64,000 nt of DNA from Leptolyngbya boryana PCC 6306. GTDB taxonomy: Bacteria > Cyanobacteriota > Cyanobacteriia > Leptolyngbyales > Leptolyngbyaceae. The notes beneath the pieces are model-generated. The model saw only the letters and a program-made list of their open reading frames with translations. It did no database searches and was not told the origin of the DNA. The stretch spans positions 886,577 to 950,576 of the forward strand of contig NZ_KB731324.1 in assembly GCF_000353285.1 (NCBI RefSeq), in the 5' to 3' direction. Positions 1 through 64,000 of this stretch are shown here, piece after piece. How positions within the stretch are numbered: position 1 is the stretch's first letter; the number at the start of each line of letters is the position of its first letter. A program made the position numbers and the translations under genes.

Positions 1-1002
1 ATGTTCAGCCACATCGCGATCGCGGTGTCCTTGCGTGAGCAGCGTGAGAATCTCGACCTCTCGTTCCGACAAAATCGAGGGTGACACAATCGAAGTATAA
101 GGAACACTCAGAACAATCTGAAGCAGTTTTTGGTCAGAACTTAATTGGGTTTGAATGTCGCGATGTTTAGAAGTGGGAAAAATGCGATCGAAAGATGCCG
201 CTAACCATCGAACAGCATCTGGTTCAGCAATTTTTGCTGTGGGAACGGTTGCTTCGAGTGAAACTGCACTCTCACTGTAGATCAAGCGACCATAAGAGCA
301 GTCCACAGTGCTGAGAACTTCGGCTGCTTTGAGAAACCCATAGACAATCGACGGTGCTAAACTTCGCTCTGTCCCTACTAGCGTCAATCGTGCTGTTTTC
401 AACACAGTTACAAGTTGCTCAGACAGCATGAGTTCACTAGCTTGGTTAGTAGAAATCAACTGACTATGCTGTGTTTGCTGATACTGAATTGCAGTATCTA
501 AAGAAATGGTGACAATCGTGCAGAGCGTTTGTAAAACCTCCAAAAATTCGGGAGCTAGCACATGGCGGCTAAACATCGCGAGTACGCCAATCACGCGATC
601 GTGGGCAACTAACGGATAGCCTGCAAAGCCTTGAATTCGATTGTCGATTGCCCAGTCTCGATCGCCCACCCAAGACTCAGCAGGCAGATTGTTACTCAAA
701 AAAGCAATGCGATTTTGCGCGATTTTGCCAACTTTGTAAGCGCCGAGCGGAACTCTAGCAAATCTGCCATCCGTGCGAGTATGTAGCCCTGCGGATGCAA
801 CGAGTCGCAGCATCGCTTGATCAGTGTCGAGGAGCCACAATCGAGCCATTGCAAAGTCGAACCGATCAATTAATCCGGTGGTGACTGTTCGCGCAATTTC
901 TTCCGGAATCAGACAGCCTGAAAGCGTTTGAGCAATCTCATTGATCTGTTGCAAATCGAGCAGAATCCTTGCCGAATCAGCGATGCTTGGCAGTTGGGGC
1001 AT
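1..1002 (-). CDS. GAF domain / LuxR-type HTH transcriptional regulator (3' end outside window)
   Basis: Reading the minus strand from an ATG at 1002 gives 334 codons that stay open to the window edge, so the C-terminus is missing. Residues about 20-165 resemble a GAF sensor domain. A middle region of about 130 residues is unassigned. From about residue 310 the reading LSEREVEILTLLTQG is the start of a LuxR/NarL helix-turn-helix. The predicted role is a DNA-binding regulator sensing a small ligand or redox state. It starts 56 bp after the stop of the RND permease on the same strand, so it may be the last gene of that efflux operon and regulate it. The regulatory link is inference; the domain reading is good. 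Confidence 0.8.
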   Translation of the reverse strand, partial: MPQLPSIADSARILLDLQQINEIAQTLSGCLIPEEIARTVTTGLIDRFDFAMARLWLLDTDQAMLRLVASAGLHTRTDGRFARVPLGAYKVGKIAQNRIAFLSNNLPAESWVGDRDWAIDNRIQGFAGYPLVAHDRVIGVLAMFSRHVLAPEFLEVLQTLCTIVTISLDTAIQYQQTQHSQLISTNQASELMLSEQLVTVLKTARLTLVGTERSLAPSIVYGFLKAAEVLSTVDCSYGRLIYSESAVSLEATVPTAKIAEPDAVRWLAASFDRIFPTSKHRDIQTQLSSDQKLLQIVLSVPYTSIVSPSILSEREVEILTLLTQGHRDRDVAEH

Positions 1003-1058
1003 TAGAAATCTCGATCGAAGAATCTAGTGACTCGATTATACTGCCGGAAACTAATCTA

Positions 1059-4000
1059 CTAAGGTTCAGTCACACTCAAATCATTGGAATTTGCCATTGC
1101 ACCATGCTCGACAGGAATCACGATCGATTTCTGCCCGAAGCAATCTCTCAACAATCCCATCAATGCTGGCACGACCGTCGGAGTTAATATCGTTGAGAAT
1201 GCTAATCCTCCCGTCAGGACAATCCCCAACCCTTGATACAGTTCTGAGCCTTGTCCAGGTAAAACAGCAAGCGGCAACATTCCCAAAACACTGGTTCCTG
1301 CCGACATAAAGATTGCTCTCAATCGATCCTTCGTCGCACTTAAGAGTGAGAAATCGTAATCTTCTCCTTCCTGCTGAAGTTGCAAAGCATGATCGACAAG
1401 TAAAATCGCATTGTTCACGACAATTCCAGTCAAAATCACAAATCCCAACGCAGTAATCATATCCAATGGAACTGACATCCCTGGAATTTGATTGACTAAC
1501 ACTAAGCTCAATAACGCACCACTCATTCCCATCGGAATCGTCGCCATAATCACAACTGGATAGAGAAACGAGCGATATAAGGCGATCAGCAATAGATATG
1601 TAATCAGAATCGCAAATACAAAGGCAGAGGATAATTGCGAAACGGTTCTGGCGAGTTGATCCGCCGTTCCAGCGAGTTCAATGCGATAGCTTGCAGGCAA
1701 GTTTGCGCGGGCTGGAGCTAATATCTCACGATTGACTTGATCGACGATGGCTCCTAAGGATGCCGTGTCATTAAGAGATGCTGTGAGCGTAATCGATCGC
1801 TCTAAATCCGTGTGATTAATCACATCGGCTCCGGTAGTTTCTCTGACTTCCGCTACATCACTCAACTGAATCTGTCTCCCTCGTGCAAACAGGGGCAATT
1901 CTCGTAGCTGTTGAGACGTTTGTACGAACGCATTTTGCAGTTCAACGGTGACATCGAGTTCTTTTTTCCCATCGACAAACTTAGAAGCTAGTCTTCCTCC
2001 TAAAGCCGTCTCGACCATTGAGCCAACTTCAGATTCGGAGAGTCCAACTTCTGCAAGCCTTTCGCGATTGGGCACGACTTGTAATTCGCCTGCACCGAGC
2101 ACAAAGTTCGATCGCACATTCCGAATGCCATTCAACCCGCGCAACTTACCGGAAATTTCTCGATCGAGTTGCCCCAATTGATTCAAATCTGTTCCAACAA
2201 TGTCCACCTCGAATTCTTTGCCCGGATCACGGAAGATGGATGGACGCACCGGAACCATGAATCGATAACCCGCGAAGTTATTACTCGCAGCGCGGAATCG
2301 GTTAACCATTTCTGCAAGTCCGCGCGTTGTCGCGTATTCAGGCTTGAGAATGGCTGAAATTGCTCTCAATCCTCCAGGTCGATCGATAAACATCACGCGA
2401 TCGACCTCCGGTTGCGATCGCACAAAGGCTCGAACTGGCTCAGATTGCTTGATAGCTTCTGTAACACTGGTTCCGGGTAGCGGTTCGACTCGCCACTGAA
2501 TCGTATTGCGATTTCCTTCAGGCAGATAATCCGCTGGAGGAAGCAGCAAGAAGCTCGCTACGAGCAATGACACCGGAATTGCTAGAACCATCAAGCGTCG
2601 TCCCATTCTTCGCCGCCCGATTGACCAGCGCACCGTTCTGACTAAAAAGCGTTCTAACTTTCCTTGAACGTGGCGAAATACAGTAGAAGTTTGCGCAATC
2701 GATCGCTCAAACCAATTGCCACCCCGATATTCTCCACCTTCAAACATCTGCACCGCTTCTGACTCTTTCAGAAACAATCCCGACAGCATCGGAACTAAAG
2801 TAATAGCTGCAAACAATGAGAATAGGGCAGAACAAGACATGGTAATTGCCATATCTGCATAAAGTTGTCCTGCTTCCCCTGTGACCATCAGCAATGGAAT
2901 GAAGACGACAACATTCGTGAGCGTCGAGCCGAGCATCGCCCCCCAAACTTCTTGAGTTCCGTCGATCGCTGCTCGAAAGGCATTTTTTCCACGCTGCATG
3001 TGGGTAAATACATTTTCGATCACCACGATCGAGTTATCTACGACCATGCCCGTTGAGAATGCAATCCCAGCAAGGCTGATAATATTCAGCGATCGACCCA
3101 ACCCCGACAGAACAATGAAAATCATCACTGAACTAATCGGAATCGTAATTGCAATCACAGCAACCGTTCGCATCGATCCTAAGAACAAGAGCAAGACGAT
3201 TGTTGCAAGTAACGCTCCAGCGATCAGGTTTTCCTGCACGAACTTCACAGATTGACCAACATATTCGTTTTCGTCATAGTTAAAGACGAACTGAATTCCT
3301 TCTTTCTGCTCATTGAACTGAGCTTGCAGTTCAGCGATCGCTTCACGAACCCCTTTGGAAATCTCAGGGACATTTGCTCCAACCTGGCGAATAATGCCAA
3401 CTGCGACTGCGGGCTTATCATTAAACAGAAAAGCACCATCGCGAAGCTTGCGCCCCATTTCTACCTTTGCCACATCGCGAATATAGACGGTTCCTGCCGC
3501 ATCTCGCCGCACCACAAAGCCTGCAATCTGTTCAATATCTTGCGATCGACTAATCGTTCTGACACGATATTCTCGTCGCCCTAGCTCCAGAGGACCGCCT
3601 CGAATATCGCGATTGTTTTCCCGCAGCACACGCACAACATCACCGATCGTTAAATTGCGATCGGCTAATGCCTTGGGATCAACTCGAACTTCAACTTCTC
3701 GCTGCCGTCCGCCAGGAACAATAAACTGCCCAACGCCTTGAACTCGCCGCAATCGAGGTAAAACAATTTCTTCTGCTAAGTCCCGATAGTGATCAGGATT
3801 TGGCTCAAATCCAGGCTTTGTATCAAAGGGAATCCACATCATCGGAGAACTATTGCCCCCGACCAATTCCACATTCGACTCCGATGCTTCCGGTGGCAGA
3901 CTCGAAACCTGCTGCAATCGATTGATCACATCGACCAATCGACGTTCAACATCGGTTCCTTCCTGAAATTCCAGCGTGATCGAACTCGCGCCAGCACGCG

Positions 4001-4250
4001 AAGCACTACTAATCTCTTTCACGCCCAGAACTTCTTCCATCTGTTCTTCGATCGGGCGAGTAATCAAATCTTCAACTTCTGTCGGAGCCGCACCTGGATA
4101 AGCTGTGCGAATTGTAATCTCAGGTCGATCGCCCCCTGGCTGCAATTCAAGCGGCAGTCGAAACAAAGAAAATACGCCAAAAATGGCAAGTAGACAGAAG
4201 AAAACAAACGTTCCGTGTCTCCAGCGAACCGCAGTTTCAATCAATTTCAT
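1059..4250 (-). CDS. RND-family efflux permease (AcrB/MexF-like, HAE1 type)
   Basis: This 1063-residue protein has the normal RND length and layout: an N-terminal helix ending in FRLPLELQPGGDRPEI, a first periplasmic porter domain, helices 2-6 with the conserved GMVVDNSIVVIENV helix near residue 400 (proton-relay Asp), a second periplasmic domain, and a C-terminal helix bundle with LGFVILTGIVVNNAILLVD. It should be the inner-membrane proton/drug antiporter of a tripartite pump. Its start overlaps the adaptor stop by 4 nt (ATGA), so the two are translationally coupled. No outer-membrane TolC partner is visible here. The substrate cannot be told from sequence. Confidence 0.93.
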   Translation of the reverse strand: MKLIETAVRWRHGTFVFFCLLAIFGVFSLFRLPLELQPGGDRPEITIRTAYPGAAPTEVEDLITRPIEEQMEEVLGVKEISSASRAGASSITLEFQEGTDVERRLVDVINRLQQVSSLPPEASESNVELVGGNSSPMMWIPFDTKPGFEPNPDHYRDLAEEIVLPRLRRVQGVGQFIVPGGRQREVEVRVDPKALADRNLTIGDVVRVLRENNRDIRGGPLELGRREYRVRTISRSQDIEQIAGFVVRRDAAGTVYIRDVAKVEMGRKLRDGAFLFNDKPAVAVGIIRQVGANVPEISKGVREAIAELQAQFNEQKEGIQFVFNYDENEYVGQSVKFVQENLIAGALLATIVLLLFLGSMRTVAVIAITIPISSVMIFIVLSGLGRSLNIISLAGIAFSTGMVVDNSIVVIENVFTHMQRGKNAFRAAIDGTQEVWGAMLGSTLTNVVVFIPLLMVTGEAGQLYADMAITMSCSALFSLFAAITLVPMLSGLFLKESEAVQMFEGGEYRGGNWFERSIAQTSTVFRHVQGKLERFLVRTVRWSIGRRRMGRRLMVLAIPVSLLVASFLLLPPADYLPEGNRNTIQWRVEPLPGTSVTEAIKQSEPVRAFVRSQPEVDRVMFIDRPGGLRAISAILKPEYATTRGLAEMVNRFRAASNNFAGYRFMVPVRPSIFRDPGKEFEVDIVGTDLNQLGQLDREISGKLRGLNGIRNVRSNFVLGAGELQVVPNRERLAEVGLSESEVGSMVETALGGRLASKFVDGKKELDVTVELQNAFVQTSQQLRELPLFARGRQIQLSDVAEVRETTGADVINHTDLERSITLTASLNDTASLGAIVDQVNREILAPARANLPASYRIELAGTADQLARTVSQLSSAFVFAILITYLLLIALYRSFLYPVVIMATIPMGMSGALLSLVLVNQIPGMSVPLDMITALGFVILTGIVVNNAILLVDHALQLQQEGEDYDFSLLSATKDRLRAIFMSAGTSVLGMLPLAVLPGQGSELYQGLGIVLTGGLAFSTILTPTVVPALMGLLRDCFGQKSIVIPVEHGAMANSNDLSVTEP

Positions 4251-5587
4251 GATGGGTCTCCGACAATTTTGACGGGTGCACCTTCATTCAATCCATCTCC
4301 GCCTCGCAGGACGATCTCTTGTCCCGATCGCAGTTCTGAGCTAAAGATCGCGACTTGTTTGCCCATATCTGTGACAAGTTCAACCGGGATCGGTTTTGCT
4401 TTGCCATCTGCGATCGTAAAAACAAACCATTCATTTCGCCGCCGCGTCAAAACATCCCGTGAGACGACAAAGCTTTCTCGATTCGTCGGTAATGTCAAAG
4501 CACCCGAAATCGCCATCCCAGGCAACATTCCTTGTGGTGGATTGATCTGAACCCTCACGCGTTGCCGCCGAGACGTTGTATCCGCAGAAGGCACAACGGC
4601 TGTAATGGTTGCTTGCTGTTTCCACTGCGGCAAAGCTCTAGCAGTTAACGCGATCGACATCCCCGGCGTCACTCTCCCGCTCAAATCCTCCGGCAATTCC
4701 AAGAACACATCAACTTGATTCCCGGAAACAAGGGTAACAATCTGCCCCGAACTTTGAACTAAATCGCCTCGGCTCACATGCCGGGTTTGGACAATTCCCG
4801 ATTCGGTTGCGACGATCTGAGTTCGTCTCTGAGCCAGTTGAGCCTGATTGACCGTCGCGATCGCTGCTGCGACAGTTGCTTTTTGTGCGTCAATCTCTTC
4901 TCGAATTGGACCTGCTTTTGCTTCTGCTAAGCTTGCTTCTGCTGCGAGTCGTGCTTCGGTCGCTTGATCGACGTTCGATCGCGCTTCGACTAACAATCGC
5001 TGCGAAATGGCGCCTTCTTTGACGAGTCCAGACGTTCGCTTGAAGTTATCCTGAGCTTCCTGTTCTCGTGCTTTTGCTGCATTCACCGTTGCCTGTCGCT
5101 GCGCGATGATCTCGGGTCGCGTTCCGACTTGCAAGCGAGCTAAATTGCTGCGTTGTTGAGCGAGTGCTGCTTGGGCTTGAGCAATCCCTAACTGTTGATC
5201 GGAATCATCGAGAATTGCGATCGCCATCCCTGCTGTAACGCGATCTCCAGGCTGGACTAAAATCTCCTCCACAATCCCGCTGGTCTGCGCCCGAATCGTC
5301 GATTGCTGACTGGCTTCAACCTGTCCTAGAAGTTGTACCGTTCGGGTTGGAGTTCCCGTTGCCAGTTTCGTCGTTTCAACCGCTCTGGGGGGTTGTCCTT
5401 GCGGTTGAGCTACGGCAGGTCTTTCTCCTACCGGACTGAACATTCGCCAAACCCCAAACCCACCTACAGCGACTAGCCCAGTGCAAAGCAACCAGATCCA
5501 AGGTCTGCGATTTGGGGTGGTCGGTTGAGCATCGAATGTTTCAGGAGGATCGATCGAGGGCTGATGTTGAGAGTCGAGGGATTCCAT
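4247..5587 (-). CDS. RND efflux periplasmic adaptor (membrane fusion protein, HlyD/AcrA type)
   Basis: This 446-residue protein has an N-terminal membrane anchor (about 30-50), a split lipoyl domain with a typical beginning (VQLLGQVEASQQSTIRAQTS), a long alanine/glutamine-rich alpha-helical hairpin (about 130-240) of the kind that reaches TolC, and beta-barrel and membrane-proximal domains at the C-terminus. It should bridge the permease at 1059-4250 to an outer-membrane channel. It is the first gene of the minus-strand operon. The ATG at 5587 is the only start compatible with the anchor, but no good Shine-Dalgarno sequence precedes it. Confidence 0.92.
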   Translation of the reverse strand: MESLDSQHQPSIDPPETFDAQPTTPNRRPWIWLLCTGLVAVGGFGVWRMFSPVGERPAVAQPQGQPPRAVETTKLATGTPTRTVQLLGQVEASQQSTIRAQTSGIVEEILVQPGDRVTAGMAIAILDDSDQQLGIAQAQAALAQQRSNLARLQVGTRPEIIAQRQATVNAAKAREQEAQDNFKRTSGLVKEGAISQRLLVEARSNVDQATEARLAAEASLAEAKAGPIREEIDAQKATVAAAIATVNQAQLAQRRTQIVATESGIVQTRHVSRGDLVQSSGQIVTLVSGNQVDVFLELPEDLSGRVTPGMSIALTARALPQWKQQATITAVVPSADTTSRRQRVRVQINPPQGMLPGMAISGALTLPTNRESFVVSRDVLTRRRNEWFVFTIADGKAKPIPVELVTDMGKQVAIFSSELRSGQEIVLRGGDGLNEGAPVKIVGDPS

Positions 5588-5837
5588 AGTTCAATGACGC
5601 GAAAGAGCAAAGCGGTCAAAGAGTACGCGAGACAAGCGAATGGACGATCGTCGAGGACTCGAAGCTAAATTTTTACGAATTTTTAATAATCATTGAGGAT
5701 TCTAACCGATCGATATCGAATTTGGAAGGAAAAGTTATGCCGTAAAAAAGCCTTAGAATTTCTCTTCTAAGGCTTTTTCCAGATAATTTAGAATTCAGAC
5801 GAAATACGAGTCGTGGGTCAACCTTCCGCCCCCACTT
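5588..5837. other. Intergenic region between efflux operon and cysH
   Basis: These 250 bp separate two minus-strand genes. They contain the cysH terminator hairpin (5744-5778) and should hold the promoter of the efflux operon in the A/T-rich part at about 5640-5740. I could not pick a convincing -35/-10 pair or an operator for the GAF/LuxR regulator. Confidence 0.5.
5744..5778 (-). terminator. Rho-independent terminator after cysH (symmetrical)
   Basis: A nine-pair stem (GCCTTAGAA with TTCTAAGGC, 5750-5773) and a 6-nt loop are flanked by six A on one side and five T on the other, so it can act on either strand. It lies about 60 nt past the cysH stop and ahead of the efflux operon, so it is assigned to cysH. 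Confidence 0.85.
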
Positions 5838-6581
5838 CTACGATTCCGTTGGATTCACAGCATGTAATCCACATTCCTTCTTCGTCGCATCTTCCCACCA
5901 CCATCGACCTTCACGCTCATGCTGATTGGGTAGCACTGCTTTCGTACAAGGCTCACAGCCAATGCTGATAAAGCCCCGCTCATGCAGAGGATTGTAGGGA
6001 ACTTCATACGCCCGAATGTAGGTCCACACTTGAGCAGACGACCAATTCGAGAGCGGATTGAATTTGATTAACTCACGATCGCCAGAAGAAAACGCACCAT
6101 CGACTTGCACGATCGGCACATCGGAACGAGTCGAAGGGCTTTGATCTTTGCGCTGTCCCGTAATCCAAGCATCTAAAGTAGACAGCTTGCGGCGCAGGGG
6201 CGCGACTTTGCGAATTCCGCAGCATTCTTTGTGCCCATCTTCGTAGAAGCTGAACAGCCCTTTCTCTTTGACAAAAGCTTCGAGTTGTGCCGCATCGGGA
6301 GAGAGAATGTCGATCGCAATTCCGTAGTGTTTTCTGACTTTCTCAATAAACTGGTAAGTCTCGGAATGCAGCCGCCCTGTATCCAAACTAAAAACCTGAA
6401 TGTCCTTTTTCAAGCGATGTGCAATGTCAATGAGTACAACATCTTCTGCACCGCTAAATGAAATTGCAATGTTGTCATATAAGCTCAGTGCCTTTGCCAC
6501 AATTTTCTGAGGACTGAGGCTCGATAATTCCTCATTTAAGCTAGGAATATCTAGAGCAGGTTGCGCGGTACTTTGCGCCAT
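5838..6581 (-). CDS. cysH: Thioredoxin-dependent sulfonucleotide (APS/PAPS) reductase with Fe-S cysteines
   Basis: This 247-residue enzyme reduces activated sulfate to sulfite in assimilation. The sequence shows the PP-loop start ([10 protein letters not shown], 41-50), [11 protein letters not shown], and the C-terminal catalytic KKECGLH (Cys237). It also has both cysteine pairs that hold a [4Fe-4S] cluster in APS reductases: Cys120-Cys121 and Cys209/Cys212 (GCEPC). PAPS reductases of the E. coli kind lack these, so APS is the more likely substrate even though the family is often labelled PAPS reductase. The ATG at 6581 is chosen over 6614 because GGAG lies 9 nt upstream of it. Confidence 0.93.
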
Positions 6582-6676
6582 GATTGTGTTCTCCGGATCT
6601 TCGTCAGCATCCATTATCTAACTTCAGGGGACGGATTGTGTTGAGTTAAACTAGAGCATCTTGGTGGAGTTGAAAA

Positions 6677-7270
6677 ATGACACAAGCGAAATCGAGATTT
6701 CGCAAGATCGAGGATTATCTGGCGTATGACGATGGAACAGACATCCCTTACGAATTGGTTGACGGGGTGTTAGTCGAAATGGGCGTGGAAAATCCTGGGA
6801 ATATTGCGATCGCAATTTTTTTGATCTCTGTCCTCCTCCAACTTTCAGTTCCTCACTATCTCATTCATCGCGGAACTGAAATCGTAGTTCCGAGTCAAAG
6901 TGTGACCAGTCGATATCCCGATTTGATTGTCTTGACGGAAGCATGTTGGTCGGCACTTTCTGGAGCGAAGCGATCACTCATCACACCAGAGATGCCTGCT
7001 CCTGCTTTAGTAATCGAAGTCGTTTCGCCCGGTGAGCCAGGAGAGAAAAACTACGACAGAGACTACATCGATAAGCGGAAAGAATACGCAGCGCGAGGCA
7101 TTCCAGAGTATTGGCTGATCGATCCGTCTCGAAATGTCGTCATTGTTTTGCATTTGAGCGGACAACTCTATCAAGAAATTGGACGTTTTCAGGGTCAAGA
7201 TCAGATTGTTTCTCCTACATTTCCAGGGCTAACTCTAATCGCAGAACAAATTTTGCAAGCAGGTGTTTAG
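6677..7270 (+). CDS. Uma2 family (PD-(D/E)XK nuclease-like) protein
   Basis: This 197-residue protein has the Uma2/DUF820 pattern: a starting LVDGVLVEMG block, RYPDLIVL, LVIEVVSP and the KRKEYAARGIPEYWLIDP block. The Asp, the Glu of IEV and the Lys of the last block are the presumed PD-(D/E)XK metal site. Uma2 genes are abundant in cyanobacteria and their role is not established; fold similarity suggests a nuclease or a remnant of a mobile element. It is clearly different from the two close Uma2 paralogues at 24145 and 33495. It ends tail-to-tail with cobU, sharing 4 nt. Confidence 0.88.
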   Translation: MTQAKSRFRKIEDYLAYDDGTDIPYELVDGVLVEMGVENPGNIAIAIFLISVLLQLSVPHYLIHRGTEIVVPSQSVTSRYPDLIVLTEACWSALSGAKRSLITPEMPAPALVIEVVSPGEPGEKNYDRDYIDKRKEYAARGIPEYWLIDPSRNVVIVLHLSGQLYQEIGRFQGQDQIVSPTFPGLTLIAEQILQAGV

Positions 7271-7797
7271 CTCAAAGGCATCCCAAGCTGACTCAAATTC
7301 AAAACATGTCCTCCTACGACTAAATAAACGGTATCCGCGATCGCGCCTAACCGCCGCGTTAAATTTCCCAAGCGATCGCGAAACACTCTTCCTATCGGAT
7401 AAGCCGGAACTACACCCCAGCCTGTTTCTTCTGCCACAAAAATGAGCAAGCTTTCTGTTTGTTCAAAACTCTGAAACAGATCGGCAACTGTCTTCTCCCA
7501 TTCCGTTTCAGACTGGTCTAAAAGATTCGCCAACCAAGTTCCTAGCGAATCAATCAATAGACAATTCGATGAATTCGCGATCGCATCACTTAGCTCGACT
7601 GGAACAGATTGAGTCTGCCATTCCAAAGGACGACGTGATCGATGTAACTCAATCCGCGCCTGCCATTCTGGATCGTCAGAATTTTCTTGAGCTGTTGCAA
7701 TATAAATAACAGATTGACCGGAATCCGTTGCCAGTTTTTCTGCCCATTCACTTTTGCCCGATCGCGCTGCCCCTGTCACCAAAATCACTTGTGCCAT
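7267..7797 (-). CDS. cobU: Adenosylcobinamide kinase / adenosylcobinamide-phosphate guanylyltransferase
   Basis: This 176-residue bifunctional enzyme phosphorylates adenosylcobinamide and then transfers GMP to it in the nucleotide-loop step of cobalamin (or pseudocobalamin) synthesis. The sequence shows an N-terminal P-loop (GAARSGKSEW, 9-18), IELHRSRRPLEWQT containing the His that forms the GMP adduct in CobU, and the C-terminal EETGWGVVPAYPIGRVFRD and LGAIADTVYLVVGG blocks. The length is normal. No other cobalamin gene is nearby. It is divergent from the hypothetical gene at 7877, with 79 bp between them. Confidence 0.95.
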   Translation of the reverse strand: MAQVILVTGAARSGKSEWAEKLATDSGQSVIYIATAQENSDDPEWQARIELHRSRRPLEWQTQSVPVELSDAIANSSNCLLIDSLGTWLANLLDQSETEWEKTVADLFQSFEQTESLLIFVAEETGWGVVPAYPIGRVFRDRLGNLTRRLGAIADTVYLVVGGHVLNLSQLGMPLS

Positions 7798-7876
7798 AAA
7801 TTTTTCAGATAAAATCTTTGCTGAATCTGAATTCCCCGCTACAATTAGCCTTACTTCAACCTAAGACAGAGCAGCA

Positions 7877-8599
7877 ATGAAGAAAGATCTGCGGCGAATT
7901 GAAGACACCTTACTTCAACTCAATAAACGAGTCCCTACGCTCGACACTGCTCCGACCCCAGAACCTGAACCTCTGCCAAAACCAGTCTCATTTGATCTTC
8001 ACACAAAGCCGCCTAAAGTCGTTGAACCTGAAATCGCTGCACCTCCGAGTGTTAAACCCGCGCCAAGTTCAGACCCCAAGCCGCTCAATCTACCTAAACT
8101 CAAAGCACCTAATTTTTCCAGCCATCGCAACGCCGCAAATCCTGCTTTGGCATCCAGCCTGCTCGCTGAAATGCAAGTGATCACAGAAAGCTGGCACACT
8201 GAACTGAACCAGATTTTACGCCAAATCCAGGATCTCTATTTAGAAGGACCCATTGTCGATGGCTGGCTCGAATCCCACACAGGTGAACCCCTCGGTGATC
8301 TTTCCACTCTTCGTCACGCCGAAGTCGATCGCTTAATGAGCTACATCGAAGAAATCTGCGCCACCCCAATTCCAGGGACAAAAGACGCGCCCAAAGCCGG
8401 ATATCGTCTCTGTGGCATTAATGCCGACGGTCAGCGCTGGTCATATCCCTGCCCGACAGAACAAATTCCCAGCCTCAGCCTTGCGATCGCCCGATATCAC
8501 AAACTTCGCCAGCTGCTCGATCGCAAACAAACCTTAGAAAATCGTCTCACGGGACTAGCTGAAACGCTCGTAATCATGCACGGACAGATGCAAGATTAG
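7877..8599 (+). CDS. Conserved cyanobacterial protein of unknown function
   Basis: I do not recognise a family. The 240-residue product has a basic start (MKKDLRRIEDTLLQLNKRV), a Pro-rich linker with repeated PEP/PKP (25-85), and a folded, mostly helical C-terminal half (about 95-240) including ITESWHTELNQILRQIQDLY and GYRLCGINADGQRWSYPCP. There is no signal peptide or membrane segment. It precedes the glycosyltransferase at 8644 by 44 bp on the same strand. Confidence 0.75.
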   Translation: MKKDLRRIEDTLLQLNKRVPTLDTAPTPEPEPLPKPVSFDLHTKPPKVVEPEIAAPPSVKPAPSSDPKPLNLPKLKAPNFSSHRNAANPALASSLLAEMQVITESWHTELNQILRQIQDLYLEGPIVDGWLESHTGEPLGDLSTLRHAEVDRLMSYIEEICATPIPGTKDAPKAGYRLCGINADGQRWSYPCPTEQIPSLSLAIARYHKLRQLLDRKQTLENRLTGLAETLVIMHGQMQD

Positions 8600-8605
8600 G
8601 CGTTT

Positions 8606-8638
8606 CGGGCACTCTAAAGCTTGACTTGATTCAAGCCT
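8606..8638 (+). promoter_or_regulatory. Leader element CGGGCACTCTAAAG followed by a small hairpin
   Basis: The 14-mer at 8606-8619 recurs exactly at 14810-14823, also just upstream of a plus-strand gene. Here it runs into a short stem (GCTTGA with TCAAGC). The function is unknown. Confidence 0.35.
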
Positions 8639-8643
8639 GAGGT

Positions 8644-9588
8644 ATGGTTGTGCCCACACTCCCCATTTCCGCCATCATTTGCACCCACAATCGCGATCGC
8701 TATCTCGGTTTAGCGATCGATAGCCTGCTTGCCCAGGATTTCGCAGACTTTGAAATCATCGTCGTCGATAACGCCTCCACCGATAGCACTCGTCAAGTCG
8801 TCGAAGCTCGATTAAAGAACCCGAAAATTCGCTACATTCATGAACCTGAAATCGGCTTATCCGTCGCCCGCAACACAGGTGCAAGAATTGCCCACGGCGA
8901 GATTTTGGCTTACTTAGATGACGATGCGATCGCCTCTCCGCACTGGCTCACCACCCTTTATAACGCCTACCTTCATAATCCAAACCTCGCGATCGCGGGT
9001 GGCAAAGTCACTTTAATCTGGACAGATGACATGACGGCTCCAGACTGGCTCTCGGATGGACTTGCCGGAAATTTAGGGGCATATGATTTAGGAGATTCGG
9101 TCGTTAACATCGATCGCCCCGGACTGACCCCACGCGGCTTGAACTACTCCATCCGGAAAACCTTTCTCAATCAGATTGGCGGCTTCGATCCGAATCTAGG
9201 ACGAGTTGGTAAAAATCTTCTTTCTAATGAAGAACTTCACATGACCAATCGCGCCCTGCAAATGGGCTGGGAAGTTGCCTATATTCCGGCTGCTCATGTT
9301 GCGCATCATGTCGCTCCGGAGCGTGTCAAACGGCGGTGGTTTCTGAATCGCGGTTGGTGGCAAGGCATTAGCGAATGTTATCGCGAACAAATTGCAGGCG
9401 AAGCTGGAATCGGTCAATTTCGTCGTGGGGGAGAACGCTTAATTCGTGGATTGTACAAGTCCGTCAAATTTGCGACGAACCCAACTCAGCGGTTTGAAAA
9501 TCTTGTTTACAGTTACGGTCAAATTGGCTATTTAATCAAAGCCTTGCAAGGACTTGTCTTTTCTTCTAGATCTGTAAAGCGATCGTAA
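8644..9588 (+). CDS. Family 2 glycosyltransferase
   Basis: This 314-residue GT-A enzyme opens with the GT2 nucleotide-binding pattern (IICTHNRDRYLGLAIDSLL, 11-29; VVDNASTDST), has a metal-binding DDD at 92-94 (LAYLDDDAIASP), and an acceptor-side block around GVG/NLLSNEELHM with His-rich HVAHHVAPERV. It should add a sugar from a nucleotide sugar to a lipid- or polysaccharide-linked acceptor at the inner face of the membrane. The pattern resembles cyanobacterial hormogonium-polysaccharide glycosyltransferases, but no hps genes are adjacent, so that is a weak suggestion. The ATG at 8644 lies directly after GAGGT, too close for ideal pairing. Confidence 0.88.
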   Translation: MVVPTLPISAIICTHNRDRYLGLAIDSLLAQDFADFEIIVVDNASTDSTRQVVEARLKNPKIRYIHEPEIGLSVARNTGARIAHGEILAYLDDDAIASPHWLTTLYNAYLHNPNLAIAGGKVTLIWTDDMTAPDWLSDGLAGNLGAYDLGDSVVNIDRPGLTPRGLNYSIRKTFLNQIGGFDPNLGRVGKNLLSNEELHMTNRALQMGWEVAYIPAAHVAHHVAPERVKRRWFLNRGWWQGISECYREQIAGEAGIGQFRRGGERLIRGLYKSVKFATNPTQRFENLVYSYGQIGYLIKALQGLVFSSRSVKRS

Positions 9589-9717
9589 AACTTATCCGTA
9601 TAGCACTGACAGCAGTGTTTTCATTCGGCAAGAATATTACGTAGATTCCACATCTGTAAAAATCCTGATCGTAAGAATGTGGATCAGGACGTACCCTTTC
9701 TCGTCACAGCTTTAGAA

Positions 9718-11214
9718 ATGACTGCTACTCAGGTATCTTCCACAACACCTCAGACCGCAGCCTCGGTTCGCGATCTCGTTCAGGACGCTTATCATCAGGG
9801 GGCTTCCAGTCTCTATATGCAAATTGGTCGCGCTCCTTTTTACCGACTACAGGGCAAACTCATTCCTCAAGATCACTTTGCGCTGATCACACCCGATCGC
9901 TACAACCATTACATCCAAGAAATTTTATCGCCATCGCAGCTGAAGCAATATCTCGAAACTCAAAAGCTAGACACGAGTGTGCAGATCCAGGGGTTCATCC
10001 AAGCCCGGTTAAATTGTGGTCTGACAACACAGGGCGTTCCAGCAATGAGTTTGAGTGCGATCGAGTTGGATCAGCCGAGCGAAGATTTGAAAGAATTTGG
10101 AACCATTCGCCGCATGGTAAAAGATGCATTAGAACAAAACGCATCCGACATTCATCTGCAAGTTGGCGAAACTCCGAGATATCGCATTCAGGGACAGATG
10201 AACTTGCAAGCGCAATACGGAACCATCACACCCCGCCAGTTTGAAGAATTTCTAGAAGAGATCCTCTCCCCTGAGCAACGAGAAGCTTTTCATACCAAGC
10301 AAGAATTAGACACTGCCATTTTCTATCCAAATCTTGTGCGATGCCGAGTTAATTGCGCTCAATCGTTGATGGGTGGCGTGATGGTGTTACGGCTCATTTC
10401 CCTAGAAGTGCCCACAATCGCGAAACTCCGACTTCCCGATCGTTTAGCCCAACTCGTTGAAGAACGCCAAGGATTGATCCTCGTCACTGGACCTGTCAAC
10501 TCTGGAAAATCCACGTCACTCGCGGCAATGCTGCGTCATGTCAACGACACGTTACCTCGCAAAATTGTCACGATCGAAGATCCGATTGAATATGTTCATG
10601 CCTCCAATCAATGCTTGATCACGCAGCGAGAAGTTGGACTTCATACCCAGGAATTTAAAGAGGCACTCCGCGCAGCCCTAAGGCAAGATCCAGATATCTT
10701 GCTGATTGGAGAGATGCGCGATCGCGAAACCGTCGATACAGCAATCCGCGCAGCACTCACCGGACATTTAGTTCTCGGAACACTCCATACCAAAGGAACC
10801 GTCAACGCCGTGAAGCGTCTCCTCAACTTCTATACCCCCGAAGAACAAAACTCGGTTCGCATTCAAATCGTAGAAGCTTTGAGAGCCGTCATTGGACAAG
10901 CCCTTGTCCCAACGATCCAAGGCGGTCGAGCAGCAGCACTTGAAATCATGCTCAATACCGATACCATTCGCGATTATCTACAAAAAGGCTGCATCGACGA
11001 AATTTATCAACTGATGGAAGAAGGCACAGACGGCTCTCAAACTCTGAACCAAGCGTTATTCGATCTCTATAAAAATGGTGAGATTACCGATGAGAATGCG
11101 CTATCAGCATCGCTTCATCCAGACGACTTAAATTACATGATCAAAAACGAATCGCGTCGATCGAGCCGCTCTGGATTGATGAGCAAGGCTTACTACAATC
11201 AATCGCCACTCTAG
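9718..11214 (+). CDS. PilT-like type IV pilus ATPase with duplicated N-terminal domain
   Basis: This 498-residue protein (from ATG 9718; a GTG at 9679 would add 13) is a secretion/pilus ATPase of the PilT class. It has Walker A GPVNSGKS (about 258-265), the Asp-box IVTIEDPIEYVH, Walker B DPDILLIGEMRD and the His-box LVLGTLHTKGT. PilT proteins are usually about 350-430 residues. The extra length is a second copy of the N-terminal PAS-like domain: residues about 16-118 align with 128-230 (ASVRDLVQDAYHQGASSLYM against GTIRRMVKDALEQNASDIHL). The first copy has lost the D and H of the ASDIHL motif. It probably powers pilus retraction or a related motility step. Confidence 0.9.
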   Translation: MTATQVSSTTPQTAASVRDLVQDAYHQGASSLYMQIGRAPFYRLQGKLIPQDHFALITPDRYNHYIQEILSPSQLKQYLETQKLDTSVQIQGFIQARLNCGLTTQGVPAMSLSAIELDQPSEDLKEFGTIRRMVKDALEQNASDIHLQVGETPRYRIQGQMNLQAQYGTITPRQFEEFLEEILSPEQREAFHTKQELDTAIFYPNLVRCRVNCAQSLMGGVMVLRLISLEVPTIAKLRLPDRLAQLVEERQGLILVTGPVNSGKSTSLAAMLRHVNDTLPRKIVTIEDPIEYVHASNQCLITQREVGLHTQEFKEALRAALRQDPDILLIGEMRDRETVDTAIRAALTGHLVLGTLHTKGTVNAVKRLLNFYTPEEQNSVRIQIVEALRAVIGQALVPTIQGGRAAALEIMLNTDTIRDYLQKGCIDEIYQLMEEGTDGSQTLNQALFDLYKNGEITDENALSASLHPDDLNYMIKNESRRSSRSGLMSKAYYNQSPL

Positions 11215-11401
11215 GACAGGGTTGTTTTCAGCTAGAAAAAATGATTTGATTCAGCGCGTTGTGACTTGGCTCAACTCTCTAGCCCAGGATCTCGATGGGT
11301 AGAGGAACGTTGAATGTCAATCCTTATGGAGGATGCAAAATCATTCATCGCCTGAAAGTTAAATCTACCGACTTTAGTTCGATCGCGAATTCAACCGCCA
11401 G

Positions 11402-11430
11402 AAGTCACGGAATTCCGTGACTTTTTTATT
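11402..11430 (+). terminator. Rho-independent terminator
   Basis: A palindromic stem AAGTCACGG/CCGTGACTT runs straight into TTTTTT. It lies 190 nt past the pilT-like gene and ends either that transcript or a short RNA transcribed from within 11215-11400. Confidence 0.85.
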
Positions 11431-11481
11431 AAGTTCTTGAAAACCTTTGCTATGTAAGTACTTCAGCCAATTATTAAATTT

Positions 11482-11511
11482 TTGTCATATTTAACAGCGG
11501 CTTACTATAAT
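11482..11511 (+). promoter_or_regulatory. Predicted sigma-70-type promoter for ndhD1
   Basis: TTGTCA (11482-11487) and a perfect TATAAT (11506-11511) are 18 bp apart, just after the terminator at 11402-11430 and in the orientation of ndhD1. The implied 5' leader of about 440 nt is long. Confidence 0.6.
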
Positions 11512-11955
11512 GTGAACGATTGTAAAGGTTTCAGAAAGGCAACCACTTCAATCCGAAAGTGCTCTGAATCATTGAGAAGATTCAGAATGTTCAGTTGATA
11601 AATCTCTTTAGATAGAGGGATTCTATGTTCCACCATCTGATAGTCCAATCCAAAAACCTCTACATTCTGTTGTTTAAGTTCACTTTACTTAATAAAACCG
11701 GGGTAGAATGATTCCAGTAGGTAGAAATCCTCATTGGACATTCCTCCCTTCTACAACTTGATCCGCCAAGCACCTTACAAGTGTTTGATCGTGGGAATTG
11801 TGACCGCCGCCTCACTATTGAGACATTACCCCGCCGCCACGACTCCCGCCGCCCGTAGCCTCGCTTTTTGAATCGGGCAACTTTAGCGGATTGAGTCTAA
11901 ACGGTTTAAAGCACCGATCCCCCTCTGATCTCTCTACAAACTGGTCACTGATGTC

Positions 11956-13551
11956 ATGGTGAGTACTTCATTTCCTTGGTTAACGGCCATTATCGCCCTA
12001 CCTCTTGTCGCTTCCTTCATGATTCCCCTTGTCCCTGATAAACAGGGTAAAACGGTTCGTTGGTATGGCTTAGGTGTCGGTTTGGCGGATCTCGTTCTCG
12101 CAATCTATGCTTTTTGGAAGCACTACGATTTCCAAAAGCCGGATTTTCAGCTCGTCGAAAATTACGCCTGGATTCCCCAAATCGGTGTGAACTGGACACT
12201 GGCAGTCGATGGCATTTCAATGCCGCTCGTCATTCTAGCGGCTCTGGTCACAACACTCTCCATGCTGGCAGGCTGGAAAGTTACCAATAAGCCTCGCTTG
12301 TTCTACTTTCTGCTGCTCATTATGTACAGCGCACAAATTGGGGTGTTCTGTGCTCAAGATATGATTCAGTTCTTCCTGTTATGGGAAGTTGAACTGGTTC
12401 CCGTCTACATCCTGATTGCTATCTGGGGTGGGCCTAAGCGTTTGTATGCTGCAACTAAATTCATCCTCTACACCGCATTAGCTTCGATCTTTATTCTAGT
12501 TTCGGCACTGTCGATGGCATTCTACGGTGATAACTTCACCTTCAACATGCAAGAGCTAGGACTGAAAGACTATTCTCTGACCTTTGAATTACTGGCTTAC
12601 GTTGGATTTTTGATTGCGTACGGTGTCAAACTGCCGATTTTCCCACTTCATACGTGGCTACCGGATGCTCACGGTGAAGCTTCTGCTCCAGTTTCAATGA
12701 TTCTGGCGGGTGTACTTCTGAAGATGGGTGGGTATGCGCTGATTCGGATGAACATGGAGATGCTGCCTCATGCTCACGTTTACTTCGCTCCGATTCTGGC
12801 GATTCTCGGAATTGTAAATATTATCTACGGTGCATTGGCTTCCTTTGCTCAAAGAAACTTGAAGCGTCGGATGGCGTACTCTTCGATTTCGCACATGGGC
12901 TTTGTGTTGTTGGGGATTGCATCTTTCACCGAACTGGGTATGAGCGGAGCAGTTCTGCAAATGGTTTCCCACGGTTTGATTGCTGCGGCTCTCTTCTTCT
13001 TGGCTGGGGTGACTTACGATCGGACTCACACCTTGGATATGGATGAAATGGGTGGACTCGCGAAAAAAATGCCTTCGACCTTTGCCTTGTTCACGATTTG
13101 TTCGATGGCATCTCTCGCTCTGCCAGGAATGAGCGGATTTGTGGGTGAGTTAGCTATCTTCCTCGGTTTCACCAGCAGCGACGCTTATACTTCAGCATTC
13201 AAAGTCGTTGTGCTTTTACTCGCTGCGGTAGGCTTGATTTTGACTCCGATCTATTTGCTCTCAATGTTGCGTGAAATGTTCTACGGCAAAGAAGGCAAAG
13301 CAGTCAAAGAGATTTTCTTAGATGCGAACCCTAGAGAGTTGTTTATTACCGCTTCCTTGATTGTCCCCATCATTGCGATTGGTCTGTATCCAAAACTGAT
13401 TACGCAGACTTACGATGCGAAAACGGTTCAGGTCGCTCAGAATGCTCGCAATGCGGTTCCGGTTGTTGCACAGCAAATGGTTTCCTTACCTGGATTAGCA
13501 GCACCGCAAATTCCTGCTGCTCAGCCCAAACTGTTGGGCATGATCAAGTAA
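11956..13551 (+). CDS. ndhD1: NAD(P)H-quinone oxidoreductase chain 4 (NdhD1)
   Basis: This 531-residue, about 14-helix thylakoid membrane subunit is a proton-pumping antiporter-like chain of NDH-1, used in respiration and cyclic electron flow. Diagnostic blocks are [21 protein letters not shown] (helix with the conserved Glu), [20 protein letters not shown] with the key Lys and His, and [19 protein letters not shown]. The length and sequence are of the NdhD1 type (NDH-1L/L') rather than the CO2-uptake NdhD3/4; that subtype call is from resemblance. In many cyanobacteria it sits beside ndhF1, but here ndhF1 is absent and the gene stands alone behind its own promoter. Confidence 0.93.
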
Positions 13552-13579
13552 GAAAGAGTTCCCTCAAAGAATGTTCGTT

Positions 13580-13606
13580 GCCTGGGTTTTTACCCAGGCT
13601 TTTTTT
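13580..13606 (+). terminator. Rho-independent terminator of ndhD1
   Basis: An eight-pair G/C-rich stem (GCCTGGGT with ACCCAGGC) and T-loop are followed by seven T. It separates ndhD1 from the convergent pyrD, whose stop is at 13611. Confidence 0.9.
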
Positions 13607-13610
13607 GTCG

Positions 13611-14726
13611 CTATTGTTTGACCTGATGCGCTGAACCGATCGCGGACTTTAAATCTGCAAATCCCGATCGCTGAAGTTTTTCTTCTAATCCCTGCAAGAT
13701 CCGCTTTACCATGGTTGGACCTTCATAAATCCAGCCTGTATAGACCTGAATCAAACTTGCTCCAGCCGTGATTTTCTCCCAAGCGTCTTCTGCTGAGAAC
13801 ACACCACCGACTCCAATAATCGGTAAGCTGCCCTGCGTTTGTTCCCAGATCAAGCGAATCACTTCCGTCGATCGCGCTTTCACAGGTGCGCCGCTAATTC
13901 CGCCTGCTTCATCTTGAATCGCATTGCCTCGAATCGTTTGAGTCTTCAGACCGTCTCGTCGGATCGTGGTATTCGTTGCGATAATGCCAGCTAATTGATA
14001 TCGCTGAGCGAGTTCAACGATCGCAGCAATATCTTCTGTTGCTAAATCTGGTGCAATCTTGACCAGCAAAGGTTTTTCCGATTGATTCTCAGTTTGCAGC
14101 GCCGACAGAATTGGCTCTAACTGGTCGGTCGATTGCAGCGATCGTAAGCCTGGTGTGTTCGGAGAACTCACATTCACGACAAAGTAATCACCTAGACTTT
14201 TGAGTAAGCGAAAACTACTCAGATAATCTTCTGCTGCGGATTCTAGTGGAGTAATTTTCGACTTGCCCAAATTGACTCCGATCGGGATGTTAGACACTCG
14301 ATCTTGCAACCGTTCTTGTAACGCTGCGGCTCCTTGATTGTTAAAGCCCATGCGATTGAGAACCGCCAAATCTTCGACTAATCTGAACAATCGCGGCTGC
14401 GGATTTCCCGGTTGAGCGTGAAAGGTGACGGTTCCCACTTCTACAAACCCGAAGCCAAAGCTAGGTAAAACATTGGTTGCAACGCCATCTTTATCAAAGC
14501 CTGCCGCAAGTCCGATCGGATTTGGAAAATTCAACCCCCAAAGCGTTTGAGATAGCTGAGGCGAGGTATATCCATACAGGCGTTCTAAATACGATCGCAA
14601 CCAGCTTTGCTCCGGTGAACTGAGCCACGAGAGCGATCGCATTGCCTGAGAATGAAGAAATTCCGGATCAGCTTTCAACCCAGAAAACAGCACCGGACGC
14701 AGCATCGATCGATAAAAATCTGACAC
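13611..14726 (-). CDS. pyrD: Dihydroorotate dehydrogenase, quinone-dependent (class 2)
   Basis: This 371-residue FMN enzyme oxidises dihydroorotate to orotate, the fourth step of UMP synthesis, passing electrons to quinone at the membrane. The N-terminal amphipathic region ([24 protein letters not shown], shown split: [13 protein letters not shown] then [10 protein letters not shown]) is the class 2 membrane/quinone site. [13 protein letters not shown] and [12 protein letters not shown] near residue 180, with the catalytic Ser of class 2, and [17 protein letters not shown] complete the picture. The gene is monocistronic and convergent with ndhD1. Confidence 0.96.
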
Positions 14727-14809
14727 GGTAAAAAAATCAGTTCTTACAAGAGAGCAAGGCTACAGTAGCGCATTTTGAGCGTGGAATATCGTGCAAAACC
14801 AATTCGCTC

Positions 14810-14845
14810 CGGGCACTCTAAAGAGCGAGTAGGCAACTGTGCCTG
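14810..14845 (+). promoter_or_regulatory. Second copy of leader element CGGGCACTCTAAAG
   Basis: Exact 14-mer match to 8606-8619, located 26-50 nt before the sensor gene start. It is followed by possible short stems (AGGCA with TGCCT). The function is unknown; see findings. Confidence 0.35.
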
Positions 14846-14872
14846 TCCGTGTTATCCCCCGACAGATCGCTC

Positions 14873-17602
14873 ATGGGTTACTCGAAAGAGACAACACAAT
14901 CCCAACATCAATTACTTGCCCTCAGCCGTGTATTGCAACAATTACGTGAGGGTAATACTGTCGCGATCGAAACGATTTATCTCTATCTCAATACTTGTTT
15001 CATGTTCGATCTCGTTTGGATCGGACTTTACGATCGTACCGAACATCGTTTAATTGGTAAAGGGGGAAAAAGCCCAATTTCAGATTCGCCGCTGCTCAAA
15101 CAGCGATTTTCACTGACAGCAGGCGATATTCTTGAACAGGCAGTGATCCAGCAAAAACCTCTGACCCTTCCAGATCTCAGAGAAGAGCAGCGAGCAAATG
15201 AATGGCGTAGATTTGCTGAAAAAGCAAATATTCAAGGCACGATCATTTTTCCAATTACGTTTAAAGATCGGTGTCATGGAGTTGCCATTTTAGGCTCGCG
15301 GCTATGGGGAAATTTTCCAAAAGCTGACGAGCGATCGCTGATTTCGATCGCATTAGGTGAGTTTGCTGCAACGCTAGAAACCGCAGAAGTAGAACTTAAA
15401 AGGCAGCAGATTAAACCCATTGATCGCCCAGTTCTGGCAATGCTAGAAGAACTGCGACTTCTTAAAAACTTTGACCAGCGATTGGATCGGGTGATCGATC
15501 AGACGCAGCAATTCATTCAGCCTGCGCGAACGAGCGTGTATTGGTTTGAAAGAACTCATCGGTGTTTTTGGCGCAGAGCAACGAGTCAAAAAGGGACACG
15601 TTTGAGCGATCAAACCGCAGGGTTAACAGTCCAAGAAATGAGCAGCTTTTATCAGGCACTCAAAGCAGATCAGGTGATTGCGATCGGTGAATCGATGGGA
15701 ATGGTCAAAGCTCACCTTACCATGCGTGTCATGGAATATATTCGAGCACGATCGCTAATTGCTGCGCCGATTTTGTACCAAGATGAACTCTTAGGATTTC
15801 TTGCCGCAGAAAGTGATGAACCGAGAGTGTGGCAGGATGCAGAAAAACAGTTGATTCGAGCAGCCGCACAACTGATCGCGCTGGTATCTCCACTCGAAGA
15901 AATGGAAGCTACGATCGAGCAAATCAAACTCGATCAGGCGTTGACCGCAAAAGTTGCTCAAGCAATTTACAGCATCAGCGATGGAAAAACGGCTCTACAA
16001 AATGCTGCGGCTCTACTGATTCAACGCTTGAAAATTGATCGGGTGCTGGCTTTGAGCTATAGCGCTGATCACGATGCATTTGAAGTTCACTATCAGATCC
16101 AGCCGAAGTATAAGAAAACATTACCCACTTGGTTCGCATCATTAAGTCCGATTGATTGGCAAATGTTAGAGAAATCGACCGATGCGATCGCGATTGAGAA
16201 TTTAGAAGATGATTTGCGATTTGCAGCTTGGAGAACGCCCCTCCTCGAAATGGGAGTACGATCGCTGTTAGTTTGTAATACAGCACCCGGTCAATCTATC
16301 CAAGGACTCGTGATTTTGGCACATGAAGCTCCCAGAGTCTGGAGCCAAGTAGAAAGCGAATTAACCAAGATTGTTGCTCAGCAGATTGGGATTGTCCTGA
16401 GACAGTGGAAGTTGCAGCAGCAAAATGAACAACAGCAGAAAATTTATCAAACCATTCAATGGGGATTGACCACGATTCAGCAAACCCAGCATCTGGATTT
16501 GCTGGAAAAGTCAGCTTTGCAATACATTGGTCAGACATTAGAAGCGCCATTAGCGATTTTGGTGGCTTGGTCAGCAGGGCGACGGGTTGGACGAATTGTG
16601 CAATCGAATCAGGAGCGCAAATTCAATCTTGATCCGGTGATGAAAGTCTCGCTCGAGACGGATACCTTTCTTCACCGCGTCCTCGCTCATGAGGGAGTTC
16701 TACCAGTCTCGATCGATGAAATTCCCATTGAAACTCGCCAATGGTTAAATGCTCCCGGAATCGGTCAGCTCCTCGCCATTACACTCCGCACTGCGCCAGA
16801 GCATGAGCCGACCGGAATTTTACTGGTGGCGGATAGTTTGGGGCGGCAATGGATTGATCGAGAACATCAAGTACTGAATACGCTGGTCGCACAGCTCGCT
16901 TGGTCACGTCGCCATTTGATGATCTCGGAAAGTTTAAAGCGCGATCGCGAACGGCTAGAACGTCTGAGCTGGTATAAGCATCGGCGTTTAGAAGACATGT
17001 ATCGCACGGTGAAATTTAGCGCGTCCAAGCTAAGCGAACTCCCAGAAACAACTCCACGCCATACCCAACTTGTGCGTCAAATCGAGGACGCGATCGAACC
17101 TGCACGCCAAGTCATCCGGGATGAACAGTGGCAATTAACCGTGAGAAACGAAACCGTTCAAATGATTGGATTAGTTAGACGCGCCCTCGATCGCGTCGAT
17201 CATCTGATCAAACAACGTCAACTCTGGTCACAAGTTCATCATGAAATTAATCCGATGGTCTTTGGAGACATTACTAAGATTGAATTGGTCTTGTATGAAT
17301 TGCTCCTAATTGCCTGCCAGCGAGCCAATCTAGGAGGACGGATTGACATCTGGTGTCGGCCGATTGACGCACAGTGGTTAGAGATTGCAATTACCGATGA
17401 TGGCACGGTCGAGCCGCGTCTCGTCGAAGATCTAGAAGCTGGACGAGCTGTAGACTTACTTGCTCCTTCGACTTTAGATAAAGTCCCTGGATTGCATCTA
17501 GCCATTTGCCAATCTTTGATGCAGCAAATGGGATCGGAATTCAACCTTTACAAATTGGAAGATGGGCGCATTATGAGTCGATTAGTACTATCAATCGGGT
17601 AG
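14873..17602 (+). CDS. Multi-GAF sensor protein with degenerate histidine-kinase-like C-terminus
   Basis: This 909-residue cytoplasmic protein (ATG 14873; a GTG at 14849 is in frame) has no membrane segment. It reads as about four successive GAF-like units (near 1-170, 190-345, 350-510 and 530-690), then a helical region beginning near YKHRRLEDMYRTVKFS that could be a dimerisation helix, and a C-terminal HATPase-like domain. The usual kinase boxes are eroded: KIELVLYELLLIACQRA stands where the N-box would be and ITDDGTVEP where DxGxG would be. ATP binding is therefore doubtful and it may be a signal scaffold or pseudokinase. It lies about 110 bp ahead of the FtsL-like/PBP pair on the same strand; a link is inference. 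Confidence 0.8.
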   Translation: MGYSKETTQSQHQLLALSRVLQQLREGNTVAIETIYLYLNTCFMFDLVWIGLYDRTEHRLIGKGGKSPISDSPLLKQRFSLTAGDILEQAVIQQKPLTLPDLREEQRANEWRRFAEKANIQGTIIFPITFKDRCHGVAILGSRLWGNFPKADERSLISIALGEFAATLETAEVELKRQQIKPIDRPVLAMLEELRLLKNFDQRLDRVIDQTQQFIQPARTSVYWFERTHRCFWRRATSQKGTRLSDQTAGLTVQEMSSFYQALKADQVIAIGESMGMVKAHLTMRVMEYIRARSLIAAPILYQDELLGFLAAESDEPRVWQDAEKQLIRAAAQLIALVSPLEEMEATIEQIKLDQALTAKVAQAIYSISDGKTALQNAAALLIQRLKIDRVLALSYSADHDAFEVHYQIQPKYKKTLPTWFASLSPIDWQMLEKSTDAIAIENLEDDLRFAAWRTPLLEMGVRSLLVCNTAPGQSIQGLVILAHEAPRVWSQVESELTKIVAQQIGIVLRQWKLQQQNEQQQKIYQTIQWGLTTIQQTQHLDLLEKSALQYIGQTLEAPLAILVAWSAGRRVGRIVQSNQERKFNLDPVMKVSLETDTFLHRVLAHEGVLPVSIDEIPIETRQWLNAPGIGQLLAITLRTAPEHEPTGILLVADSLGRQWIDREHQVLNTLVAQLAWSRRHLMISESLKRDRERLERLSWYKHRRLEDMYRTVKFSASKLSELPETTPRHTQLVRQIEDAIEPARQVIRDEQWQLTVRNETVQMIGLVRRALDRVDHLIKQRQLWSQVHHEINPMVFGDITKIELVLYELLLIACQRANLGGRIDIWCRPIDAQWLEIAITDDGTVEPRLVEDLEAGRAVDLLAPSTLDKVPGLHLAICQSLMQQMGSEFNLYKLEDGRIMSRLVLSIG

Positions 17603-17715
17603 GATTACGGAATTTCATAGACTTTAGTCTTCACAAACTAAAACTCCCGATACAATGTTCGCTGTAAGGCTTGAATTGAGTTCGACCTAAAAGACTTTTG
17701 ACTTGTGAGGGTGGT

Positions 17716-18150
17716 ATGGCTACGGCACTGAATTCTAGACGATCAAAAAAATTAGGTTCGGTGTCCCATTCATCTCTGCGGCAATTACCGAATCAGGAAA
17801 AACCCCCTCAATGGTTGCGATCGCTGCTTCTGGCTCAGCAGGCTTCAGTGATTGCCACATTTGTTTTGGCAGGTTCAGTACTTGCTGTTTATGGCTGGAC
17901 AGTGTATTCTCAGCAACTCTGGGGTAGAGAATACAGCAAACTAGAACAATTACGCCGCAGTGAACGCCAAATCACTGAAAGTGGAGAAGTTCTTAAAAAT
18001 CAGATTGCTGATCAGTCGGCTCGTCCCGGTGCGGGTCTAGTGCCTTCTAAACCGGAAAATATGATTTTTCTCAAAACGGCTCCGATGCGTCCCGATAATG
18101 CTGTTGCTCCCTCTTCGCAAGCTTCGCCCGTTGCTCCCATAGGATATTAG
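17716..18150 (+). CDS. FtsL-like small divisome protein (cyanobacterial)
   Basis: This 144-residue, single-pass membrane protein has a basic N-terminus, a membrane segment around SVIATFVLAGSVLAVYGWTV, then a short heptad-like coiled coil (SKLEQLRRSERQITESGEVL) and a Pro/Ala-rich tail. The size, topology and position immediately before a class B PBP (2-bp gap) match FtsL/DivIC-type proteins that pair with FtsI. FtsL is too variable for a firm call by eye. The ATG at 17716 is chosen over an in-frame TTG at 17698 because GAGGG lies just upstream. Confidence 0.75.
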   Translation: MATALNSRRSKKLGSVSHSSLRQLPNQEKPPQWLRSLLLAQQASVIATFVLAGSVLAVYGWTVYSQQLWGREYSKLEQLRRSERQITESGEVLKNQIADQSARPGAGLVPSKPENMIFLKTAPMRPDNAVAPSSQASPVAPIGY

Positions 18151-18152
18151 TC

Positions 18153-20075
18153 ATGTCAAAACGAGGAAAGCCCACCTCCTCACCTCATCGTCCCCCAACG
18201 CCCAACCCACGGAGATCGAAACTGCCGTTGATGGTGGAACAAGCCTATGAACGTGTTTTTGACTCTTCTGCAACCGCACAAGCATTCGGGCGATTTGCGG
18301 ATCATTGGGTAGAACGATTCCGGACGGCTCAAGCAAAACCCAGCGCACGTCGCCTCTTTATCGTCTGGGCAATTCTCGTCGGTGCAACAGGACTATTAGC
18401 CTTAAATCTCGTTCGACTCCAGGTGTTTCAGGCTCCTGATTTGTTGGAGCAAGCGCGATCGCAACAAACGACGTTTTTACGCCCCTTTGTCCCCCGTCGC
18501 CCGATTAGCGATCGCAATGGCAATACGTTAGCGATCGATCGTCCGGTTTATACCCTCTACGCACACCCGATCGCCTTTAAAGCTCCGAAAACGGAAATTG
18601 CCACCCAACTCTCTAGTGTTCTCGGAACGACCCCGGGCGAATTATTGCAACGGTTTAATTCAGCAGAAAGTGGGGTTCGCGTCGAATATGCGATTTCTGA
18701 AGCGGCAGCCGATCGCATTCAAGGGATGCAAATCGACGGATTAGAACTCGCTCAACAGCAGCAGCGCCTTTATCCACAGCAAAATCTCACAGCCGATGTC
18801 GTTGGGTATTTGGATATCGATCGCATTGGACAGGCAGGTGTTGAATATACGCATAGTAATCTTTTAGAGCGATCGGTAAAATCGGTGCGATTGAGCCGGA
18901 CAGGGGCTGGTGTGATGATGCCAGATCGGATTCCGGGCGGATTTTTACAGTCAGATAATTTGCATTTGCAATTAACGATTGATAGCCGAATTCAACGCGC
19001 TGCGCTTGTAGCCCTGCAACCGCAGTTGAAGAAATTCAAGGCAAAGCGTGGGGTCGTGATTGTGATGGATGCCAGAGATGGAGGGATTCGGGCGTTAGTG
19101 TCTGATCCGTCTTATGACCCGAATGAATTCTACAAAGCAAAAGTTGAGCAGTTTAAGAACTGGGCATTGACGGATTTGTATGAGCCAGGATCAACGTTTA
19201 AGCCGTTGAATGTTGCGATCGCGCTAGAAGCAGGTGCGATCCAGCCGAATCAAGTGATCAACGATGAAGGGGCAACCCAAATTGACGGATGGCCGATTCA
19301 GAATTTTGACTACTCCAGCGCAGGGGCACGCGGACCCAGCACGATTACTCAGATTTTGGAGCATTCGAGCAATGTTGGCATGGTGAGAATTGTGCAGCAA
19401 ATGCCTCGCCCCACCTATTACGCTTGGTTGGAAAAAATTGGTTTAGGAAAACCGACCGGAATTGATTTGCCATTTGAAACAGCAGGACAACTTAAAGATC
19501 AGAAAACTTTCTCTGAATCTGCGGTTGATGCGGCAACCAGTTCTTTTGGTCAAGGATTTTCGCTCACCGCTATGCAGCTTGTGCAACAACAAGCCATTCT
19601 TGCCAGCGGCGGCAAGTTGTTAACGCCGCATGTGGTGCAAGGGTTATTTGATGAGAATGGACAACCTTACTGGCGGGCAACCTTGCCTGAGCCGAAACAA
19701 GTCTTTTCGCCGCAGACCACGCAAACCGTACTGCGAATGATGGAATCGGTTGTGCAAAACGGAACCGGGAAAGCCGCGCAAATTCCGAATTATCGGATTG
19801 GTGGGAAGACGGGAACGGCGCAGAAGGCAGGTCCGAATGGTGGATATATTGAAGGCGCGAAGATTACAAGTTTTGTGAGTATTTTTCCGATCGATGCGCC
19901 GCGTTATGTAGTAGCAGCAGTCATTGATGAGCCAAAAGGAGAAGATGCGTTTGGTTCGACAGTGGCAGCCCCGATCGTGAAAGCGGTAATGGAGGCGTTA
20001 ATTACAGCGGATAAGATTCCTCCAAGTCAGCCGGATGTGCCTGCTCCGAGTGTTTCACCGAGTCCGAATCCTTAA
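18153..20075 (+). CDS. ftsI: Class B penicillin-binding protein (septal transpeptidase, FtsI/PBP3-like)
   Basis: This 640-residue bitopic protein has a membrane helix after a basic cytoplasmic segment (FIVWAILVGATGLLALNLV), a PBP dimerisation domain starting at RPFVPRRPISDRNGNTLAID, and a transpeptidase domain with the three active-site motifs: STFK (Ser347, Lys350), SSN (405-407) and KTG (552-554). It cross-links peptidoglycan at the septum. The long N-terminal cytoplasmic part (about 60 residues) and a Pro-rich tail are usual in cyanobacteria. It starts 2 bp after the FtsL-like gene, so the two are co-transcribed. I see no terminator of standard form after it. Confidence 0.94.
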   Translation: MSKRGKPTSSPHRPPTPNPRRSKLPLMVEQAYERVFDSSATAQAFGRFADHWVERFRTAQAKPSARRLFIVWAILVGATGLLALNLVRLQVFQAPDLLEQARSQQTTFLRPFVPRRPISDRNGNTLAIDRPVYTLYAHPIAFKAPKTEIATQLSSVLGTTPGELLQRFNSAESGVRVEYAISEAAADRIQGMQIDGLELAQQQQRLYPQQNLTADVVGYLDIDRIGQAGVEYTHSNLLERSVKSVRLSRTGAGVMMPDRIPGGFLQSDNLHLQLTIDSRIQRAALVALQPQLKKFKAKRGVVIVMDARDGGIRALVSDPSYDPNEFYKAKVEQFKNWALTDLYEPGSTFKPLNVAIALEAGAIQPNQVINDEGATQIDGWPIQNFDYSSAGARGPSTITQILEHSSNVGMVRIVQQMPRPTYYAWLEKIGLGKPTGIDLPFETAGQLKDQKTFSESAVDAATSSFGQGFSLTAMQLVQQQAILASGGKLLTPHVVQGLFDENGQPYWRATLPEPKQVFSPQTTQTVLRMMESVVQNGTGKAAQIPNYRIGGKTGTAQKAGPNGGYIEGAKITSFVSIFPIDAPRYVVAAVIDEPKGEDAFGSTVAAPIVKAVMEALITADKIPPSQPDVPAPSVSPSPNP

Positions 20076-20816
20076 GTGTGAGTGACAAGTTTTATTGGAT
20101 GGATTGCACTAAGTGTTGCAGTTCGATATCAAATTCAGTTTGAAACCGCGATCGCTAATATCAAAATCGCGATCGTTCTAGGTTACGAAAGGACTTTTTG
20201 GATTGCGATCGACTTCACGATCGTCCTTTGCAGATCTTTCCACAAATTCGACTGGACTTATTGCATTTAGTGTGTTTGATCGTTTTAAAGTTTGTTTTCA
20301 AGAGCATCAGCGATTACTGATGCTTGATCCGGTTAAGCAAGAGGATGGGCAGAGATCGTAGTTTGTTTGATGATCGATGGGTATTGAAAGCAGTCTACAT
20401 TTTGAAATAAATGGTTCGACTTTGAGACGGAACGATCGCACTTTGAGATGAAACGATCGTACTTTGAGATAGAAATTTTCATCTTTGAGATAGAACGAAC
20501 ACTTTGTGAAGCGGAGCTACCGCACTTCAGATTTGAAACTTTTATCTCCGAGACTGAACGATCGCACTTTGAGATGGAATGATCGCACTTCAACATATAA
20601 GTTTCAGTCTTTGAGATGGAATGATCGCACTTCAGATTTGAAACTTTTATCTTTGAGTCGAAACCTCGGGACTCAGAGAGCGATCGTTGGATGATTTCTA
20701 TAGAATAACGAGATCGCATTAAGGAAAACTGGGGTTTGAAGGACGTTCGTTCTAAAAAATATTACGTTTGTAAGAAATCATGCACTGAATGGATGTAGTG
20801 ATTTTCGTGCCTCTTG
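20076..20816. other. Long intergenic region before the HEAT/NACHT gene
   Basis: These 741 bp contain two HIP1 sites exactly 21 bp apart (20148, 20169), an eight-pair hairpin AGCATCAG/CTGATGCT (20303-20324) without a T-run, and the 21-bp repeat array at 20410-20680. ORFs on both strands across the array are a by-product of its 21-nt (7-codon) period. Confidence 0.7.
20410..20680 (+). repeat. Array A: about 12 units of a degenerate 21-bp repeat
   Basis: The core TTTGAG/TTCAGA recurs at 20421, 20442, 20463, 20484, (20505), 20526, 20547, 20568, 20589, 20610, 20631 and 20652, which is an exact 21-bp phase throughout. A typical unit is CGATCGCACTTTGAGATGG plus AA. Units fall into subtypes (TTTGAGATGG and TTCAGATTTG) that alternate in the right half. 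There are no spacers of unrelated sequence, so it is not a CRISPR. Because 21 is a multiple of three, both strands show 7-residue periodic ORFs. Confidence 0.85.
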
Positions 20817-23800
20817 ATGTTGCGGCTTATGCATAGAAAAATCGATCGCTTCCTATCTCGGTTTCGGTTCCATGTTCATCGTTCCGCCCCCCTCATTTGC
20901 CTCCTCGCCCTGCTCTTCTCGCTCTCCAGTTGGGTTGCAGTGGGAACTGCAACAGAGAAACCGAAAGAAAAACTCAAGGAATGGCACATTAATGGGATTC
21001 TGGCAGCTTTAGAGGATAGCTATCCTGGTGTGAAAGAGAAAGCTTTTGAAGCATTTAGTGGGCTTAATGCTGAGAATTTGAAACTGTTTCCTAAGCAGTC
21101 AGAAGAGATAAGGAAAAGAGCGATCGATATCTTCAAAAACGGAAAGGAAGACCCTGATGTTCGCGGCAACGCGGCTGAGGCATTGGGAAGTGCAGGCAAA
21201 ACTAACGACACAGCAGTGCAAGTCCTTACTGATGTCCTCAAAAACAGCGAGGAACGCTTCTTGATTCGCAGCGCTGCGGCTGAGGCATTGGGAAATGCAG
21301 GTAAAACCAACGATACAGCGGTGCAAGTCCTTACCGATGTCTTCAAAAACAGAAAGGAAGACTCTGATGTTCGCGGTTGCGTGGCTGAGGCATTAGTCAA
21401 TGCAGGCAAAGCTGATGACACGGTGGTGCAATTCCTCGTTGACATCCTCGGAAACAGCGAGGAAAACTTCTTAATTCGCAGTCGCGCGGCTGAGGCATTA
21501 GTCAATGCAGGCAAAGCTGATGACACGGTGGTGCAATTCCTCACTGACATCCTCAGAAACAGCGAGGCAAACTTCTTGATTCGTAGCAACGCGGCTAGAG
21601 GATTGGGGAATGTAGGAAAAACTAACAACACGGCGGTACAAGTCTTCACTGATTTCCTCAAAAACGGCAAGGAAGACATCTTGATTCGCATCAACGCGGT
21701 TGAGGGATTGGGGAATGCAGGCAAAACTAACAACACGGCGGTACAAGTCCTCACCGATATTCTCAAAAACGGCAAGGAAGACTCCCTGATTCGCCGCCCT
21801 GTAGCTAAGGCATTAATCAATGCAGGTAAAACAAATGATACGGTGGCGCAAGTCCTCACTGACATCCTCAAAAACAGCAAGGAGGACTCCAAGATTCGCA
21901 TTGGCGCAGCTTCAGCATTGATTGATGCAGGGAAATCGGAAGAACTCGCAGTACAAGTCCTCACCGACATCTTCAAAAACAGCAAGGAGGACTCCAAGAT
22001 TCGCATCGACGCAGTTTTGGCATTGGGAAATGCAGGCAAAACGAATAGTACGGTGGTGCAAGTCCTCACCGACATTCTCAAAAACAGCAAGGAAGACTCC
22101 GATCTTCGCATCGGCGCAGCTTGGGCATTGATTGATGCAGGGAAATCAGAAGAACTTGCAGAGCAAGTCCTCACCGACATTCTCAAAAACAGCAAGGAAG
22201 ACTCCGATCTTCGCATCGGCGCAGTTTTGGGATTAAGAAAGCTTAGACCGTTAGCATTAAGCGAAATATTTGTTTTCATCGAGCAAACTCACGATCGACA
22301 TTCCAGAGATTTTGACAAGGCACGTTTCGCTGCTTACTTCTATAGCGGAGACAGTAGTGTGACTAAGACATTACTGAAATGGATCGGTTCTCCCAAACGA
22401 GACAGCATTCCGACTAAACTCGACCATGATGAAGCCAAGAAAACCATGGAGGTCTTTGCAACAGCCTGGAAGCCGAGTGAAGGGTTCACAGAGTCTCGCG
22501 CTGAACTCGCCAGAGCGATCGCAACTGTCATCAGTCAAGGAAACTGGAATCTCAGAGACGCTTTGCTCCTCGAACAACACTACAAAAATCTCAAGGATGC
22601 CAACTTTACTGAAGCCAATACTGTCAAAACCGCGATCGACTCCCTCACCCTCTGGAAATACCTCAATCAAGCCAGAAACATCATTGCTGCTCATCTCCTC
22701 TTTTGGGCTGCGCTCATCTTCGCTTATCCCAAATACACATGGGTTCAAGCCATTTTCTTCTGGAATCCCTGGGTACGTAAAATCGGCGGAGTCGGCTACG
22801 TCGGCTTTCTCCTCGCTTGGGTTCCATTCCTCCGTCGCAAACTCTTTGAACCCTTCAAAGTCTCCTTACTTGCCGATGCCCGCCTCAGCAACTTCGATCC
22901 CAAAGCCTATTTTCCCGAATCGAACGTGAATCTCGTCGGCTCCCGTCACTCTGCTCCCCTCAACAAAGCGATTCCCAGAATTCAAGGACAAATCATTCTC
23001 GAAGGCAGTTCCGGCTTAGGCAAATCCCTCTTCTTGCGTCATTTAGCCCAACAGAGCGATCGAATCGTCGTCTTTCTCCCTGCCCGTAAATGTGAAAACG
23101 GCGTAATCGAAGCTATCCAAGCCAAACTGCACGGACAAGCCCAAGATGCAGAATTCCTCAAAAATCTGATTTATAGCGGCGCGATCGACATCTGCATCGA
23201 CGGCTTAAACGAAGTCAGTGCCGACACCCGCGCCAAAATCAGCCAATTTGTCGAAAGCTACTTTAAAGGCAACATCATTTTGACCACCCAACCGATCGAA
23301 TGGATCGCCCCCACCACCGCCAAAATCTACGAACTCCAACCGCTCGAAAACACTCAAATCGAAACCTTCTTACTTTCAAGACAAGCGATCGTCGCTCCCA
23401 ACAATGAATCCGACTACATCAAATCCTGTCGCGAGTACCTCACCCAAGCACTCGACTCTCAGCAATTTTCTGAAGAACTTGCCGCAACGCAACGGATTCT
23501 TTCTAATCCGATGGACTTAACGATCGTGGCGCAGATGATTGCTTTAGGAAAAACGCCCGATCTGTTTGGATTACAGAAGCAGCAGTATGAGTTGATGGCG
23601 GAGGATTACCGCGATCGCTGGAACCAAGACTTCCCCCTAAAGAAATTTTCAGAAGCCCTTTACCAACTTCGGCTCAACGACGAGAAAGCTATTCCTGCCG
23701 ATGAATTTCTCCATGAATTGCTCAGCATGGAAGACGAAAAATACAAGATGGTCATCAGTCGGCAATGGAAAGATCCTCAAGGTGAAGCCAAACAAGAATG

Positions 23801-24083
23801 GTCATGCCGCCACGACAAGATCATGGAATTCTTCATCGTGCAAACCTTCTTAGGCGATACTGAAACCGCCCAAAATCGTTTAATTGATCACATGGGAGAT
23901 TCAAGATTTCGAGGCGTTTACTTCTTACTAGCCACCTTGCTTCCGCTAGAAGAAGCCGCAGATCTACGCGAAAAACTGATTCTTTATGCCGCACAAAGCA
24001 AAGACCATACCGTCAGCGACATCTTCGTGCAACTGTTTTATACCCGTGCCACTTTAACCGCCGCTGCCGCCACTTCAACCTAG
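20817..24083 (+). CDS. HEAT-repeat protein with membrane segments and NACHT-like NTPase domain
   Basis: This 1088-residue protein (ATG 20817; ATG 20829 also possible) starts with a basic stretch and a hydrophobic segment (SAPLICLLALLFSLSSWVAV, 23-42), like a signal anchor. About ten near-identical 35-residue HEAT units follow (about 119-475; unit core AGKTNDTAVQVLTDVLKN). Two hydrophobic segments (about 622-640 and 657-675) lead into a STAND/NACHT-like NTPase with Walker A GSSGLGKSLFL (about 730) and Walker B-like IDICIDGLNEV (about 790). A helical C-terminal part contains SCRHDKIMEFFI. STAND NTPases act as ligand-triggered switches, often in defence or signalling. The membrane topology is unclear. 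A Uma2 gene follows in the same direction after 61 bp. Confidence 0.82.
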   Translation: MLRLMHRKIDRFLSRFRFHVHRSAPLICLLALLFSLSSWVAVGTATEKPKEKLKEWHINGILAALEDSYPGVKEKAFEAFSGLNAENLKLFPKQSEEIRKRAIDIFKNGKEDPDVRGNAAEALGSAGKTNDTAVQVLTDVLKNSEERFLIRSAAAEALGNAGKTNDTAVQVLTDVFKNRKEDSDVRGCVAEALVNAGKADDTVVQFLVDILGNSEENFLIRSRAAEALVNAGKADDTVVQFLTDILRNSEANFLIRSNAARGLGNVGKTNNTAVQVFTDFLKNGKEDILIRINAVEGLGNAGKTNNTAVQVLTDILKNGKEDSLIRRPVAKALINAGKTNDTVAQVLTDILKNSKEDSKIRIGAASALIDAGKSEELAVQVLTDIFKNSKEDSKIRIDAVLALGNAGKTNSTVVQVLTDILKNSKEDSDLRIGAAWALIDAGKSEELAEQVLTDILKNSKEDSDLRIGAVLGLRKLRPLALSEIFVFIEQTHDRHSRDFDKARFAAYFYSGDSSVTKTLLKWIGSPKRDSIPTKLDHDEAKKTMEVFATAWKPSEGFTESRAELARAIATVISQGNWNLRDALLLEQHYKNLKDANFTEANTVKTAIDSLTLWKYLNQARNIIAAHLLFWAALIFAYPKYTWVQAIFFWNPWVRKIGGVGYVGFLLAWVPFLRRKLFEPFKVSLLADARLSNFDPKAYFPESNVNLVGSRHSAPLNKAIPRIQGQIILEGSSGLGKSLFLRHLAQQSDRIVVFLPARKCENGVIEAIQAKLHGQAQDAEFLKNLIYSGAIDICIDGLNEVSADTRAKISQFVESYFKGNIILTTQPIEWIAPTTAKIYELQPLENTQIETFLLSRQAIVAPNNESDYIKSCREYLTQALDSQQFSEELAATQRILSNPMDLTIVAQMIALGKTPDLFGLQKQQYELMAEDYRDRWNQDFPLKKFSEALYQLRLNDEKAIPADEFLHELLSMEDEKYKMVISRQWKDPQGEAKQEWSCRHDKIMEFFIVQTFLGDTETAQNRLIDHMGDSRFRGVYFLLATLLPLEEAADLREKLILYAAQSKDHTVSDIFVQLFYTRATLTAAAATST
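21170..22240 (+). repeat. 105-bp tandem repeats inside the HEAT/NACHT gene
   Basis: About ten in-frame 105-bp units, each coding for one 35-residue HEAT unit, with long stretches of near-identity (for example GCAAGTCCTCACCGACAT shared between several). The low divergence indicates recent unit duplication or gene conversion. Confidence 0.85.
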
Positions 24084-24144
24084 CGAGTAATGCGATCAAG
24101 TACGATGAGAGAAACCTCTGCTTGCACCAAAGTTGGACTACCAT

Positions 24145-24732
24145 ATGGAACTCATCCTTCCCCTCAAGCTCGACCTCAATCAAGTTCATCTCACCGATGA
24201 GCAATTTTACCAACTCTGCATCACGAATCCTGAATGGAACATTGAGCGCAGTGCAAAAGGAGCCTTAATTGTCATGACCCCTGTCGGCGGAGAAAGCGGA
24301 AAACGCGAAGCAAATTACATCATTGATTTAGGCAATTGGAATCGCCGAACTGAACTCGGAGAGGTCTTTAGTTCTTCCACAATTTTCAAACTTCCAAAAG
24401 GAGGGAGCCGATCTCCTGATGCAGCGTGGGTCGAACGCTCTCGATGGCAAGCTCTCACACCCGAACAACGCAAAAAATTTCCCCCGATCGCGCCTGATTT
24501 TGTCATCGAACTGCGCTCTGCAACCGATAATCTGGCAGATTTACAAGAAAAGATGCAGGAATATCTAGACAGTGGCGTACGATTGGGCTGGTTACTCAAT
24601 CCGCAAGATCAACAAGTTGAAATTTATCGGCAAGGACAGGAGAAAGAAGTGCGATCGCTGCCGATTCTACTCTCAGGTGAAACCGTTTTACCTGAATTTG
24701 AACTCCAAGTCGATCGATTCACAGACGAGTAA
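24145..24732 (+). CDS. Uma2 family (PD-(D/E)XK nuclease-like) protein, paralogue 1
   Basis: This 195-residue protein has Uma2 landmarks: GALIVMTPVGGESGKREANY, SPDAAWVERSRWQALT, APDFVIELRSATDNL and SGVRLGWLLNPQDQQVEIY. The presumed metal ligands are the Asp of SPDAAW and the Glu of VIELRS; the last ligand may be the Lys of LQEKMQEYL. It is very close to the Uma2 gene at 33495, including the sequence around the start (CTTGCACCAA upstream of both). The ATG at 24145 is preferred over an in-frame TTG at 24133. It follows the HEAT/NACHT gene closely and may be co-transcribed with it. The function is unproven. Confidence 0.88.
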   Translation: MELILPLKLDLNQVHLTDEQFYQLCITNPEWNIERSAKGALIVMTPVGGESGKREANYIIDLGNWNRRTELGEVFSSSTIFKLPKGGSRSPDAAWVERSRWQALTPEQRKKFPPIAPDFVIELRSATDNLADLQEKMQEYLDSGVRLGWLLNPQDQQVEIYRQGQEKEVRSLPILLSGETVLPEFELQVDRFTDE

Positions 24733-24811
24733 ATTGAATTTACTCGCAGTCCACTGCGACATTGACGACGGGATCACTCAGAAACAAGCCCCCAACGATA
24801 GCACAAATCCC

Positions 24812-24945
24812 CCTTTGATACAAAACACTGCCACTCAAAACAAAAACGCTTCGACCCAAAGCGTGATCGCACCCACTTCAAGCCCGATCAGTCTCACTTC
24901 AAATCGAAACGTTCTCACTCAAAACGCGATCGCTTACTCTTCCGG
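24812..24945 (-). repeat. Array B: about 5 units of the 21-bp repeat, inverted relative to array A
   Basis: The core ACTCAAA/ACTTCAA occurs at 24833, 24854, 24875, 24896 and 24917, again exactly 21 bp apart, with weaker units on each side. Read on the minus strand the units match array A: GCGTTTTGAGTGAGAACGT here against CACTTTGAGATGGAACGAT there. The array fills most of the gap between the Uma2 stop and the ndhM stop and just reaches into the ndhM 3' end. Confidence 0.75.
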
Positions 24946-25272
24946 TTTTACCTGGGGAAGACCCATGCTGTAGTTCAATACGCGGCTTTCTAGGTTGTAG
25001 GAGATTTCGCCTTTTTGAAGCAGCGATCGCACTAAATGCTCTAAATCTGACCCAATTCGGCGCAAATTGTAGTCGGTTAGCGATTCGCCGCTGTAAGATT
25101 CAACCAGTTCATCAAACTTGCTGTAGATCTTTTGCAGTGCATCTTGATTCCACAGCAGCTCATTGTCGGGATCAACGTCTAGTGTCAGAACCTTATCGCT
25201 CTCAACTAGCTCATTATTTTGCACTTCTGCCGTAAAAATATGAATGTGGCGAGTTGTGGATTTGAGTAACAT
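24934..25272 (-). CDS. ndhM: NAD(P)H-quinone oxidoreductase subunit M
   Basis: This 112-residue peripheral subunit is a cyanobacterial/chloroplast-specific part of the NDH-1 hydrophilic arm that helps bind ferredoxin. It is recognised from MLLKSTTRHIHIFTAEVQNN, LTLDVDPDNELLW, YNLRRIGSDLEHLVRSLLQ and the C-terminal LNYSMGLP. The start is placed at 25272, where AGG precedes the ATG by 7 nt and where known NdhM proteins begin; an ORF extends 16 codons further upstream. It is divergent from the phosphatase gene at 25391. Confidence 0.95.
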   Translation of the reverse strand: MLLKSTTRHIHIFTAEVQNNELVESDKVLTLDVDPDNELLWNQDALQKIYSKFDELVESYSGESLTDYNLRRIGSDLEHLVRSLLQKGEISYNLESRVLNYSMGLPQVKPEE

Positions 25273-25390
25273 AGGCTGACCTAAGATTCGTATAACCTGC
25301 TTTAAGCATTGTAAATGCACTTCCTGCGAAAAATCTTCATCGCCTCAAATCTGTCCATCGATCTTCCTCGCCCCTAAGAATTGATTTCTC

Positions 25391-26134
25391 ATGTCGAAAG
25401 TCCTCAAACTCCTATTTATCCGCCACGCTCAATCGATCGGGAACATCGAAAAACGGATGCAAGGTCACGGCGATTACGAACTCTCTCCGCTGGGTCGGCA
25501 ACAGTCAGAGAGCCTTGCCAAGACTCTTCGGACTGAATCGTGGCGACCTTCGCACGTTTATACCAGTCCGCTCAAACGGGCAGTGCAAACGACGGAAATT
25601 TTACTCTCCTATTTTCAAGTGCCGCATCTACCCGCAGCGGTGAGCGATTTGATCGATCCAGATAGCGAAACCCCAATCGAAGCAGACGAGCCGAGCCCAA
25701 AAACAATTCCAGTCGAACACGCAGAAGAATTAAAAGAATTTCAGAACGGAATTTTTCAAGGGTTAACTTGGGCAGAAGCACAGACTCGCTATCCAGATTT
25801 GTGTCGAAAACTGGAAAGTTCGCCGGATTGGATTCCGATTCCAGAAGCAGAAACGCTATACGATGCCCGCGATCGCGCGAAACGATTTCTCGATCGAATT
25901 ATGCAGCGTCATCGCGATGGGGATCAACTTTGGATTGTTAGCCATAGCTGGATTTTGCAACACTTAATCGCTCAATTACTAGGAAGCGATAGATCTTGGC
26001 GATTACGGGCGCACAATACTGCCCTGTTTGAGTTTTGGATTGATCGATCGCGATGGGAACTGCAAAATCAGAATCGCTTCAATACAGACTTATGGCAAAT
26101 TCGTCGGTTTAATGATTCGCGTCATTTACATTAG
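25391..26134 (+). CDS. Histidine phosphatase family protein (phosphoglycerate mutase-like)
   Basis: This 247-residue protein of the branch 1 histidine phosphatase superfamily has the N-terminal catalytic LLFIRHAQSIGN (Arg11, His12; RHA in place of the usual RHG), LSPLGRQQSESLA, the phosphate-pocket Arg in YTSPLKRAVQTTEIL, a Glu in LKEFQNGIFQGLTWAEAQ, and the second catalytic His in LWIVSHSWILQHLI. The substrate cannot be predicted; these enzymes range from sugar-phosphate phosphatases to protein phosphatases. It is monocistronic. Confidence 0.9.
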   Translation: MSKVLKLLFIRHAQSIGNIEKRMQGHGDYELSPLGRQQSESLAKTLRTESWRPSHVYTSPLKRAVQTTEILLSYFQVPHLPAAVSDLIDPDSETPIEADEPSPKTIPVEHAEELKEFQNGIFQGLTWAEAQTRYPDLCRKLESSPDWIPIPEAETLYDARDRAKRFLDRIMQRHRDGDQLWIVSHSWILQHLIAQLLGSDRSWRLRAHNTALFEFWIDRSRWELQNQNRFNTDLWQIRRFNDSRHLH

Positions 26135-26288
26135 AAATACTGACGTAAGATATCGGTCAGAATTGCGTTTTTTAGACAAAAAAATGTCCTTTTTGAAAGT
26201 TATGCTTGCTCTAATTACCAAAACACGAGATATATTATCGTAGAGCCTTCCGAGTCAGGGTTATTCGTTTACTTACTAATAAATCCTC

Positions 26289-27125
26289 ATGATTGTAAGT
26301 CCGGTCAACGATATCTACAGGCAAGCTCATCAAGGGAGCGTTGCAGCGATCATTCAAGTTCTGAATGATAAGCTTTCAGATTCAGGCGTCAGAACTCGTG
26401 CGATTTTCGCAAACGGGGTTTTGCAACTGCTCTGTGAAGCGGCGACTGCGGAACAGCTCGATCGAGCCGCCCTTACCGAGCGCATTCGCAAGATTCTCGA
26501 GTCGATTTCGCCGCGCAATGTGCGACGAGTCAATATCAACTGTCGAATTGTGCGCGAGCAGCAGTTGCTTTGGTTTGAGGAAATCAATCGCGATCCCGAT
26601 GGGCAGTTGCTTTGGGCACAAGAGATTGCGCTGCGACGACCGAACCCAATTAAAGGGATGTTTCAAGATTTACGAGAGACGTTCAGTGAGCGCGATGATC
26701 TGCCCCGAACGCTTTCTCCCCAAGCTGTACGCGAGAAACGGCAATTCAATCGCGGGATTTTGGGTGGAGTGGTGTTGACGGCAGGCTTGATGTTGGCGGG
26801 ACTCGGGGTTTATGCCATGACCGGCGGCAAGATTCTGCCGGGGCAGCCTCCACAAGCAGCAGATTCTCCTCAAGCAACCTGGAAAAGCAGTATTAAGCAA
26901 GATGGTGACTCCTTTGCAACCGCAGTCCGAGTTGCAGAACGAGCAGCCAAAGCGAGTAAAGATGCCAAAACCCCGGCTCAGTGGCAAGAAGTAGCGGATA
27001 TGTGGGGAACGGCTTCACGGTTGATGTCTGAAGTTCCGAACAATCATGCTCGTGCGGATGTCGCTAAAAATCGAACTCAGGCTTACCGTAAAAACCAGGA
27101 AGTTGCTCTGCGGAACTTAAAATAA
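26289..27125 (+). CDS. Conserved cyanobacterial membrane protein of unknown function
   Basis: I do not recognise a named family. The 278-residue protein has a helical N-terminal cytoplasmic domain (1-165, with QAHQGSVAAIIQVLNDKL and REQQLLWFEEINRDPD), one membrane helix (GILGGVVLTAGLMLAGLGVY), and a C-terminal helical domain (about 200-278; FATAVRVAERAAKASKDAKT, WQEVADMWGTASRLMSEVP) that resembles helical-repeat tails seen on other cyanobacterial membrane proteins. Both ends look folded, so it may be an adaptor. It stands alone. Confidence 0.78.
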   Translation: MIVSPVNDIYRQAHQGSVAAIIQVLNDKLSDSGVRTRAIFANGVLQLLCEAATAEQLDRAALTERIRKILESISPRNVRRVNINCRIVREQQLLWFEEINRDPDGQLLWAQEIALRRPNPIKGMFQDLRETFSERDDLPRTLSPQAVREKRQFNRGILGGVVLTAGLMLAGLGVYAMTGGKILPGQPPQAADSPQATWKSSIKQDGDSFATAVRVAERAAKASKDAKTPAQWQEVADMWGTASRLMSEVPNNHARADVAKNRTQAYRKNQEVALRNLK

Positions 27126-27343
27126 TTTTGTGTTCGCAATTTATGTGAGGCTGTTGACAATTGCAACAATTGCATACAGTGCCATTTTTGATTGAGATGC
27201 TTTGCTCAAGCAATGTTGCGATCGCACTCAATCATTCTTGAGCCAGAGTCTTAATGTAATCTTCCAGGCTACTCTAAGTGCGATCGAGTTACCGTTGAAG
27301 GAACGATTGCTTCTGGCTGTTACAGAGTTAGCAGAGAATTTTT
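27126..27343 (+). other. Intergenic region and leader upstream of gnd
   Basis: A TTGACA at 27154 overlaps a direct repeat of CAATTGCA; no matching -10 was clear. The last 70 bp, read in frame as IELPLKERLLLAVTELAE, look codon-like but the frame runs into gnd out of phase, so I leave it as leader DNA. Confidence 0.4.
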
Positions 27344-28861
27344 ATGGCACAAAGTTTTGGTGTAATTGGTCTTGCCGTGATGGGCGAGAACCTCGCGCTC
27401 AACGTTGAGCGGAACGGATTCCCAGTTTCGGTCTATAATCGCAGTCGCGAAAAAACCGATGCCTTCATGGCACAGCGGGCAGGCGGCAAGAATGTTCAGG
27501 CGACTTATACGATCGAAGAATTTGTCGCTTCATTAGAACGTCCGCGCAAGATTTTGATCATGGTGAAAGCGGGTGCGCCTGTGGATGCGATGATCGAGCA
27601 GTTGAAACCGCTATTGGATGAAGGAGATATTCTCATTGATGGCGGTAATTCTTTATTTACCGATACAGCGCGGCGGGCACGCGAACTCGAAGCGGCTAAG
27701 TTTACGTTCATTGGCATGGGCGTGAGCGGCGGTGAAGAAGGCGCGTTAAATGGGCCAAGCTTGATGCCGGGGGGAACGAGAACGGCTTATGAATATCTAG
27801 AGCCGATTTTGACGAAGATTGCGGCTCAGGTGGATGATGGGGCTTGTGTGACTTACATCGGGCCAGGTGGCGCGGGTCACTACGTCAAAATGGTGCACAA
27901 CGGCATTGAGTATGGCGATATGCAGTTGATTGCAGAAGCCTATGATTTGCTGAAAAATGTGGGCGGATTGACTCAGGACGAGTTGCATCAGGTGTTCATG
28001 GAGTGGAATGAGACTCCTGAGTTGAATTCGTATCTGATTGAAATTACCGCAGATATTTTCAAAGTCTTTGATCCGGATACTCAGAAGCCTTTGGTTGAGT
28101 TGATTCTCGATGCTGCGGGGCAGAAGGGAACGGGTCGCTGGACGGTGACGGATGCGTTGGAATTGGGGGTTGCGATTCCGACGATTATTGCTGCGGTGAA
28201 TGCGCGGATTATGTCGTCTTATAAGACGGAGCGGATGGAGGCTTCGCAGCAGTTGAGCTATGAGAGTCCGAAGTTTGAGGGCGATCGCAAAACGTTTATT
28301 GATGCAGTGCGAGATGCGCTGTATTGCTCGAAGATTTGTTCTTACGCGCAAGGGATGGCGTTGCTGAATGTTGCGTCGCAAAACTATGGCTATGAGTTGA
28401 ATTTGGCGGAATGTGCGCGGATTTGGAAGGGCGGCTGTATTATTCGGGCGGGCTTCCTGGGTAAGATTCAGCACGCATTTATCGAGAATCCGACGCTGCC
28501 GAATTTGCTGTTGGCTCCGGAGTTTAGGCAGACAATTCTCGATCGTCAATCAGCTTGGCGCGAGGTAATTATGGCGGCGGCGCGGCATGGAATTGCGGTT
28601 CCGGCGTTTAGTGCGTCGCTGGATTATTTCGATAGTTATCGTCGCGATCGCTTGCCACAAAATTTAACGCAGGCGCAACGCGATTATTTTGGGGCGCATA
28701 CTTATCTGCGGACGGACAAAGAAGGTGTATTCCATACGGAATGGACGGCTTTGGCGCAGGAGTCGGCTTCGAGTTTTTCGACTCCGCAGAAGTTGGTTGC
28801 GGATCAGCCCCGTCCCAGTGCGGGTGATGTTGAGATAAAAGAAGTGCAGACTAATCGTTAG
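27344..28861 (+). CDS. gnd: 6-phosphogluconate dehydrogenase, decarboxylating
   Basis: This 505-residue enzyme makes ribulose 5-phosphate, CO2 and NADPH in the oxidative pentose phosphate pathway, the main dark sugar oxidation route in cyanobacteria. It has the N-terminal Rossmann start GVIGLAVMGENLALN and NRS (an NADP-type contact, VYNRSREKTD), the signature GPGGAGHYVKMVHNGIEYGD with catalytic Lys182, and the long helical dimer domain ending in FHTEW. The tail after about 475 is a polar, probably disordered extension. It is followed by a strong terminator. Confidence 0.97.
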   Translation: MAQSFGVIGLAVMGENLALNVERNGFPVSVYNRSREKTDAFMAQRAGGKNVQATYTIEEFVASLERPRKILIMVKAGAPVDAMIEQLKPLLDEGDILIDGGNSLFTDTARRARELEAAKFTFIGMGVSGGEEGALNGPSLMPGGTRTAYEYLEPILTKIAAQVDDGACVTYIGPGGAGHYVKMVHNGIEYGDMQLIAEAYDLLKNVGGLTQDELHQVFMEWNETPELNSYLIEITADIFKVFDPDTQKPLVELILDAAGQKGTGRWTVTDALELGVAIPTIIAAVNARIMSSYKTERMEASQQLSYESPKFEGDRKTFIDAVRDALYCSKICSYAQGMALLNVASQNYGYELNLAECARIWKGGCIIRAGFLGKIQHAFIENPTLPNLLLAPEFRQTILDRQSAWREVIMAAARHGIAVPAFSASLDYFDSYRRDRLPQNLTQAQRDYFGAHTYLRTDKEGVFHTEWTALAQESASSFSTPQKLVADQPRPSAGDVEIKEVQTNR

Positions 28862-28901
28862 TCAGTTACACTGAGTCATCTAGCTTGGGAACGTCTGCAA
28901 A

Positions 28902-28935
28902 AAAGGGTCGATCGAGGTTTCTCGATCGACCCTTT
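28902..28935. terminator. Bidirectional terminator between gnd and hicA
   Basis: A perfect 15-pair stem (AAAGGGTCGATCGAG with CTCGATCGACCCTTT) and a GTTT loop, A-rich on the left and T-rich on the right, lie between two convergent genes. Confidence 0.9.
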
Positions 28936-28942
28936 GTTTAGA

Positions 28943-29155
28943 TCATCGGAGTTCTTCAAATTCTTCTTCGGTAATTCCAAGCTGTTCAAGAATCTCGTGG
29001 AAGAGCCAACCGCCAATTTCGCTGTTTCCATGCACTGGAATGGTGGTTGCTCTGCCGTCTGGATGTCTCCAACGGGCATGGCTTCCTTTCTGCCTAGCCT
29101 TTTCAAATCCTAATTTCTTCGCAGCTTTAGCAAGTTCGCTGGCTCTAGCTGGCAT
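28943..29155 (-). CDS. hicA: HicA family toxin (mRNA interferase)
   Basis: This 70-residue protein has the dsRBD-like HicA fold pattern: KAAKKLGFEKARQKGSHARW with the catalytic His, then TTIPVHGNSEIG and a C-terminal helix. HicA cleaves mRNA when free of HicB. It is chosen to start at ATG 29155, which overlaps the hicB stop by 11 nt; an ORF extends to a TTG at 29164. The antitoxin-first order here is the reverse of the E. coli hicAB order but is common. Confidence 0.92.
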   Translation of the reverse strand: MPARASELAKAAKKLGFEKARQKGSHARWRHPDGRATTIPVHGNSEIGGWLFHEILEQLGITEEEFEELR

Positions 29156-29369
29156 GAGCAACAACCAATTTCACATCAGGGGGCAGCACTTTTCCTTCTT
29201 CTAGGTATTCTTCTTGAATCATGTCAAATACGCTGATAAGCTCGGCTCTTGCTTCTTCTGAGGTTTGTCCCCAGGCATGACAACCTGAAATTGCAGGAAC
29301 ATAAGCTACAAAAGTCCCGTTGTCTTCGGGGCGGATGACGATCGTATAGTCTTGCAAGGTTTTCATCAT
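29145..29369 (-). CDS. hicB: HicB family antitoxin
   Basis: This 74-residue protein shows the HicB partial RNase H-like fold: YTIVIRPEDNGTFVAYVPAI, GCHAWGQTSEEARAELISVF and a short acidic tail. It lacks the C-terminal DNA-binding domain (ribbon-helix-helix or HTH) that longer HicB proteins carry, so it probably neutralises HicA without strong autoregulation of its own. It is upstream of and overlaps hicA. Confidence 0.9.
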   Translation of the reverse strand: MMKTLQDYTIVIRPEDNGTFVAYVPAISGCHAWGQTSEEARAELISVFDMIQEEYLEEGKVLPPDVKLVVAHAS

Positions 29370-29504
29370 ACGTTCGCGGTTCTTGCTGAAGTTTGGAAGG
29401 AGGTTGGGAGAGGTTCGTAGGGCAGGAATGTGAGAACTTGTTATAAGTGGAGATCGTATACGGGCTATTTAAGCAGGTGTAGATTGATCATACTGGCGAA
29501 ATTT

Positions 29505-29547
29505 GCGATCGCGGTTTTGAAAAGAGCGATCGCTGATTTACTTTCTG
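29505..29547 (+). repeat. Two-unit 21-bp HIP1 repeat, left of the yefM/relE pair
   Basis: Two HIP1 octamers (29505 and 29526) are exactly 21 bp apart, followed by TGATTTACTTTCTG. The 43-bp block matches 30261-30303 on the other side of the toxin-antitoxin pair, except that the 15 bp GGTTTTGAAAAGAGC between the octamers is exactly inverted there. Confidence 0.7.
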
Positions 29548-29606
29548 CGTGGCGCTCTAATGTAAGGTGGAATTCTGCGAGATTGCTCACAGATTGGCAA
29601 AGCGGT

Positions 29607-29888
29607 TTAATCAAGCAATCGGCTCAGTTGTTTATAGACTTCATCATCGTTGCGTTTGCCGACTAAGATCACTTCGACGAGATCTGATTCTGGATCAAAG
29701 CGGTAAACAATTCTGTATTCACCGGAGTCTACTCGATAATAACCCTCGTAACCCTTGAGAGCTTTGCTATCCACAGGTAAGGGTTCGAGATTTAACATGA
29801 GAACTTTTTTGGAGATTTGAGCCGCGATTTTGGGCTGAAGTCCTTTGATAAATTCGAGAACGGATTCTAGACCATCCAGTTTTGCCAT
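29607..29888 (-). CDS. RelE/ParE family toxin
   Basis: This 93-residue protein has the RelE-superfamily core: basic helix 1 (EFIKGLQPKIAAQISKKVL), then LKGYEGYYRVDSGEYRIVYR and VEVILVGKRNDDEVYKQL. Many RelE-type toxins cut mRNA in the ribosome; some ParE types poison gyrase. The terminal helix and GKRNDDEVY favour the RelE side, but the two are hard to separate by eye. It lies 5 nt after the YefM/Phd gene in one operon. Confidence 0.9.
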   Translation of the reverse strand: MAKLDGLESVLEFIKGLQPKIAAQISKKVLMLNLEPLPVDSKALKGYEGYYRVDSGEYRIVYRFDPESDLVEVILVGKRNDDEVYKQLSRLLD

Positions 29889-29893
29889 ATTTG

Positions 29894-30172
29894 CTACTGG
29901 TCGCGATCGTCTAAGTTGGCAAGTTGCTGAAGTTCGGTGACAAATGTCTCGGTTCCGATCAGGGATGAGTTTTGGAGTGCAGTTTCAGCCTGTTTGCCGA
30001 GTGCGCGATCTTCTAGTTCGGTTAATCGATCGATGAGTTGTTGATAATTTTGAACGGATAGCACGACGTAACTGGGGCGGGATTGATTGACTAAAATGAC
30101 TGGTTCGCTGGTTGCGGAGTCTAGGACATCTTGAGATCGCTCTCGCATTTCTTCGATCGAATATTGCTGCAT
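29894..30172 (-). CDS. YefM/Phd family antitoxin
   Basis: This 92-residue protein begins with the Phd/YefM DNA-binding fold (YSIEEMRERSQDVLDSA, then EPVILVNQSRPSYVVLSVQNYQ split as EPVILVNQSRPSYV and VLSVQNYQQL) and ends in a flexible, acidic toxin-binding tail. It should neutralise the following RelE-like toxin and repress the operon. It is the first gene of the pair. Confidence 0.92.
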   Translation of the reverse strand: MQQYSIEEMRERSQDVLDSATSEPVILVNQSRPSYVVLSVQNYQQLIDRLTELEDRALGKQAETALQNSSLIGTETFVTELQQLANLDDRDQ

Positions 30173-30260
30173 GGTGGCAAATGATTCACGGCAGATGGGA
30201 CTATTTTAGGCGATTTGTTGAGGATGGCGGCAAGGGGCAAGGGTTCTCAGAGTCTTCTAG

Positions 30261-30303
30261 ACGATCGCTCTTTTCAAAACCGTGATCGCTGCTTTACTTT
30301 CTG
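30261..30303 (+). repeat. Two-unit 21-bp HIP1-like repeat, right of the yefM/relE pair
   Basis: Near-HIP1 sites (ACGATCGC at 30261 and GTGATCGC at 30282) are 21 bp apart, followed by TGCTTTACTTTCTG. The core GCTCTTTTCAAAACC is the exact reverse complement of the core at 29513-29527. Confidence 0.7.
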
Positions 30304-30334
30304 GGAACAGTCCGGGAAGCGAGGCGACCGTTCT

Positions 30335-33300
30335 TTATTCTGAGGCGCTTTGCAGTTGTTGAAGAATCGATCGTGTCATCGGATGATCGGAGAGTTCGGA
30401 GGTTCGACCCTTTTGCAGCACTTGAACTAAGAAATTGATGAATCCTCGCCAAGTTTGTTGAGTGTAAGGATGCGCTTCTCCTAGTCGATTGTAGAAGATG
30501 GAGATCGCTTGTCGATACAATGGCTCTGCTTCTGCATAGCGTTCTAGTGCAGTGTAAAGTCCTGCAAGATTATATAAATCGATTGCAAAATCCGGGTGTT
30601 CTTGTCCTAATGCCCGCTCGTCAATTTGCAACGCTTGAATGTAAAGTGGTTCGGCTTCCTCATAGCGCCCTTGCGAATAGTACAGTAATGCCAAATTGTT
30701 CAAACTCTGAGCCACATCGGGATGCGATTCTCCCAAACGCGATCGTCTTAATTCCAAGGCTTGAATGTAAAGCGGTTCGGCTTCCTCATAGCGCCCTTGC
30801 AATCGATACGATTCTGCCAAATTGTTCAAACTCTGAGCCACATCGGGATGCGATTCTCCCAAACGCGATCGTCTTAATTCCAAAGCTTGAATGTAAAGCG
30901 GTTCGGCTTCCTCATACCGTCCTTGCAAATAGTACAATCCTGCCAAATTGCTCAAACTCGTTGCCACATTGGGATGTGATTCTCCCAAGAGTGATCGAGT
31001 TAATTCCAACGCTTGAGTCAAGAGGGGTTCGGCTTGCTCATAGCGCCCTTGCAACCGATACAATCCTGCCAAATTGTTCAAACTCTGAGCCACATCGGGA
31101 TGCGACTCCCCTAATAGCGAGCGATATAATTCCAACGCTTGAGTGAAGAGGGGTTCGGCTTGCTCATAGCACCCTTGCGACTCGTACAATGCTGCCAGAT
31201 TGTTCAAACTCTGAGCCACATCGGGATGCAATTCCCCGAGGAGCAATCGAGTTAATTCCAACGCTTGAGTGAAGAGGAGTTCGGCTTGCCCATAGCGTCC
31301 TTGCAACCGATACAATCCTGCCAAATTGTTCAAACTCTGAGCCACATCGGGATGCGATTCTCCCAAACGCGATCGTCTTAATTCCAAAGCTTGAATGTAG
31401 AGCGGTTCCGCAGACTCGTACCGTCCTTGTGACGCATAAAGTGCTGCCAAATTGTTCAGACTTGTCGCCACATGGGGATGTTGCTCTCCTAACAAAGATT
31501 GCGCAACCGTTAACCCTGCAGCAACCCAAGGCTCAGCATCGGCATAAAGTCCTTGCCCTTGATAAAACCAACTAATTCCAGTGAATACCCACGTCAGATC
31601 ATCATCGTCTGGAATCCCGCATTCTTCGCGACTTTTCAACTTCATCAAGTCTTCTGCCACCGCTTGCAGATGTGGAATTGCTGGAGTAACCAAGCCAATG
31701 ACCTCTAGCGTCGGAGCTTGAGGAATTTCTTTCGCAATTCCAATCATCACCATCGCCACCGCCGTTGTAACCCATCGCTGTTCCTCCTGCGTCATCCTAC
31801 TTCTAAAAAACTCTCGCAAGAGCGGATGGATTTGATACTGGTTTTCTCCCGATCGCTGAAGCAAACTCAACTCAACTAACCTTCTCCGCCCTCGCCGCCA
31901 CGCCTTTGGCTCCAGCAACAAACACGCCGTTTCCTCTCGACAAAATTCCACCGCTCGATCGACCAACTCCCACGCGATCGCTGCTTTCCCAAACGTCCCC
32001 AACAGCATCGCCAACTGTCGTTCTGCCGCGTTCAGCCTCTCCCAACTCAACTCAAAGACTGTTTCGATCTGACTAATGCCATCCTGCTTCAACCGCTCTG
32101 TTTTTAGCTCCGCAAGCAGTTCCGCGATCGACAAATCCGGCTCGACTTTCAGAAACTTCCCGACTAATTTGATCCCCAGTGGCAAATCTCCCACCCATTC
32201 ACACAGTTCAGCAGCTTGTATTTGCTCTCGCTCAAACCGACGCTCATCTTTAACTGTTTCATATAGCAATCGATACGCCTGCAACGGCAGCAAAGTCTCG
32301 ATCGACAACACCGAAACCGACTCGCTTTCAATCCGCGATCGCGTCGTCAGCAGCACCTTAAACCGTTCCTCAACAGGCGGTAAAAAACTCTCAATATCCG
32401 CATAATCCAGCACATTATCAAACACCACCAGACTCGACTCCGTTGGAAACTGCCGCCAACACCAAGCCACCAACTCACTCGAATCAGAAAACTCCGGCAA
32501 CTGCAACCCCAAACACGATCGAGCAAACCCCAAAATCTGCGCCCCAATCTCCTGTTGAGCATTCACCCAACACACCGCCCCCAAATAAATCCCCGCATTG
32601 CGATACCGCATTGCATACTGCAACACCAATTCCGTCTTGCCAATCCCTCCCATCCCCGACACCGCAAAAATCGCCAACCGACTTTCATCTTGCACACGAT
32701 CGTGAATCTCTCGCAGTTCCACATCCCGCCCCACAAATGTCTCCGTCTGCGATCGCGGTAAATTACTCGGTGTATGTTTTCCCCGTTCCCCACCGATGGG
32801 AACCTCAGACTTTTTTCCGCCCACAATCTCCCGCGCCCGTTGTGCCACCCGCAGCAACACCGCATCCTGCTCATGCTCCGGCAAACCGATCAGCGGCTTC
32901 TCCATCCCATTCGCCGCCTGAAAATCATTCAGCGATCGCACTTTTTCTTCACCCTGAGCATCCGAGTAATAAAACTCAGCCGATCCCAAATCAAACGGAC
33001 TCAACAAAATCGGCAGTAATATCGTCTGTCCAGCATCAACCTGCTGAAAAATCTTCGGCATCTCTTTCTCGCAAATGTAATCCGACGCAAAAAACGAAGG
33101 ACTCATTAACGCGATCGCCACCCTTGCCGAACTCAATGCCGTATGAATCTCGTCATCCCACTGCGTTCCTAGATCGATCTTCTGATCACACCAAATCCTT
33201 GCCTTTTTCTGACGTTGCAATGGCTTCAAATGATCGAGGAGTCGATCCAGCGATCGGCGTTTGAAGGCATCATCTTGATTGTCTTTGCGCGCATAGCAAA

Positions 33301-33346
33301 TGAAAATCAACGGCGGAGAATCAAGCACAGTCGTCTCATTCTGCAT
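30335..33346 (-). CDS. TIR - NB-ARC - TPR protein (STAND/NLR-like)
   Basis: This 1003-residue protein (ATG 33346) has three parts. The TIR domain is at about 8-150: IFICYARKDNQDD, then SPSFFASDYICEKEMPKIF with Glu93/Glu95 where NAD-cleaving TIRs have their catalytic Glu. The NB-ARC NTPase has Walker A GMGGIGKTEL near 233, Walker B SSLVVFDNV, the TTRSR sensor and a GLPL-like DLPLGIKLVG. From about 590 come one degenerate and eight clear 42-residue TPRs (core LNNLAGLYRLQGRYEEAEPL) and a short tail. By family logic the TPRs sense, the NB-ARC oligomerises and the TIR depletes NAD, as in bacterial anti-phage NLRs. That activity here is inferred. It is divergent from a Uma2 gene (148 bp) and next to a toxin-antitoxin pair. 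Confidence 0.92.
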   Translation of the reverse strand: MQNETTVLDSPPLIFICYARKDNQDDAFKRRSLDRLLDHLKPLQRQKKARIWCDQKIDLGTQWDDEIHTALSSARVAIALMSPSFFASDYICEKEMPKIFQQVDAGQTILLPILLSPFDLGSAEFYYSDAQGEEKVRSLNDFQAANGMEKPLIGLPEHEQDAVLLRVAQRAREIVGGKKSEVPIGGERGKHTPSNLPRSQTETFVGRDVELREIHDRVQDESRLAIFAVSGMGGIGKTELVLQYAMRYRNAGIYLGAVCWVNAQQEIGAQILGFARSCLGLQLPEFSDSSELVAWCWRQFPTESSLVVFDNVLDYADIESFLPPVEERFKVLLTTRSRIESESVSVLSIETLLPLQAYRLLYETVKDERRFEREQIQAAELCEWVGDLPLGIKLVGKFLKVEPDLSIAELLAELKTERLKQDGISQIETVFELSWERLNAAERQLAMLLGTFGKAAIAWELVDRAVEFCREETACLLLEPKAWRRGRRRLVELSLLQRSGENQYQIHPLLREFFRSRMTQEEQRWVTTAVAMVMIGIAKEIPQAPTLEVIGLVTPAIPHLQAVAEDLMKLKSREECGIPDDDDLTWVFTGISWFYQGQGLYADAEPWVAAGLTVAQSLLGEQHPHVATSLNNLAALYASQGRYESAEPLYIQALELRRSRLGESHPDVAQSLNNLAGLYRLQGRYGQAELLFTQALELTRLLLGELHPDVAQSLNNLAALYESQGCYEQAEPLFTQALELYRSLLGESHPDVAQSLNNLAGLYRLQGRYEQAEPLLTQALELTRSLLGESHPNVATSLSNLAGLYYLQGRYEEAEPLYIQALELRRSRLGESHPDVAQSLNNLAESYRLQGRYEEAEPLYIQALELRRSRLGESHPDVAQSLNNLALLYYSQGRYEEAEPLYIQALQIDERALGQEHPDFAIDLYNLAGLYTALERYAEAEPLYRQAISIFYNRLGEAHPYTQQTWRGFINFLVQVLQKGRTSELSDHPMTRSILQQLQSASE
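30460..31475 (-). repeat. 126-bp tandem repeats (TPR units) inside the TIR-NB-ARC gene
   Basis: Eight in-frame 126-bp units, each coding for one 42-residue TPR. Several units are near-identical over most of their length (GAATCGCATCCCGATGTGG and neighbouring blocks recur). This marks recent unit duplication or conversion in the sensor part of the protein. Confidence 0.85.
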
Positions 33347-33494
33347 AATCAAACATCCAACCGGGAGACCTCTCTTTTATACTCACAGAATGAAACAATT
33401 TCCGCAAAGCAAAGCCGAGCCAATCTCCTGACTCCACCAGTTCAGAAGTACGATAAAAGAACCCTCTTTCTTGCACCAATCTTTGGACTGCAAT

Positions 33495-34082
33495 ATGGAA
33501 CTCACGTCTCCCCTCAAACTCGATTTCAACCATGTTCATCTCACCGACGAGCAGTTTTACCAACTCTGCCTCCACAATCCCGAATGGAACATCGAACAGA
33601 ATGCAGAAGGAGTCTTAATCGTTATGTCACCCGTCGGCGGAGAAAGCGGTAAACGAGAAGCGGACTATATCATCGATCTCGGCATCTGGAATCGTCAAAC
33701 CCGACTCGGAGAAATCTTTAGCTCCTCAACGATTTTCAAACTTCCAAAAGGCGGGAAACGCTCTCCCGATGCAGCCTGGGTCGAATCATCTCGATGGCAA
33801 GCCCTCACTCCAGACCAACGCAAAAAATTTCCCCCGATCGCGCCCGATTTTGTAATCGAATTACGCTCCGCCACTGATGATCTGAAGACGCTGCAAGAAA
33901 AAATGCAGGAATATCTAGAAAGTGGAGTCCGCCTCGGTTGGTTATTCAATCCGCAAGATCAACAAGTCGAAATCTATCGCCAAGGACAAGAGAAAGAAGT
34001 GCAACCACTCCCCACAACTCTCTCAGGCGAAGATGTTCTCCCAGGATTTGAATTAAACGTCGATCGCTTCACAGACGACTAA
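33495..34082 (+). CDS. Uma2 family (PD-(D/E)XK nuclease-like) protein, paralogue 2
   Basis: This 195-residue protein is a close paralogue of 24145-24732, with the same length, the same PQDQQVEIYRQGQEKEV block and only scattered substitutions. The two genes also share sequence just upstream of the ATG (CTTGCACCAA, TTGGACT), so a whole unit including the leader was duplicated. Landmarks are VLIVMSPVGGESGKREADY, SPDAAWVESSRWQAL, APDFVIELRSATDDL and SGVRLGWLFNPQDQ. The ATG at 33495 is preferred over an in-frame TTG at 33471. It is divergent from the TIR-NB-ARC-TPR gene. The biochemical role is unknown. Confidence 0.88.
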   Translation: MELTSPLKLDFNHVHLTDEQFYQLCLHNPEWNIEQNAEGVLIVMSPVGGESGKREADYIIDLGIWNRQTRLGEIFSSSTIFKLPKGGKRSPDAAWVESSRWQALTPDQRKKFPPIAPDFVIELRSATDDLKTLQEKMQEYLESGVRLGWLFNPQDQQVEIYRQGQEKEVQPLPTTLSGEDVLPGFELNVDRFTDD

Positions 34083-34434
34083 CCCACCCCCAATCCCCCA
34101 AATCTGCAACAGTCGAATCACGATCGCCCCTCTCGCCTCATAACGGGCCACCTTTTCGATCGAGCAAATCGCGCTTAGAGTCCCCACTCCCCACTTCCCC
34201 ACTCCCCACTGATCGCACCAGATCTCCGTAGAATCCGGGCATCGTGAATCAGAACTGCGCCGTCAAAAAAGTTCGTGAGTATAATTCCAAACACGTAGTA
34301 CGACCGGAATCGAAGATTTTACTCGAAAAACCGATCGTGAAACCCACGATCGCGGCAAAAAATCGCCTACTGAAAATCGATCCCATTGTTCTGGTTTCCA
34401 GAAAGTCCACATATCCGCCCTTGCACTCAAAGCT
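34083..34434. other. Intergenic region with CCCCACT repeat
   Basis: These 352 bp hold a C-rich repeat (34181-34210) and no supported gene. A plus-strand ORF through 34244-34434 runs into the next gene in the wrong frame and has no family resemblance. The promoter of the gene at 34435 must lie here but was not identified. Confidence 0.55.
34181..34210. repeat. Dispersed CCCCACT-type repeat, copy 1 (no hairpin partner)
   Basis: Tandem CCCCACT/CCCCACTT units. This is the same element as at 36156, 41743 and 44481, but here without the G-rich left arm. Confidence 0.7.
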
Positions 34435-35472
34435 ATGCCTCAAAACATCAGCGGCGCACTCGTTGCAACTCAACCCTCGATTCAAGTCGATGCCTACGCC
34501 GATCGACTTATGGATGATTTGTTTGAGGATGTGGAAGATCTCCTCTCCGGCAGCGTTCCCCCACCTGAACCCATTCGGGCGCAACCGCAGAAATCACCCG
34601 AAATCGTCATGCCTCCCGCACTTTCCTCGATCGTGCCGCGTTCCACAGCATCTCTGCCCCGCTTACCTCAATGGAATTCGGCAGGTTCCATGCCCGAAAT
34701 GGATGAACTGATCGCAGCAGAACCGATCAAGCCTCACAGCAATCGACTTCTAAAATTTCTGACGATCGCATTCGGCTTAACGGCAATCGCTGCCGCTTCA
34801 GCGTGGCTGATCCAACGAGGAACAATTCAGCGATGGTTCACAATCGCGACCCAAGAACCCTCTGCGATCGCAACTTCGACCACCATCAAGACACCCGCCA
34901 AAGATACAAACGCCCAATTTGCAAAATACATGCAGCGATCGCTCGAAGCTATCGATCGCAAAGCTGCAAATAAGCCGACAAATCTCACACCCCTTAAAAA
35001 TAGTCTTCCTCCGGTTGCAGTTGCAGGAAATCCCACTGCATCCAAACTCAATTCGCCAGTCGTGATCAATGTTCCTTCTGTTTCCAGTCCGATGCCCGTT
35101 GGCACAGCCGTCAGTAAAAATCCGCAAGAACTCAACCAAGTTCTCTCTCGGCTTTCTTCTGCGCTAGAGCGTTTATCGATCAATCCAGCCAGTAATCCCT
35201 TAGCAACCAAACCAAACGCTCCAGTGGCTCCAGTCATCCTGCCGAGTCAAGCTCCAGCAGCAGAACCTCAGCGATTATTACGCGGCATCGCGATCGCGAC
35301 TGACCCCACCCAATCTGCAATTTTATTTGAAATGAATGGTGTGACTCAGCGCTATTACATTGGTGAGAGCATTGGGTCGAGCGGATGGAGCGTCGTCGAT
35401 ATTGACAATAATTACGTCACGGTGCGACGGAATGGCGAGGTTCGATCGCTCTCGATCGGACAAAAACTTTAG
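34435..35472 (+). CDS. PulC/PilP-like single-pass membrane protein, function unknown
   Basis: This 345-residue protein has a Pro-rich cytoplasmic N-terminus (1-95), one membrane helix (LKFLTIAFGLTAIAAASAWL), a long Pro/Ser/Ala/Asn linker (about 130-275), and a small C-terminal beta domain beginning LLRGIAIATDPTQSAILFEM and ending YVTVRRNGEVRSLSIGQKL. That domain looks like the homology region of GspC or the PilP fold: a short beta sandwich with G-x-IG-x-GW-x-V. A role as a periplasmic linker in a pilus or secretion machine is plausible; the family assignment is tentative. Confidence 0.72.
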   Translation: MPQNISGALVATQPSIQVDAYADRLMDDLFEDVEDLLSGSVPPPEPIRAQPQKSPEIVMPPALSSIVPRSTASLPRLPQWNSAGSMPEMDELIAAEPIKPHSNRLLKFLTIAFGLTAIAAASAWLIQRGTIQRWFTIATQEPSAIATSTTIKTPAKDTNAQFAKYMQRSLEAIDRKAANKPTNLTPLKNSLPPVAVAGNPTASKLNSPVVINVPSVSSPMPVGTAVSKNPQELNQVLSRLSSALERLSINPASNPLATKPNAPVAPVILPSQAPAAEPQRLLRGIAIATDPTQSAILFEMNGVTQRYYIGESIGSSGWSVVDIDNNYVTVRRNGEVRSLSIGQKL

Positions 35473-35522
35473 AATAGGGCAGGGGAGAATTCTTCCTCTG
35501 TCCCTTTCTCTTGGAGCAGTTT

Positions 35523-36086
35523 ATGGGTTTGTTCGACGATCTTGGGCGTTTTCTAGAAACTCGCATCGATGAGTTTTTGAAGAACAATCCGCAGCTTGAA
35601 TTACAAGCACTCGAAGAGAAGCTGTATGAACAAGAACAGGAAACGCGCCGATTGTTAGCAGATTTGCGGTTGCGAGAAAAACAAGTCGAAGCAGAAATTT
35701 TGACGACAGCGCAAGAAATTCAGCGCTGGCATGTGCGAATTGAGAAAGCAAGAACAGCAGGACGCAAGGATTTAGCAGAACCAGCCGAGGCACATGAAGC
35801 TTCGCTCTTACGCGAAGGCAATCAAAAATGGGGACAAATGCAAGTTCTCAAAGAACGGATTCAGCAGACAGAAGAGTTACAGAAAAAGATTCAGATTCGG
35901 CGGCAGGAATTGCAGACTGAGATCAAACAGGTGAAAGCAACCCAAGCCGCTCAAGCTTCACAACGCTGGGCAGTCGATGGCTGGAATCAGAGTGCAACTA
36001 AGATCGATGACCCGTTAGAGCAGAAGTTTCAGCAGTGGGAAACGCAGGAAGAGTTGGAGGAGATGAAGCGGAAGATGGGGAGATAG
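35523..36086 (+). CDS. TIGR04376 family coiled-coil protein
   Basis: This 187-residue, almost entirely alpha-helical protein begins MGLFDDLGRFLETRIDEFL and continues as a charged coiled coil to about residue 150, then a short Trp-containing tail (RWAVDGWNQSATKIDDPLEQ). The opening and layout match the cyanobacterial TIGR04376 family, whose function is not known. It has no signal peptide. The ATG at 35523 is chosen over an in-frame TTG at 35511 because GGAG precedes it at good spacing. It lies 50 bp after the PulC-like gene and may be co-transcribed with it. Confidence 0.82.
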   Translation: MGLFDDLGRFLETRIDEFLKNNPQLELQALEEKLYEQEQETRRLLADLRLREKQVEAEILTTAQEIQRWHVRIEKARTAGRKDLAEPAEAHEASLLREGNQKWGQMQVLKERIQQTEELQKKIQIRRQELQTEIKQVKATQAAQASQRWAVDGWNQSATKIDDPLEQKFQQWETQEELEEMKRKMGR

Positions 36087-36124
36087 GGAGAGGAATTCTG
36101 TTTGCAGTTGTAAATGCTAAATAA

Positions 36125-36177
36125 GAGTAGGGAGTAGGAAGCTACTAAAGGAACACCCCCACTCCCCACTCCCCACT
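36125..36177. repeat. Dispersed G/C-skewed hairpin repeat, copy 2
   Basis: The left arm GAGTAGGGAGTAGG (36125-36138) can pair with the right arm CCCCACTCCCCACTCCCCAC (36157-36176). It lies after the TIGR04376 gene and before the Anbu gene. Confidence 0.75.
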
Positions 36178-36182
36178 TCATC

Positions 36183-36214
36183 GTAGAGTAGTGCTAATAG
36201 ACTTTTTACTCTAC
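36183..36214 (+). promoter_or_regulatory. Inverted repeat just upstream of the Anbu start
   Basis: GTAGAGTA (36183-36190) and TACTCTAC (36207-36214) form an eight-pair stem ending 4 nt before the ATG at 36219, where a Shine-Dalgarno would be expected but is absent. It could be an operator or a leader hairpin affecting translation. Confidence 0.4.
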
Positions 36215-36218
36215 CCGT

Positions 36219-36968
36219 ATGACTTATTGCCTTGGGATTCTCACAAAAGAAGGACTCGTAATGGCGGCAGACTCTCGAACGAATGCGGGAGTCGATTACA
36301 TTTCGACCTATCGGAAACTCTTTGACTTCTCGATCGACAACGATCGCACCATCTTGCTCTGCACATCTGGCAATTTGTCGATCACGCAGTCCGCTTTGAC
36401 TTTAATGCAGCAAGACATCACCGCAAAAGCAGAAGTCAGCCTGCACACATTGCCGAGCATGTTTGAAATTGCGCGGTATATCGGCAACATGATTCGTCAA
36501 GTTCAGGAACAAAATCGCCCCTGGCTTGAGAAAGATGGCATTGATTACAACTGCACCGTGCTCCTCGGCGGACAGATTCGCGGTTCAGAGCCAGAACTCT
36601 TCATGATTTATAGTCAAGGCAATTTCATTCAAGCCTCGAAAGAAAAGCCCTTTTTGCAGATTGGCGAGGCGAAATATGGCAAACCGATTCTCGATCGTGT
36701 CTTGTCCTTTGAAACCTCGATCGAATCAGCTGCGAAATGTGCGCTGTTATCGATCGATTCGACCATGATTTCTAACATCTCAGTCGGCCCGCCCATCAAC
36801 TTAGTCATGTATGAGGCGAATAGTTTCAAAGTTCGATATCGCCTGAGCTTAAACATTGATGCGCCTTACTTAACTCAGATTCGCCAACAATGGGGAAAAT
36901 GTCTCAACGAAGCGTTTGAGCAGATGCCGAACATTGATTGGCAGCATTACTTGAACGGGGACACATAA
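36219..36968 (+). CDS. Proteasome-type peptidase (Anbu, ancestral beta subunit)
   Basis: This 249-residue Ntn-hydrolase starts MTYCLGILTKEGLVMAADSR. After Met removal the catalytic triad expected for proteasome beta-type subunits is present: Thr1, Asp17 and Lys32. The length and the TYCLGI start fit Anbu/HslV-related peptidases, which form open ring or lock-washer assemblies. In many bacteria Anbu is in an operon with an ATP-grasp protein, an alpha-E protein and a transglutaminase-like protein; none of these is present here. The next gene, an ATPase, begins 39 bp later on the same strand. The substrate is unknown. Confidence 0.9.
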   Translation: MTYCLGILTKEGLVMAADSRTNAGVDYISTYRKLFDFSIDNDRTILLCTSGNLSITQSALTLMQQDITAKAEVSLHTLPSMFEIARYIGNMIRQVQEQNRPWLEKDGIDYNCTVLLGGQIRGSEPELFMIYSQGNFIQASKEKPFLQIGEAKYGKPILDRVLSFETSIESAAKCALLSIDSTMISNISVGPPINLVMYEANSFKVRYRLSLNIDAPYLTQIRQQWGKCLNEAFEQMPNIDWQHYLNGDT

Positions 36969-37007
36969 TTAGTGTTACTGTGAATTTCTGAAATTCTTTG
37001 GTTCTCT

Positions 37008-38324
37008 ATGTCTCAACCTAAACTTACTAAGCGCGTTTCCACTGCTCTCGTCAATGCTCTGAGTGCAGGAGTTGTGCCACGTGTCGGTTTAGAACATATT
37101 GCAGTCGGACGAGAAAAAGAGATTGCAGCCATTCGGCAGGATTTTGAGCATGTGGCAAATGGCGGAGCCGCATTTCGATTTGTGATTGGACGATATGGAG
37201 CCGGGAAAAGCTTTACCCTGCAATTGATTCGCAATCTCGCAATGGAACAGGGATTTGTTGTTGCAGATGCAGATATCACGCCTGATCGACGGTTAGTTGG
37301 CAGTCAAGGCGCAGGCGTTGCAACTTACCGCGAATTGATGCGAAATTTGGCAACGAAAAGCCGACCTGAAGGCGGCGCGCTCACCCTCATTCTAGAACGC
37401 TGGATTGCAGCGATTCAGGCACAGGTAGCTCAGGACACAGGCATGAAGCCGAGTGACGAAGGCTTCGATCAACAGGTAGAAGCTCAGATTCGCTTAGTGA
37501 CACAAGATGTTGCAGATTTAGTCAATGGATTTGATTTTGCAACGGTGATCATTGCCTACTGGACAGGCTATCGATCGAATGATGAAGCCAAAAAAGAATC
37601 AGCGATGCGATGGTTACGCGGTGAGTTTTCCACTAAGACCGAAGCAAAAGCAGCTTTGGGAGTCAGAGTCATTATTGATGATGATTCTTGGTATGACTAT
37701 GTGAAGCTGATCGCTCGATTTGCAGCAGACATTGACTATAAAGGACTGATTATCATTTTGGATGAAGTCATCCACTTGTCGAAGATTTCAACCGCGATCG
37801 CGCGTCAAAATAACTATGACAAGCTTTTAGCAATGTTCAATGATGCGATGCAAGGGAAAGTTAGCCATCTGGGAACTTTGATCGGAGGAACCCCTCAATT
37901 TCTCGAAGATCCGAGACGCGGATTGTATAGCGATCCAGCTTGGCAACGTCGCACCGCTGAAAGTCGCGTGATTCAATCCGATGAAGCAGATACGAGTGCG
38001 CCTGTGATTCGATTAGAGGCATTAAGCGAACCAGAATTGCAGTTACTTTTGCAGCGAATCTCGATCGTATTTTTCAGCCATTACGAGATGCGAAAGCAAC
38101 TCACTGCTTCTGAAATTTCAACCTTTATCAGTGCAGTCCGCGGCGGGAAAGTCGGAACCGAGACGCGCCTCACTCCCGGTGAAATTATTCGCGATTTCAT
38201 GACTGCTTTGAACTTAATCCAGCAGAATCCGAAGCTAACCTTGAGCGAATTGATTCAAACACAGAAGTATCAGACTCCACCACAGCCAACCGAACAGGAT
38301 GAGTTTGCTGAGTTCACGCTTTGA
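37008..38324 (+). CDS. BrxD-like / DUF2791 P-loop ATPase
   Basis: This 438-residue ATPase has an N-terminal LEHIAVGREKEIAAIRQDF, Walker A GRYGAGKSFTL (61-71), GVATYRELMRNLATKS and Walker B GLIIILDEVIHL, followed by a C-terminal helical region. These match the DUF2791 family that includes BrxD of some BREX phage-defence systems and ATPases of TerB/helicase operons. No BREX partner (PglZ, BrxC, methyltransferase) and no helicase is in the window, so it is an orphan or works with the Anbu peptidase directly upstream. Either partnership is speculation. Confidence 0.85.
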   Translation: MSQPKLTKRVSTALVNALSAGVVPRVGLEHIAVGREKEIAAIRQDFEHVANGGAAFRFVIGRYGAGKSFTLQLIRNLAMEQGFVVADADITPDRRLVGSQGAGVATYRELMRNLATKSRPEGGALTLILERWIAAIQAQVAQDTGMKPSDEGFDQQVEAQIRLVTQDVADLVNGFDFATVIIAYWTGYRSNDEAKKESAMRWLRGEFSTKTEAKAALGVRVIIDDDSWYDYVKLIARFAADIDYKGLIIILDEVIHLSKISTAIARQNNYDKLLAMFNDAMQGKVSHLGTLIGGTPQFLEDPRRGLYSDPAWQRRTAESRVIQSDEADTSAPVIRLEALSEPELQLLLQRISIVFFSHYEMRKQLTASEISTFISAVRGGKVGTETRLTPGEIIRDFMTALNLIQQNPKLTLSELIQTQKYQTPPQPTEQDEFAEFTL

Positions 38325-38350
38325 GATACGGGACATGCTCTATCAGGAAC

Positions 38351-38393
38351 CGTCATAAGCTTTCAACTGCCCTAAGACAGAGGGCTTATGACG
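38351..38393. other. Nested inverted repeat after the BrxD-like gene
   Basis: CGTCATAAGC (38351) pairs with GCTTATGACG (38384-38393); inside lies a second stem GCCCT/AGGGC. There is no T-run, so it is a possible structured 3' end rather than a textbook terminator. Confidence 0.5.
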
Positions 38394-38487
38394 ATTTCAT
38401 TAGGACTGTAAAGCGAGGTCACATCAGGACGAAGTTGCCGATCGCCTATGGTATTGTCTGAGTGATTCTAGGAATAGAGAGATTCTT

Positions 38488-39234
38488 ATGCAAACAACTT
38501 TCAGACGTATCCTCATTCTTTTCGTCGGTTTGCTAGTTCCATTATTTTTTGCCTGTCAGTCTAATAGCCAAGTCGATGCGGCTCCCTCAGCAGCACCACA
38601 GTTGAGTGCTTCCCCCGCAAAGCTTGATCCATTGCCTTACGATTATGCTGCCCTAGAGCCTTACATTGATGCTCAAACGATGCGACTTCACCACGATAAG
38701 CATCATGCAACTTATGTGAATAACATTAATGAGACTCTAAAGGCTTATCCAGACCTTCAGAAGCAGAGCGTTGATAGTTTAATTCAGAATCTCAACCAGG
38801 TTCCGGAGGCAATTCGGACGAAGATTCGCAACAACGGCGGCGGACATGTCAATCACACGATGTTCTGGCAGATTATGGCTCCAAAAGCTGGAGGCACGCC
38901 GACTGGAGCTGTCGCAAAAGCAATTGATCAGACCTTCGGCAGTTTTGATGCATTTAAGCAGCAGTTTAATAAAGCTGGAGCCGATCGCTTTGGCAGTGGA
39001 TGGGCGTGGCTCGTCAGCGATCGCCAAGGAAAACTCAGCATCACTTCAACCGCAAATCAAGATAATCCCCTGATGAGCAATCCCAATGCCTATCCGATTT
39101 TAGGCAATGATGTTTGGGAACACGCTTACTACCTGAAGTATCAGAATCGTCGAGCAGAATATCTGACAAATTGGTGGAATGTCGTGAACTGGCAAGCAGT
39201 CAATCAACGCTACGCGCAAGCGCAGAGAAAGTAA
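38488..39234 (+). CDS. sodA: Manganese superoxide dismutase with lipoprotein-type signal
   Basis: This 248-residue protein is Fe/Mn-SOD with an N-terminal export signal: [18 protein letters not shown], where Cys23 would be the lipidated residue, then a Ser/Ala/Pro linker and the enzyme from [13 protein letters not shown]. Metal ligands are in [22 protein letters not shown] and DVWEHAYYL. The Gln in STANQDNPL is at the position typical of Mn rather than Fe enzymes. It should detoxify superoxide on the outer face of the plasma membrane or in the thylakoid lumen. The lipobox FFAC is somewhat atypical. It converges on the response regulator with an 8-bp gap. Confidence 0.93.
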
Positions 39235-39242
39235 TCATCGGT

Positions 39243-39638
39243 TTAAGCATCCGGCGGGAAAGCCAAGCAATATTGCTGAACCAGCCGGATGAGCTCCAAA
39301 GGATCAACGGGCTTAGTCAGGTAGTCATTAAATCCGGATCTGAGCGCAGCCTGGCGGTCTTCTTCACGCGCATAAGCAGTCAGCGCGATCGCAGGAAGCG
39401 TTTCACCTTTGGGGAGTTCGCGCACCCGCCCGATTAGCTCAAAGCCGTCCATTTCAGGCATCGCAACGTCACTGACTAATAGCTTTGGAAGTTCTCTTTC
39501 AAGTAGGGATAATGCTTCCTTCGCGTTGGGCGCAACGGTAACGATCGCACCTTCATCTTCAAGCATGAATCGAAGCAAATCCCTGGTATCGGGATCATCA
39601 TCGACGACTAAAATATCCATCTGCGCCAGGGTTTGCAT
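39243..39638 (-). CDS. Single-domain response regulator (CheY-like)
   Basis: This 131-residue receiver domain has the acidic pocket DILVVDDDPDTRD, phospho-acceptor Asp57 (LLVSDVAMPEMDGFELI), the switch Thr in IALTAYAREED and LTKPVDPLELI. There is no output domain, so it acts by protein contact or in a phosphorelay. The closest relatives by eye are the receivers attached to cyanobacterial hybrid kinases. An in-frame ATG at residue 7 is an alternative start. No kinase is adjacent; hybrid kinases lie 7 and 16 kb away. Confidence 0.93.
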   Translation of the reverse strand: MQTLAQMDILVVDDDPDTRDLLRFMLEDEGAIVTVAPNAKEALSLLERELPKLLVSDVAMPEMDGFELIGRVRELPKGETLPAIALTAYAREEDRQAALRSGFNDYLTKPVDPLELIRLVQQYCLAFPPDA

Positions 39639-39866
39639 GTATGGTCAACCTACGGAAAATGGGCTTCAGAGGGACTCCCGATCTGAAGACAATCTCTAAC
39701 CTATGCCTTACGATAGTTCATCGCTTCTATCTCTAGACTGAAAACAAGTTAGCTCTCTCCCAAGCTAGAGCCTCTGTCTAAATAATTTTTCTAAACTTGA
39801 TTTTATCTACTCTCCTCTCTATATAAACATTTGATTATCGATATTTGATCAGTAGTCAAAAGCCTT

Positions 39867-39894
39867 CCCTGAGTCAAATTTGACTCAGGGTTTT
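39867..39894. terminator. 24-nt perfect palindrome overlapping the rbsK stop codon
   Basis: CCCTGAGTCAAA/TTTGACTCAGGG (39867-39890) contains the rbsK TGA (39885-39887). On the plus strand it is followed by TTTTGTTT, on the minus strand by AAGGCTTTTG. It probably ends rbsK transcription and could also block transcripts entering from the other side. Confidence 0.75.
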
Positions 39895-40811
39895 GTTTGT
39901 TTACGCAAGAAATCGTCTAGGGTTGCTCGATCGCTCAGTGAGGATTGCGCGCCAGATTTTGTCGTTGACAAGGCTCCCGATGCCGCTCCCCATCGCACTG
40001 CTTCCCGCATTGGATGCCCCTCAGCTAATGCGACTGCTAACCCCGCATTAAATGCATCTCCAGCCGCAACCGTGTCAATTGCTACAACCGGAAAAACTGG
40101 CATAAAGAAGCGATCGTCTTCGGTTGCACAATAGACACCTTGAGCGCCCATTTTGATAATCACGGTCTTCGTTCCTCGCTGTTGCAGAATTTCGGCGGCT
40201 CGTTCGGCATCCGCTTGAGTCTGAATCGGAAATCCGACAAGCTGTTCTGTTTCAGTGGCATTCGGGGTAATAATGTCGATCGCACCGTACAATTCATCTG
40301 GAAAAACGGCAGGAGCAGGAGCAGGATCAAGAATGACAGTTGCCCCAATTGCTTTAGCAGAACGTGCCGCAGTTTGAACGATCTCGAACGGAATTTCAAG
40401 CTGGAGTAATAAAATCGACGAATCCGTCAGCATTAAGCGATCGAGGTCAGATTGATCGACATTTCCATTTGCACCAGCAATCACGATGATATGATTTTCG
40501 CTTTGGTCGTTTACGGCAATCATGGCAACTCCGGAGGAGGTTGAACGATCGATGAAAATGCGATCGCTTTGCACTCCAGCCGCTTTTAAACTCGCTAACA
40601 ATTCTTGTCCAAACGCATCATCACCAACTCGCCCAACCATCTGACTGGAGCCACCCAGTTTTGCAACTGCAACCGCTTGATTTGCGCCTTTCCCACCCGG
40701 AACAGTTGAGAATGAATACCCAGTTAGGGTTTCTCCAGGCTTGGGTAATTTTGGAACTCGGGCGACGAGATCCATGTTGATACTACCGAAGGTGAAAATA
40801 GGTCGAGACAT
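39885..40811 (-). CDS. rbsK: Ribokinase (PfkB family)
   Basis: This 308-residue sugar kinase has the first PfkB signature VPGGKGANQAVAVAKLGG, a substrate-binding start FTFGSINMDLVARVPKLPKP, the anion hole/catalytic base motif DTVAAGDAFNAGLAVAL and NATETEQLVG. It phosphorylates D-ribose at O-5 for the pentose phosphate pathway. No ribose transporter is nearby. It is the last gene of a minus-strand group with the methyltransferase (28-bp gap). Another PfkB substrate cannot be excluded, but the ribokinase pattern is close. Confidence 0.92.
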   Translation of the reverse strand: MSRPIFTFGSINMDLVARVPKLPKPGETLTGYSFSTVPGGKGANQAVAVAKLGGSSQMVGRVGDDAFGQELLASLKAAGVQSDRIFIDRSTSSGVAMIAVNDQSENHIIVIAGANGNVDQSDLDRLMLTDSSILLLQLEIPFEIVQTAARSAKAIGATVILDPAPAPAVFPDELYGAIDIITPNATETEQLVGFPIQTQADAERAAEILQQRGTKTVIIKMGAQGVYCATEDDRFFMPVFPVVAIDTVAAGDAFNAGLAVALAEGHPMREAVRWGAASGALSTTKSGAQSSLSDRATLDDFLRKQTKP

Positions 40812-40839
40812 AATTACGCCTGCTGAATTCTGAAGCGTT

Positions 40840-41517
40840 CTAAAAAGTCACTTTATGCAACTGAAATAGCTCTCCGGGGAGCGTTTTGACAATCTTGCCT
40901 CCTTCGGACTGGATCAGCTTCTTCCAATCCGCGAGCGATTCCAAAAAGACCTCTGTACCCAGATAAGTCTCCAAAATTGCCCAACTCTCAGCCAAAGCGG
41001 CATCCGGATCGAGCACATCAAACACAAACACTCCGCCCGGTTTGAGCACTCGTTTCACTTCCGTCACAACCGACTGCCAGTAATCCACATCTGAATAGCA
41101 ACTGACCCCAGTCGAAACCACCAGATCAAACTGAGCCGCATCATACTCTAACTGATGCGCCGCCCCAAGTTTCACGCCTCGAAACAGCTTTGAGTTTAAC
41201 TGGGGGGCACGAGTATTCATCGCGTCACAGGCGACCTTACTCACGTCTTGTCCCGCGTAGTAAGCATTCCAGTCGCGCCAGTTATAGACAAAAAAACCAA
41301 CGCCACAGCCGATATCTAAGCAGCGTTGATTTTTTTGCGGCTGAGCAAGTTGCCAAAATGGAGAAGTCACTTTTGCTTGTAGCGTTCCCGCGACTCGATC
41401 GCGAAAAATTGGCATCGCTTCAACTTCGGCAGGTAGATCAAATGCCTCTCCTCGATACTCGCGATTAAAGCGTTCGGCGATCGCGACAATTCGTGGACTC
41501 CAATCCTGTACGCTCAA
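40840..41517 (-). CDS. Class I SAM-dependent methyltransferase
   Basis: This 225-residue protein has motif I LDIGCGVGFFVYNW, motif II-like QFDLVVSTGVSCYSD and motif III VKRVLKPGGVFVFDVLDPD of the Rossmann-fold methyltransferases. The substrate is unknown; the N-terminal block (IVAIAERFNREYRGEAFDLP) looks like a cyanobacterial orthologue family. It lies between a small membrane protein (5 bp upstream) and ribokinase. Confidence 0.88.
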   Translation of the reverse strand: MSVQDWSPRIVAIAERFNREYRGEAFDLPAEVEAMPIFRDRVAGTLQAKVTSPFWQLAQPQKNQRCLDIGCGVGFFVYNWRDWNAYYAGQDVSKVACDAMNTRAPQLNSKLFRGVKLGAAHQLEYDAAQFDLVVSTGVSCYSDVDYWQSVVTEVKRVLKPGGVFVFDVLDPDAALAESWAILETYLGTEVFLESLADWKKLIQSEGGKIVKTLPGELFQLHKVTF

Positions 41518-41522
41518 TGTTT

Positions 41523-41702
41523 TTAACCTTTCAATGCACGGGTGAAATTTTGACGATAAGACCGATTAAACACTAAGGCGGGCCACAGCAGTGCTAAATA
41601 AATTTTGCCTTGGCTAAAGTTGGTGCGGCGAAATCCCTTCCAAAAGCGATAGACACCGACGACATAAACCGCTAAGGCGACAAATAGGAATAGCTTTACC
41701 AT
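41523..41702 (-). CDS. Small conserved membrane protein
   Basis: This 59-residue protein has one N-terminal hydrophobic helix (VKLFLFVALAVYVVGVYRFW) followed by a basic, aromatic tail (KGFRRTNFSQGKIYLALLWP). The start is ATG 41702, with AAGGA 7-8 nt upstream; a longer frame to 41732 lacks this. It stands 5 bp before the methyltransferase and is likely co-transcribed. I recognise no named family. Confidence 0.72.
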   Translation of the reverse strand: MVKLFLFVALAVYVVGVYRFWKGFRRTNFSQGKIYLALLWPALVFNRSYRQNFTRALKG

Positions 41703-41742
41703 ACCGGAATCCTTCAAAATTTGTGATGTCAAGATTCTAGCA

Positions 41743-41790
41743 AGTGGAGTGGGGAGTGGGGAGACAGGTTTCTAGTCCCTACTCCCCACC
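41743..41790. repeat. Dispersed G/C-skewed hairpin repeat, copy 3
   Basis: The G-rich arm AGTGGAGTGGGGAGTGGGG (41743-41761) faces the C-rich arm TAGTCCCTACTCCCCACC (41773-41790), giving a long imperfect stem between two divergent genes. Confidence 0.75.
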
Positions 41791-41887
41791 TTCTTCCAAT
41801 TGCTAATAATTGTGAGGGAGGTTGCCCGAAAAAAGCTAGCACTGTCAAATTAGGTAAAGATGCGATCGATTACTTTAAGGAGATTCT

Positions 41888-44431
41888 ATGCGAGCGGTGC
41901 TAATGGCAGGCGGATCGGGAACTCGACTCAGACCGCTCACCTGTGATCTGCCAAAACCGATGGTTCCAATTTTGAATCGTCCGATCGCTGAGCACATTAT
42001 TGACTTGCTAAAGCGACATCAGATCCGAGAAATAATCGCGACACTCCACTATCTGCCAGATGTGATGCGCGATTATTTCCAGGATGGCAGCGAGTTTGGC
42101 GTGCAGATGACCTATGCAGTCGAAGAAGATCAACCCCTTGGAACAGCAGGCTGTGTCAAAAATATTGCAGAGTTACTGGATGATACTTTTTTAGTGATTA
42201 GCGGCGATAGTATTACCGATTTTGATCTCACTGCTGCGATCGAATTTCATTACCGGAAAGGATCAAAAGCAACGTTGATTTTGACTCGGGTGCCCAATCC
42301 GATCGAATTTGGCGTGGTAATCACCGATGAAAATGCGAGTATTAAACGCTTCCTCGAAAAGCCGTCGAGTAGTGAAATCTTCTCAGATACCGTCAATACG
42401 GGGATTTACATTCTTGAACCAGAAGTTCTGCAATATCTACCAGAAAATGAAGAGGCGGATTTTTCAAAGGATCTGTTTCCACTGTTGCTCGACAAGGGCG
42501 AACCGATGTATGGCTACGTCGCAGACGGGTACTGGTGCGATGTCGGGCATTTAGACGCGTATCGGGAAGCGCAATATGCTGGACTTTCCCGCCGAGTGAA
42601 ATTAGAGTTCGCCTATGTTGAGCGATCGCCCGGACTATGGGTTGGAGAGAATACTTATCTTGATCCCACTGCCAAAATTGAAACTCCCGTGATTATTGGC
42701 AACAACTGCCGCATCGGGTCGCGTGTCACCATCGAAGCCGGAACCGCGATCGGGGATAACGTGACGATTGGGAATGAAGCAGATTTGAAGCGCCCGATCA
42801 TTTGGAATGGTGCAATGATTGGCGATGAGGTGCATCTCAGGGCTTGTGTGATTGCACGCGGGGCGAGAATTGATCGACGATCTCATGTTTTAGAAGGGGC
42901 AGTGGTGGGACCGCTCTCATCGGTGGGAGAAGAAGCGCTGATTAGTCCCAATGTCCGGGTGTGGCCGAGTAAGAGCGTTGAAGCTGGGGCGACGCTGAAT
43001 ACGAATTTGATTTGGGGATATACCGCACATCGGAATCTATTCGGACAGCGAGGCGTTTCGGGCTTAGCAAATGTCGATGTGATTCCAGAATTTGCCGTGA
43101 AGTTAGGAGCGGCATACGGTTCGACTTTGAAACCGGGATCACAAGTCACCGTTTCGCGGGATCAAAGAACCATTTCGCGAATGGTATCTCGATCGATGAT
43201 TGCCGGATTAATGTCCGTCGGGATCAATATCCAAAATCTTGAAGCTACAGCAATCCCAGTTGCGCGATCAGTAGTTCCAACCTTAGGCGTGGCGGGAGGA
43301 TTGCATATTCGGATTCATCCTGATAAGTCAGATCATATTGTGATTGAGTTCTTCGATCGCAACGGGATCAACGTCTCGAAAGCGATCGAGAAAAAGATCG
43401 AAGGAGCATTTTTCAAAGAAGATTTTCGTCGTGCTCCGATTCATGAAATTGGCGGCGTTGTGAATGTGCATCAAGCGCTCGATATCTATAGCCGAGGATT
43501 TGAGCGACATCTGAATATTCAAGCCATCCAGACCAGCAGTTCAAAAGTGATTATCGATTATGCCTATGCGGTTTCGGGTGCCGTCTTACCACAATTATTG
43601 GCAAAATTTGGCTGTGATGCGGTGGTCTTAAATGCAAGTCTGACGCAAACTGCGCCATCTTTGAACGATCGAGAAACGCTGCTCAATCAATTAGGTCACG
43701 TTGTCGAAGCGTTAAAAGCAACCTTTGGGGTACAAGTTTCAGCCAAAGGTGAGCAATTCATCTTAGTCGATGAAACGGGCAGTCCCATCCGAGGAGAAAC
43801 GCTTACGGCTTTGATGGTCGATATGATTTTGACCGCCCATCCCCGTGGAACAGTGGTTGTTCCGGTTCATGCATCGAGTGCGATCGAGCAAATTGCCCGT
43901 CGTCACGATGGCAAAGTAGTTCGCACTAAAGCGAACCCGACTGCGTTAATGGAAGCGTGTCATGCCCATTCCAGCACGGTCTTAGGCGGAAGTGGCGAGA
44001 TGGGCTTTATCTTCCCGCAACTACATCCTGGCTTTGATGCAATGTTCTGCATTGCGAAACTGATCGAGATGTTAACGTTGCAGGATCGCACGTTGGCACA
44101 GATTCGATCAGAATGTCCGCGAGTGTCCCATAAAACCTATTCGGTACGCTGTCCCTGGACAGTCAAAGGCGCATTAATGCGGCATTTAGTCGAAAGCCAT
44201 CCCGCAGAAATGTTGGAGACGTTCGACGGGGTAAAGATTTTCAACCCAGAACGCAGTGATAGCTGGGTGCTAATTTTACCGGATGCAACAGAGCCATTAA
44301 TTCACGTCTATGCCAATAGCCCAAATCGCGGTTGGGTCGATGAAACACTGCGAGAATATCGCTTACGAGTTCAGGAATTTGTCTATCAAGAACAAGGGAT
44401 TGAGGAGGCAAGGGTAGAGCATGTGTACTAA
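41888..44431 (+). CDS. Sugar nucleotidyltransferase fused to a degenerate phosphomannomutase domain
   Basis: This 847-residue protein has three parts. An NTP-transferase domain (1-235) with [18 protein letters not shown] and GDSITDFDL resembles mannose-1-phosphate guanylyltransferase. A hexapeptide-repeat beta-helix spans about 245-375. A phosphohexomutase-like part follows (about 380-847). In the last, the catalytic Ser loop (TASHNP in active enzymes) is replaced near 465-490 by [18 protein letters not shown], and the metal loop DGDAD by VDETGSPI, so mutase activity is unlikely and the domain may be regulatory. This architecture recurs in cyanobacteria. It presumably supplies GDP-mannose or another NDP-sugar for glycans. 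AAGGAG precedes the ATG. Confidence 0.9.
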
Positions 44432-44434
44432 AAT

Positions 44435-44507
44435 GTAGAGAGTAGGAAAGTAGGGGGTAGGGAGAGAAAACGAAACACATCTCCCTACTCCCCACTCCCC
44501 ACCTCCC
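44435..44507. repeat. Dispersed G/C-skewed hairpin repeat, copy 4
   Basis: The left arm ends in GGGGGTAGGGAG (44454-44465) and the right arm begins CTCCCTACTCCCC (44481-44493), giving at least a 12-pair stem. It lies 4 nt after the stop of the nucleotidyltransferase gene and may serve as its 3' processing or stop signal. Confidence 0.75.
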
Positions 44508-44573
44508 AAAATCGATTCGTAACAACCCATCGATCGACTGTAGAATAACGTTCACTCACTTTCTCACAGGTCT

Positions 44574-45029
44574 ATGAACAGCATCATTCTGTTGGCGGAC
44601 ATTGTTCAAGAACCGCAACTGCGATACACCTCAGATAATCAAACCGCGATCGCTGAGATGCGTATCGAATTTTCTGGCTTGCGTCCTGAAGATCCGCCCA
44701 CCAAATTGAAAGCGGTCGGTTGGGGCAATTTGGCACAGGAAATTCAGGCAAATTATCACGAAGGCGATCGCGTGATTCTTGAAGGTCGGTTGACCATGAA
44801 TACCGTTGATCGTCCTGAAGGATTTAAAGAAAAGCAGGCTGAATTAACGATTCAGAAAATTTATGCATTGAATGGAGCTTCGCTATCGAGTTCTGTGACA
44901 GCGGCAGCGCCAGTTGCAACGCCGAGCGCACCTGCTCCCGTGGCAAGCGCGGCTCCGAAACGTGCGGCAAAAGCTCCAGCGGCTCCAGCATTAGAATCAC
45001 AGCCTGAATTAGACGACATTCCGTTCTAA
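44574..45029 (+). CDS. ssb: Single-stranded DNA-binding protein (cyanobacterial type)
   Basis: This 151-residue protein has an N-terminal OB fold (MNSIILLADIVQEPQLRYTS, 1-100), an Ala/Pro-rich linker, and the acidic tip LDDIPF that recruits replication and repair partners. The OB fold is of the divergent cyanobacterial kind (as in Synechocystis slr0925, from memory) rather than E. coli-like. It lies 29 bp before the epimerase gene. Confidence 0.88.
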   Translation: MNSIILLADIVQEPQLRYTSDNQTAIAEMRIEFSGLRPEDPPTKLKAVGWGNLAQEIQANYHEGDRVILEGRLTMNTVDRPEGFKEKQAELTIQKIYALNGASLSSSVTAAAPVATPSAPAPVASAAPKRAAKAPAAPALESQPELDDIPF

Positions 45030-45058
45030 GATAAAAGGCGGATTTTTAGGAGACAAGT

Positions 45059-46240
45059 ATGGAGCGCGATTTTCGGCAACTAGCAGACCTGTACAAAACT
45101 GCGCTCCTCGATAACGTGCTGCCATTTTGGGAACAGTACTCGATCGATACTGAATGCGGTGGCTACTTTACTTGTCTCGATCGCACTGGCAAGGTGTATG
45201 ACACCGATAAATTTATCTGGCTGCAAAATCGCCAAGTGTGGACATTCTCCATGCTCTGTAATCGTCTAGAAAAGCGCTCCAGTTGGCTCGACATTGCAGA
45301 ACATGGAGCAAAATTTTTAGCCAATCACGGGCGAGATCCGGAGGGAAATTGGTATTTCTCATTGAATCGATCGGGTCAACCTCTGATTCAGCCCTACAAC
45401 ATTTTTTCAGATTGCTTTGCGGCAATGGCGTTTAGTCAGTTCGCACTCGCATCGGGTCAAGATTGGGCGCGCGAGGTGGCACTTCAGGCGTATCAAAATG
45501 TGTTGCGCCGTCAAACCAATCCAAAAGGAAGTTACAACAAAGCTTATCCAGGAACGCGATCGCTCAAAGGCTTATCTGTTCCGATGATTCTCGCGAATCT
45601 CACTTTGGAAATGGAGTGGCTCCTTCCAAAAACAACGCTCGATCAAGTCCTCGAAGCAACAGTTCAAGAGGTCATGACCGACTTTCTAGACGAGAATCTC
45701 CTCTATGAAAACGTTGCGCCAGATGGTTCCCATATCGATTGCTTTGAAGGTCGCGTGATTAATCCCGGTCATGGGATTGAAGCGATGTGGTTCATGATGG
45801 ATATTGCCCATCGCAGCAATAATCTCAACTTGATCAATCAATGCATTGATGTGGTCATCCGTACTCTCAATTTTGCCTGGGATCAAAAGTACGGCGGAAT
45901 CTACTACTTTCTGGATGTAAAAGGTCATCCACCGCAGCAACTAGAGTGGGATCAGAAACTTTGGTGGGTTCATGTTGAGACACTCGTTGCGTTAGTCATG
46001 GGATACCGCTTGACTGGGCGTTCTGACTGTTGGAAGTGGTATCAGAAAGTCCATGACTATAGTTGGTCACATTTTGCCGATGCAGAGTATGGAGAATGGT
46101 TTGGCTATCTCGATCGACGAGGTGAAGTCTTACTCAATCTCAAAGGTGGCAAGTGGAAAGGATGTTTTCATATTCCACGATCGATGTATCTCTGCTGGCA
46201 AGAATTTGAAGCGTTGGATCAAGCTGAAAAATTCTCCTGA
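45059..46240 (+). CDS. AGE family sugar epimerase/isomerase
   Basis: This 393-residue (alpha/alpha)6-barrel protein is of the N-acylglucosamine 2-epimerase family. Landmarks are [38 protein letters not shown], the catalytic-site His in [16 protein letters not shown] and [14 protein letters not shown]. Family members interconvert GlcNAc/ManNAc, cellobiose or mannose/glucose; the exact substrate is not set by these motifs. AGGAG lies 6 nt before the ATG. The neighbour ssb is functionally unrelated. Confidence 0.88.
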
Positions 46241-46321
46241 ATTCGAGGATACTCAACCATGAGCTTGGTTACTAAATATGCAAATCAGTCAATCTTGATG
46301 CAACGGAATCACGTTAACTAT

Positions 46322-46370
46322 GGGCTGCTCAGGGGCACACTCTAAGTATTCTTAGATGCCCGCTAAGCCC
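46322..46370 (+). promoter_or_regulatory. Three-tier stem-loop in the leader of the MASE1 kinase gene
   Basis: Nested complementary segments are GGGCT/AGCCC (46322-46326, 46366-46370), GGGCA/TGCCC (46333-46337, 46357-46361) and CTAAG/CTTAG (46342-46346, 46351-46355). It lies about 110 nt before the ATG. It contains GGGCACACTCTAAG, a near match to the leader 14-mer at 8606 and 14810. I recognise no known riboswitch. Confidence 0.45.
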
Positions 46371-46477
46371 CAGGGGCGTAGATAACGAAATCATGAGCTT
46401 GTTCAATAGATTTTTCGTTGCCTCTTGTAGTACAGGGTCCTGCTTGGCGACCAGAAGACCCTACCCACAAGAGAGTT

Positions 46478-48949
46478 ATGCAACAGAGTGTTCCACGAAG
46501 AAAGTTTCTACCTGTTTTGAACTGGACTGTTTTTCTTGTAGCCCTGGCTCTCGGCCCAATTCACTACGGTCTGGTTAAATTGGGTGGAGCGTTGTCCTAC
46601 CAAGGGGCATACACAGCACTCTGGCCGTCTTCTGGTGTTTTTCTGATTGCAGTTTTACTGCTAGGTTATCGAATTTGGCCTGCTTTGTTACTGATAGACT
46701 GGCTTTGCAATTGTTTACTTTTCTATCCTGATAATCCGCTGCTGAGTGCGATCACTGCCACAGGCGACCTCTCTGATGCCTTGGTGACGGCATTTTTGAT
46801 TCGCAAGTTTATCAGACGCGAAAATCCTCTGGAGCGATCGCACGACATTTTCCGATTTGTGTTGCTGTTAATGGTGAACCCAGTCCTAAGTTCCACCATT
46901 GCTACGGGAGCATTATGTTTTTACGGAATCACACCGTGGACAGATTTTCTGTTTACTTGGCGAACCTGGTACATGGCTGTATTCGCTGGGATGTTGATTA
47001 TTGCTCCAGTTGGCTTGTCCTGGTTCTATTCTTTCAAATCGTGGGGAAGTTTTAAGGGAGCTTATGCCGCAACAGTAACTAGAGTCACTCGCAGCCAAAA
47101 ACAAAAGCTGATTGAATTTACCTTCCTGTTACTTCTATCCGTTGCCGTGAGTCGAGTTGCTTTTTGGGGAGGCTATCCAATCGAATATATGATGATTCCC
47201 CTTCTAATTTGGGCAGCCTTTCGGTTTGAACCACGGGAAGCAACTCTTTTAGTACTCGTCGTTTCTGTTATTTCAACGTTTGGAACTGCTCGTGGATTTG
47301 GCTCTTTTGCTAGAGAATCTGTTACACAATCCCTGAGTCTTCTACAATCTTTTATCTGTGTTCTTTCCGTCACAACCTTGGTTTTGTGTGCTGTACTCGC
47401 AGAAAACCGCAGAGCTAATATTCAATTACAGCAAGCCAACGATGACCTAGAACTTCGAGTCGAAGAAAGAACGATGGAGTTAAAGGAGGCCAAACTCCTT
47501 GCCGATCGCGCGAATCAGGCTAAGAGCGAGTTTTTGGCCAATATGAGCCATGAGCTGCGTACCCCGCTCAACGGTATTCTGGGCTATGCTCAAATTCTCC
47601 GGGCTAAACACTCAAATCATACGGATCATAAAGCGATCGAAACCATTTACCAGTGTGGTTCCTATTTATTGGTGTTAATCAACGATATTCTTGATCTCTC
47701 CAAAATCGAAGCCAGAAAAATGGAGCTTTTCCCAAAAGATTTGCATTTTCCATCTTTTTTGGAAGGGGTGATTGAGATTTGTCGGATCAAGGCAGAGCAA
47801 AAAGGGATTACGTTTTCCTATCAACCTGACATTCATCTCCCTAATGGAATTCATGCGGATGAGAAACGGTTGCGTCAGGTTTTGATTAATTTGTTGAGCA
47901 ACGCAATTAAATTCACAGACCAAGGGGAGGTTAGCTTTACCGTCCAAGTTGAGCATGGGATCAATTCAGCGATTTGGCAGGAAGCTGAAGATCACCCTCG
48001 CAAACGACTCAAAATTCGCTTCCAGGTCAAAGATACCGGGGTAGGAATGTCTCCTGAGCAGTTAGAAAAGATCTTTTTGCCGTTTGAGCAGGTTGGCAGT
48101 TCTGCGAAGCAAAGTGAAGGAACAGGGCTGGGATTAGCGATTAGCAAAAAAATTGTAAACCTGATGGAAAGCACGATCGAAGTGCAGAGCGAGCCTGGAA
48201 AAGGCAGCACTTTCTGGTTCGAGGTCGTGTTACCCGAAGCGCTGGAATGGAGAAATACGTCTAGAACAACACAGTTTGGAGAGATTAAGGGATTTGAAGG
48301 AAAGACACAGAAGATATTAGTCGTAGATGATCGCTGGGAGAATCGCTCAGTCATCCGACATTTGTTGGAGCCAATTGGATTTGAAGTTTTTGAGGCAAAT
48401 CATGGCGAGGAGGGTTTGGCGATCGCTACTCAAATTCACCCTGATTTAATCATTTCAGATTTAGCGATGCCCATTATGGACGGATGGACTATGGTGAAAT
48501 GCCTCCGCCAGTCTGCTGAATTGCAAAATACCATCGTCATTGCATCATCTGCCAGTGTTTTTGATTTTGATCGTCAGGAAGCGATCGATGCAGGCTGTGA
48601 TAATTTCCTACCCAAGCCTGTACAAGCTGATGAATTACTCAGGCAACTGCAACAACTGCTCCATCTGCAATGGATTTATCAACCCGCTGATCAAATTTCT
48701 GAGATAGCAGCTCAACCCGCTGAAACAGAACTGATCATTCCACCTGCTGCCGAACTCGAAGACCTTTATGAAGCTGTGAAACGATGTCGGGTCGTCACGA
48801 TTCAAGCAGAGGCTCAACGATTGCAGCAAATAAATCCTCAATATAGTGCTTTTGCCAGTAAAGTTTTAGCCCTCGTAGATGAATTTGAGATTGATGCGAT
48901 CGCTCAATTGATGCAGCCCACTCTGATCCATAACAGTTTAGAACCATGA
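46478..48949 (+). CDS. MASE1 hybrid sensor histidine kinase
   Basis: This 823-residue protein has an N-terminal MASE1 sensor of about eight membrane helices ([21 protein letters not shown] is its core, split as [10 protein letters not shown] and [10 protein letters not shown]), a coiled coil, HisKA with the phospho-His in [13 protein letters not shown] (His358), HATPase with [11 protein letters not shown] and [10 protein letters not shown], and a receiver with [13 protein letters not shown] and [14 protein letters not shown] short C-terminal extension may be a helical HPt-like remnant but lacks a clear phospho-His. The ATG at 46478 has GAGAG just upstream; an in-frame TTG at 46418 is less likely. 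It overlaps the next gene by 4 nt. Confidence 0.9.
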
Positions 48950-50307
48950 ATATGACAGCTTCAAATTCCATATTGATCGTCGATGATACTCCCAACAACA
49001 TCAAAATCTTGCTGGATGTTCTCAATAATGTAGGGTACGAAGTTTCTGTAGCTAAAAGTGGTGAAATCGCCCTTGAGAAGCTACCTTTCATCCAGCCAGA
49101 TTTGATTCTACTGGATGTGATGATGCCTGGAATTGATGGGTTTGAAACTTGCCGCTGCCTCAAAGCGGATGAGAACACCAAAAATATTCCTGTTATTTTT
49201 ATGACAGCCCTTTCAGATTCTGTAAACAAACTTGCAGGATTACGGATGGGAGCAGTTGACTACATCACAAAACCAATAGAAATCGAAGAGGTTTTAGCCC
49301 GCATCAATATTCAATTGAAGCTTAAAAATACACAGCAAGCATTGATCAATGAGATTGAAGAACGACGGCAAACAGAGGCAAAATTAAAAGAAGCTTTACT
49401 CGATCTAAGACACACTCAAACGCAGCTAGTTCAAGCTGAAAAAATGTCGAGTTTGGGGCGACTTGTTGCTGGAATTGCCCATGAAATCAATAACCCAATT
49501 AGCTTCATTTACGGCAATCTCCGTCATACTCATCAGTATGCTCAAGAACTAATTGAACTCTTACAACTTTATCAACGAAAGTTTCCAACATCTGATAGCG
49601 AAATTCAAGCCAAAAGCGAAGAAGCCGATTTGGAATTCATGTTGAATGACTTTCCGAAGTTATTGGCTTCTATGAAAGTGGGAATAGAACGCATCCGAGA
49701 AATTGTTCTATCCTTGCGTGTTTTCTCGCGGTTAGATGAAGCAGGTTTGAAGGAAGTAGATATTCATCAAGGACTTGATAGTACGTTGACACTTTTGGAG
49801 CATCGGCTAAAAGCGAACTCACAAGCTTCTAATATTGAAGTGATTAAAGATTATGGAAACCTGCCCCTTGTGGAGTGCTATGCAGGTCAGCTTAACCAAG
49901 TATTTATGAATATTTTAAATAATGCGATTGATGCATTGTTGGAAGAACCTCAAAAACAGGCTATTCCAACCATTCGGATCTCTACACGTGTTACAGATGA
50001 TCAACATATCAGTATTCGGATTAAGGATAATGGTGCAGGTATAACAGTAGACATAATACAACAAATCTTTGATCCGTTTTTCACGACGAAGCCTGTTGGT
50101 GTTGGCACTGGCATGGGGTTGGCTATCAGCTATCAAATCGTCGTTGAGCGGCATCAAGGGATTTTGGAGTGCCGATCTCGACCGGGAGAAGGTACGGAGT
50201 TTTTAATTCAAATCCCTCTAAATCAAAAACCGATTCAGTCGCTCACTCAATTAAATATAGAATCTCAAAAAGCGATGGGTGAACTTATCGTTTCAGAACC
50301 CGTATAA
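48946..50307 (+). CDS. Response regulator-histidine kinase (REC-HisKA-HATPase)
   Basis: This 453-residue cytoplasmic protein has a receiver ([47 protein letters not shown]), a linker coiled coil, HisKA with phospho-His179 ([12 protein letters not shown]) and HATPase ([32 protein letters not shown]). It is translationally coupled (ATGA) to the MASE1 hybrid kinase, so the upstream receiver probably feeds a phosphorelay or switches this second kinase. The HEINNP type of H-box is common in cyanobacteria. No DNA-binding output is nearby. Confidence 0.92.
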
Positions 50308-50326
50308 TATCTTGCTTGTGGTAGCT

Positions 50327-50368
50327 CTAAGAGGGCGTTTTAAACATATAAAGTACCCTCTTAGGTGT
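50327..50368 (+). terminator. Probable terminator hairpin after the two-kinase operon
   Basis: CTAAGAGGG (50327-50335) and CCCTCTTAG (50356-50364) form a nine-pair stem with a 20-nt A/T-rich loop; the downstream run is only weakly T-rich (GTGTTGATTTTC). Confidence 0.55.
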
Positions 50369-50415
50369 TGATTTTCTAGATTTAGCGGCAAGCTAGCGGC
50401 TCAACTCGCAGAATA

Positions 50416-51744
50416 TCAACTCTTAGCTTTCTTCACCCAAAGCGATCGCGGAAGCAAATTATGAATCGTTCTTGCACCCGGTTCAAGTCGTCCGATTCGC
50501 GTGTCCATTGCTAGGCTTGCCAAGGCATAGCTATCAATTAAAGACAGCTTTTTCAGCTCTGCGATCCGTTCAATCATTTGCATTGCTGAACTATTCATCG
50601 CCGCCATTGCATCCGCATTCGTCGCTGTCGTCACATAGCTATCGCGAGTATCTTTCACCGCAGCAGGCGCAACTTTCGGAGTGGGCTGCTTGGGCAACAT
50701 ACAGTAAGTTCCTTTCACCTGATTCACGACTTCAGCCACATGACACATGCCATAATCCTGCATGTACTGCCGGGCTTCCTTGCTGCTCAAGCGCTTCCAC
50801 TCAGAGACAAATTTCACGGTCTCTTCTTCGAGTTTGTCGATCGCTTTGTTTAAATCGCGATCGTAGCCCATCGTGATCCAATGCGTCGGTGTCTCAATGC
50901 GAGGAAAACTCAACGGCATTTTTTTCATCACTTCAACCGTGATATTCAATTCACTAAAAGCCGTCTCGATCGCCGTTAAATTAATCTCTCCATTGCCTTG
51001 CGCTGCGTGAGAATCGCCCGACCATAACAATGCGCCATCGACAAATACAGGCAGATAAATCGTCGTGCCTTGCACAAGCTCTCGACAGTCCAAATTTCCT
51101 CCATAAGCACCTGGTGGAACCGTACTATATTGACCACTCTCAGCCCGTGCCACGCCAATAATTCCAGGAAATGGGCGGACTGGAAGTTCAATACCTGGAA
51201 GGAATTCAGTCATTCCACGACCCAAATCGAGATAGAAATGTTTGACTTGAGCTTGAGTAAACTTATCTGGAAATTGACCGAGTTTTAAATTGCCCGGTAA
51301 GTTCCAATTTGCCCCGTAGCTGCGAGGAACAATGCGGTTGATTTTAATCTTCAAAACATCGCCCGGCATTGCACCTTCAACGAAAATCGGCCCCGTAACC
51401 GAGTGAGGGCCTCGACCCGGAAAATCGACCCGAAGTTTGGTAATCGCTTCGATCGAGCTTCCTGGCAAAATCTGATTCAACGATGCCATCATCGTCTCCA
51501 TCACCACCGTATCCCCGGATTTGATGCGGGCACGAGGCGGTTCTGCATTGTTAAACCAACCCCATTGCACCGTTTCAGAATTTGCTGGAAGCAGATAAAC
51601 ACCGCCTTGATACTGACCCACATAGCCCTGTTGTAGAGCGTTGATTTCAGGGCGTTTAGAAGATTGAGCATTCACGTGAGGAAACATCGATACAGCAGTT
51701 GCAGTTGCAGCACTACCTAACAAAAAATCGCGACGCTTTGGCAT
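50416..51744 (-). CDS. Acetamidase/formamidase family protein with Tat signal
   Basis: This 442-residue protein begins MPKRRDFLLGSAATATAVSM, a twin-arginine (Tat) signal with RRDFL, so it is exported folded. The rest matches the FmdA/AmdA family: a GDTVVMETMMASLN block, GPHSVTGPIFVEGAMPGDVL, AGGNL-like GAYGGNLDCREL and GALLWSGDSHAAQGNGEINL with the metal-site Asp/His residues. The family hydrolyses short-chain amides to ammonia and acid. A periplasmic location suggests nitrogen scavenging. The ATG at 51744 is used; a TTG three codons upstream is in frame. Confidence 0.9.
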   Translation of the reverse strand: MPKRRDFLLGSAATATAVSMFPHVNAQSSKRPEINALQQGYVGQYQGGVYLLPANSETVQWGWFNNAEPPRARIKSGDTVVMETMMASLNQILPGSSIEAITKLRVDFPGRGPHSVTGPIFVEGAMPGDVLKIKINRIVPRSYGANWNLPGNLKLGQFPDKFTQAQVKHFYLDLGRGMTEFLPGIELPVRPFPGIIGVARAESGQYSTVPPGAYGGNLDCRELVQGTTIYLPVFVDGALLWSGDSHAAQGNGEINLTAIETAFSELNITVEVMKKMPLSFPRIETPTHWITMGYDRDLNKAIDKLEEETVKFVSEWKRLSSKEARQYMQDYGMCHVAEVVNQVKGTYCMLPKQPTPKVAPAAVKDTRDSYVTTATNADAMAAMNSSAMQMIERIAELKKLSLIDSYALASLAMDTRIGRLEPGARTIHNLLPRSLWVKKAKS

Positions 51745-51817
51745 ATCCAGCAATAAATCGTAGAGAAATCCGCCTTACATTATTTCCAGGATTAAGACAG
51801 AAAAAATGTATTAATAA

Positions 51818-51937
51818 TTACTGCAACCGAGGACACAATTTCATCTTACAGACAGGCGAGCCTTTTCCAGTTCCTCCAACAGCTTGGCTCGACGTTTCTC
51901 GCTGATAGGGCGGGCATCCGTCCTGTCCAGGTTTCAT
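51818..51937 (-). pseudogene. Possible gene remnant between amidase and msrB
   Basis: On the minus strand the stretch 51841-51933 reads NLDRTDARPISEKRRAKLLE and on to SVR then stop, a natural-looking basic amphipathic helix, but it begins right after a stop codon and has no start. An overlapping frame has an ATG at 51937 and 39 codons rich in Gly/Pro/Cys. Either could be a short gene; I favour a decayed fragment. Confidence 0.25.
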
Positions 51938-51997
51938 GCAGAGGAACCAGATTTGCTAGACTTACAGAAGAAAAGACACGTGAATTGAGACAGCATT

Positions 51998-52414
51998 GTG
52001 AACACTCAAAACAACTCATTTGAGATCAACAAAACGGAAGAAGAATGGAAAGCTTCTCTGACTCCAGAGCAGTTTCGGGTGTTGAGAAAGCATGGCACAG
52101 AACGAGCAGGAACCAGTCCTTTAGATAAGGAATACGGCAAAGGAACTTTTAAGTGCGCGGGCTGTGGAACGCCGCTATTTTCGTCTGAAACTAAGTTTAA
52201 TAGTGGAACGGGCTGGCCTAGCTTTTATGCGCCGCTCGAAAACGCGATCGAGGTGAGTATTGATCGATCGCTATTTATGACCCGTGTTGAGGTACATTGT
52301 GCAAAATGTGGCGGACATTTAGGACATGTATTTGAAGATGGGCCGCGCCCGACTGGACAGCGCTACTGCATGAACGGTGTCGCGTTAGAATTTGTGCCAG
52401 AAGGCGAATCTTAA
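51998..52414 (+). CDS. msrB: Peptide-methionine (R)-S-oxide reductase
   Basis: This 138-residue enzyme repairs oxidised methionine (R form) with thioredoxin. It has WKASLTPEQFRVLRKHGTE, the structural zinc cysteines CAGC and CAKC, NSGTGWPSFYAP, HCAKCGGHLGHVFEDGP and the catalytic Cys in RYCMNGVAL. The start is GTG 51998. It is not fused to msrA. It lies divergent from the amidase and convergent with the large exoprotein gene. Confidence 0.96.
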   Translation: MNTQNNSFEINKTEEEWKASLTPEQFRVLRKHGTERAGTSPLDKEYGKGTFKCAGCGTPLFSSETKFNSGTGWPSFYAPLENAIEVSIDRSLFMTRVEVHCAKCGGHLGHVFEDGPRPTGQRYCMNGVALEFVPEGES

Positions 52415-52468
52415 TGTGAGAAGTTGGAGTTTTCCAACCTCCAATTTCGGTTGGGTGGCTTATTCCTT

Positions 52469-52496
52469 AGTGCGATCGCAACTTCGAGATCGCACT
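52469..52496. terminator. Inverted repeat between msrB and the exoprotein gene
   Basis: AGTGCGATC and GATCGCACT (9 pairs, 10-nt loop) with a smaller hairpin GTTGGA/TCCAAC just before it. It lies between convergent stops, without a clear T-run. Confidence 0.5.
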
Positions 52497-52501
52497 CACA
52501 C

Positions 52502-55192
52502 TTAATATTTCTGGGGAGTCGCAGCACAGGTAGCACTTGAAAAAGTCTTTGCAGGTTGGGTTGCGACTATTTCGACCTTTCCAGTTTTGAGATTGCGATA
52601 CCAAGTTGTGGCTTCCATCAATGCGATTGGTTGAAGCATTGCCTCAGCGTTGTGCTTCGCGTTGATTGCCAGTCTTGGAAAATGAGACAAATCGCGGACA
52701 TCATTCCAAGTGCGATCGTGCCTTGTATCTTGCATCGGATTGATTGGAACTCCACCCCGTCCGGTGACGACGAAGCTGCTGCCTTGATTAGCAGCACAGG
52801 TTGCTGTGATTTGCTGAGTTGGATCGAGGATATCCGTAGACAGTTGAATCAGCCCAGAATTCGGATCAACCCCCGCATTGTTGACTTGAACCGTGCCATT
52901 GATGCCAAATTTCGAGCTTGCAGTAATGTCGTTCTCCGGCGTTAAGCGATCGCGATATTGCAGTCCAAGAATGTTCTGAGTTGTGATTTGAATATTTCCG
53001 CCACGTCCTTGCTCAGCGTTTGCCACGATGTCACTATTGCCCAGACCCAAAATATTTGGGGCATTGATGGCAATATTGCCGCCTGTAGAAAGCCCTGTCG
53101 CACTCGTAATGATCTTACTATTCTGTCTGAGCAAGAGTAATTCTCTTGCCTGAAGTTGAATATTCCCTTGATTTCCCCCGTTCACTTCTGCCTGAAGATT
53201 TGCCCCATTTTTGAGCAGAATACTACCTGCACTGAGATTCAGGTTACCTGCATCTCCTGTGCCGCGATTGCTGACCGATAGTTCTGCACCGTCTACTCGG
53301 ATTATGTCTGCTTGGAGATTGACTGAACCAGCAGCAGAGGAACCAGCCGCTGCAGAAGAAATTGTACTCAGTAAGATACGCCCATCAGATAAAGGTTGAG
53401 AGACCCCTTGAACATCAATGTTTTTCGCTTGGAGGATAATGCTGCCCGCAGCTCCTTGCCCTTCTGCTGCACTAGTGATTTGTCCGCCATTGAGGACTCG
53501 CAAGTTGTCTGCAGTGAGGTTGATAGTTCCACCTGATCCCACCGCACCATTGCCTAGCGACGCTGTAATACCAGTCAAACTTCTACTAAAGCCATCAATC
53601 TTGACATCGCTAACCTGCACATCCTTGGCTCGAATCGTAATACTGCCTGCTGTGCCTTGTGCCCCCGGTCTTGGTCCAAAGAATGTGTTACTCGCTCCTG
53701 CCAATTCACTAGTAATCGATCCACCATTGGCTAGGATCAAACTTCCTGTCTCGATCGTAATCTGCCCACTTTGTCCTCTTGCTCCTGCTTCGATCGAAGC
53801 GAGTACAGCACTAGTAATTCCGCCATTCGGGTTTATCCCTCGAATTTCAAGGCTCTCCGCAGCCCGAATTGAGACTTCTCCTGCAGTGCCATTCCCGCCC
53901 AACAAACTGCTACTGATGCGACTCCCATCAAGCACGCGAACTCGTTGGGCATCCACTGAAACTCGTCCACTCTGATTATTGTTTCTAGCCGTAATCAATG
54001 TGCCAATTGAATTAACGATACTTAACGAAAAAGCTGTTTCATATCCCACTAAATCGACATCAGTAGCATGAATTGAAATATCTCCCGTTCTAGAGTTATT
54101 ACCAGAAGTCGAGGACTGAAGCCAAGCACCATTGGCTAAGCGTAAGCGTAGGGTGTCGATCTTGATATCGCCTGCTCGACCAGTCATGGGTGGTCCTGGT
54201 GGTGCCAAAAAGCTAAATTGATTGCCCACCGAGGTGTTGATGCCTGATAAAAGAAGTTGTCCAGGAGAAGACATCCCTAGAAGGTCAACAAATTCTGTCG
54301 TCTGAATCGTGATGCCCTTACCTTGTCCAGCCGAGGTTGTGGAACTCATATTCGACCCATCCTGTAAGGTCAATCCCCGACCTCGAACATGGATTGCTCC
54401 ACCATTTACTCCTCCTGCATCAATGCGTGAACTTTGCCGCAACGAAATATTGCCCCAGTTCGCCTCTGCTGTAGAACTGTTCAGTTGCCAGGGTTGCTTG
54501 TTCATAGCAATTTGAGCATTTTGTGCTGCCCACAGTTCAACTTGTCCATCTGGAGCTTTTAATGTCGCACCCGTCAGGTCGATTTGACTCCCTGCTAGGG
54601 CAAGAGTTCGTCCAGTCTGAACCTGTAAGCCTGACGCTGGATTCTGAGGTTGTCCTTGCACTTGAATCAATCCGGCATTAGCTCCTAATTGCAATCCAAC
54701 TGGCACGCTGATCGTAAGTAAAGGCGGCTCTGTTGGATTAGTCACGTGGAACTTCATCCCATCTGCAAAGAAGATGCTATCCGCTGTCGTCGCAGTAAAA
54801 GAGCCACTGATATTCAGGGAAGCGTTAGAACCAAAGAGAATTCCGGCAGGATTAATCAGAAATAAATTCACAGCATTGCTGTTGTTGATGGTGCGAATCA
54901 CGCCATCAATATTTGAGACACTTCCCCCGGTCACGCGACTGAAGATGGTAGAAATGTTAGGCGTATTCATTAGGTCGAAAGGTGCAGAGCCACCTGTGGG
55001 AATTGAAAACTCGCGGAAGCTGTGGAAGAGATTGCTGCCTGCTGCGCTGCCGTTGGTTATGGTAAAAGCGTTGCCTGATCGATCCACCTTGCTACTCAGT
55101 GTGTTATCCGGTATAATTTGCTGGGCTTCGGCCTGATTTACGAACGTTAACCAACTGCCGAAGAGTCCAAGGAAAATCAGCAATCTCAGCAT
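52502..55192 (-). CDS. Large secreted beta-helix protein with haemagglutinin-type TPS domain
   Basis: This 896-residue protein has a signal peptide (LLIFLGLFGSWLTFVNQAEA), then the two-partner-secretion domain of filamentous haemagglutinins (IIPDNTLSSKVDRSGNAF, FHSFREFSIPTGG, SNAVNLFLINPAGILFGSNA), followed by about 600 residues of Gly/Asn/Ser-rich beta-helix repeats. Recurring cores are AGNINL, GGxIxI and AxxVxV. It should be exported through a TpsB/ShlB outer-membrane pore, which is not in the window, and act in adhesion or surface cover. The C-terminal 100 residues (QDTRHDRTWNDVRDL) leave the repeat pattern. The length is usual for cyanobacterial members. Confidence 0.9.
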   Translation of the reverse strand: MLRLLIFLGLFGSWLTFVNQAEAQQIIPDNTLSSKVDRSGNAFTITNGSAAGSNLFHSFREFSIPTGGSAPFDLMNTPNISTIFSRVTGGSVSNIDGVIRTINNSNAVNLFLINPAGILFGSNASLNISGSFTATTADSIFFADGMKFHVTNPTEPPLLTISVPVGLQLGANAGLIQVQGQPQNPASGLQVQTGRTLALAGSQIDLTGATLKAPDGQVELWAAQNAQIAMNKQPWQLNSSTAEANWGNISLRQSSRIDAGGVNGGAIHVRGRGLTLQDGSNMSSTTSAGQGKGITIQTTEFVDLLGMSSPGQLLLSGINTSVGNQFSFLAPPGPPMTGRAGDIKIDTLRLRLANGAWLQSSTSGNNSRTGDISIHATDVDLVGYETAFSLSIVNSIGTLITARNNNQSGRVSVDAQRVRVLDGSRISSSLLGGNGTAGEVSIRAAESLEIRGINPNGGITSAVLASIEAGARGQSGQITIETGSLILANGGSITSELAGASNTFFGPRPGAQGTAGSITIRAKDVQVSDVKIDGFSRSLTGITASLGNGAVGSGGTINLTADNLRVLNGGQITSAAEGQGAAGSIILQAKNIDVQGVSQPLSDGRILLSTISSAAAGSSAAGSVNLQADIIRVDGAELSVSNRGTGDAGNLNLSAGSILLKNGANLQAEVNGGNQGNIQLQARELLLLRQNSKIITSATGLSTGGNIAINAPNILGLGNSDIVANAEQGRGGNIQITTQNILGLQYRDRLTPENDITASSKFGINGTVQVNNAGVDPNSGLIQLSTDILDPTQQITATCAANQGSSFVVTGRGGVPINPMQDTRHDRTWNDVRDLSHFPRLAINAKHNAEAMLQPIALMEATTWYRNLKTGKVEIVATQPAKTFSSATCAATPQKY

Positions 55193-55411
55193 GTTTTTTC
55201 TCTCGTATGGGGATTAAGCTCAATATGCCCCCATTGAAGCTAAAATTTCTATGATTGAATTCAAAGCACGAGTGATAGTTGTACCGATTTTTTAGTGAAA
55301 ACTACCATTTTTGCGACACAATCCCAACTTTTGAAATTTCTCTATCCCAGGCTAGATGCATCAACTTGAGTCATACTTGACAATTAACCAGCTTGCTCGG
55401 AAACAATTGCA

Positions 55412-58400
55412 ATGTTGAACCGTTTGAGAATTGGGACAAAGATCGGCGCGACATTTGGGATTGGGCTAGCAATTTTTGCAGCGATCGGAGTTGTCTCATA
55501 TAGTGGAACCCGACAACTGATTGACACTTCAGAATCAGTGACGAAGACCTACCGAGTTTTGACCGCCTTAGATGAAGTTTTTTCCTTGGTCAAAGATGCA
55601 GAAAGCGCAGTCCGAGGATATTTGCTCAGACCTGAACAGGAATCCCTAGAACCCTACAATCTGGCTCGTTCAACGATCGAGAATCGCATCGAATCGCTTC
55701 GCCAACTGTCCTCAGATAATCCCGCTCATCAGCAGAGCCTCGATCGATTGGAGCCGCTGATTGAGCGTCGCTTAGCGATCATGGAAAAGCGAATTGAAAT
55801 CCGAAGAAGCCAAGGGCTGGAGACAGCCTTACGACCTGACGTAGTTCCAAGTGCGATTCCTGTAATGCAACAGATTCAGACTGTGATTACAGACATGAAA
55901 AAGCGGGAGCAAGTTTTGCTCGATCGCCGATCGACAGCCGCAAATCTTGCTGGACAAAATACATTGAATAGCATTGCATATGGAATTCCGCTTGGATTTG
56001 CACTGCTAGGTGTTCTGGGCTTTTTACTCAACCGGAATATCTCCAAACCGCTGACGCACGTTTCCCGCACAGCAGAGAAAATTGCAGATGGAGATTTATC
56101 GATTCAATTGCACCCATTACCGCGAGCGGATGAAGTTGGGGTTTTGATCCGCACGTTTAATCAGATGGTAGAAAATCTGAAAGCGAGCTTGGAAAAGAGC
56201 GATCGCCAAACCTGGCTACAGTCGAACCTGGCAGAATTTGGGCATTTGATTCAAGGCGAGCGAGACTTAGAAACCGTTTCGCGAATGATGCTCTCTTACA
56301 TTGCTCCCTTAGTTGAGGCTCAGCAGGGCGCATTTTATGTCATGGATTCAGAACACCATGTTCTGAGATTGCTCAGTAGCTATGCTTATCACGACCGCAA
56401 GCATCTTTCTAATCAGTTTCATTTGGGAGAAGGGCTAGTTGGGCAATGTGCGCTAGAAAAACAGCGAATCTTACTCACTCAAGTGCCGAGCGATTATATT
56501 CAGATTCGGTCGGGATTAGGAGAAAGCACTCCAACGAATCTGATTGTCTTGCCTATCTTATTTGAGCAGCAGGTCGTATCCGTGCTTGAACTTGCTTCCA
56601 TTCACGAATTTAGTGAGCTACATCTCACCTTACTCGATCGATTGACCCAGACAATTGGTGTCGTGTTGAGAGCGATCGAAGCAGATGCACAAACGCAGCG
56701 CTTGCTGATTGAGTCGCAAGCATTAGCCGAAGAACTCAGAGTTCGACAGCAAGAGCTTCAACATAGTAATGAAATTCTGCAAGAGCAAGCAACGGCTTTA
56801 GAAGAGTCAGAACTGAAACTGCAAGAGCAACGAGAGGAACTCAAAGTCTCGAATGAAGAATTACAGCAGCTCAATGAAGAACTAGAAGAAAAAGCAGAAT
56901 TACTGGCAGTCCAAAAGCGTCAAGTCGAGCAGAAAAACGGCGAAATCGATCAAGCCCTACTAGCACTGCAAGAAAAAGCAGAGCAGTTAGAAATTTCCTC
57001 GAAATACAAGTCTGAGTTTCTTGCCAATATGTCGCATGAGTTGAGAACTCCGCTCAATAGTTTGCTGATTTTGGCAAAGATTTTGAGTGACAATGCAGAA
57101 CAGAATTTAACCGATCGACAAGTTGAATATAGCCGTACCATCTATGCTGCGGGGAATGACTTACTCACACTGATTAATGATATTTTGGATCTTGCTAAGA
57201 TCGAATCGGGTACCGTTGCGCTCGAAGTTGAACCTGTAAACTTAGCTGAGATTCAGGCAACGCTCGATCGCTCATTTCGGCAAATTGCGACCAGTAAAGG
57301 CTTAGATTTTGCGATCGAGCTACAAAATCCAGAAGTGATCCACACCGATAGTAAACGCCTTCAGCAAATTCTCAAAAATCTGCTCGCAAATGCCTTTAAA
57401 TTCACTGAACAAGGCAGCGTGAAAGTTCAAATCGGACTCACGCCAAATTCTCAGGTCTTCTTTGCGGTCAGGGATACCGGGATTGGAATTCCCCCTGAGA
57501 AGCAACAGCTTATTTTTGAAGCCTTTCAGCAAGTTGATGGCACAACTAGCCGAAAATATGGCGGGACAGGTTTAGGGCTTTCCATCAGTCGGGAATTAGC
57601 GCATCGCTTAGGCGGCTCGATTCAACTCACCAGCCAATTGGGTCAGGGCAGTACTTTTACCTTGACTCTGCCTTGCTCGTTCAATCAAGATCCTCAGCCA
57701 ATTCCAGCACCGACTCCCAAGCCTGTCCCCCTTACTACACCCGTTCCGTATGCTGAAATAGAAGACGATCGTGCGGTCATTCATCCCAACGATCGCATTC
57801 TCTTAATCATCGAAGACGATGCAAACTTTGCCAAAATTCTAATTGACATGGCTAGGCAGCAGGGTTTCAAAGTGCTGTGTGCTTTGAGAAGTCAGCCAGG
57901 ACTTGTACTCGCACAGCAATTCAAACCTCATGCCATTCTGCTCGATTTACATCTCCCTGATTTAGATGGCTGGACAGTCCTCGATCGCTTAAAACATGAG
58001 CCAGAACTACGCCATATTCCGGTTCACATTTTATCGAGTGATGATCAGCGACAGCGAGGCTTACAACTCGGCGCGATCGCTTACTTACAAAAGCCTGTGT
58101 CCTCTGAAGAGTTAGACACCCTGTTTAACGAGATTCAAGTGTTTATTGAGCGGCGCGTCAAGAATTTGCTCGTGATTGAAGATGATCAAGTTCAAGCTCA
58201 AAGCATCATGGATCTGATCGGGAATGGAGATGTCAAAAGTATTGCTGCATCTACTGCTCAGGAAGCTCTCGCCACATTACAGGCGCAGCAAATTGACTGT
58301 ATTGTGATGGATTTAGGCTTACCGGATATGAGCGGGTTTGATTTGATCGAGCAGATCAAGCACGACGAAGCTTTGTCTAAAATTCCCATCATCATCTATA

Positions 58401-58963
58401 CCGGAAAAGAACTGTCTCGCCAGCAAGAAACGCAACTCAAACGCCTAGCTGAGACGATTATTATCAAAGATGTGCGATCGCCAGAACGGCTATTGGATGA
58501 GACCGCATTGTTCTTACACCGAGTTCAAGCGAACTTACCTAAGCCGAAGCGTCAGATCCTCGAAGAGCTATATCAAGCCGATCCCGTCTTAGGGGGTAAG
58601 AAAATTTTGATTGTCGATGACGATGTGCGTAATATTTTCGCGCTCACCAGTCTGCTCGAACAGCATCAGATGGAAGTTCTGTATGCTGAAAACGGACGCG
58701 AAGGTGTTGAGACTCTGCAAGCGAATCCAGAAATTGATATTGTGCTCATGGACATCATGATGCCAGAAATGGACGGATACGAGACGACTCGCGTGATTCG
58801 AGAGCAATCAGAGTTTCGATCGCTGCCAATTATTGCGTTAACCGCAAAAGCAATGCAGGGCGATCGAGAAAAATGCATCGAAGCAGGAGCATCAGACTAT
58901 ATTACTAAGCCTGTTGATACTGAACAGTTGCTTTCTTTGTTGCGGGTTTGGTTGTATCGGTAG
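55412..58963 (+). CDS. Hybrid sensor histidine kinase (CHASE3-HAMP-GAF-HisKA-HATPase-REC x3)
   Basis: This 1183-residue protein has two membrane helices (about 10-32 and 188-208) around a periplasmic CHASE3-like four-helix sensor, a HAMP domain ([20 protein letters not shown]), a GAF domain (about 275-425), a long Glu/Gln coiled coil, HisKA with phospho-His542 ([13 protein letters not shown]), HATPase ([18 protein letters not shown]), then three receivers, each with its phospho-Asp ([36 protein letters not shown]). It has no DNA-binding output. Three tandem receivers suggest signal integration or a phosphate sink. It is divergent from the exoprotein gene (219 bp). Confidence 0.93.
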
Positions 58964-58992
58964 TTGTTCATTTTGGGAAATGGGGAATCGTC

Positions 58993-60822
58993 CTATTGAT
59001 ACCCCGCTGCCTGAATTGCAAACAGATGGGCATATCGTCCGCCTAATTCAATCAACTGTTCATGGCTTCCTTGTTCCAGCACTGTTCCAGCAGACATGAC
59101 GAGAATTCGATCCGCCATGCGAACCGTTGAAAATCGGTGCGAGATCAAGATTGCCATTTGATCGGGAGTCATTTCTCGAAAGCGATCGAAGATTTGCACC
59201 TCTGATTCGGCATCCATTGCGGAAGTTGGCTCATCGAGAACGAGCAAATCAGCACTCGATCGCATAAATGCCCGTGACAATGCAATCCGCTGCCATTGTC
59301 CACCCGATAGCTCTCGTCCTGTTTTAAACCATCGACCCAATCGAGTATCAAAGGATTCGGGCAGATCTTTAATAAATGAAATCGCATTGCCTTTATCAGA
59401 AGCGACTTGCCAGCGATCGCGATCGTCTAAATTCAGCACATCGCCCACGCCAATATTTTCGCCAACGCTGAATTGATATTTCATGAAATTCTGGAAGATC
59501 ACCCCAATTCGACGTTGCAGGGCTTCGAGATCCCAGGCTTGTAAATCTAACCCATCAAGTAAAATCCGACCTTCAGTTGGCGTATACAATCGCGTCAGTA
59601 ATTTGATCAGCGTGGTTTTTCCAGAGCCATTTTCACCGACAATTGCTAACTTTTCTCCGGGCTGTAAATGGAATGAAACGTCTTTTAGTGCAGGCTTATC
59701 AGCTTCGGGATAGTAGAACGTCACATGCTCAAATCGTAAGCCATCACCCGGCAAACTTCCGCGAGTGGCACTGCCGAGCGATCGCGGAATTTCCTGACCG
59801 AGAAACTCATACAGATTCGACAAATACAGCGAATCCTCATACATTCCACCAATTGAACTGAGAATCGAAGCAAACGCACTCTGTCCTTGTCGGAAGACCA
59901 CGAGATACATGGTTAGCTCACCCAACGAGATCTGACCTGCGATCGTTTCCCAAACAATCCAGACATACGCCCCATAAAATGCAGCCGAACTGACTAAACC
60001 CAGTCCATAGCTCCAAAGTCCGCGCCGAATCGTTAAATCGCGATCCTCAGCATACAGCCGATGAAAGATCGCCCGATAGCGATCGAGCAACATGCCTCCT
60101 AACTGATACAGCCGAATCTCCATTGCCGGGGACTCATTGCCGATCAACCATTCTAGATAGTTCTGTTCTCGCGTCTCCGGGGTTCTCCAGCGGAACAATC
60201 GGAATGCTTCTCCGGCAAAGCGGGTTTCTGCCACAAAAGCTGGAACAGCTGCAATCATCAACATCACAACTGCCCAAGCCGAGAATTGAATCAACAGCCC
60301 GCCATAGGTAATCAAGGTCAGCGAATCCTGGACTAATCCAAATGTTCGACCGACTAAGCTCAAGGGGCGAGTCGAAGCTTCCCGCCGAGCGCGCGTCATC
60401 TTGTCATAAAATTCAGAATCTTCAAAATGTGCCAGATTCAGTGTGAGTGCCTTGCCGAGAATTAGTTCATTGACTTTCTGCCCAAGTAAGACTCTGAGCA
60501 ACGACTGAGAAAGCACTAAGCCTTGTTTACTACCCGATTGAATCGCGACCATGACGGCTTCAAATCCGAGATAGCCGATCGCAGCCATACGATCGCTTTC
60601 CAGTCTAGTCTGAGAGGCTAAAACAACGGCATCAACAATCAATTTGCCTACATATGCCACCACCGCAGGCACAAGCCCACCGACTAGAGTAAACAAGGCG
60701 AGTCCGATCGTTAAACGGCGATTCGTTGTCCAAACGAGTGCGATCGCTCGCCCACAATAGCGGAAAATAGATAAAAATTGGGAGATGCTTCCAATGAAGC
60801 GTTGAAATCGTCGAGTTTGCAT
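58993..60822 (-). CDS. ABC exporter half-transporter (fused membrane and ATPase domains)
   Basis: This 609-residue protein has an N-terminal six-helix ABC membrane domain (IGLALFTLVGGLVPAVVAYV etc.) and a C-terminal ATPase with Walker A GENGSGKTTLI, the Q-loop IGVIFQNFMKYQF, signature LSGGQWQRIALSRA and Walker B LLVLDEPTSAMD. It should work as a homodimer exporting a lipid, peptide or other hydrophobic cargo. The ATG at 60822 is preferred over the ATG at 60864, because the longer form would overlap the start of the divergent permease gene; only 19 bp then separate the two starts. Confidence 0.9.
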   Translation of the reverse strand: MQTRRFQRFIGSISQFLSIFRYCGRAIALVWTTNRRLTIGLALFTLVGGLVPAVVAYVGKLIVDAVVLASQTRLESDRMAAIGYLGFEAVMVAIQSGSKQGLVLSQSLLRVLLGQKVNELILGKALTLNLAHFEDSEFYDKMTRARREASTRPLSLVGRTFGLVQDSLTLITYGGLLIQFSAWAVVMLMIAAVPAFVAETRFAGEAFRLFRWRTPETREQNYLEWLIGNESPAMEIRLYQLGGMLLDRYRAIFHRLYAEDRDLTIRRGLWSYGLGLVSSAAFYGAYVWIVWETIAGQISLGELTMYLVVFRQGQSAFASILSSIGGMYEDSLYLSNLYEFLGQEIPRSLGSATRGSLPGDGLRFEHVTFYYPEADKPALKDVSFHLQPGEKLAIVGENGSGKTTLIKLLTRLYTPTEGRILLDGLDLQAWDLEALQRRIGVIFQNFMKYQFSVGENIGVGDVLNLDDRDRWQVASDKGNAISFIKDLPESFDTRLGRWFKTGRELSGGQWQRIALSRAFMRSSADLLVLDEPTSAMDAESEVQIFDRFREMTPDQMAILISHRFSTVRMADRILVMSAGTVLEQGSHEQLIELGGRYAHLFAIQAAGYQ

Positions 60823-60841
60823 TCTTCTACAATAGCGTTTG

Positions 60842-61669
60842 ATGAAAAAATCGAGACTGGTCATTGAAGCAGGGCAAACTGAAAAGCAATATTGGCGGGA
60901 CTTGTGGCAGTATCGTGAACTGTTCTATTTCTTATCCTGGCGAGATATCCTAGTTCGTTATAAGCAAACTGCGATCGGGATTGCTTGGGCACTGATTCGC
61001 CCGTTTCTGACGATGATTGTGTTCACGGTTCTGTTTAGCAATCTGGCGAACTTGCCGACACAAGAAGATACGCCTTATCCGATTTTGGTTTTAGCTGCCT
61101 TACTGCCTTGGCAATTTTTTGCAGCGTCCTTGGGACAGACGAGCCAGAGTTTGGTCAGTAATGCGAATTTGATCTCGAAGATTTACTTTCCGCGATTGCT
61201 GGTTCCAGCGAGTGCGATCGCAGTGAATTTCGTTGATCTCTTAGTGTCTGGAATGTTGCTATTGGGAGTGATGATTTGGTATCAATACATTCCAACTTGG
61301 CGAATTTTAACCCTGCCATTTTTTGTCTCGATCGCAGCATTGGCGGCGTTTGGAGTTGGCTTGTGGTTTGCTGCAATTTATGTCCGGTTTCGCGATGTGG
61401 CGCAGGTAATTCCGTTTCTGATTCAGCTTGGGCAGTATGTTTCTCCGGTTGGTTATAGTGTTGAAATTATTCCGGCACAATGGCGATTGTTGTATTCACT
61501 CAATCCGATGGTTGGTGTGATTGATGGCTTTCGCTGGGCAATTCTTAAGGGTGAACCGTCGTTTTATCTGCCGGGGTTTGTTTTAGCCTTGGGGGTAGTG
61601 GTACTGTTGGTGTGGACGGGAATTCGCTATTTCCGAAGTGTTGAGCGAACCTTTGCGGACATTATCTAG
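60842..61669 (+). CDS. ABC-2 type polysaccharide/polyol phosphate export permease (Wzm/TagG-like)
   Basis: This 275-residue protein has the family opening (YWRDLWQYRELFYFLSWRDI, then LVRYKQTAIGIAWALIRPFL) and six hydrophobic segments ending with IRYFRSVERTFADII. It forms the channel through which a lipid-linked glycan crosses the plasma membrane, powered by the Wzt-like ATPase encoded 9 bp downstream. The ATG at 60842 is used; a TTG directly before it is in frame. It is the first visible gene of the export cluster. Confidence 0.94.
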   Translation: MKKSRLVIEAGQTEKQYWRDLWQYRELFYFLSWRDILVRYKQTAIGIAWALIRPFLTMIVFTVLFSNLANLPTQEDTPYPILVLAALLPWQFFAASLGQTSQSLVSNANLISKIYFPRLLVPASAIAVNFVDLLVSGMLLLGVMIWYQYIPTWRILTLPFFVSIAALAAFGVGLWFAAIYVRFRDVAQVIPFLIQLGQYVSPVGYSVEIIPAQWRLLYSLNPMVGVIDGFRWAILKGEPSFYLPGFVLALGVVVLLVWTGIRYFRSVERTFADII

Positions 61670-61678
61670 GAGTGTGAT

Positions 61679-62935
61679 GTGTCAAATTTAGTACTTCAGG
61701 TTGAGAATCTGAGTAAGTGCTATCAGATTGCACATCAGTCGAATGCGCCTAATTTTTTGCTCAGAGATGTGATTGCAAGTTCCGTCAAATCGTTGTTCAA
61801 TCGGAACGCTCAGAAGCGATCGACCGAAGATTTTTTGGCATTAGATAACGTTTCGTTTTCGCTGCAAGCAGGCGATCGCTTAGGAGTCATTGGGCGAAAT
61901 GGAGCAGGAAAATCGACGCTCTTGAAGCTGCTGAGTCGAATCACCGAGCCGACTCAAGGCAGAATTGAGATGATAGGCAGAGTTACAAGTTTACTAGAAG
62001 TTGGAACTGGCTTTCATCCTGAGCTAACCGGACGGGAGAATGTGTATCTCAATGGCGCGATTTTGGGAATGAGTCGATCGGAGATTGCGCGCAAGTTTGA
62101 TCAGATTGTTGATTTTGCTGAGGTTGAGCGGTTTTTAGATACACCTGTCAAACGGTATTCTTCGGGGATGTATGTGCGCTTAGCATTTGCAGTAGCAGCA
62201 CATCTAGAGCCAGAAATTTTGATTGTGGATGAGGTTTTAGCCGTCGGAGATACCCAATTTCAGCAGAAGTGTCTGAATAAGATGGAAGAGGTGGGAAAAG
62301 AGGGACGAACTGTTTTGTTTGTCAGCCACAATATGCAGACGATTAGCGCTTTATGCAATCAGGCGATCGTGCTGGAGGCAGGACAGGTTGCGTTTCATGG
62401 AGAAGTACAAGCCGCGATCGACGTTTATTTAGAAAACTCTTATCAGTTGATGAGCCGGATTCCTTTGCTGGAAAGACGCGATCGTACGGGTTCAGGAAGA
62501 GTGAAAGTCTCTAGCTTTCGCGTCTTAGATGCACAAGGACAAGCTGTTGAAATTCTTCAATCTGGCTTAGATTATGAGTTTGAGTTTGGCTATGTCAACT
62601 ACTCAGGTCAAGCTTTAGAGAGTGTGATTGTTAGCTTTGCCGTTTCAGACGATAAAGGACAAACTATCCTATTGCTCAGAACGAGTTTTACAGATAGTAA
62701 CGTTGTTTTGAATGCGAATTCAGGCGTTGTGAGATGTCGATTAAATCAGCTACCGTTAGCAAACAGCACGTATCGCTTACCTATCTTCTTCTCTTATCGC
62801 GAATCTGAAGTACTGGATTATCTACAAGATGCAGTTTCGATTGTGGTAGAAGGCGGGGATTTCTTTGGGACTGGAAGTGCAGGATTGCCTCAGAAGTGTA
62901 AGATTTTGACAAAAGCAGAATGGCGGAGTTTTTAA
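61679..62935 (+). CDS. ABC polysaccharide export ATPase with C-terminal carbohydrate-binding domain (Wzt-like)
   Basis: This 418-residue ATPase has Walker A GRNGAGKSTLLKLL, the family-typical VGTGFHPELTGRENVYLNG, signature YSSGMYVRLAFAVA and Walker B ILIVDEVLAVGD (1-250). A C-terminal beta-sandwich follows (about 275-418; LDYEFEFGYVNYSGQ, ANSTYRLPIFFSYRE), as in Wzt proteins that recognise the finished O-antigen end. The start is GTG 61679. It pairs with the Wzm-like permease. Confidence 0.95.
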   Translation: MSNLVLQVENLSKCYQIAHQSNAPNFLLRDVIASSVKSLFNRNAQKRSTEDFLALDNVSFSLQAGDRLGVIGRNGAGKSTLLKLLSRITEPTQGRIEMIGRVTSLLEVGTGFHPELTGRENVYLNGAILGMSRSEIARKFDQIVDFAEVERFLDTPVKRYSSGMYVRLAFAVAAHLEPEILIVDEVLAVGDTQFQQKCLNKMEEVGKEGRTVLFVSHNMQTISALCNQAIVLEAGQVAFHGEVQAAIDVYLENSYQLMSRIPLLERRDRTGSGRVKVSSFRVLDAQGQAVEILQSGLDYEFEFGYVNYSGQALESVIVSFAVSDDKGQTILLLRTSFTDSNVVLNANSGVVRCRLNQLPLANSTYRLPIFFSYRESEVLDYLQDAVSIVVEGGDFFGTGSAGLPQKCKILTKAEWRSF

Positions 62936-62938
62936 CCT

Positions 62939-63703
62939 ATGGGAATTCGGTCAAAAATTCGGCAATTTCTGAAAAAAAGATGTCCCTGGAAATTTGTGCG
63001 ATCGCCTTTTTTGAGGTATTTTGCATTCCAAGATCCAATTGATTGCATTTTCTATGCTCTCTCGCTAACTCAGCAGCCATTTTTTATTCAAGTTGGAGCC
63101 AATGATGGAATTAATGGCGATCCAATTTATCCGTTTATTTTGAAGTGGAATTGGTCGGGAGTTAAAGTTGAGCCTGTTCGTTATATTTTTCAGGAGTTAG
63201 AGAAGAACTTTAAAGATTTCTCCAATATTATTTTGGAAAATAGCGCGATCGCTCATACAAATAACTCCCAAAAATTCTACTATTTAAAGCAAGACAGTGC
63301 TGCACCTGAATGGTATAGCCAGCTTGGTTCATTCTCGCTCCCAACGATTCTAAAACATGCTCAATGGATTCCAGATTTAGAAGAGCGACTAATGACAAGC
63401 GATGTCCCTTGTTTGACCTTTGAAGAACTTTGTGATAAACATCATATCCATCATATTGATGTTATCCATATTGATACAGAAGGATATGATTTTGAAATTA
63501 TTAAACTCATTGACTTTGAAAAATTTAGACCTGCGATCGTGCTTTATGAACATAAGCATCTAAACGTATCAGATCAGCACTTATGCCGTCAGCATCTTGA
63601 AAGTTTCGGTTATCAGTTTATTTCAACTTCAAGAGATACGTTAGCCGTTTTAGAATCGCCTCAACTTCACAAAGCTTGGAATATCGTAATAGGTACAAGA
63701 TGA
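62939..63703 (+). CDS. FkbM family methyltransferase
   Basis: This 254-residue protein has the FkbM pattern: FFIQVGANDGINGDPIYPF (SAM motif I), VKVEPVRYIFQELEKNF, and IDVIHIDTEGYDFEIIKLID near the C-terminus. These enzymes O-methylate sugars or other small groups; within this export cluster, methylation of a glycan residue or chain end is likely (inference). It follows the Wzt-like gene by 3 bp and overlaps the next gene by 4 nt. Confidence 0.92.
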   Translation: MGIRSKIRQFLKKRCPWKFVRSPFLRYFAFQDPIDCIFYALSLTQQPFFIQVGANDGINGDPIYPFILKWNWSGVKVEPVRYIFQELEKNFKDFSNIILENSAIAHTNNSQKFYYLKQDSAAPEWYSQLGSFSLPTILKHAQWIPDLEERLMTSDVPCLTFEELCDKHHIHHIDVIHIDTEGYDFEIIKLIDFEKFRPAIVLYEHKHLNVSDQHLCRQHLESFGYQFISTSRDTLAVLESPQLHKAWNIVIGTR

Positions 63704-64000
63704 GTATTCGAGTTTTTATTGGTTCTGGAGAAGCCAGTTTAGTCGAGCGCAAGGTTTTAATCTATTCCTTACGGAAACACGCGCAGCAAGATTTAGATAT
63801 TTACGTTTTGAACGGGACTCATAATGCGATCGAGCGAAATGATCAAGAACCGGTTCCTGCGCCGATGTCGCTCAAAATTAAATATCAAAACGTCACTGAA
63901 TTTAGTTTGTATCGCTACCTTATCCCAAAAATTTGTAATTATCAGGGCAAGGCAATTTATCTCGACTCAGATACAGTTTGCCTCACCGATATTTCAGAGT
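63700..64000 (+). CDS. Glycosyltransferase, GT8-like (3' end outside window)
   Basis: The first 100 codons start at the ATG that overlaps the FkbM stop (ATGA). The translation begins MSIRVFIGSGEASLVERKVL and includes FSLYRYLIPKICNYQGKAIY followed by LDSDTVCLTDIS. The LDSD is the DxD metal motif of GT8-type (GT-A) enzymes. It probably adds a hexose to the glycan exported by the upstream ABC genes. Family level only; the C-terminal part is missing. Confidence 0.82.
   Translation, partial: MSIRVFIGSGEASLVERKVLIYSLRKHAQQDLDIYVLNGTHNAIERNDQEPVPAPMSLKIKYQNVTEFSLYRYLIPKICNYQGKAIYLDSDTVCLTDISE

What the first reader, a model, noticed from the sequence alone, without database searches (positions are those of the whole stretch)
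20410..20680. Twelve-unit array of a degenerate repeat with an exact 21-bp period
The repeat core falls at positions that keep a strict 21-bp phase from 20421 to 20652, even though units differ at up to half of their bases. Sequence has drifted while the spacing has not, which suggests selection on phase (two DNA helical turns, or seven codons). Many units include a HIP1-like CGATCGC. Two subtypes alternate in the right half. It is not a CRISPR, because no unrelated spacers exist.
Basis: seen in the sequence. Interest (0 to 1): 0.68.

Follow-up and report, generated by a model that had tools for sequence, protein, structure and literature searches.

The report
Phase-locked 21-bp palindromic intergenic repeat arrays
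Between genes this cyanobacterium carries a DNA array whose 21-base units have drifted in sequence but not in spacing; the same array type, with the same mirror-symmetric skeleton, recurs in many cyanobacteria and in at least one acidobacterium, which looks like selection for a row of protein-binding sites set two helix turns apart.

Summary
The array is real: 12 units at an exact 21-bp phase (20421-20672), lag-21 identity 0.51 against 0.26 ± 0.03 in shuffles. It is intergenic. A second array (24807-24942) lies 4 kb away; a model search found no third in this genome.

The same unit, read on the minus strand as about RTGCGATCGTTCCTGTTTSAA, forms arrays in 27 of 42 genomes of the family, in Nostocales, and in an Acidobacteriota MAG on 14 contigs. 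In 46 arrays, 410 of 462 core spacings are multiples of 21; in the acidobacterium, 130 of 136.

Coding is unlikely: no frame stays open across arrays. RNA folding is explained by the unit's palindrome, not unit order. Between paired units of related arrays, mismatch is 1-4% at the two firmest columns and 60-72% at the two freest; neutral drift does not predict that.

Best reading: a DNA lattice of twofold-symmetric sites, one dyad per helix turn, bound by an unknown dimeric protein. Phase and sequence constraint are shown; protein and function are inferred. In several cyanobacteria the arrays often flank TIR/NACHT/NB-ARC/toxin-antitoxin genes; in the acidobacterium I saw no such link. In a sister genome the array-HEAT-Uma2-array block is missing from this site.

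The parts
20421..20672 (-). Array 1: 12 units of 21 bp in exact phase; unit read on the minus strand GTGCGATCGTTCCATCTCAAA and variants
   Evidence: intergenic
24807..24942 (-). Array 2: about 6 units of 21 bp of the same kind, 3' of the Uma2 gene
20497..20523 (+). Separate 27-bp dispersed repeat lying inside array 1 without breaking its phase; twice in the G004 array
20814..24083 (+). HEAT-repeat gene starting 124 bp after the array range; weak AAA_16 match (E 0.009), grouped by BLAST with NACHT-type array neighbours; homologue about 90% identical over two pieces (397 and 1421 bp) in G004, beside an orthologous array
24133..24732 (+). Uma2-family gene (PF05685), between the HEAT gene and array 2
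20076..24928 (.). Block (array 1, HEAT gene, Uma2 gene, most of array 2) absent from the matching site in G004, where about 122 bp with a short array-like element stands instead
18153..20075 (+). Penicillin-binding protein (transpeptidase) gene, left border of the block
24934..25320 (-). Small gene conserved in all 8 genus genomes searched, right border of the block (the called frame reaches a few bases into array 2)

Best explanation
The array is a DNA-level element: a run of twofold-symmetric sites with the skeleton GAANNTTC ... TTYNRAR on a 21-bp lattice. A dyad axis falls every 10.5 bp, about one helix turn, so successive sites would face the same side of the helix. I think a dimeric DNA-binding protein coats it cooperatively, as ribbon-helix-helix and similar proteins coat centromere-type arrays (recalled), and so marks or silences the neighbouring region, in cyanobacteria often at the edge of accessory immunity-type genes. 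Shown: the lattice, the phase, the dyad, unequal column constraint, no excess of single units outside arrays in the sample, intergenic position, wide distribution. Inferred: that a protein binds, that helical facing is what is selected, and the effect on neighbouring genes.
For: Phase: 410 of 462 core spacings are multiples of 21 in 46 arrays of one cyanobacterial family, 130 of 136 in 13 acidobacterial arrays and 61 of 67 in 9 Calothrix arrays. A collection scan allowing periods 13-43 found 20 of 20 cyanobacterial matches at 21 or 42. Constraint: over 67 paired units from six array pairs, mismatch is 0.04 and 0.01 at columns 6 and 11 and 0.72 and 0.60 at columns 7 and 19; Spearman -0.94 against column information. 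Dyad: profile self-complementarity 0.51 at column 8.5, reached by 0 of 2000 column permutations; 0.58 against a permuted maximum of 0.52 in acidobacterial units. Units matter only in arrays: outside arrays, 4 strong single-unit hits in 1.2 Mb against 2 in reversed sequence. No frame kept open. Unit order does not affect folding (mean z 0.14 and -0.12). Of the 120 column pairs with most mutual information, the most coupled lie inside columns 1-9 or 18-20; of these only 18-20 looks complementary across a dyad, as expected of separately read half-sites.
Against: No binding protein was identified, and no single gene accompanies all arrays. Model matches per genome range from 0 to 124 within one family, odd for a housekeeping site. 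Array searches favour unbroken phase, so spacing figures are somewhat inflated; with indels allowed, 27 of 46 arrays have none on the better strand and 19 have at least one, several cancelling out. The column-rate correlation is partly circular, since the compared arrays are in the profile, and the six pairs are taken as orthologous from neighbouring genes (L115/L124 is only 57% identical). Period 21 with one dyad gives the second dyad automatically, so 10.5 is not independent evidence. The window's own array has no significant dyad by itself (p 0.17). Of five other 21-bp families tested, one has a dyad at p 0.04; of nine, one has strong 10.5-bp A/T power.
Confidence: 0.49

Rival explanations
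1. Neutral or selfish minisatellite. Units multiply by slippage and unequal exchange, so phase is kept because whole units are copied, and dispersal is by transfer.
For: The clear size changes between related arrays are whole units; lags 42, 63, 105 and 126 are high; model matches per genome very uneven; 9 of 12 noncoding or ambiguous 21-bp arrays in a 1.6-Mb census have units that do not fit this profile, so arrays may arise afresh.
Against: A neutral satellite should drift evenly over its columns; here some columns are near saturation and others nearly fixed, with the same fixed columns in an acidobacterial MAG whose array locus is 66% GC. Why 21 bp is unexplained.
Confidence: 0.2
2. Insertion or recombination site: similar arrays at many loci let accessory gene blocks enter, leave or be exchanged at array edges.
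For: G004 lacks the 4.85-kb block at this site and has a short array-like element there; homology resumes at 24929, inside the last unit of array 2. G004 carries the HEAT gene with an orthologous array elsewhere, with about 0.7 kb including a PemK gene between array and gene. TIR, NACHT, DUF433, caspase and Uma2 neighbours.
Against: One clear empty site only; the left border (20075) is about 340 bp from array 1. The G004 element contains a 20-bp inverted repeat and could be an ordinary terminator. No integrase or transposase among the 25 neighbour families printed. In the acidobacterium the printed neighbour families are ordinary enzymes.
Confidence: 0.14
3. Transcribed RNA element: repeated hairpins act as a regulatory or antitoxin-like RNA.
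For: Arrays fold better than dinucleotide shuffles (mean z -3.7 and -3.3 over 46 arrays; window array z -3.5 and -3.8); toxin-antitoxin type neighbours.
Against: Permuting unit order leaves energy unchanged on average (z 0.14 and -0.12), though the window array itself scores -2.2 and -1.2. Little complementary coupling beyond columns 18-20. Orientation to genes varies. No Rfam match up to E 1 in 19800-21200. Promoter-like (1) and terminator-like (0) sites in 20000-20900 do not exceed chance.
Confidence: 0.1
4. Heptapeptide-repeat coding sequence (21 bp as seven codons).
For: The window array is open on the minus strand (128-aa ORF), in the frame that is also the most often open in other arrays (11 of 43). 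Total stops over six frames are fewer than after column permutation (21.4 against 30.6). Third-position-like columns vary most (p 0.10).
Against: Only 22 of 43 arrays have any open frame, with 0.74 open frames per array against 1.20 after permutation. The acidobacterial excess (2.8 against 1.6) is spread over all six frames.
Confidence: 0.03
5. Intrinsically curved DNA in helical phase, acting without a specific protein.
For: A/T power at 10.5 bp is above neighbouring periods 9.5-11.5, and AA/TT power at 10.5 bp is also high; a wedge model with recalled parameters gives slightly more bending than column-permuted arrays (0.909 against 0.924).
Against: The difference is small; power is greater at 3.5 and 5.25 bp; eight of nine other 21-bp arrays lack strong 10.5-bp A/T power.
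Confidence: 0.04

Closest known systems
Plasmid centromere or iteron arrays (ParR, TubR, Omega, RepA sites; recalled, not from a call)
   Same: Tandem short sites with strict helical spacing and twofold symmetry, coated by dimeric proteins
   Different: Many copies in some genomes, no constant partner gene seen, no match of the one array used as query among the plasmids and phages searched, strong unit drift
Cyanobacterial STRR heptamers, LTRR and small dispersed repeats (recalled; only a search listing was seen)
   Same: Intergenic tandem or dispersed repeats in filamentous cyanobacteria; 7-bp arrays are common in samples of G037 and G012
   Different: Period 21 with dyad and unequal column constraint; no 7-bp subperiod in this family; also in Acidobacteriota
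Borg intergenic tandem repeats (PMC9879509; passages read)
   Same: Fast-changing intergenic tandem arrays, one with units of about 20 nt
   Different: Borg units are perfect copies of several lengths; here units drift and the length is fixed
MITE-like tandem repeats by conflict-gene DGR loci in Thiohalocapsa (PMC10907252; passages and section 7 read)
   Same: Tandem, stem-loop-forming repeats beside conflict-system genes of a multicellular bacterium
   Different: There they match IS terminal repeats; here single units are not in excess outside arrays in 1.2 Mb; unit lengths were not compared

Membership tests
CRISPR array | Conserved repeats separated by unrelated spacers | tested here: not met
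   Units follow one another head to tail in one profile, without spacers
Plasmid centromere/iteron array | Phased tandem sites with dyad symmetry | tested here: met
   (family profile; the window's own array alone is not significant for the dyad)
Plasmid centromere/iteron array | Located on a plasmid or beside its partition or initiator gene | tested here: not met
   The window's arrays lie on the 6.26-Mb contig; one array as query had no match in plasmids or phages; no such gene among the families printed for neighbours
Plasmid centromere/iteron array | Bound by a cognate protein | not testable with these tools
   needs a DNA-affinity or ChIP experiment
STRR heptamer repeats | 7-bp unit | tested here: not met
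   Lag-7 identity 0.275 against lag-21 0.59
Peptide-coding heptad repeat | One reading frame kept open across members | tested here: not met
   Best frame open in 11 of 43 arrays
Known RNA family | Rfam covariance-model match | tested here: not met
   No match up to E 1 in window 19800-21200
Type III antitoxin-like RNA repeats | Transcribed repeats directly 5' of one toxin family | tested here: inconclusive
   Several toxin-type neighbours but no constant family or orientation; transcription not testable

The most novel reading that the evidence does not exclude
A previously undescribed, cross-phylum class of chromosomal DNA element: palindromic lattices with one dyad per helix turn, coated by an unknown dimeric protein. 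In multicellular cyanobacteria they mark immunity-type gene loci and serve as borders at which such loci are gained or lost. Several unrelated 21-bp families in one genome would be lattices for different proteins of the same kind.
Probability: 0.25. Interest if true: 0.9.

Novelty: new variant of a known kind. Interest (0 to 1): 0.72.

Why it matters
Bacterial noncoding tandem repeats are usually read as neutral or as slippage switches. Here spacing is kept at 21 bp over phylum-level distances while free positions randomise, which is strong sequence evidence for a function that my limited literature searches did not find named. It offers a defined DNA bait for finding the binding protein. At least two relatives carry other 21-bp families with unrelated units, so the rule may be the length rather than the sequence. 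The link to NLR-like and toxin-antitoxin loci in several cyanobacteria could bear on how these loci are regulated or exchanged.

Tried and rejected
Coding in heptads: judged unlikely by the open-frame test, although total stops are fewer than permuted. The window's own 128-aa minus-strand ORF has no Pfam match and its frame is not kept open in most relatives.

Giant hairpin: the window array folds well, but over 46 arrays unit order does not matter on average, so the long-hairpin reading was dropped.

7-bp origin (21 as three heptamers): of nine other arrays only L153 shows a clear 7-bp subperiod.

Intrinsic bend: small effect. PADLOC tallies were not usable as a control, because kinase models fill the printed control list. 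A lenient pairwise gap count was too noisy to cite for indels. Plasmid and phage searches with one array found nothing.

Print: nine listings (the last returned no paper) in a library of openly licensed PubMed Central papers showed, by title and start of abstract, no description of this array type. A tenth found papers on conflict systems; term searches in two of them and one section showed no 21-bp arrays. Subscription papers, including those I recall on STRR and small dispersed repeats, could not be seen.

Full report
OBSERVATION. The window lies on the main contig of a 7.26-Mb genome. Between a penicillin-binding-protein gene (18153-20075, +) and a HEAT-repeat gene (20814-24083, +) there are 12 units at an exact 21-bp phase, 20421-20672. 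Lag-21 identity is 0.512 against 0.257 ± 0.030 in 1000 dinucleotide-preserving shuffles, maximum 0.376. A scan of the window found a second intergenic 21-bp array at about 24806-24940, 3' of a Uma2 gene. Its units follow the same profile on the same strand. A model of three units (R1, from 32 stretches of 11 arrays) found six matches in the own genome at E <= 0.05: five are these two arrays and one is weak (E 0.026) elsewhere.

DISTRIBUTION. With R1, 27 of 42 genomes of the family (this one included) have a match at E <= 0.01, from 0 to 124 matches per genome. At E <= 1e-4, 39 of 291 genomes of the class do, 22 of them outside the family, one of those with a single marginal match. A scan of one genome for each of 84,980 species for two copies of the 13-bp core, with any gap from 0 to 30, gave 22 stretches. 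Fifteen are cyanobacterial (Nostoc, Anabaena, Calothrix, Fortiea, Trichormus, Stenomitos, Tildeniella, one uncultured) and hold 20 matches, all at period 21 or 42. Seven are not: one Acidobacteriota MAG stretch (21) and two Neomarinimicrobiota MAG stretches (21 and 42) are phased arrays; the Oligoflexia (19), Planctomycetaceae (19), Bacilli (27, five matches) and Bacteroidales (33) stretches are not such arrays. The acidobacterial genome has 88 R1 matches at E <= 0.001 over 14 contigs, and the first locus is 66% GC (L217), so a single stray contig does not explain it, though a MAG can be chimeric. The two Neomarinimicrobiota contigs carry similar arrays, so they may be one locus. From equal contig lengths I take G037 to be Tildeniella nuda U140 and G039 Stenomitos frigidus ULC18.

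PHASE. In 46 arrays from 41 loci of the family, chosen by array hits and not by neighbours, the distances of successive core hits up to 130 bp are multiples of 21 in 410 of 462 cases. In 13 acidobacterial arrays it is 130 of 136, and in 9 Calothrix arrays 61 of 67. Many exceptions are 20, 22 or 43, or lie at array edges. A cyclic alignment that allows indels found none on the better-scoring strand in 27 of 46 arrays; 19 have at least one, several of which cancel, and the window array has one 2-base deletion within 20398-20690. The array-finding step favours unbroken phase, so these fractions are upper estimates; the scan is the less biased test. In the trio L109, L119, L139 and the pair window/G004, the clear size changes inside arrays are whole units, while flanks carry assorted indels. 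A lenient-gap count was too noisy to use.

CONSTRAINT. Over 530 units, columns 6 and 11 are 95-97% one base while column 19 is close to even. Between 67 paired units of six array pairs, taken as orthologous from neighbouring genes, mismatch is 0.04 and 0.01 at columns 6 and 11, 0.09-0.18 at columns 17, 18, 20 and 21, and 0.72 and 0.60 at columns 7 and 19; Spearman -0.94 against column information. The pairs are in the profile, so part of that correlation is built in; the spread between near-fixed and near-random columns is not. The acidobacterial units keep the same firm columns (A6, A7, T10, T11, T17, A21 at 0.90-0.98), although they were found with this profile and their consensus differs elsewhere.

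SYMMETRY. The profile is complementary to itself around column 8.5: 0.51, reached by 0 of 2000 column permutations. In acidobacterial units it is 0.58, null maximum 0.52 in 3000. Of 36 single arrays with at least nine good units, all have the best centre at 8.5 (they were phased on the same profile) and 30 reach p <= 0.05; the window's own array does not (p 0.17). Period 21 and one dyad imply a second dyad 10.5 bp on, so dyads recur about once per helix turn.

NOT CODING, NOT AN ORDERED RNA FOLD. 22 of 43 arrays have any open frame; the commonest, which is also the window's, is open in 11. There are 0.74 open frames per array against 1.20 after permuting columns, yet total stops over six frames are fewer than permuted (21.4 against 30.6). 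In the acidobacterium open frames exceed permuted (2.8 against 1.6) but are spread over all six frames. Arrays fold better than dinucleotide shuffles (mean z -3.7 and -3.3), but permuting unit order changes nothing on average (0.14 and -0.12); the window array is lower than average (-2.2 and -1.2). Of the 120 column pairs with most mutual information, the strongest lie within columns 1-9 or 18-20; of these only 18-20 looks complementary. Around centre 19 same-site complementarity is above the within-array control (0.513 against 0.480), around 8.5 hardly (0.444 against 0.434).

THE LENGTH MAY BE THE RULE. In 1.6 Mb sampled from five genomes, noncoding or ambiguous tandem arrays of at least 120 bp with period above 9 number 18, and 12 have period 21; the rest are 15 (four), 41 and 69. 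Nine of the 12 do not fit this unit, and five of the 12 are covered by an ORF, so coding is not excluded for those. The own-genome sample includes this locus by design; array 1 was filed there as coding because of its chance ORF. Of nine other 21-bp arrays, one (L153) has a clear 7-bp subperiod and strong 10.5-bp A/T power; of five tested for a dyad, one (L160) reaches p 0.04.

NEIGHBOURS. Of 90 proteins beside the 46 arrays, Pfam finds TIR_2 in 5, NACHT in 5, DUF433 in 5, Peptidase_C14 in 3 and Uma2 in 3. None of these is among the 25 families printed for 85 proteins beside 46 random gaps, drawn from 90 gaps; that list ends at two members, so each has at most two there. The domains were picked after looking, and orthologous arrays are counted separately. 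In G037, 5 of 14 TIR_2 matches and 2 of 14 NACHT matches lie in genes next to the 15 arrays fetched; hypergeometric 7e-9 and 0.003 with an assumed 5500 genes. In G039, 0 of 36 TIR_2 matches and 1 of 46 NACHT matches, plus one broken NACHT-like stretch nearby (also among the 46), are next to its 8 arrays (one search counted both). Loci from elsewhere, found by DNA search: of 20 neighbour proteins scanned of 48 listed, EAD4-NB-ARC-TPR (2), NB-ARC-TPR (1), TIR-NB-ARC (1), CHAT with a death-like domain (1), nSTAND3 below its cut-off (1) and PIN (1); the others are PfkB, phosphoribosyltransferase, EF-hand, cytochrome bd, TPR (2), WD40, a metallo-beta-lactamase-fold protein, and five without a match. 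Calothrix adds one NB-ARC-TPR and one NACHT-N-terminal domain among 15 proteins scanned of 17 listed, with 25 of 54 families printed. In the acidobacterium, 25 neighbours showed no such domain in the 25 of 51 families printed. So the link holds in several cyanobacteria but is not a property of every array.

THE LOCUS. In G004, the nearest of the genus at this gene (82% against 77-80%), the penicillin-binding-protein gene and the gene matching window 24934-25320 are adjacent, separated by about 122 bp that hold a short array-like stretch (best three units 30 bits) with a 20-bp perfect inverted repeat, which may simply be a terminator. Homology ends at the stop codon (about 20074) on the left and resumes at 24929, inside the last unit of array 2, on the right. 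So 20076-24928 is an extra block here, or was lost there. G004 has the HEAT gene with an orthologous array on another contig, with about 0.7 kb including a PemK gene between array and gene. The other six genus members show no array within 1.5 kb of either border-gene match.

READING. I take the element to be a selected DNA lattice for a dimeric protein. The lattice and its constraint are shown; the protein, the facing and the effect on genes are inferences. Neutral satellite behaviour, island borders and a transcribed element are the live rivals.

KNOWN WORK. The architecture resembles centromere and iteron arrays (recalled), but location and copy number differ and no partner gene was found. 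Searches of the held library showed no description of this array in the listings; that covers openly licensed papers only. Passages of PMC9879509, PMC7159879 and PMC10907252 (section 7) were read.

Noticed in passing
20497-20523: 27-bp dispersed repeat GAACACTTTGTGAAGCGGAGCTACCGC inside array 1, the only copy in the window; exact or near copies at dispersed sites of several genus and family members, twice in the G004 array, without breaking phase.
   Followed up: partly
21111-22636: The middle of the HEAT gene (most of its 105-bp, 35-aa repeats) has no counterpart in the G004 homologue, whose matching pieces lie 14 bp apart there.
   Followed up: no
30629-31480: 126-bp tandem repeat (42 aa, TPR-like by appearance), possibly another NB-ARC-TPR type gene; the array model gave no match beside it.
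   Followed up: no
34181-34210 and 36157-36177: Short CCCCACT heptamer repeats of STRR type.
   Followed up: no
L147:1801-2208, L153:12921-13487, L154:16636-16978, L157:13716-13997, L160:2595-2962, L182:1305-1506, L187:14844-15116, L192:17855-18132: Other tandem arrays of exactly 21 bp with unrelated unit sequences in G037 (Tildeniella) and G012; L170:19346-19566 resembles L157.
   Followed up: partly
L146-L165 compared with L051-L070: 7-bp tandem arrays are frequent in G037 and G012 samples but none of at least 80 bp was seen in 400 kb of the window's own genome.
   Followed up: no
L239:2319-2372: Between two converging genes in G004, a 20-bp perfect inverted repeat whose arms resemble the array unit; looks like a bidirectional terminator and may hint at an origin of units.
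   Followed up: partly
L221, L227, L230, L232: Arrays of four Nostocales genomes share similar first units and may be orthologous or recently transferred.
   Followed up: no
46 arrays of L106-L145 and window (43 tested): Arrays have fewer stop codons over six frames than column-permuted versions (21.4 against 30.6) yet fewer wholly open frames; unexplained.
   Followed up: no
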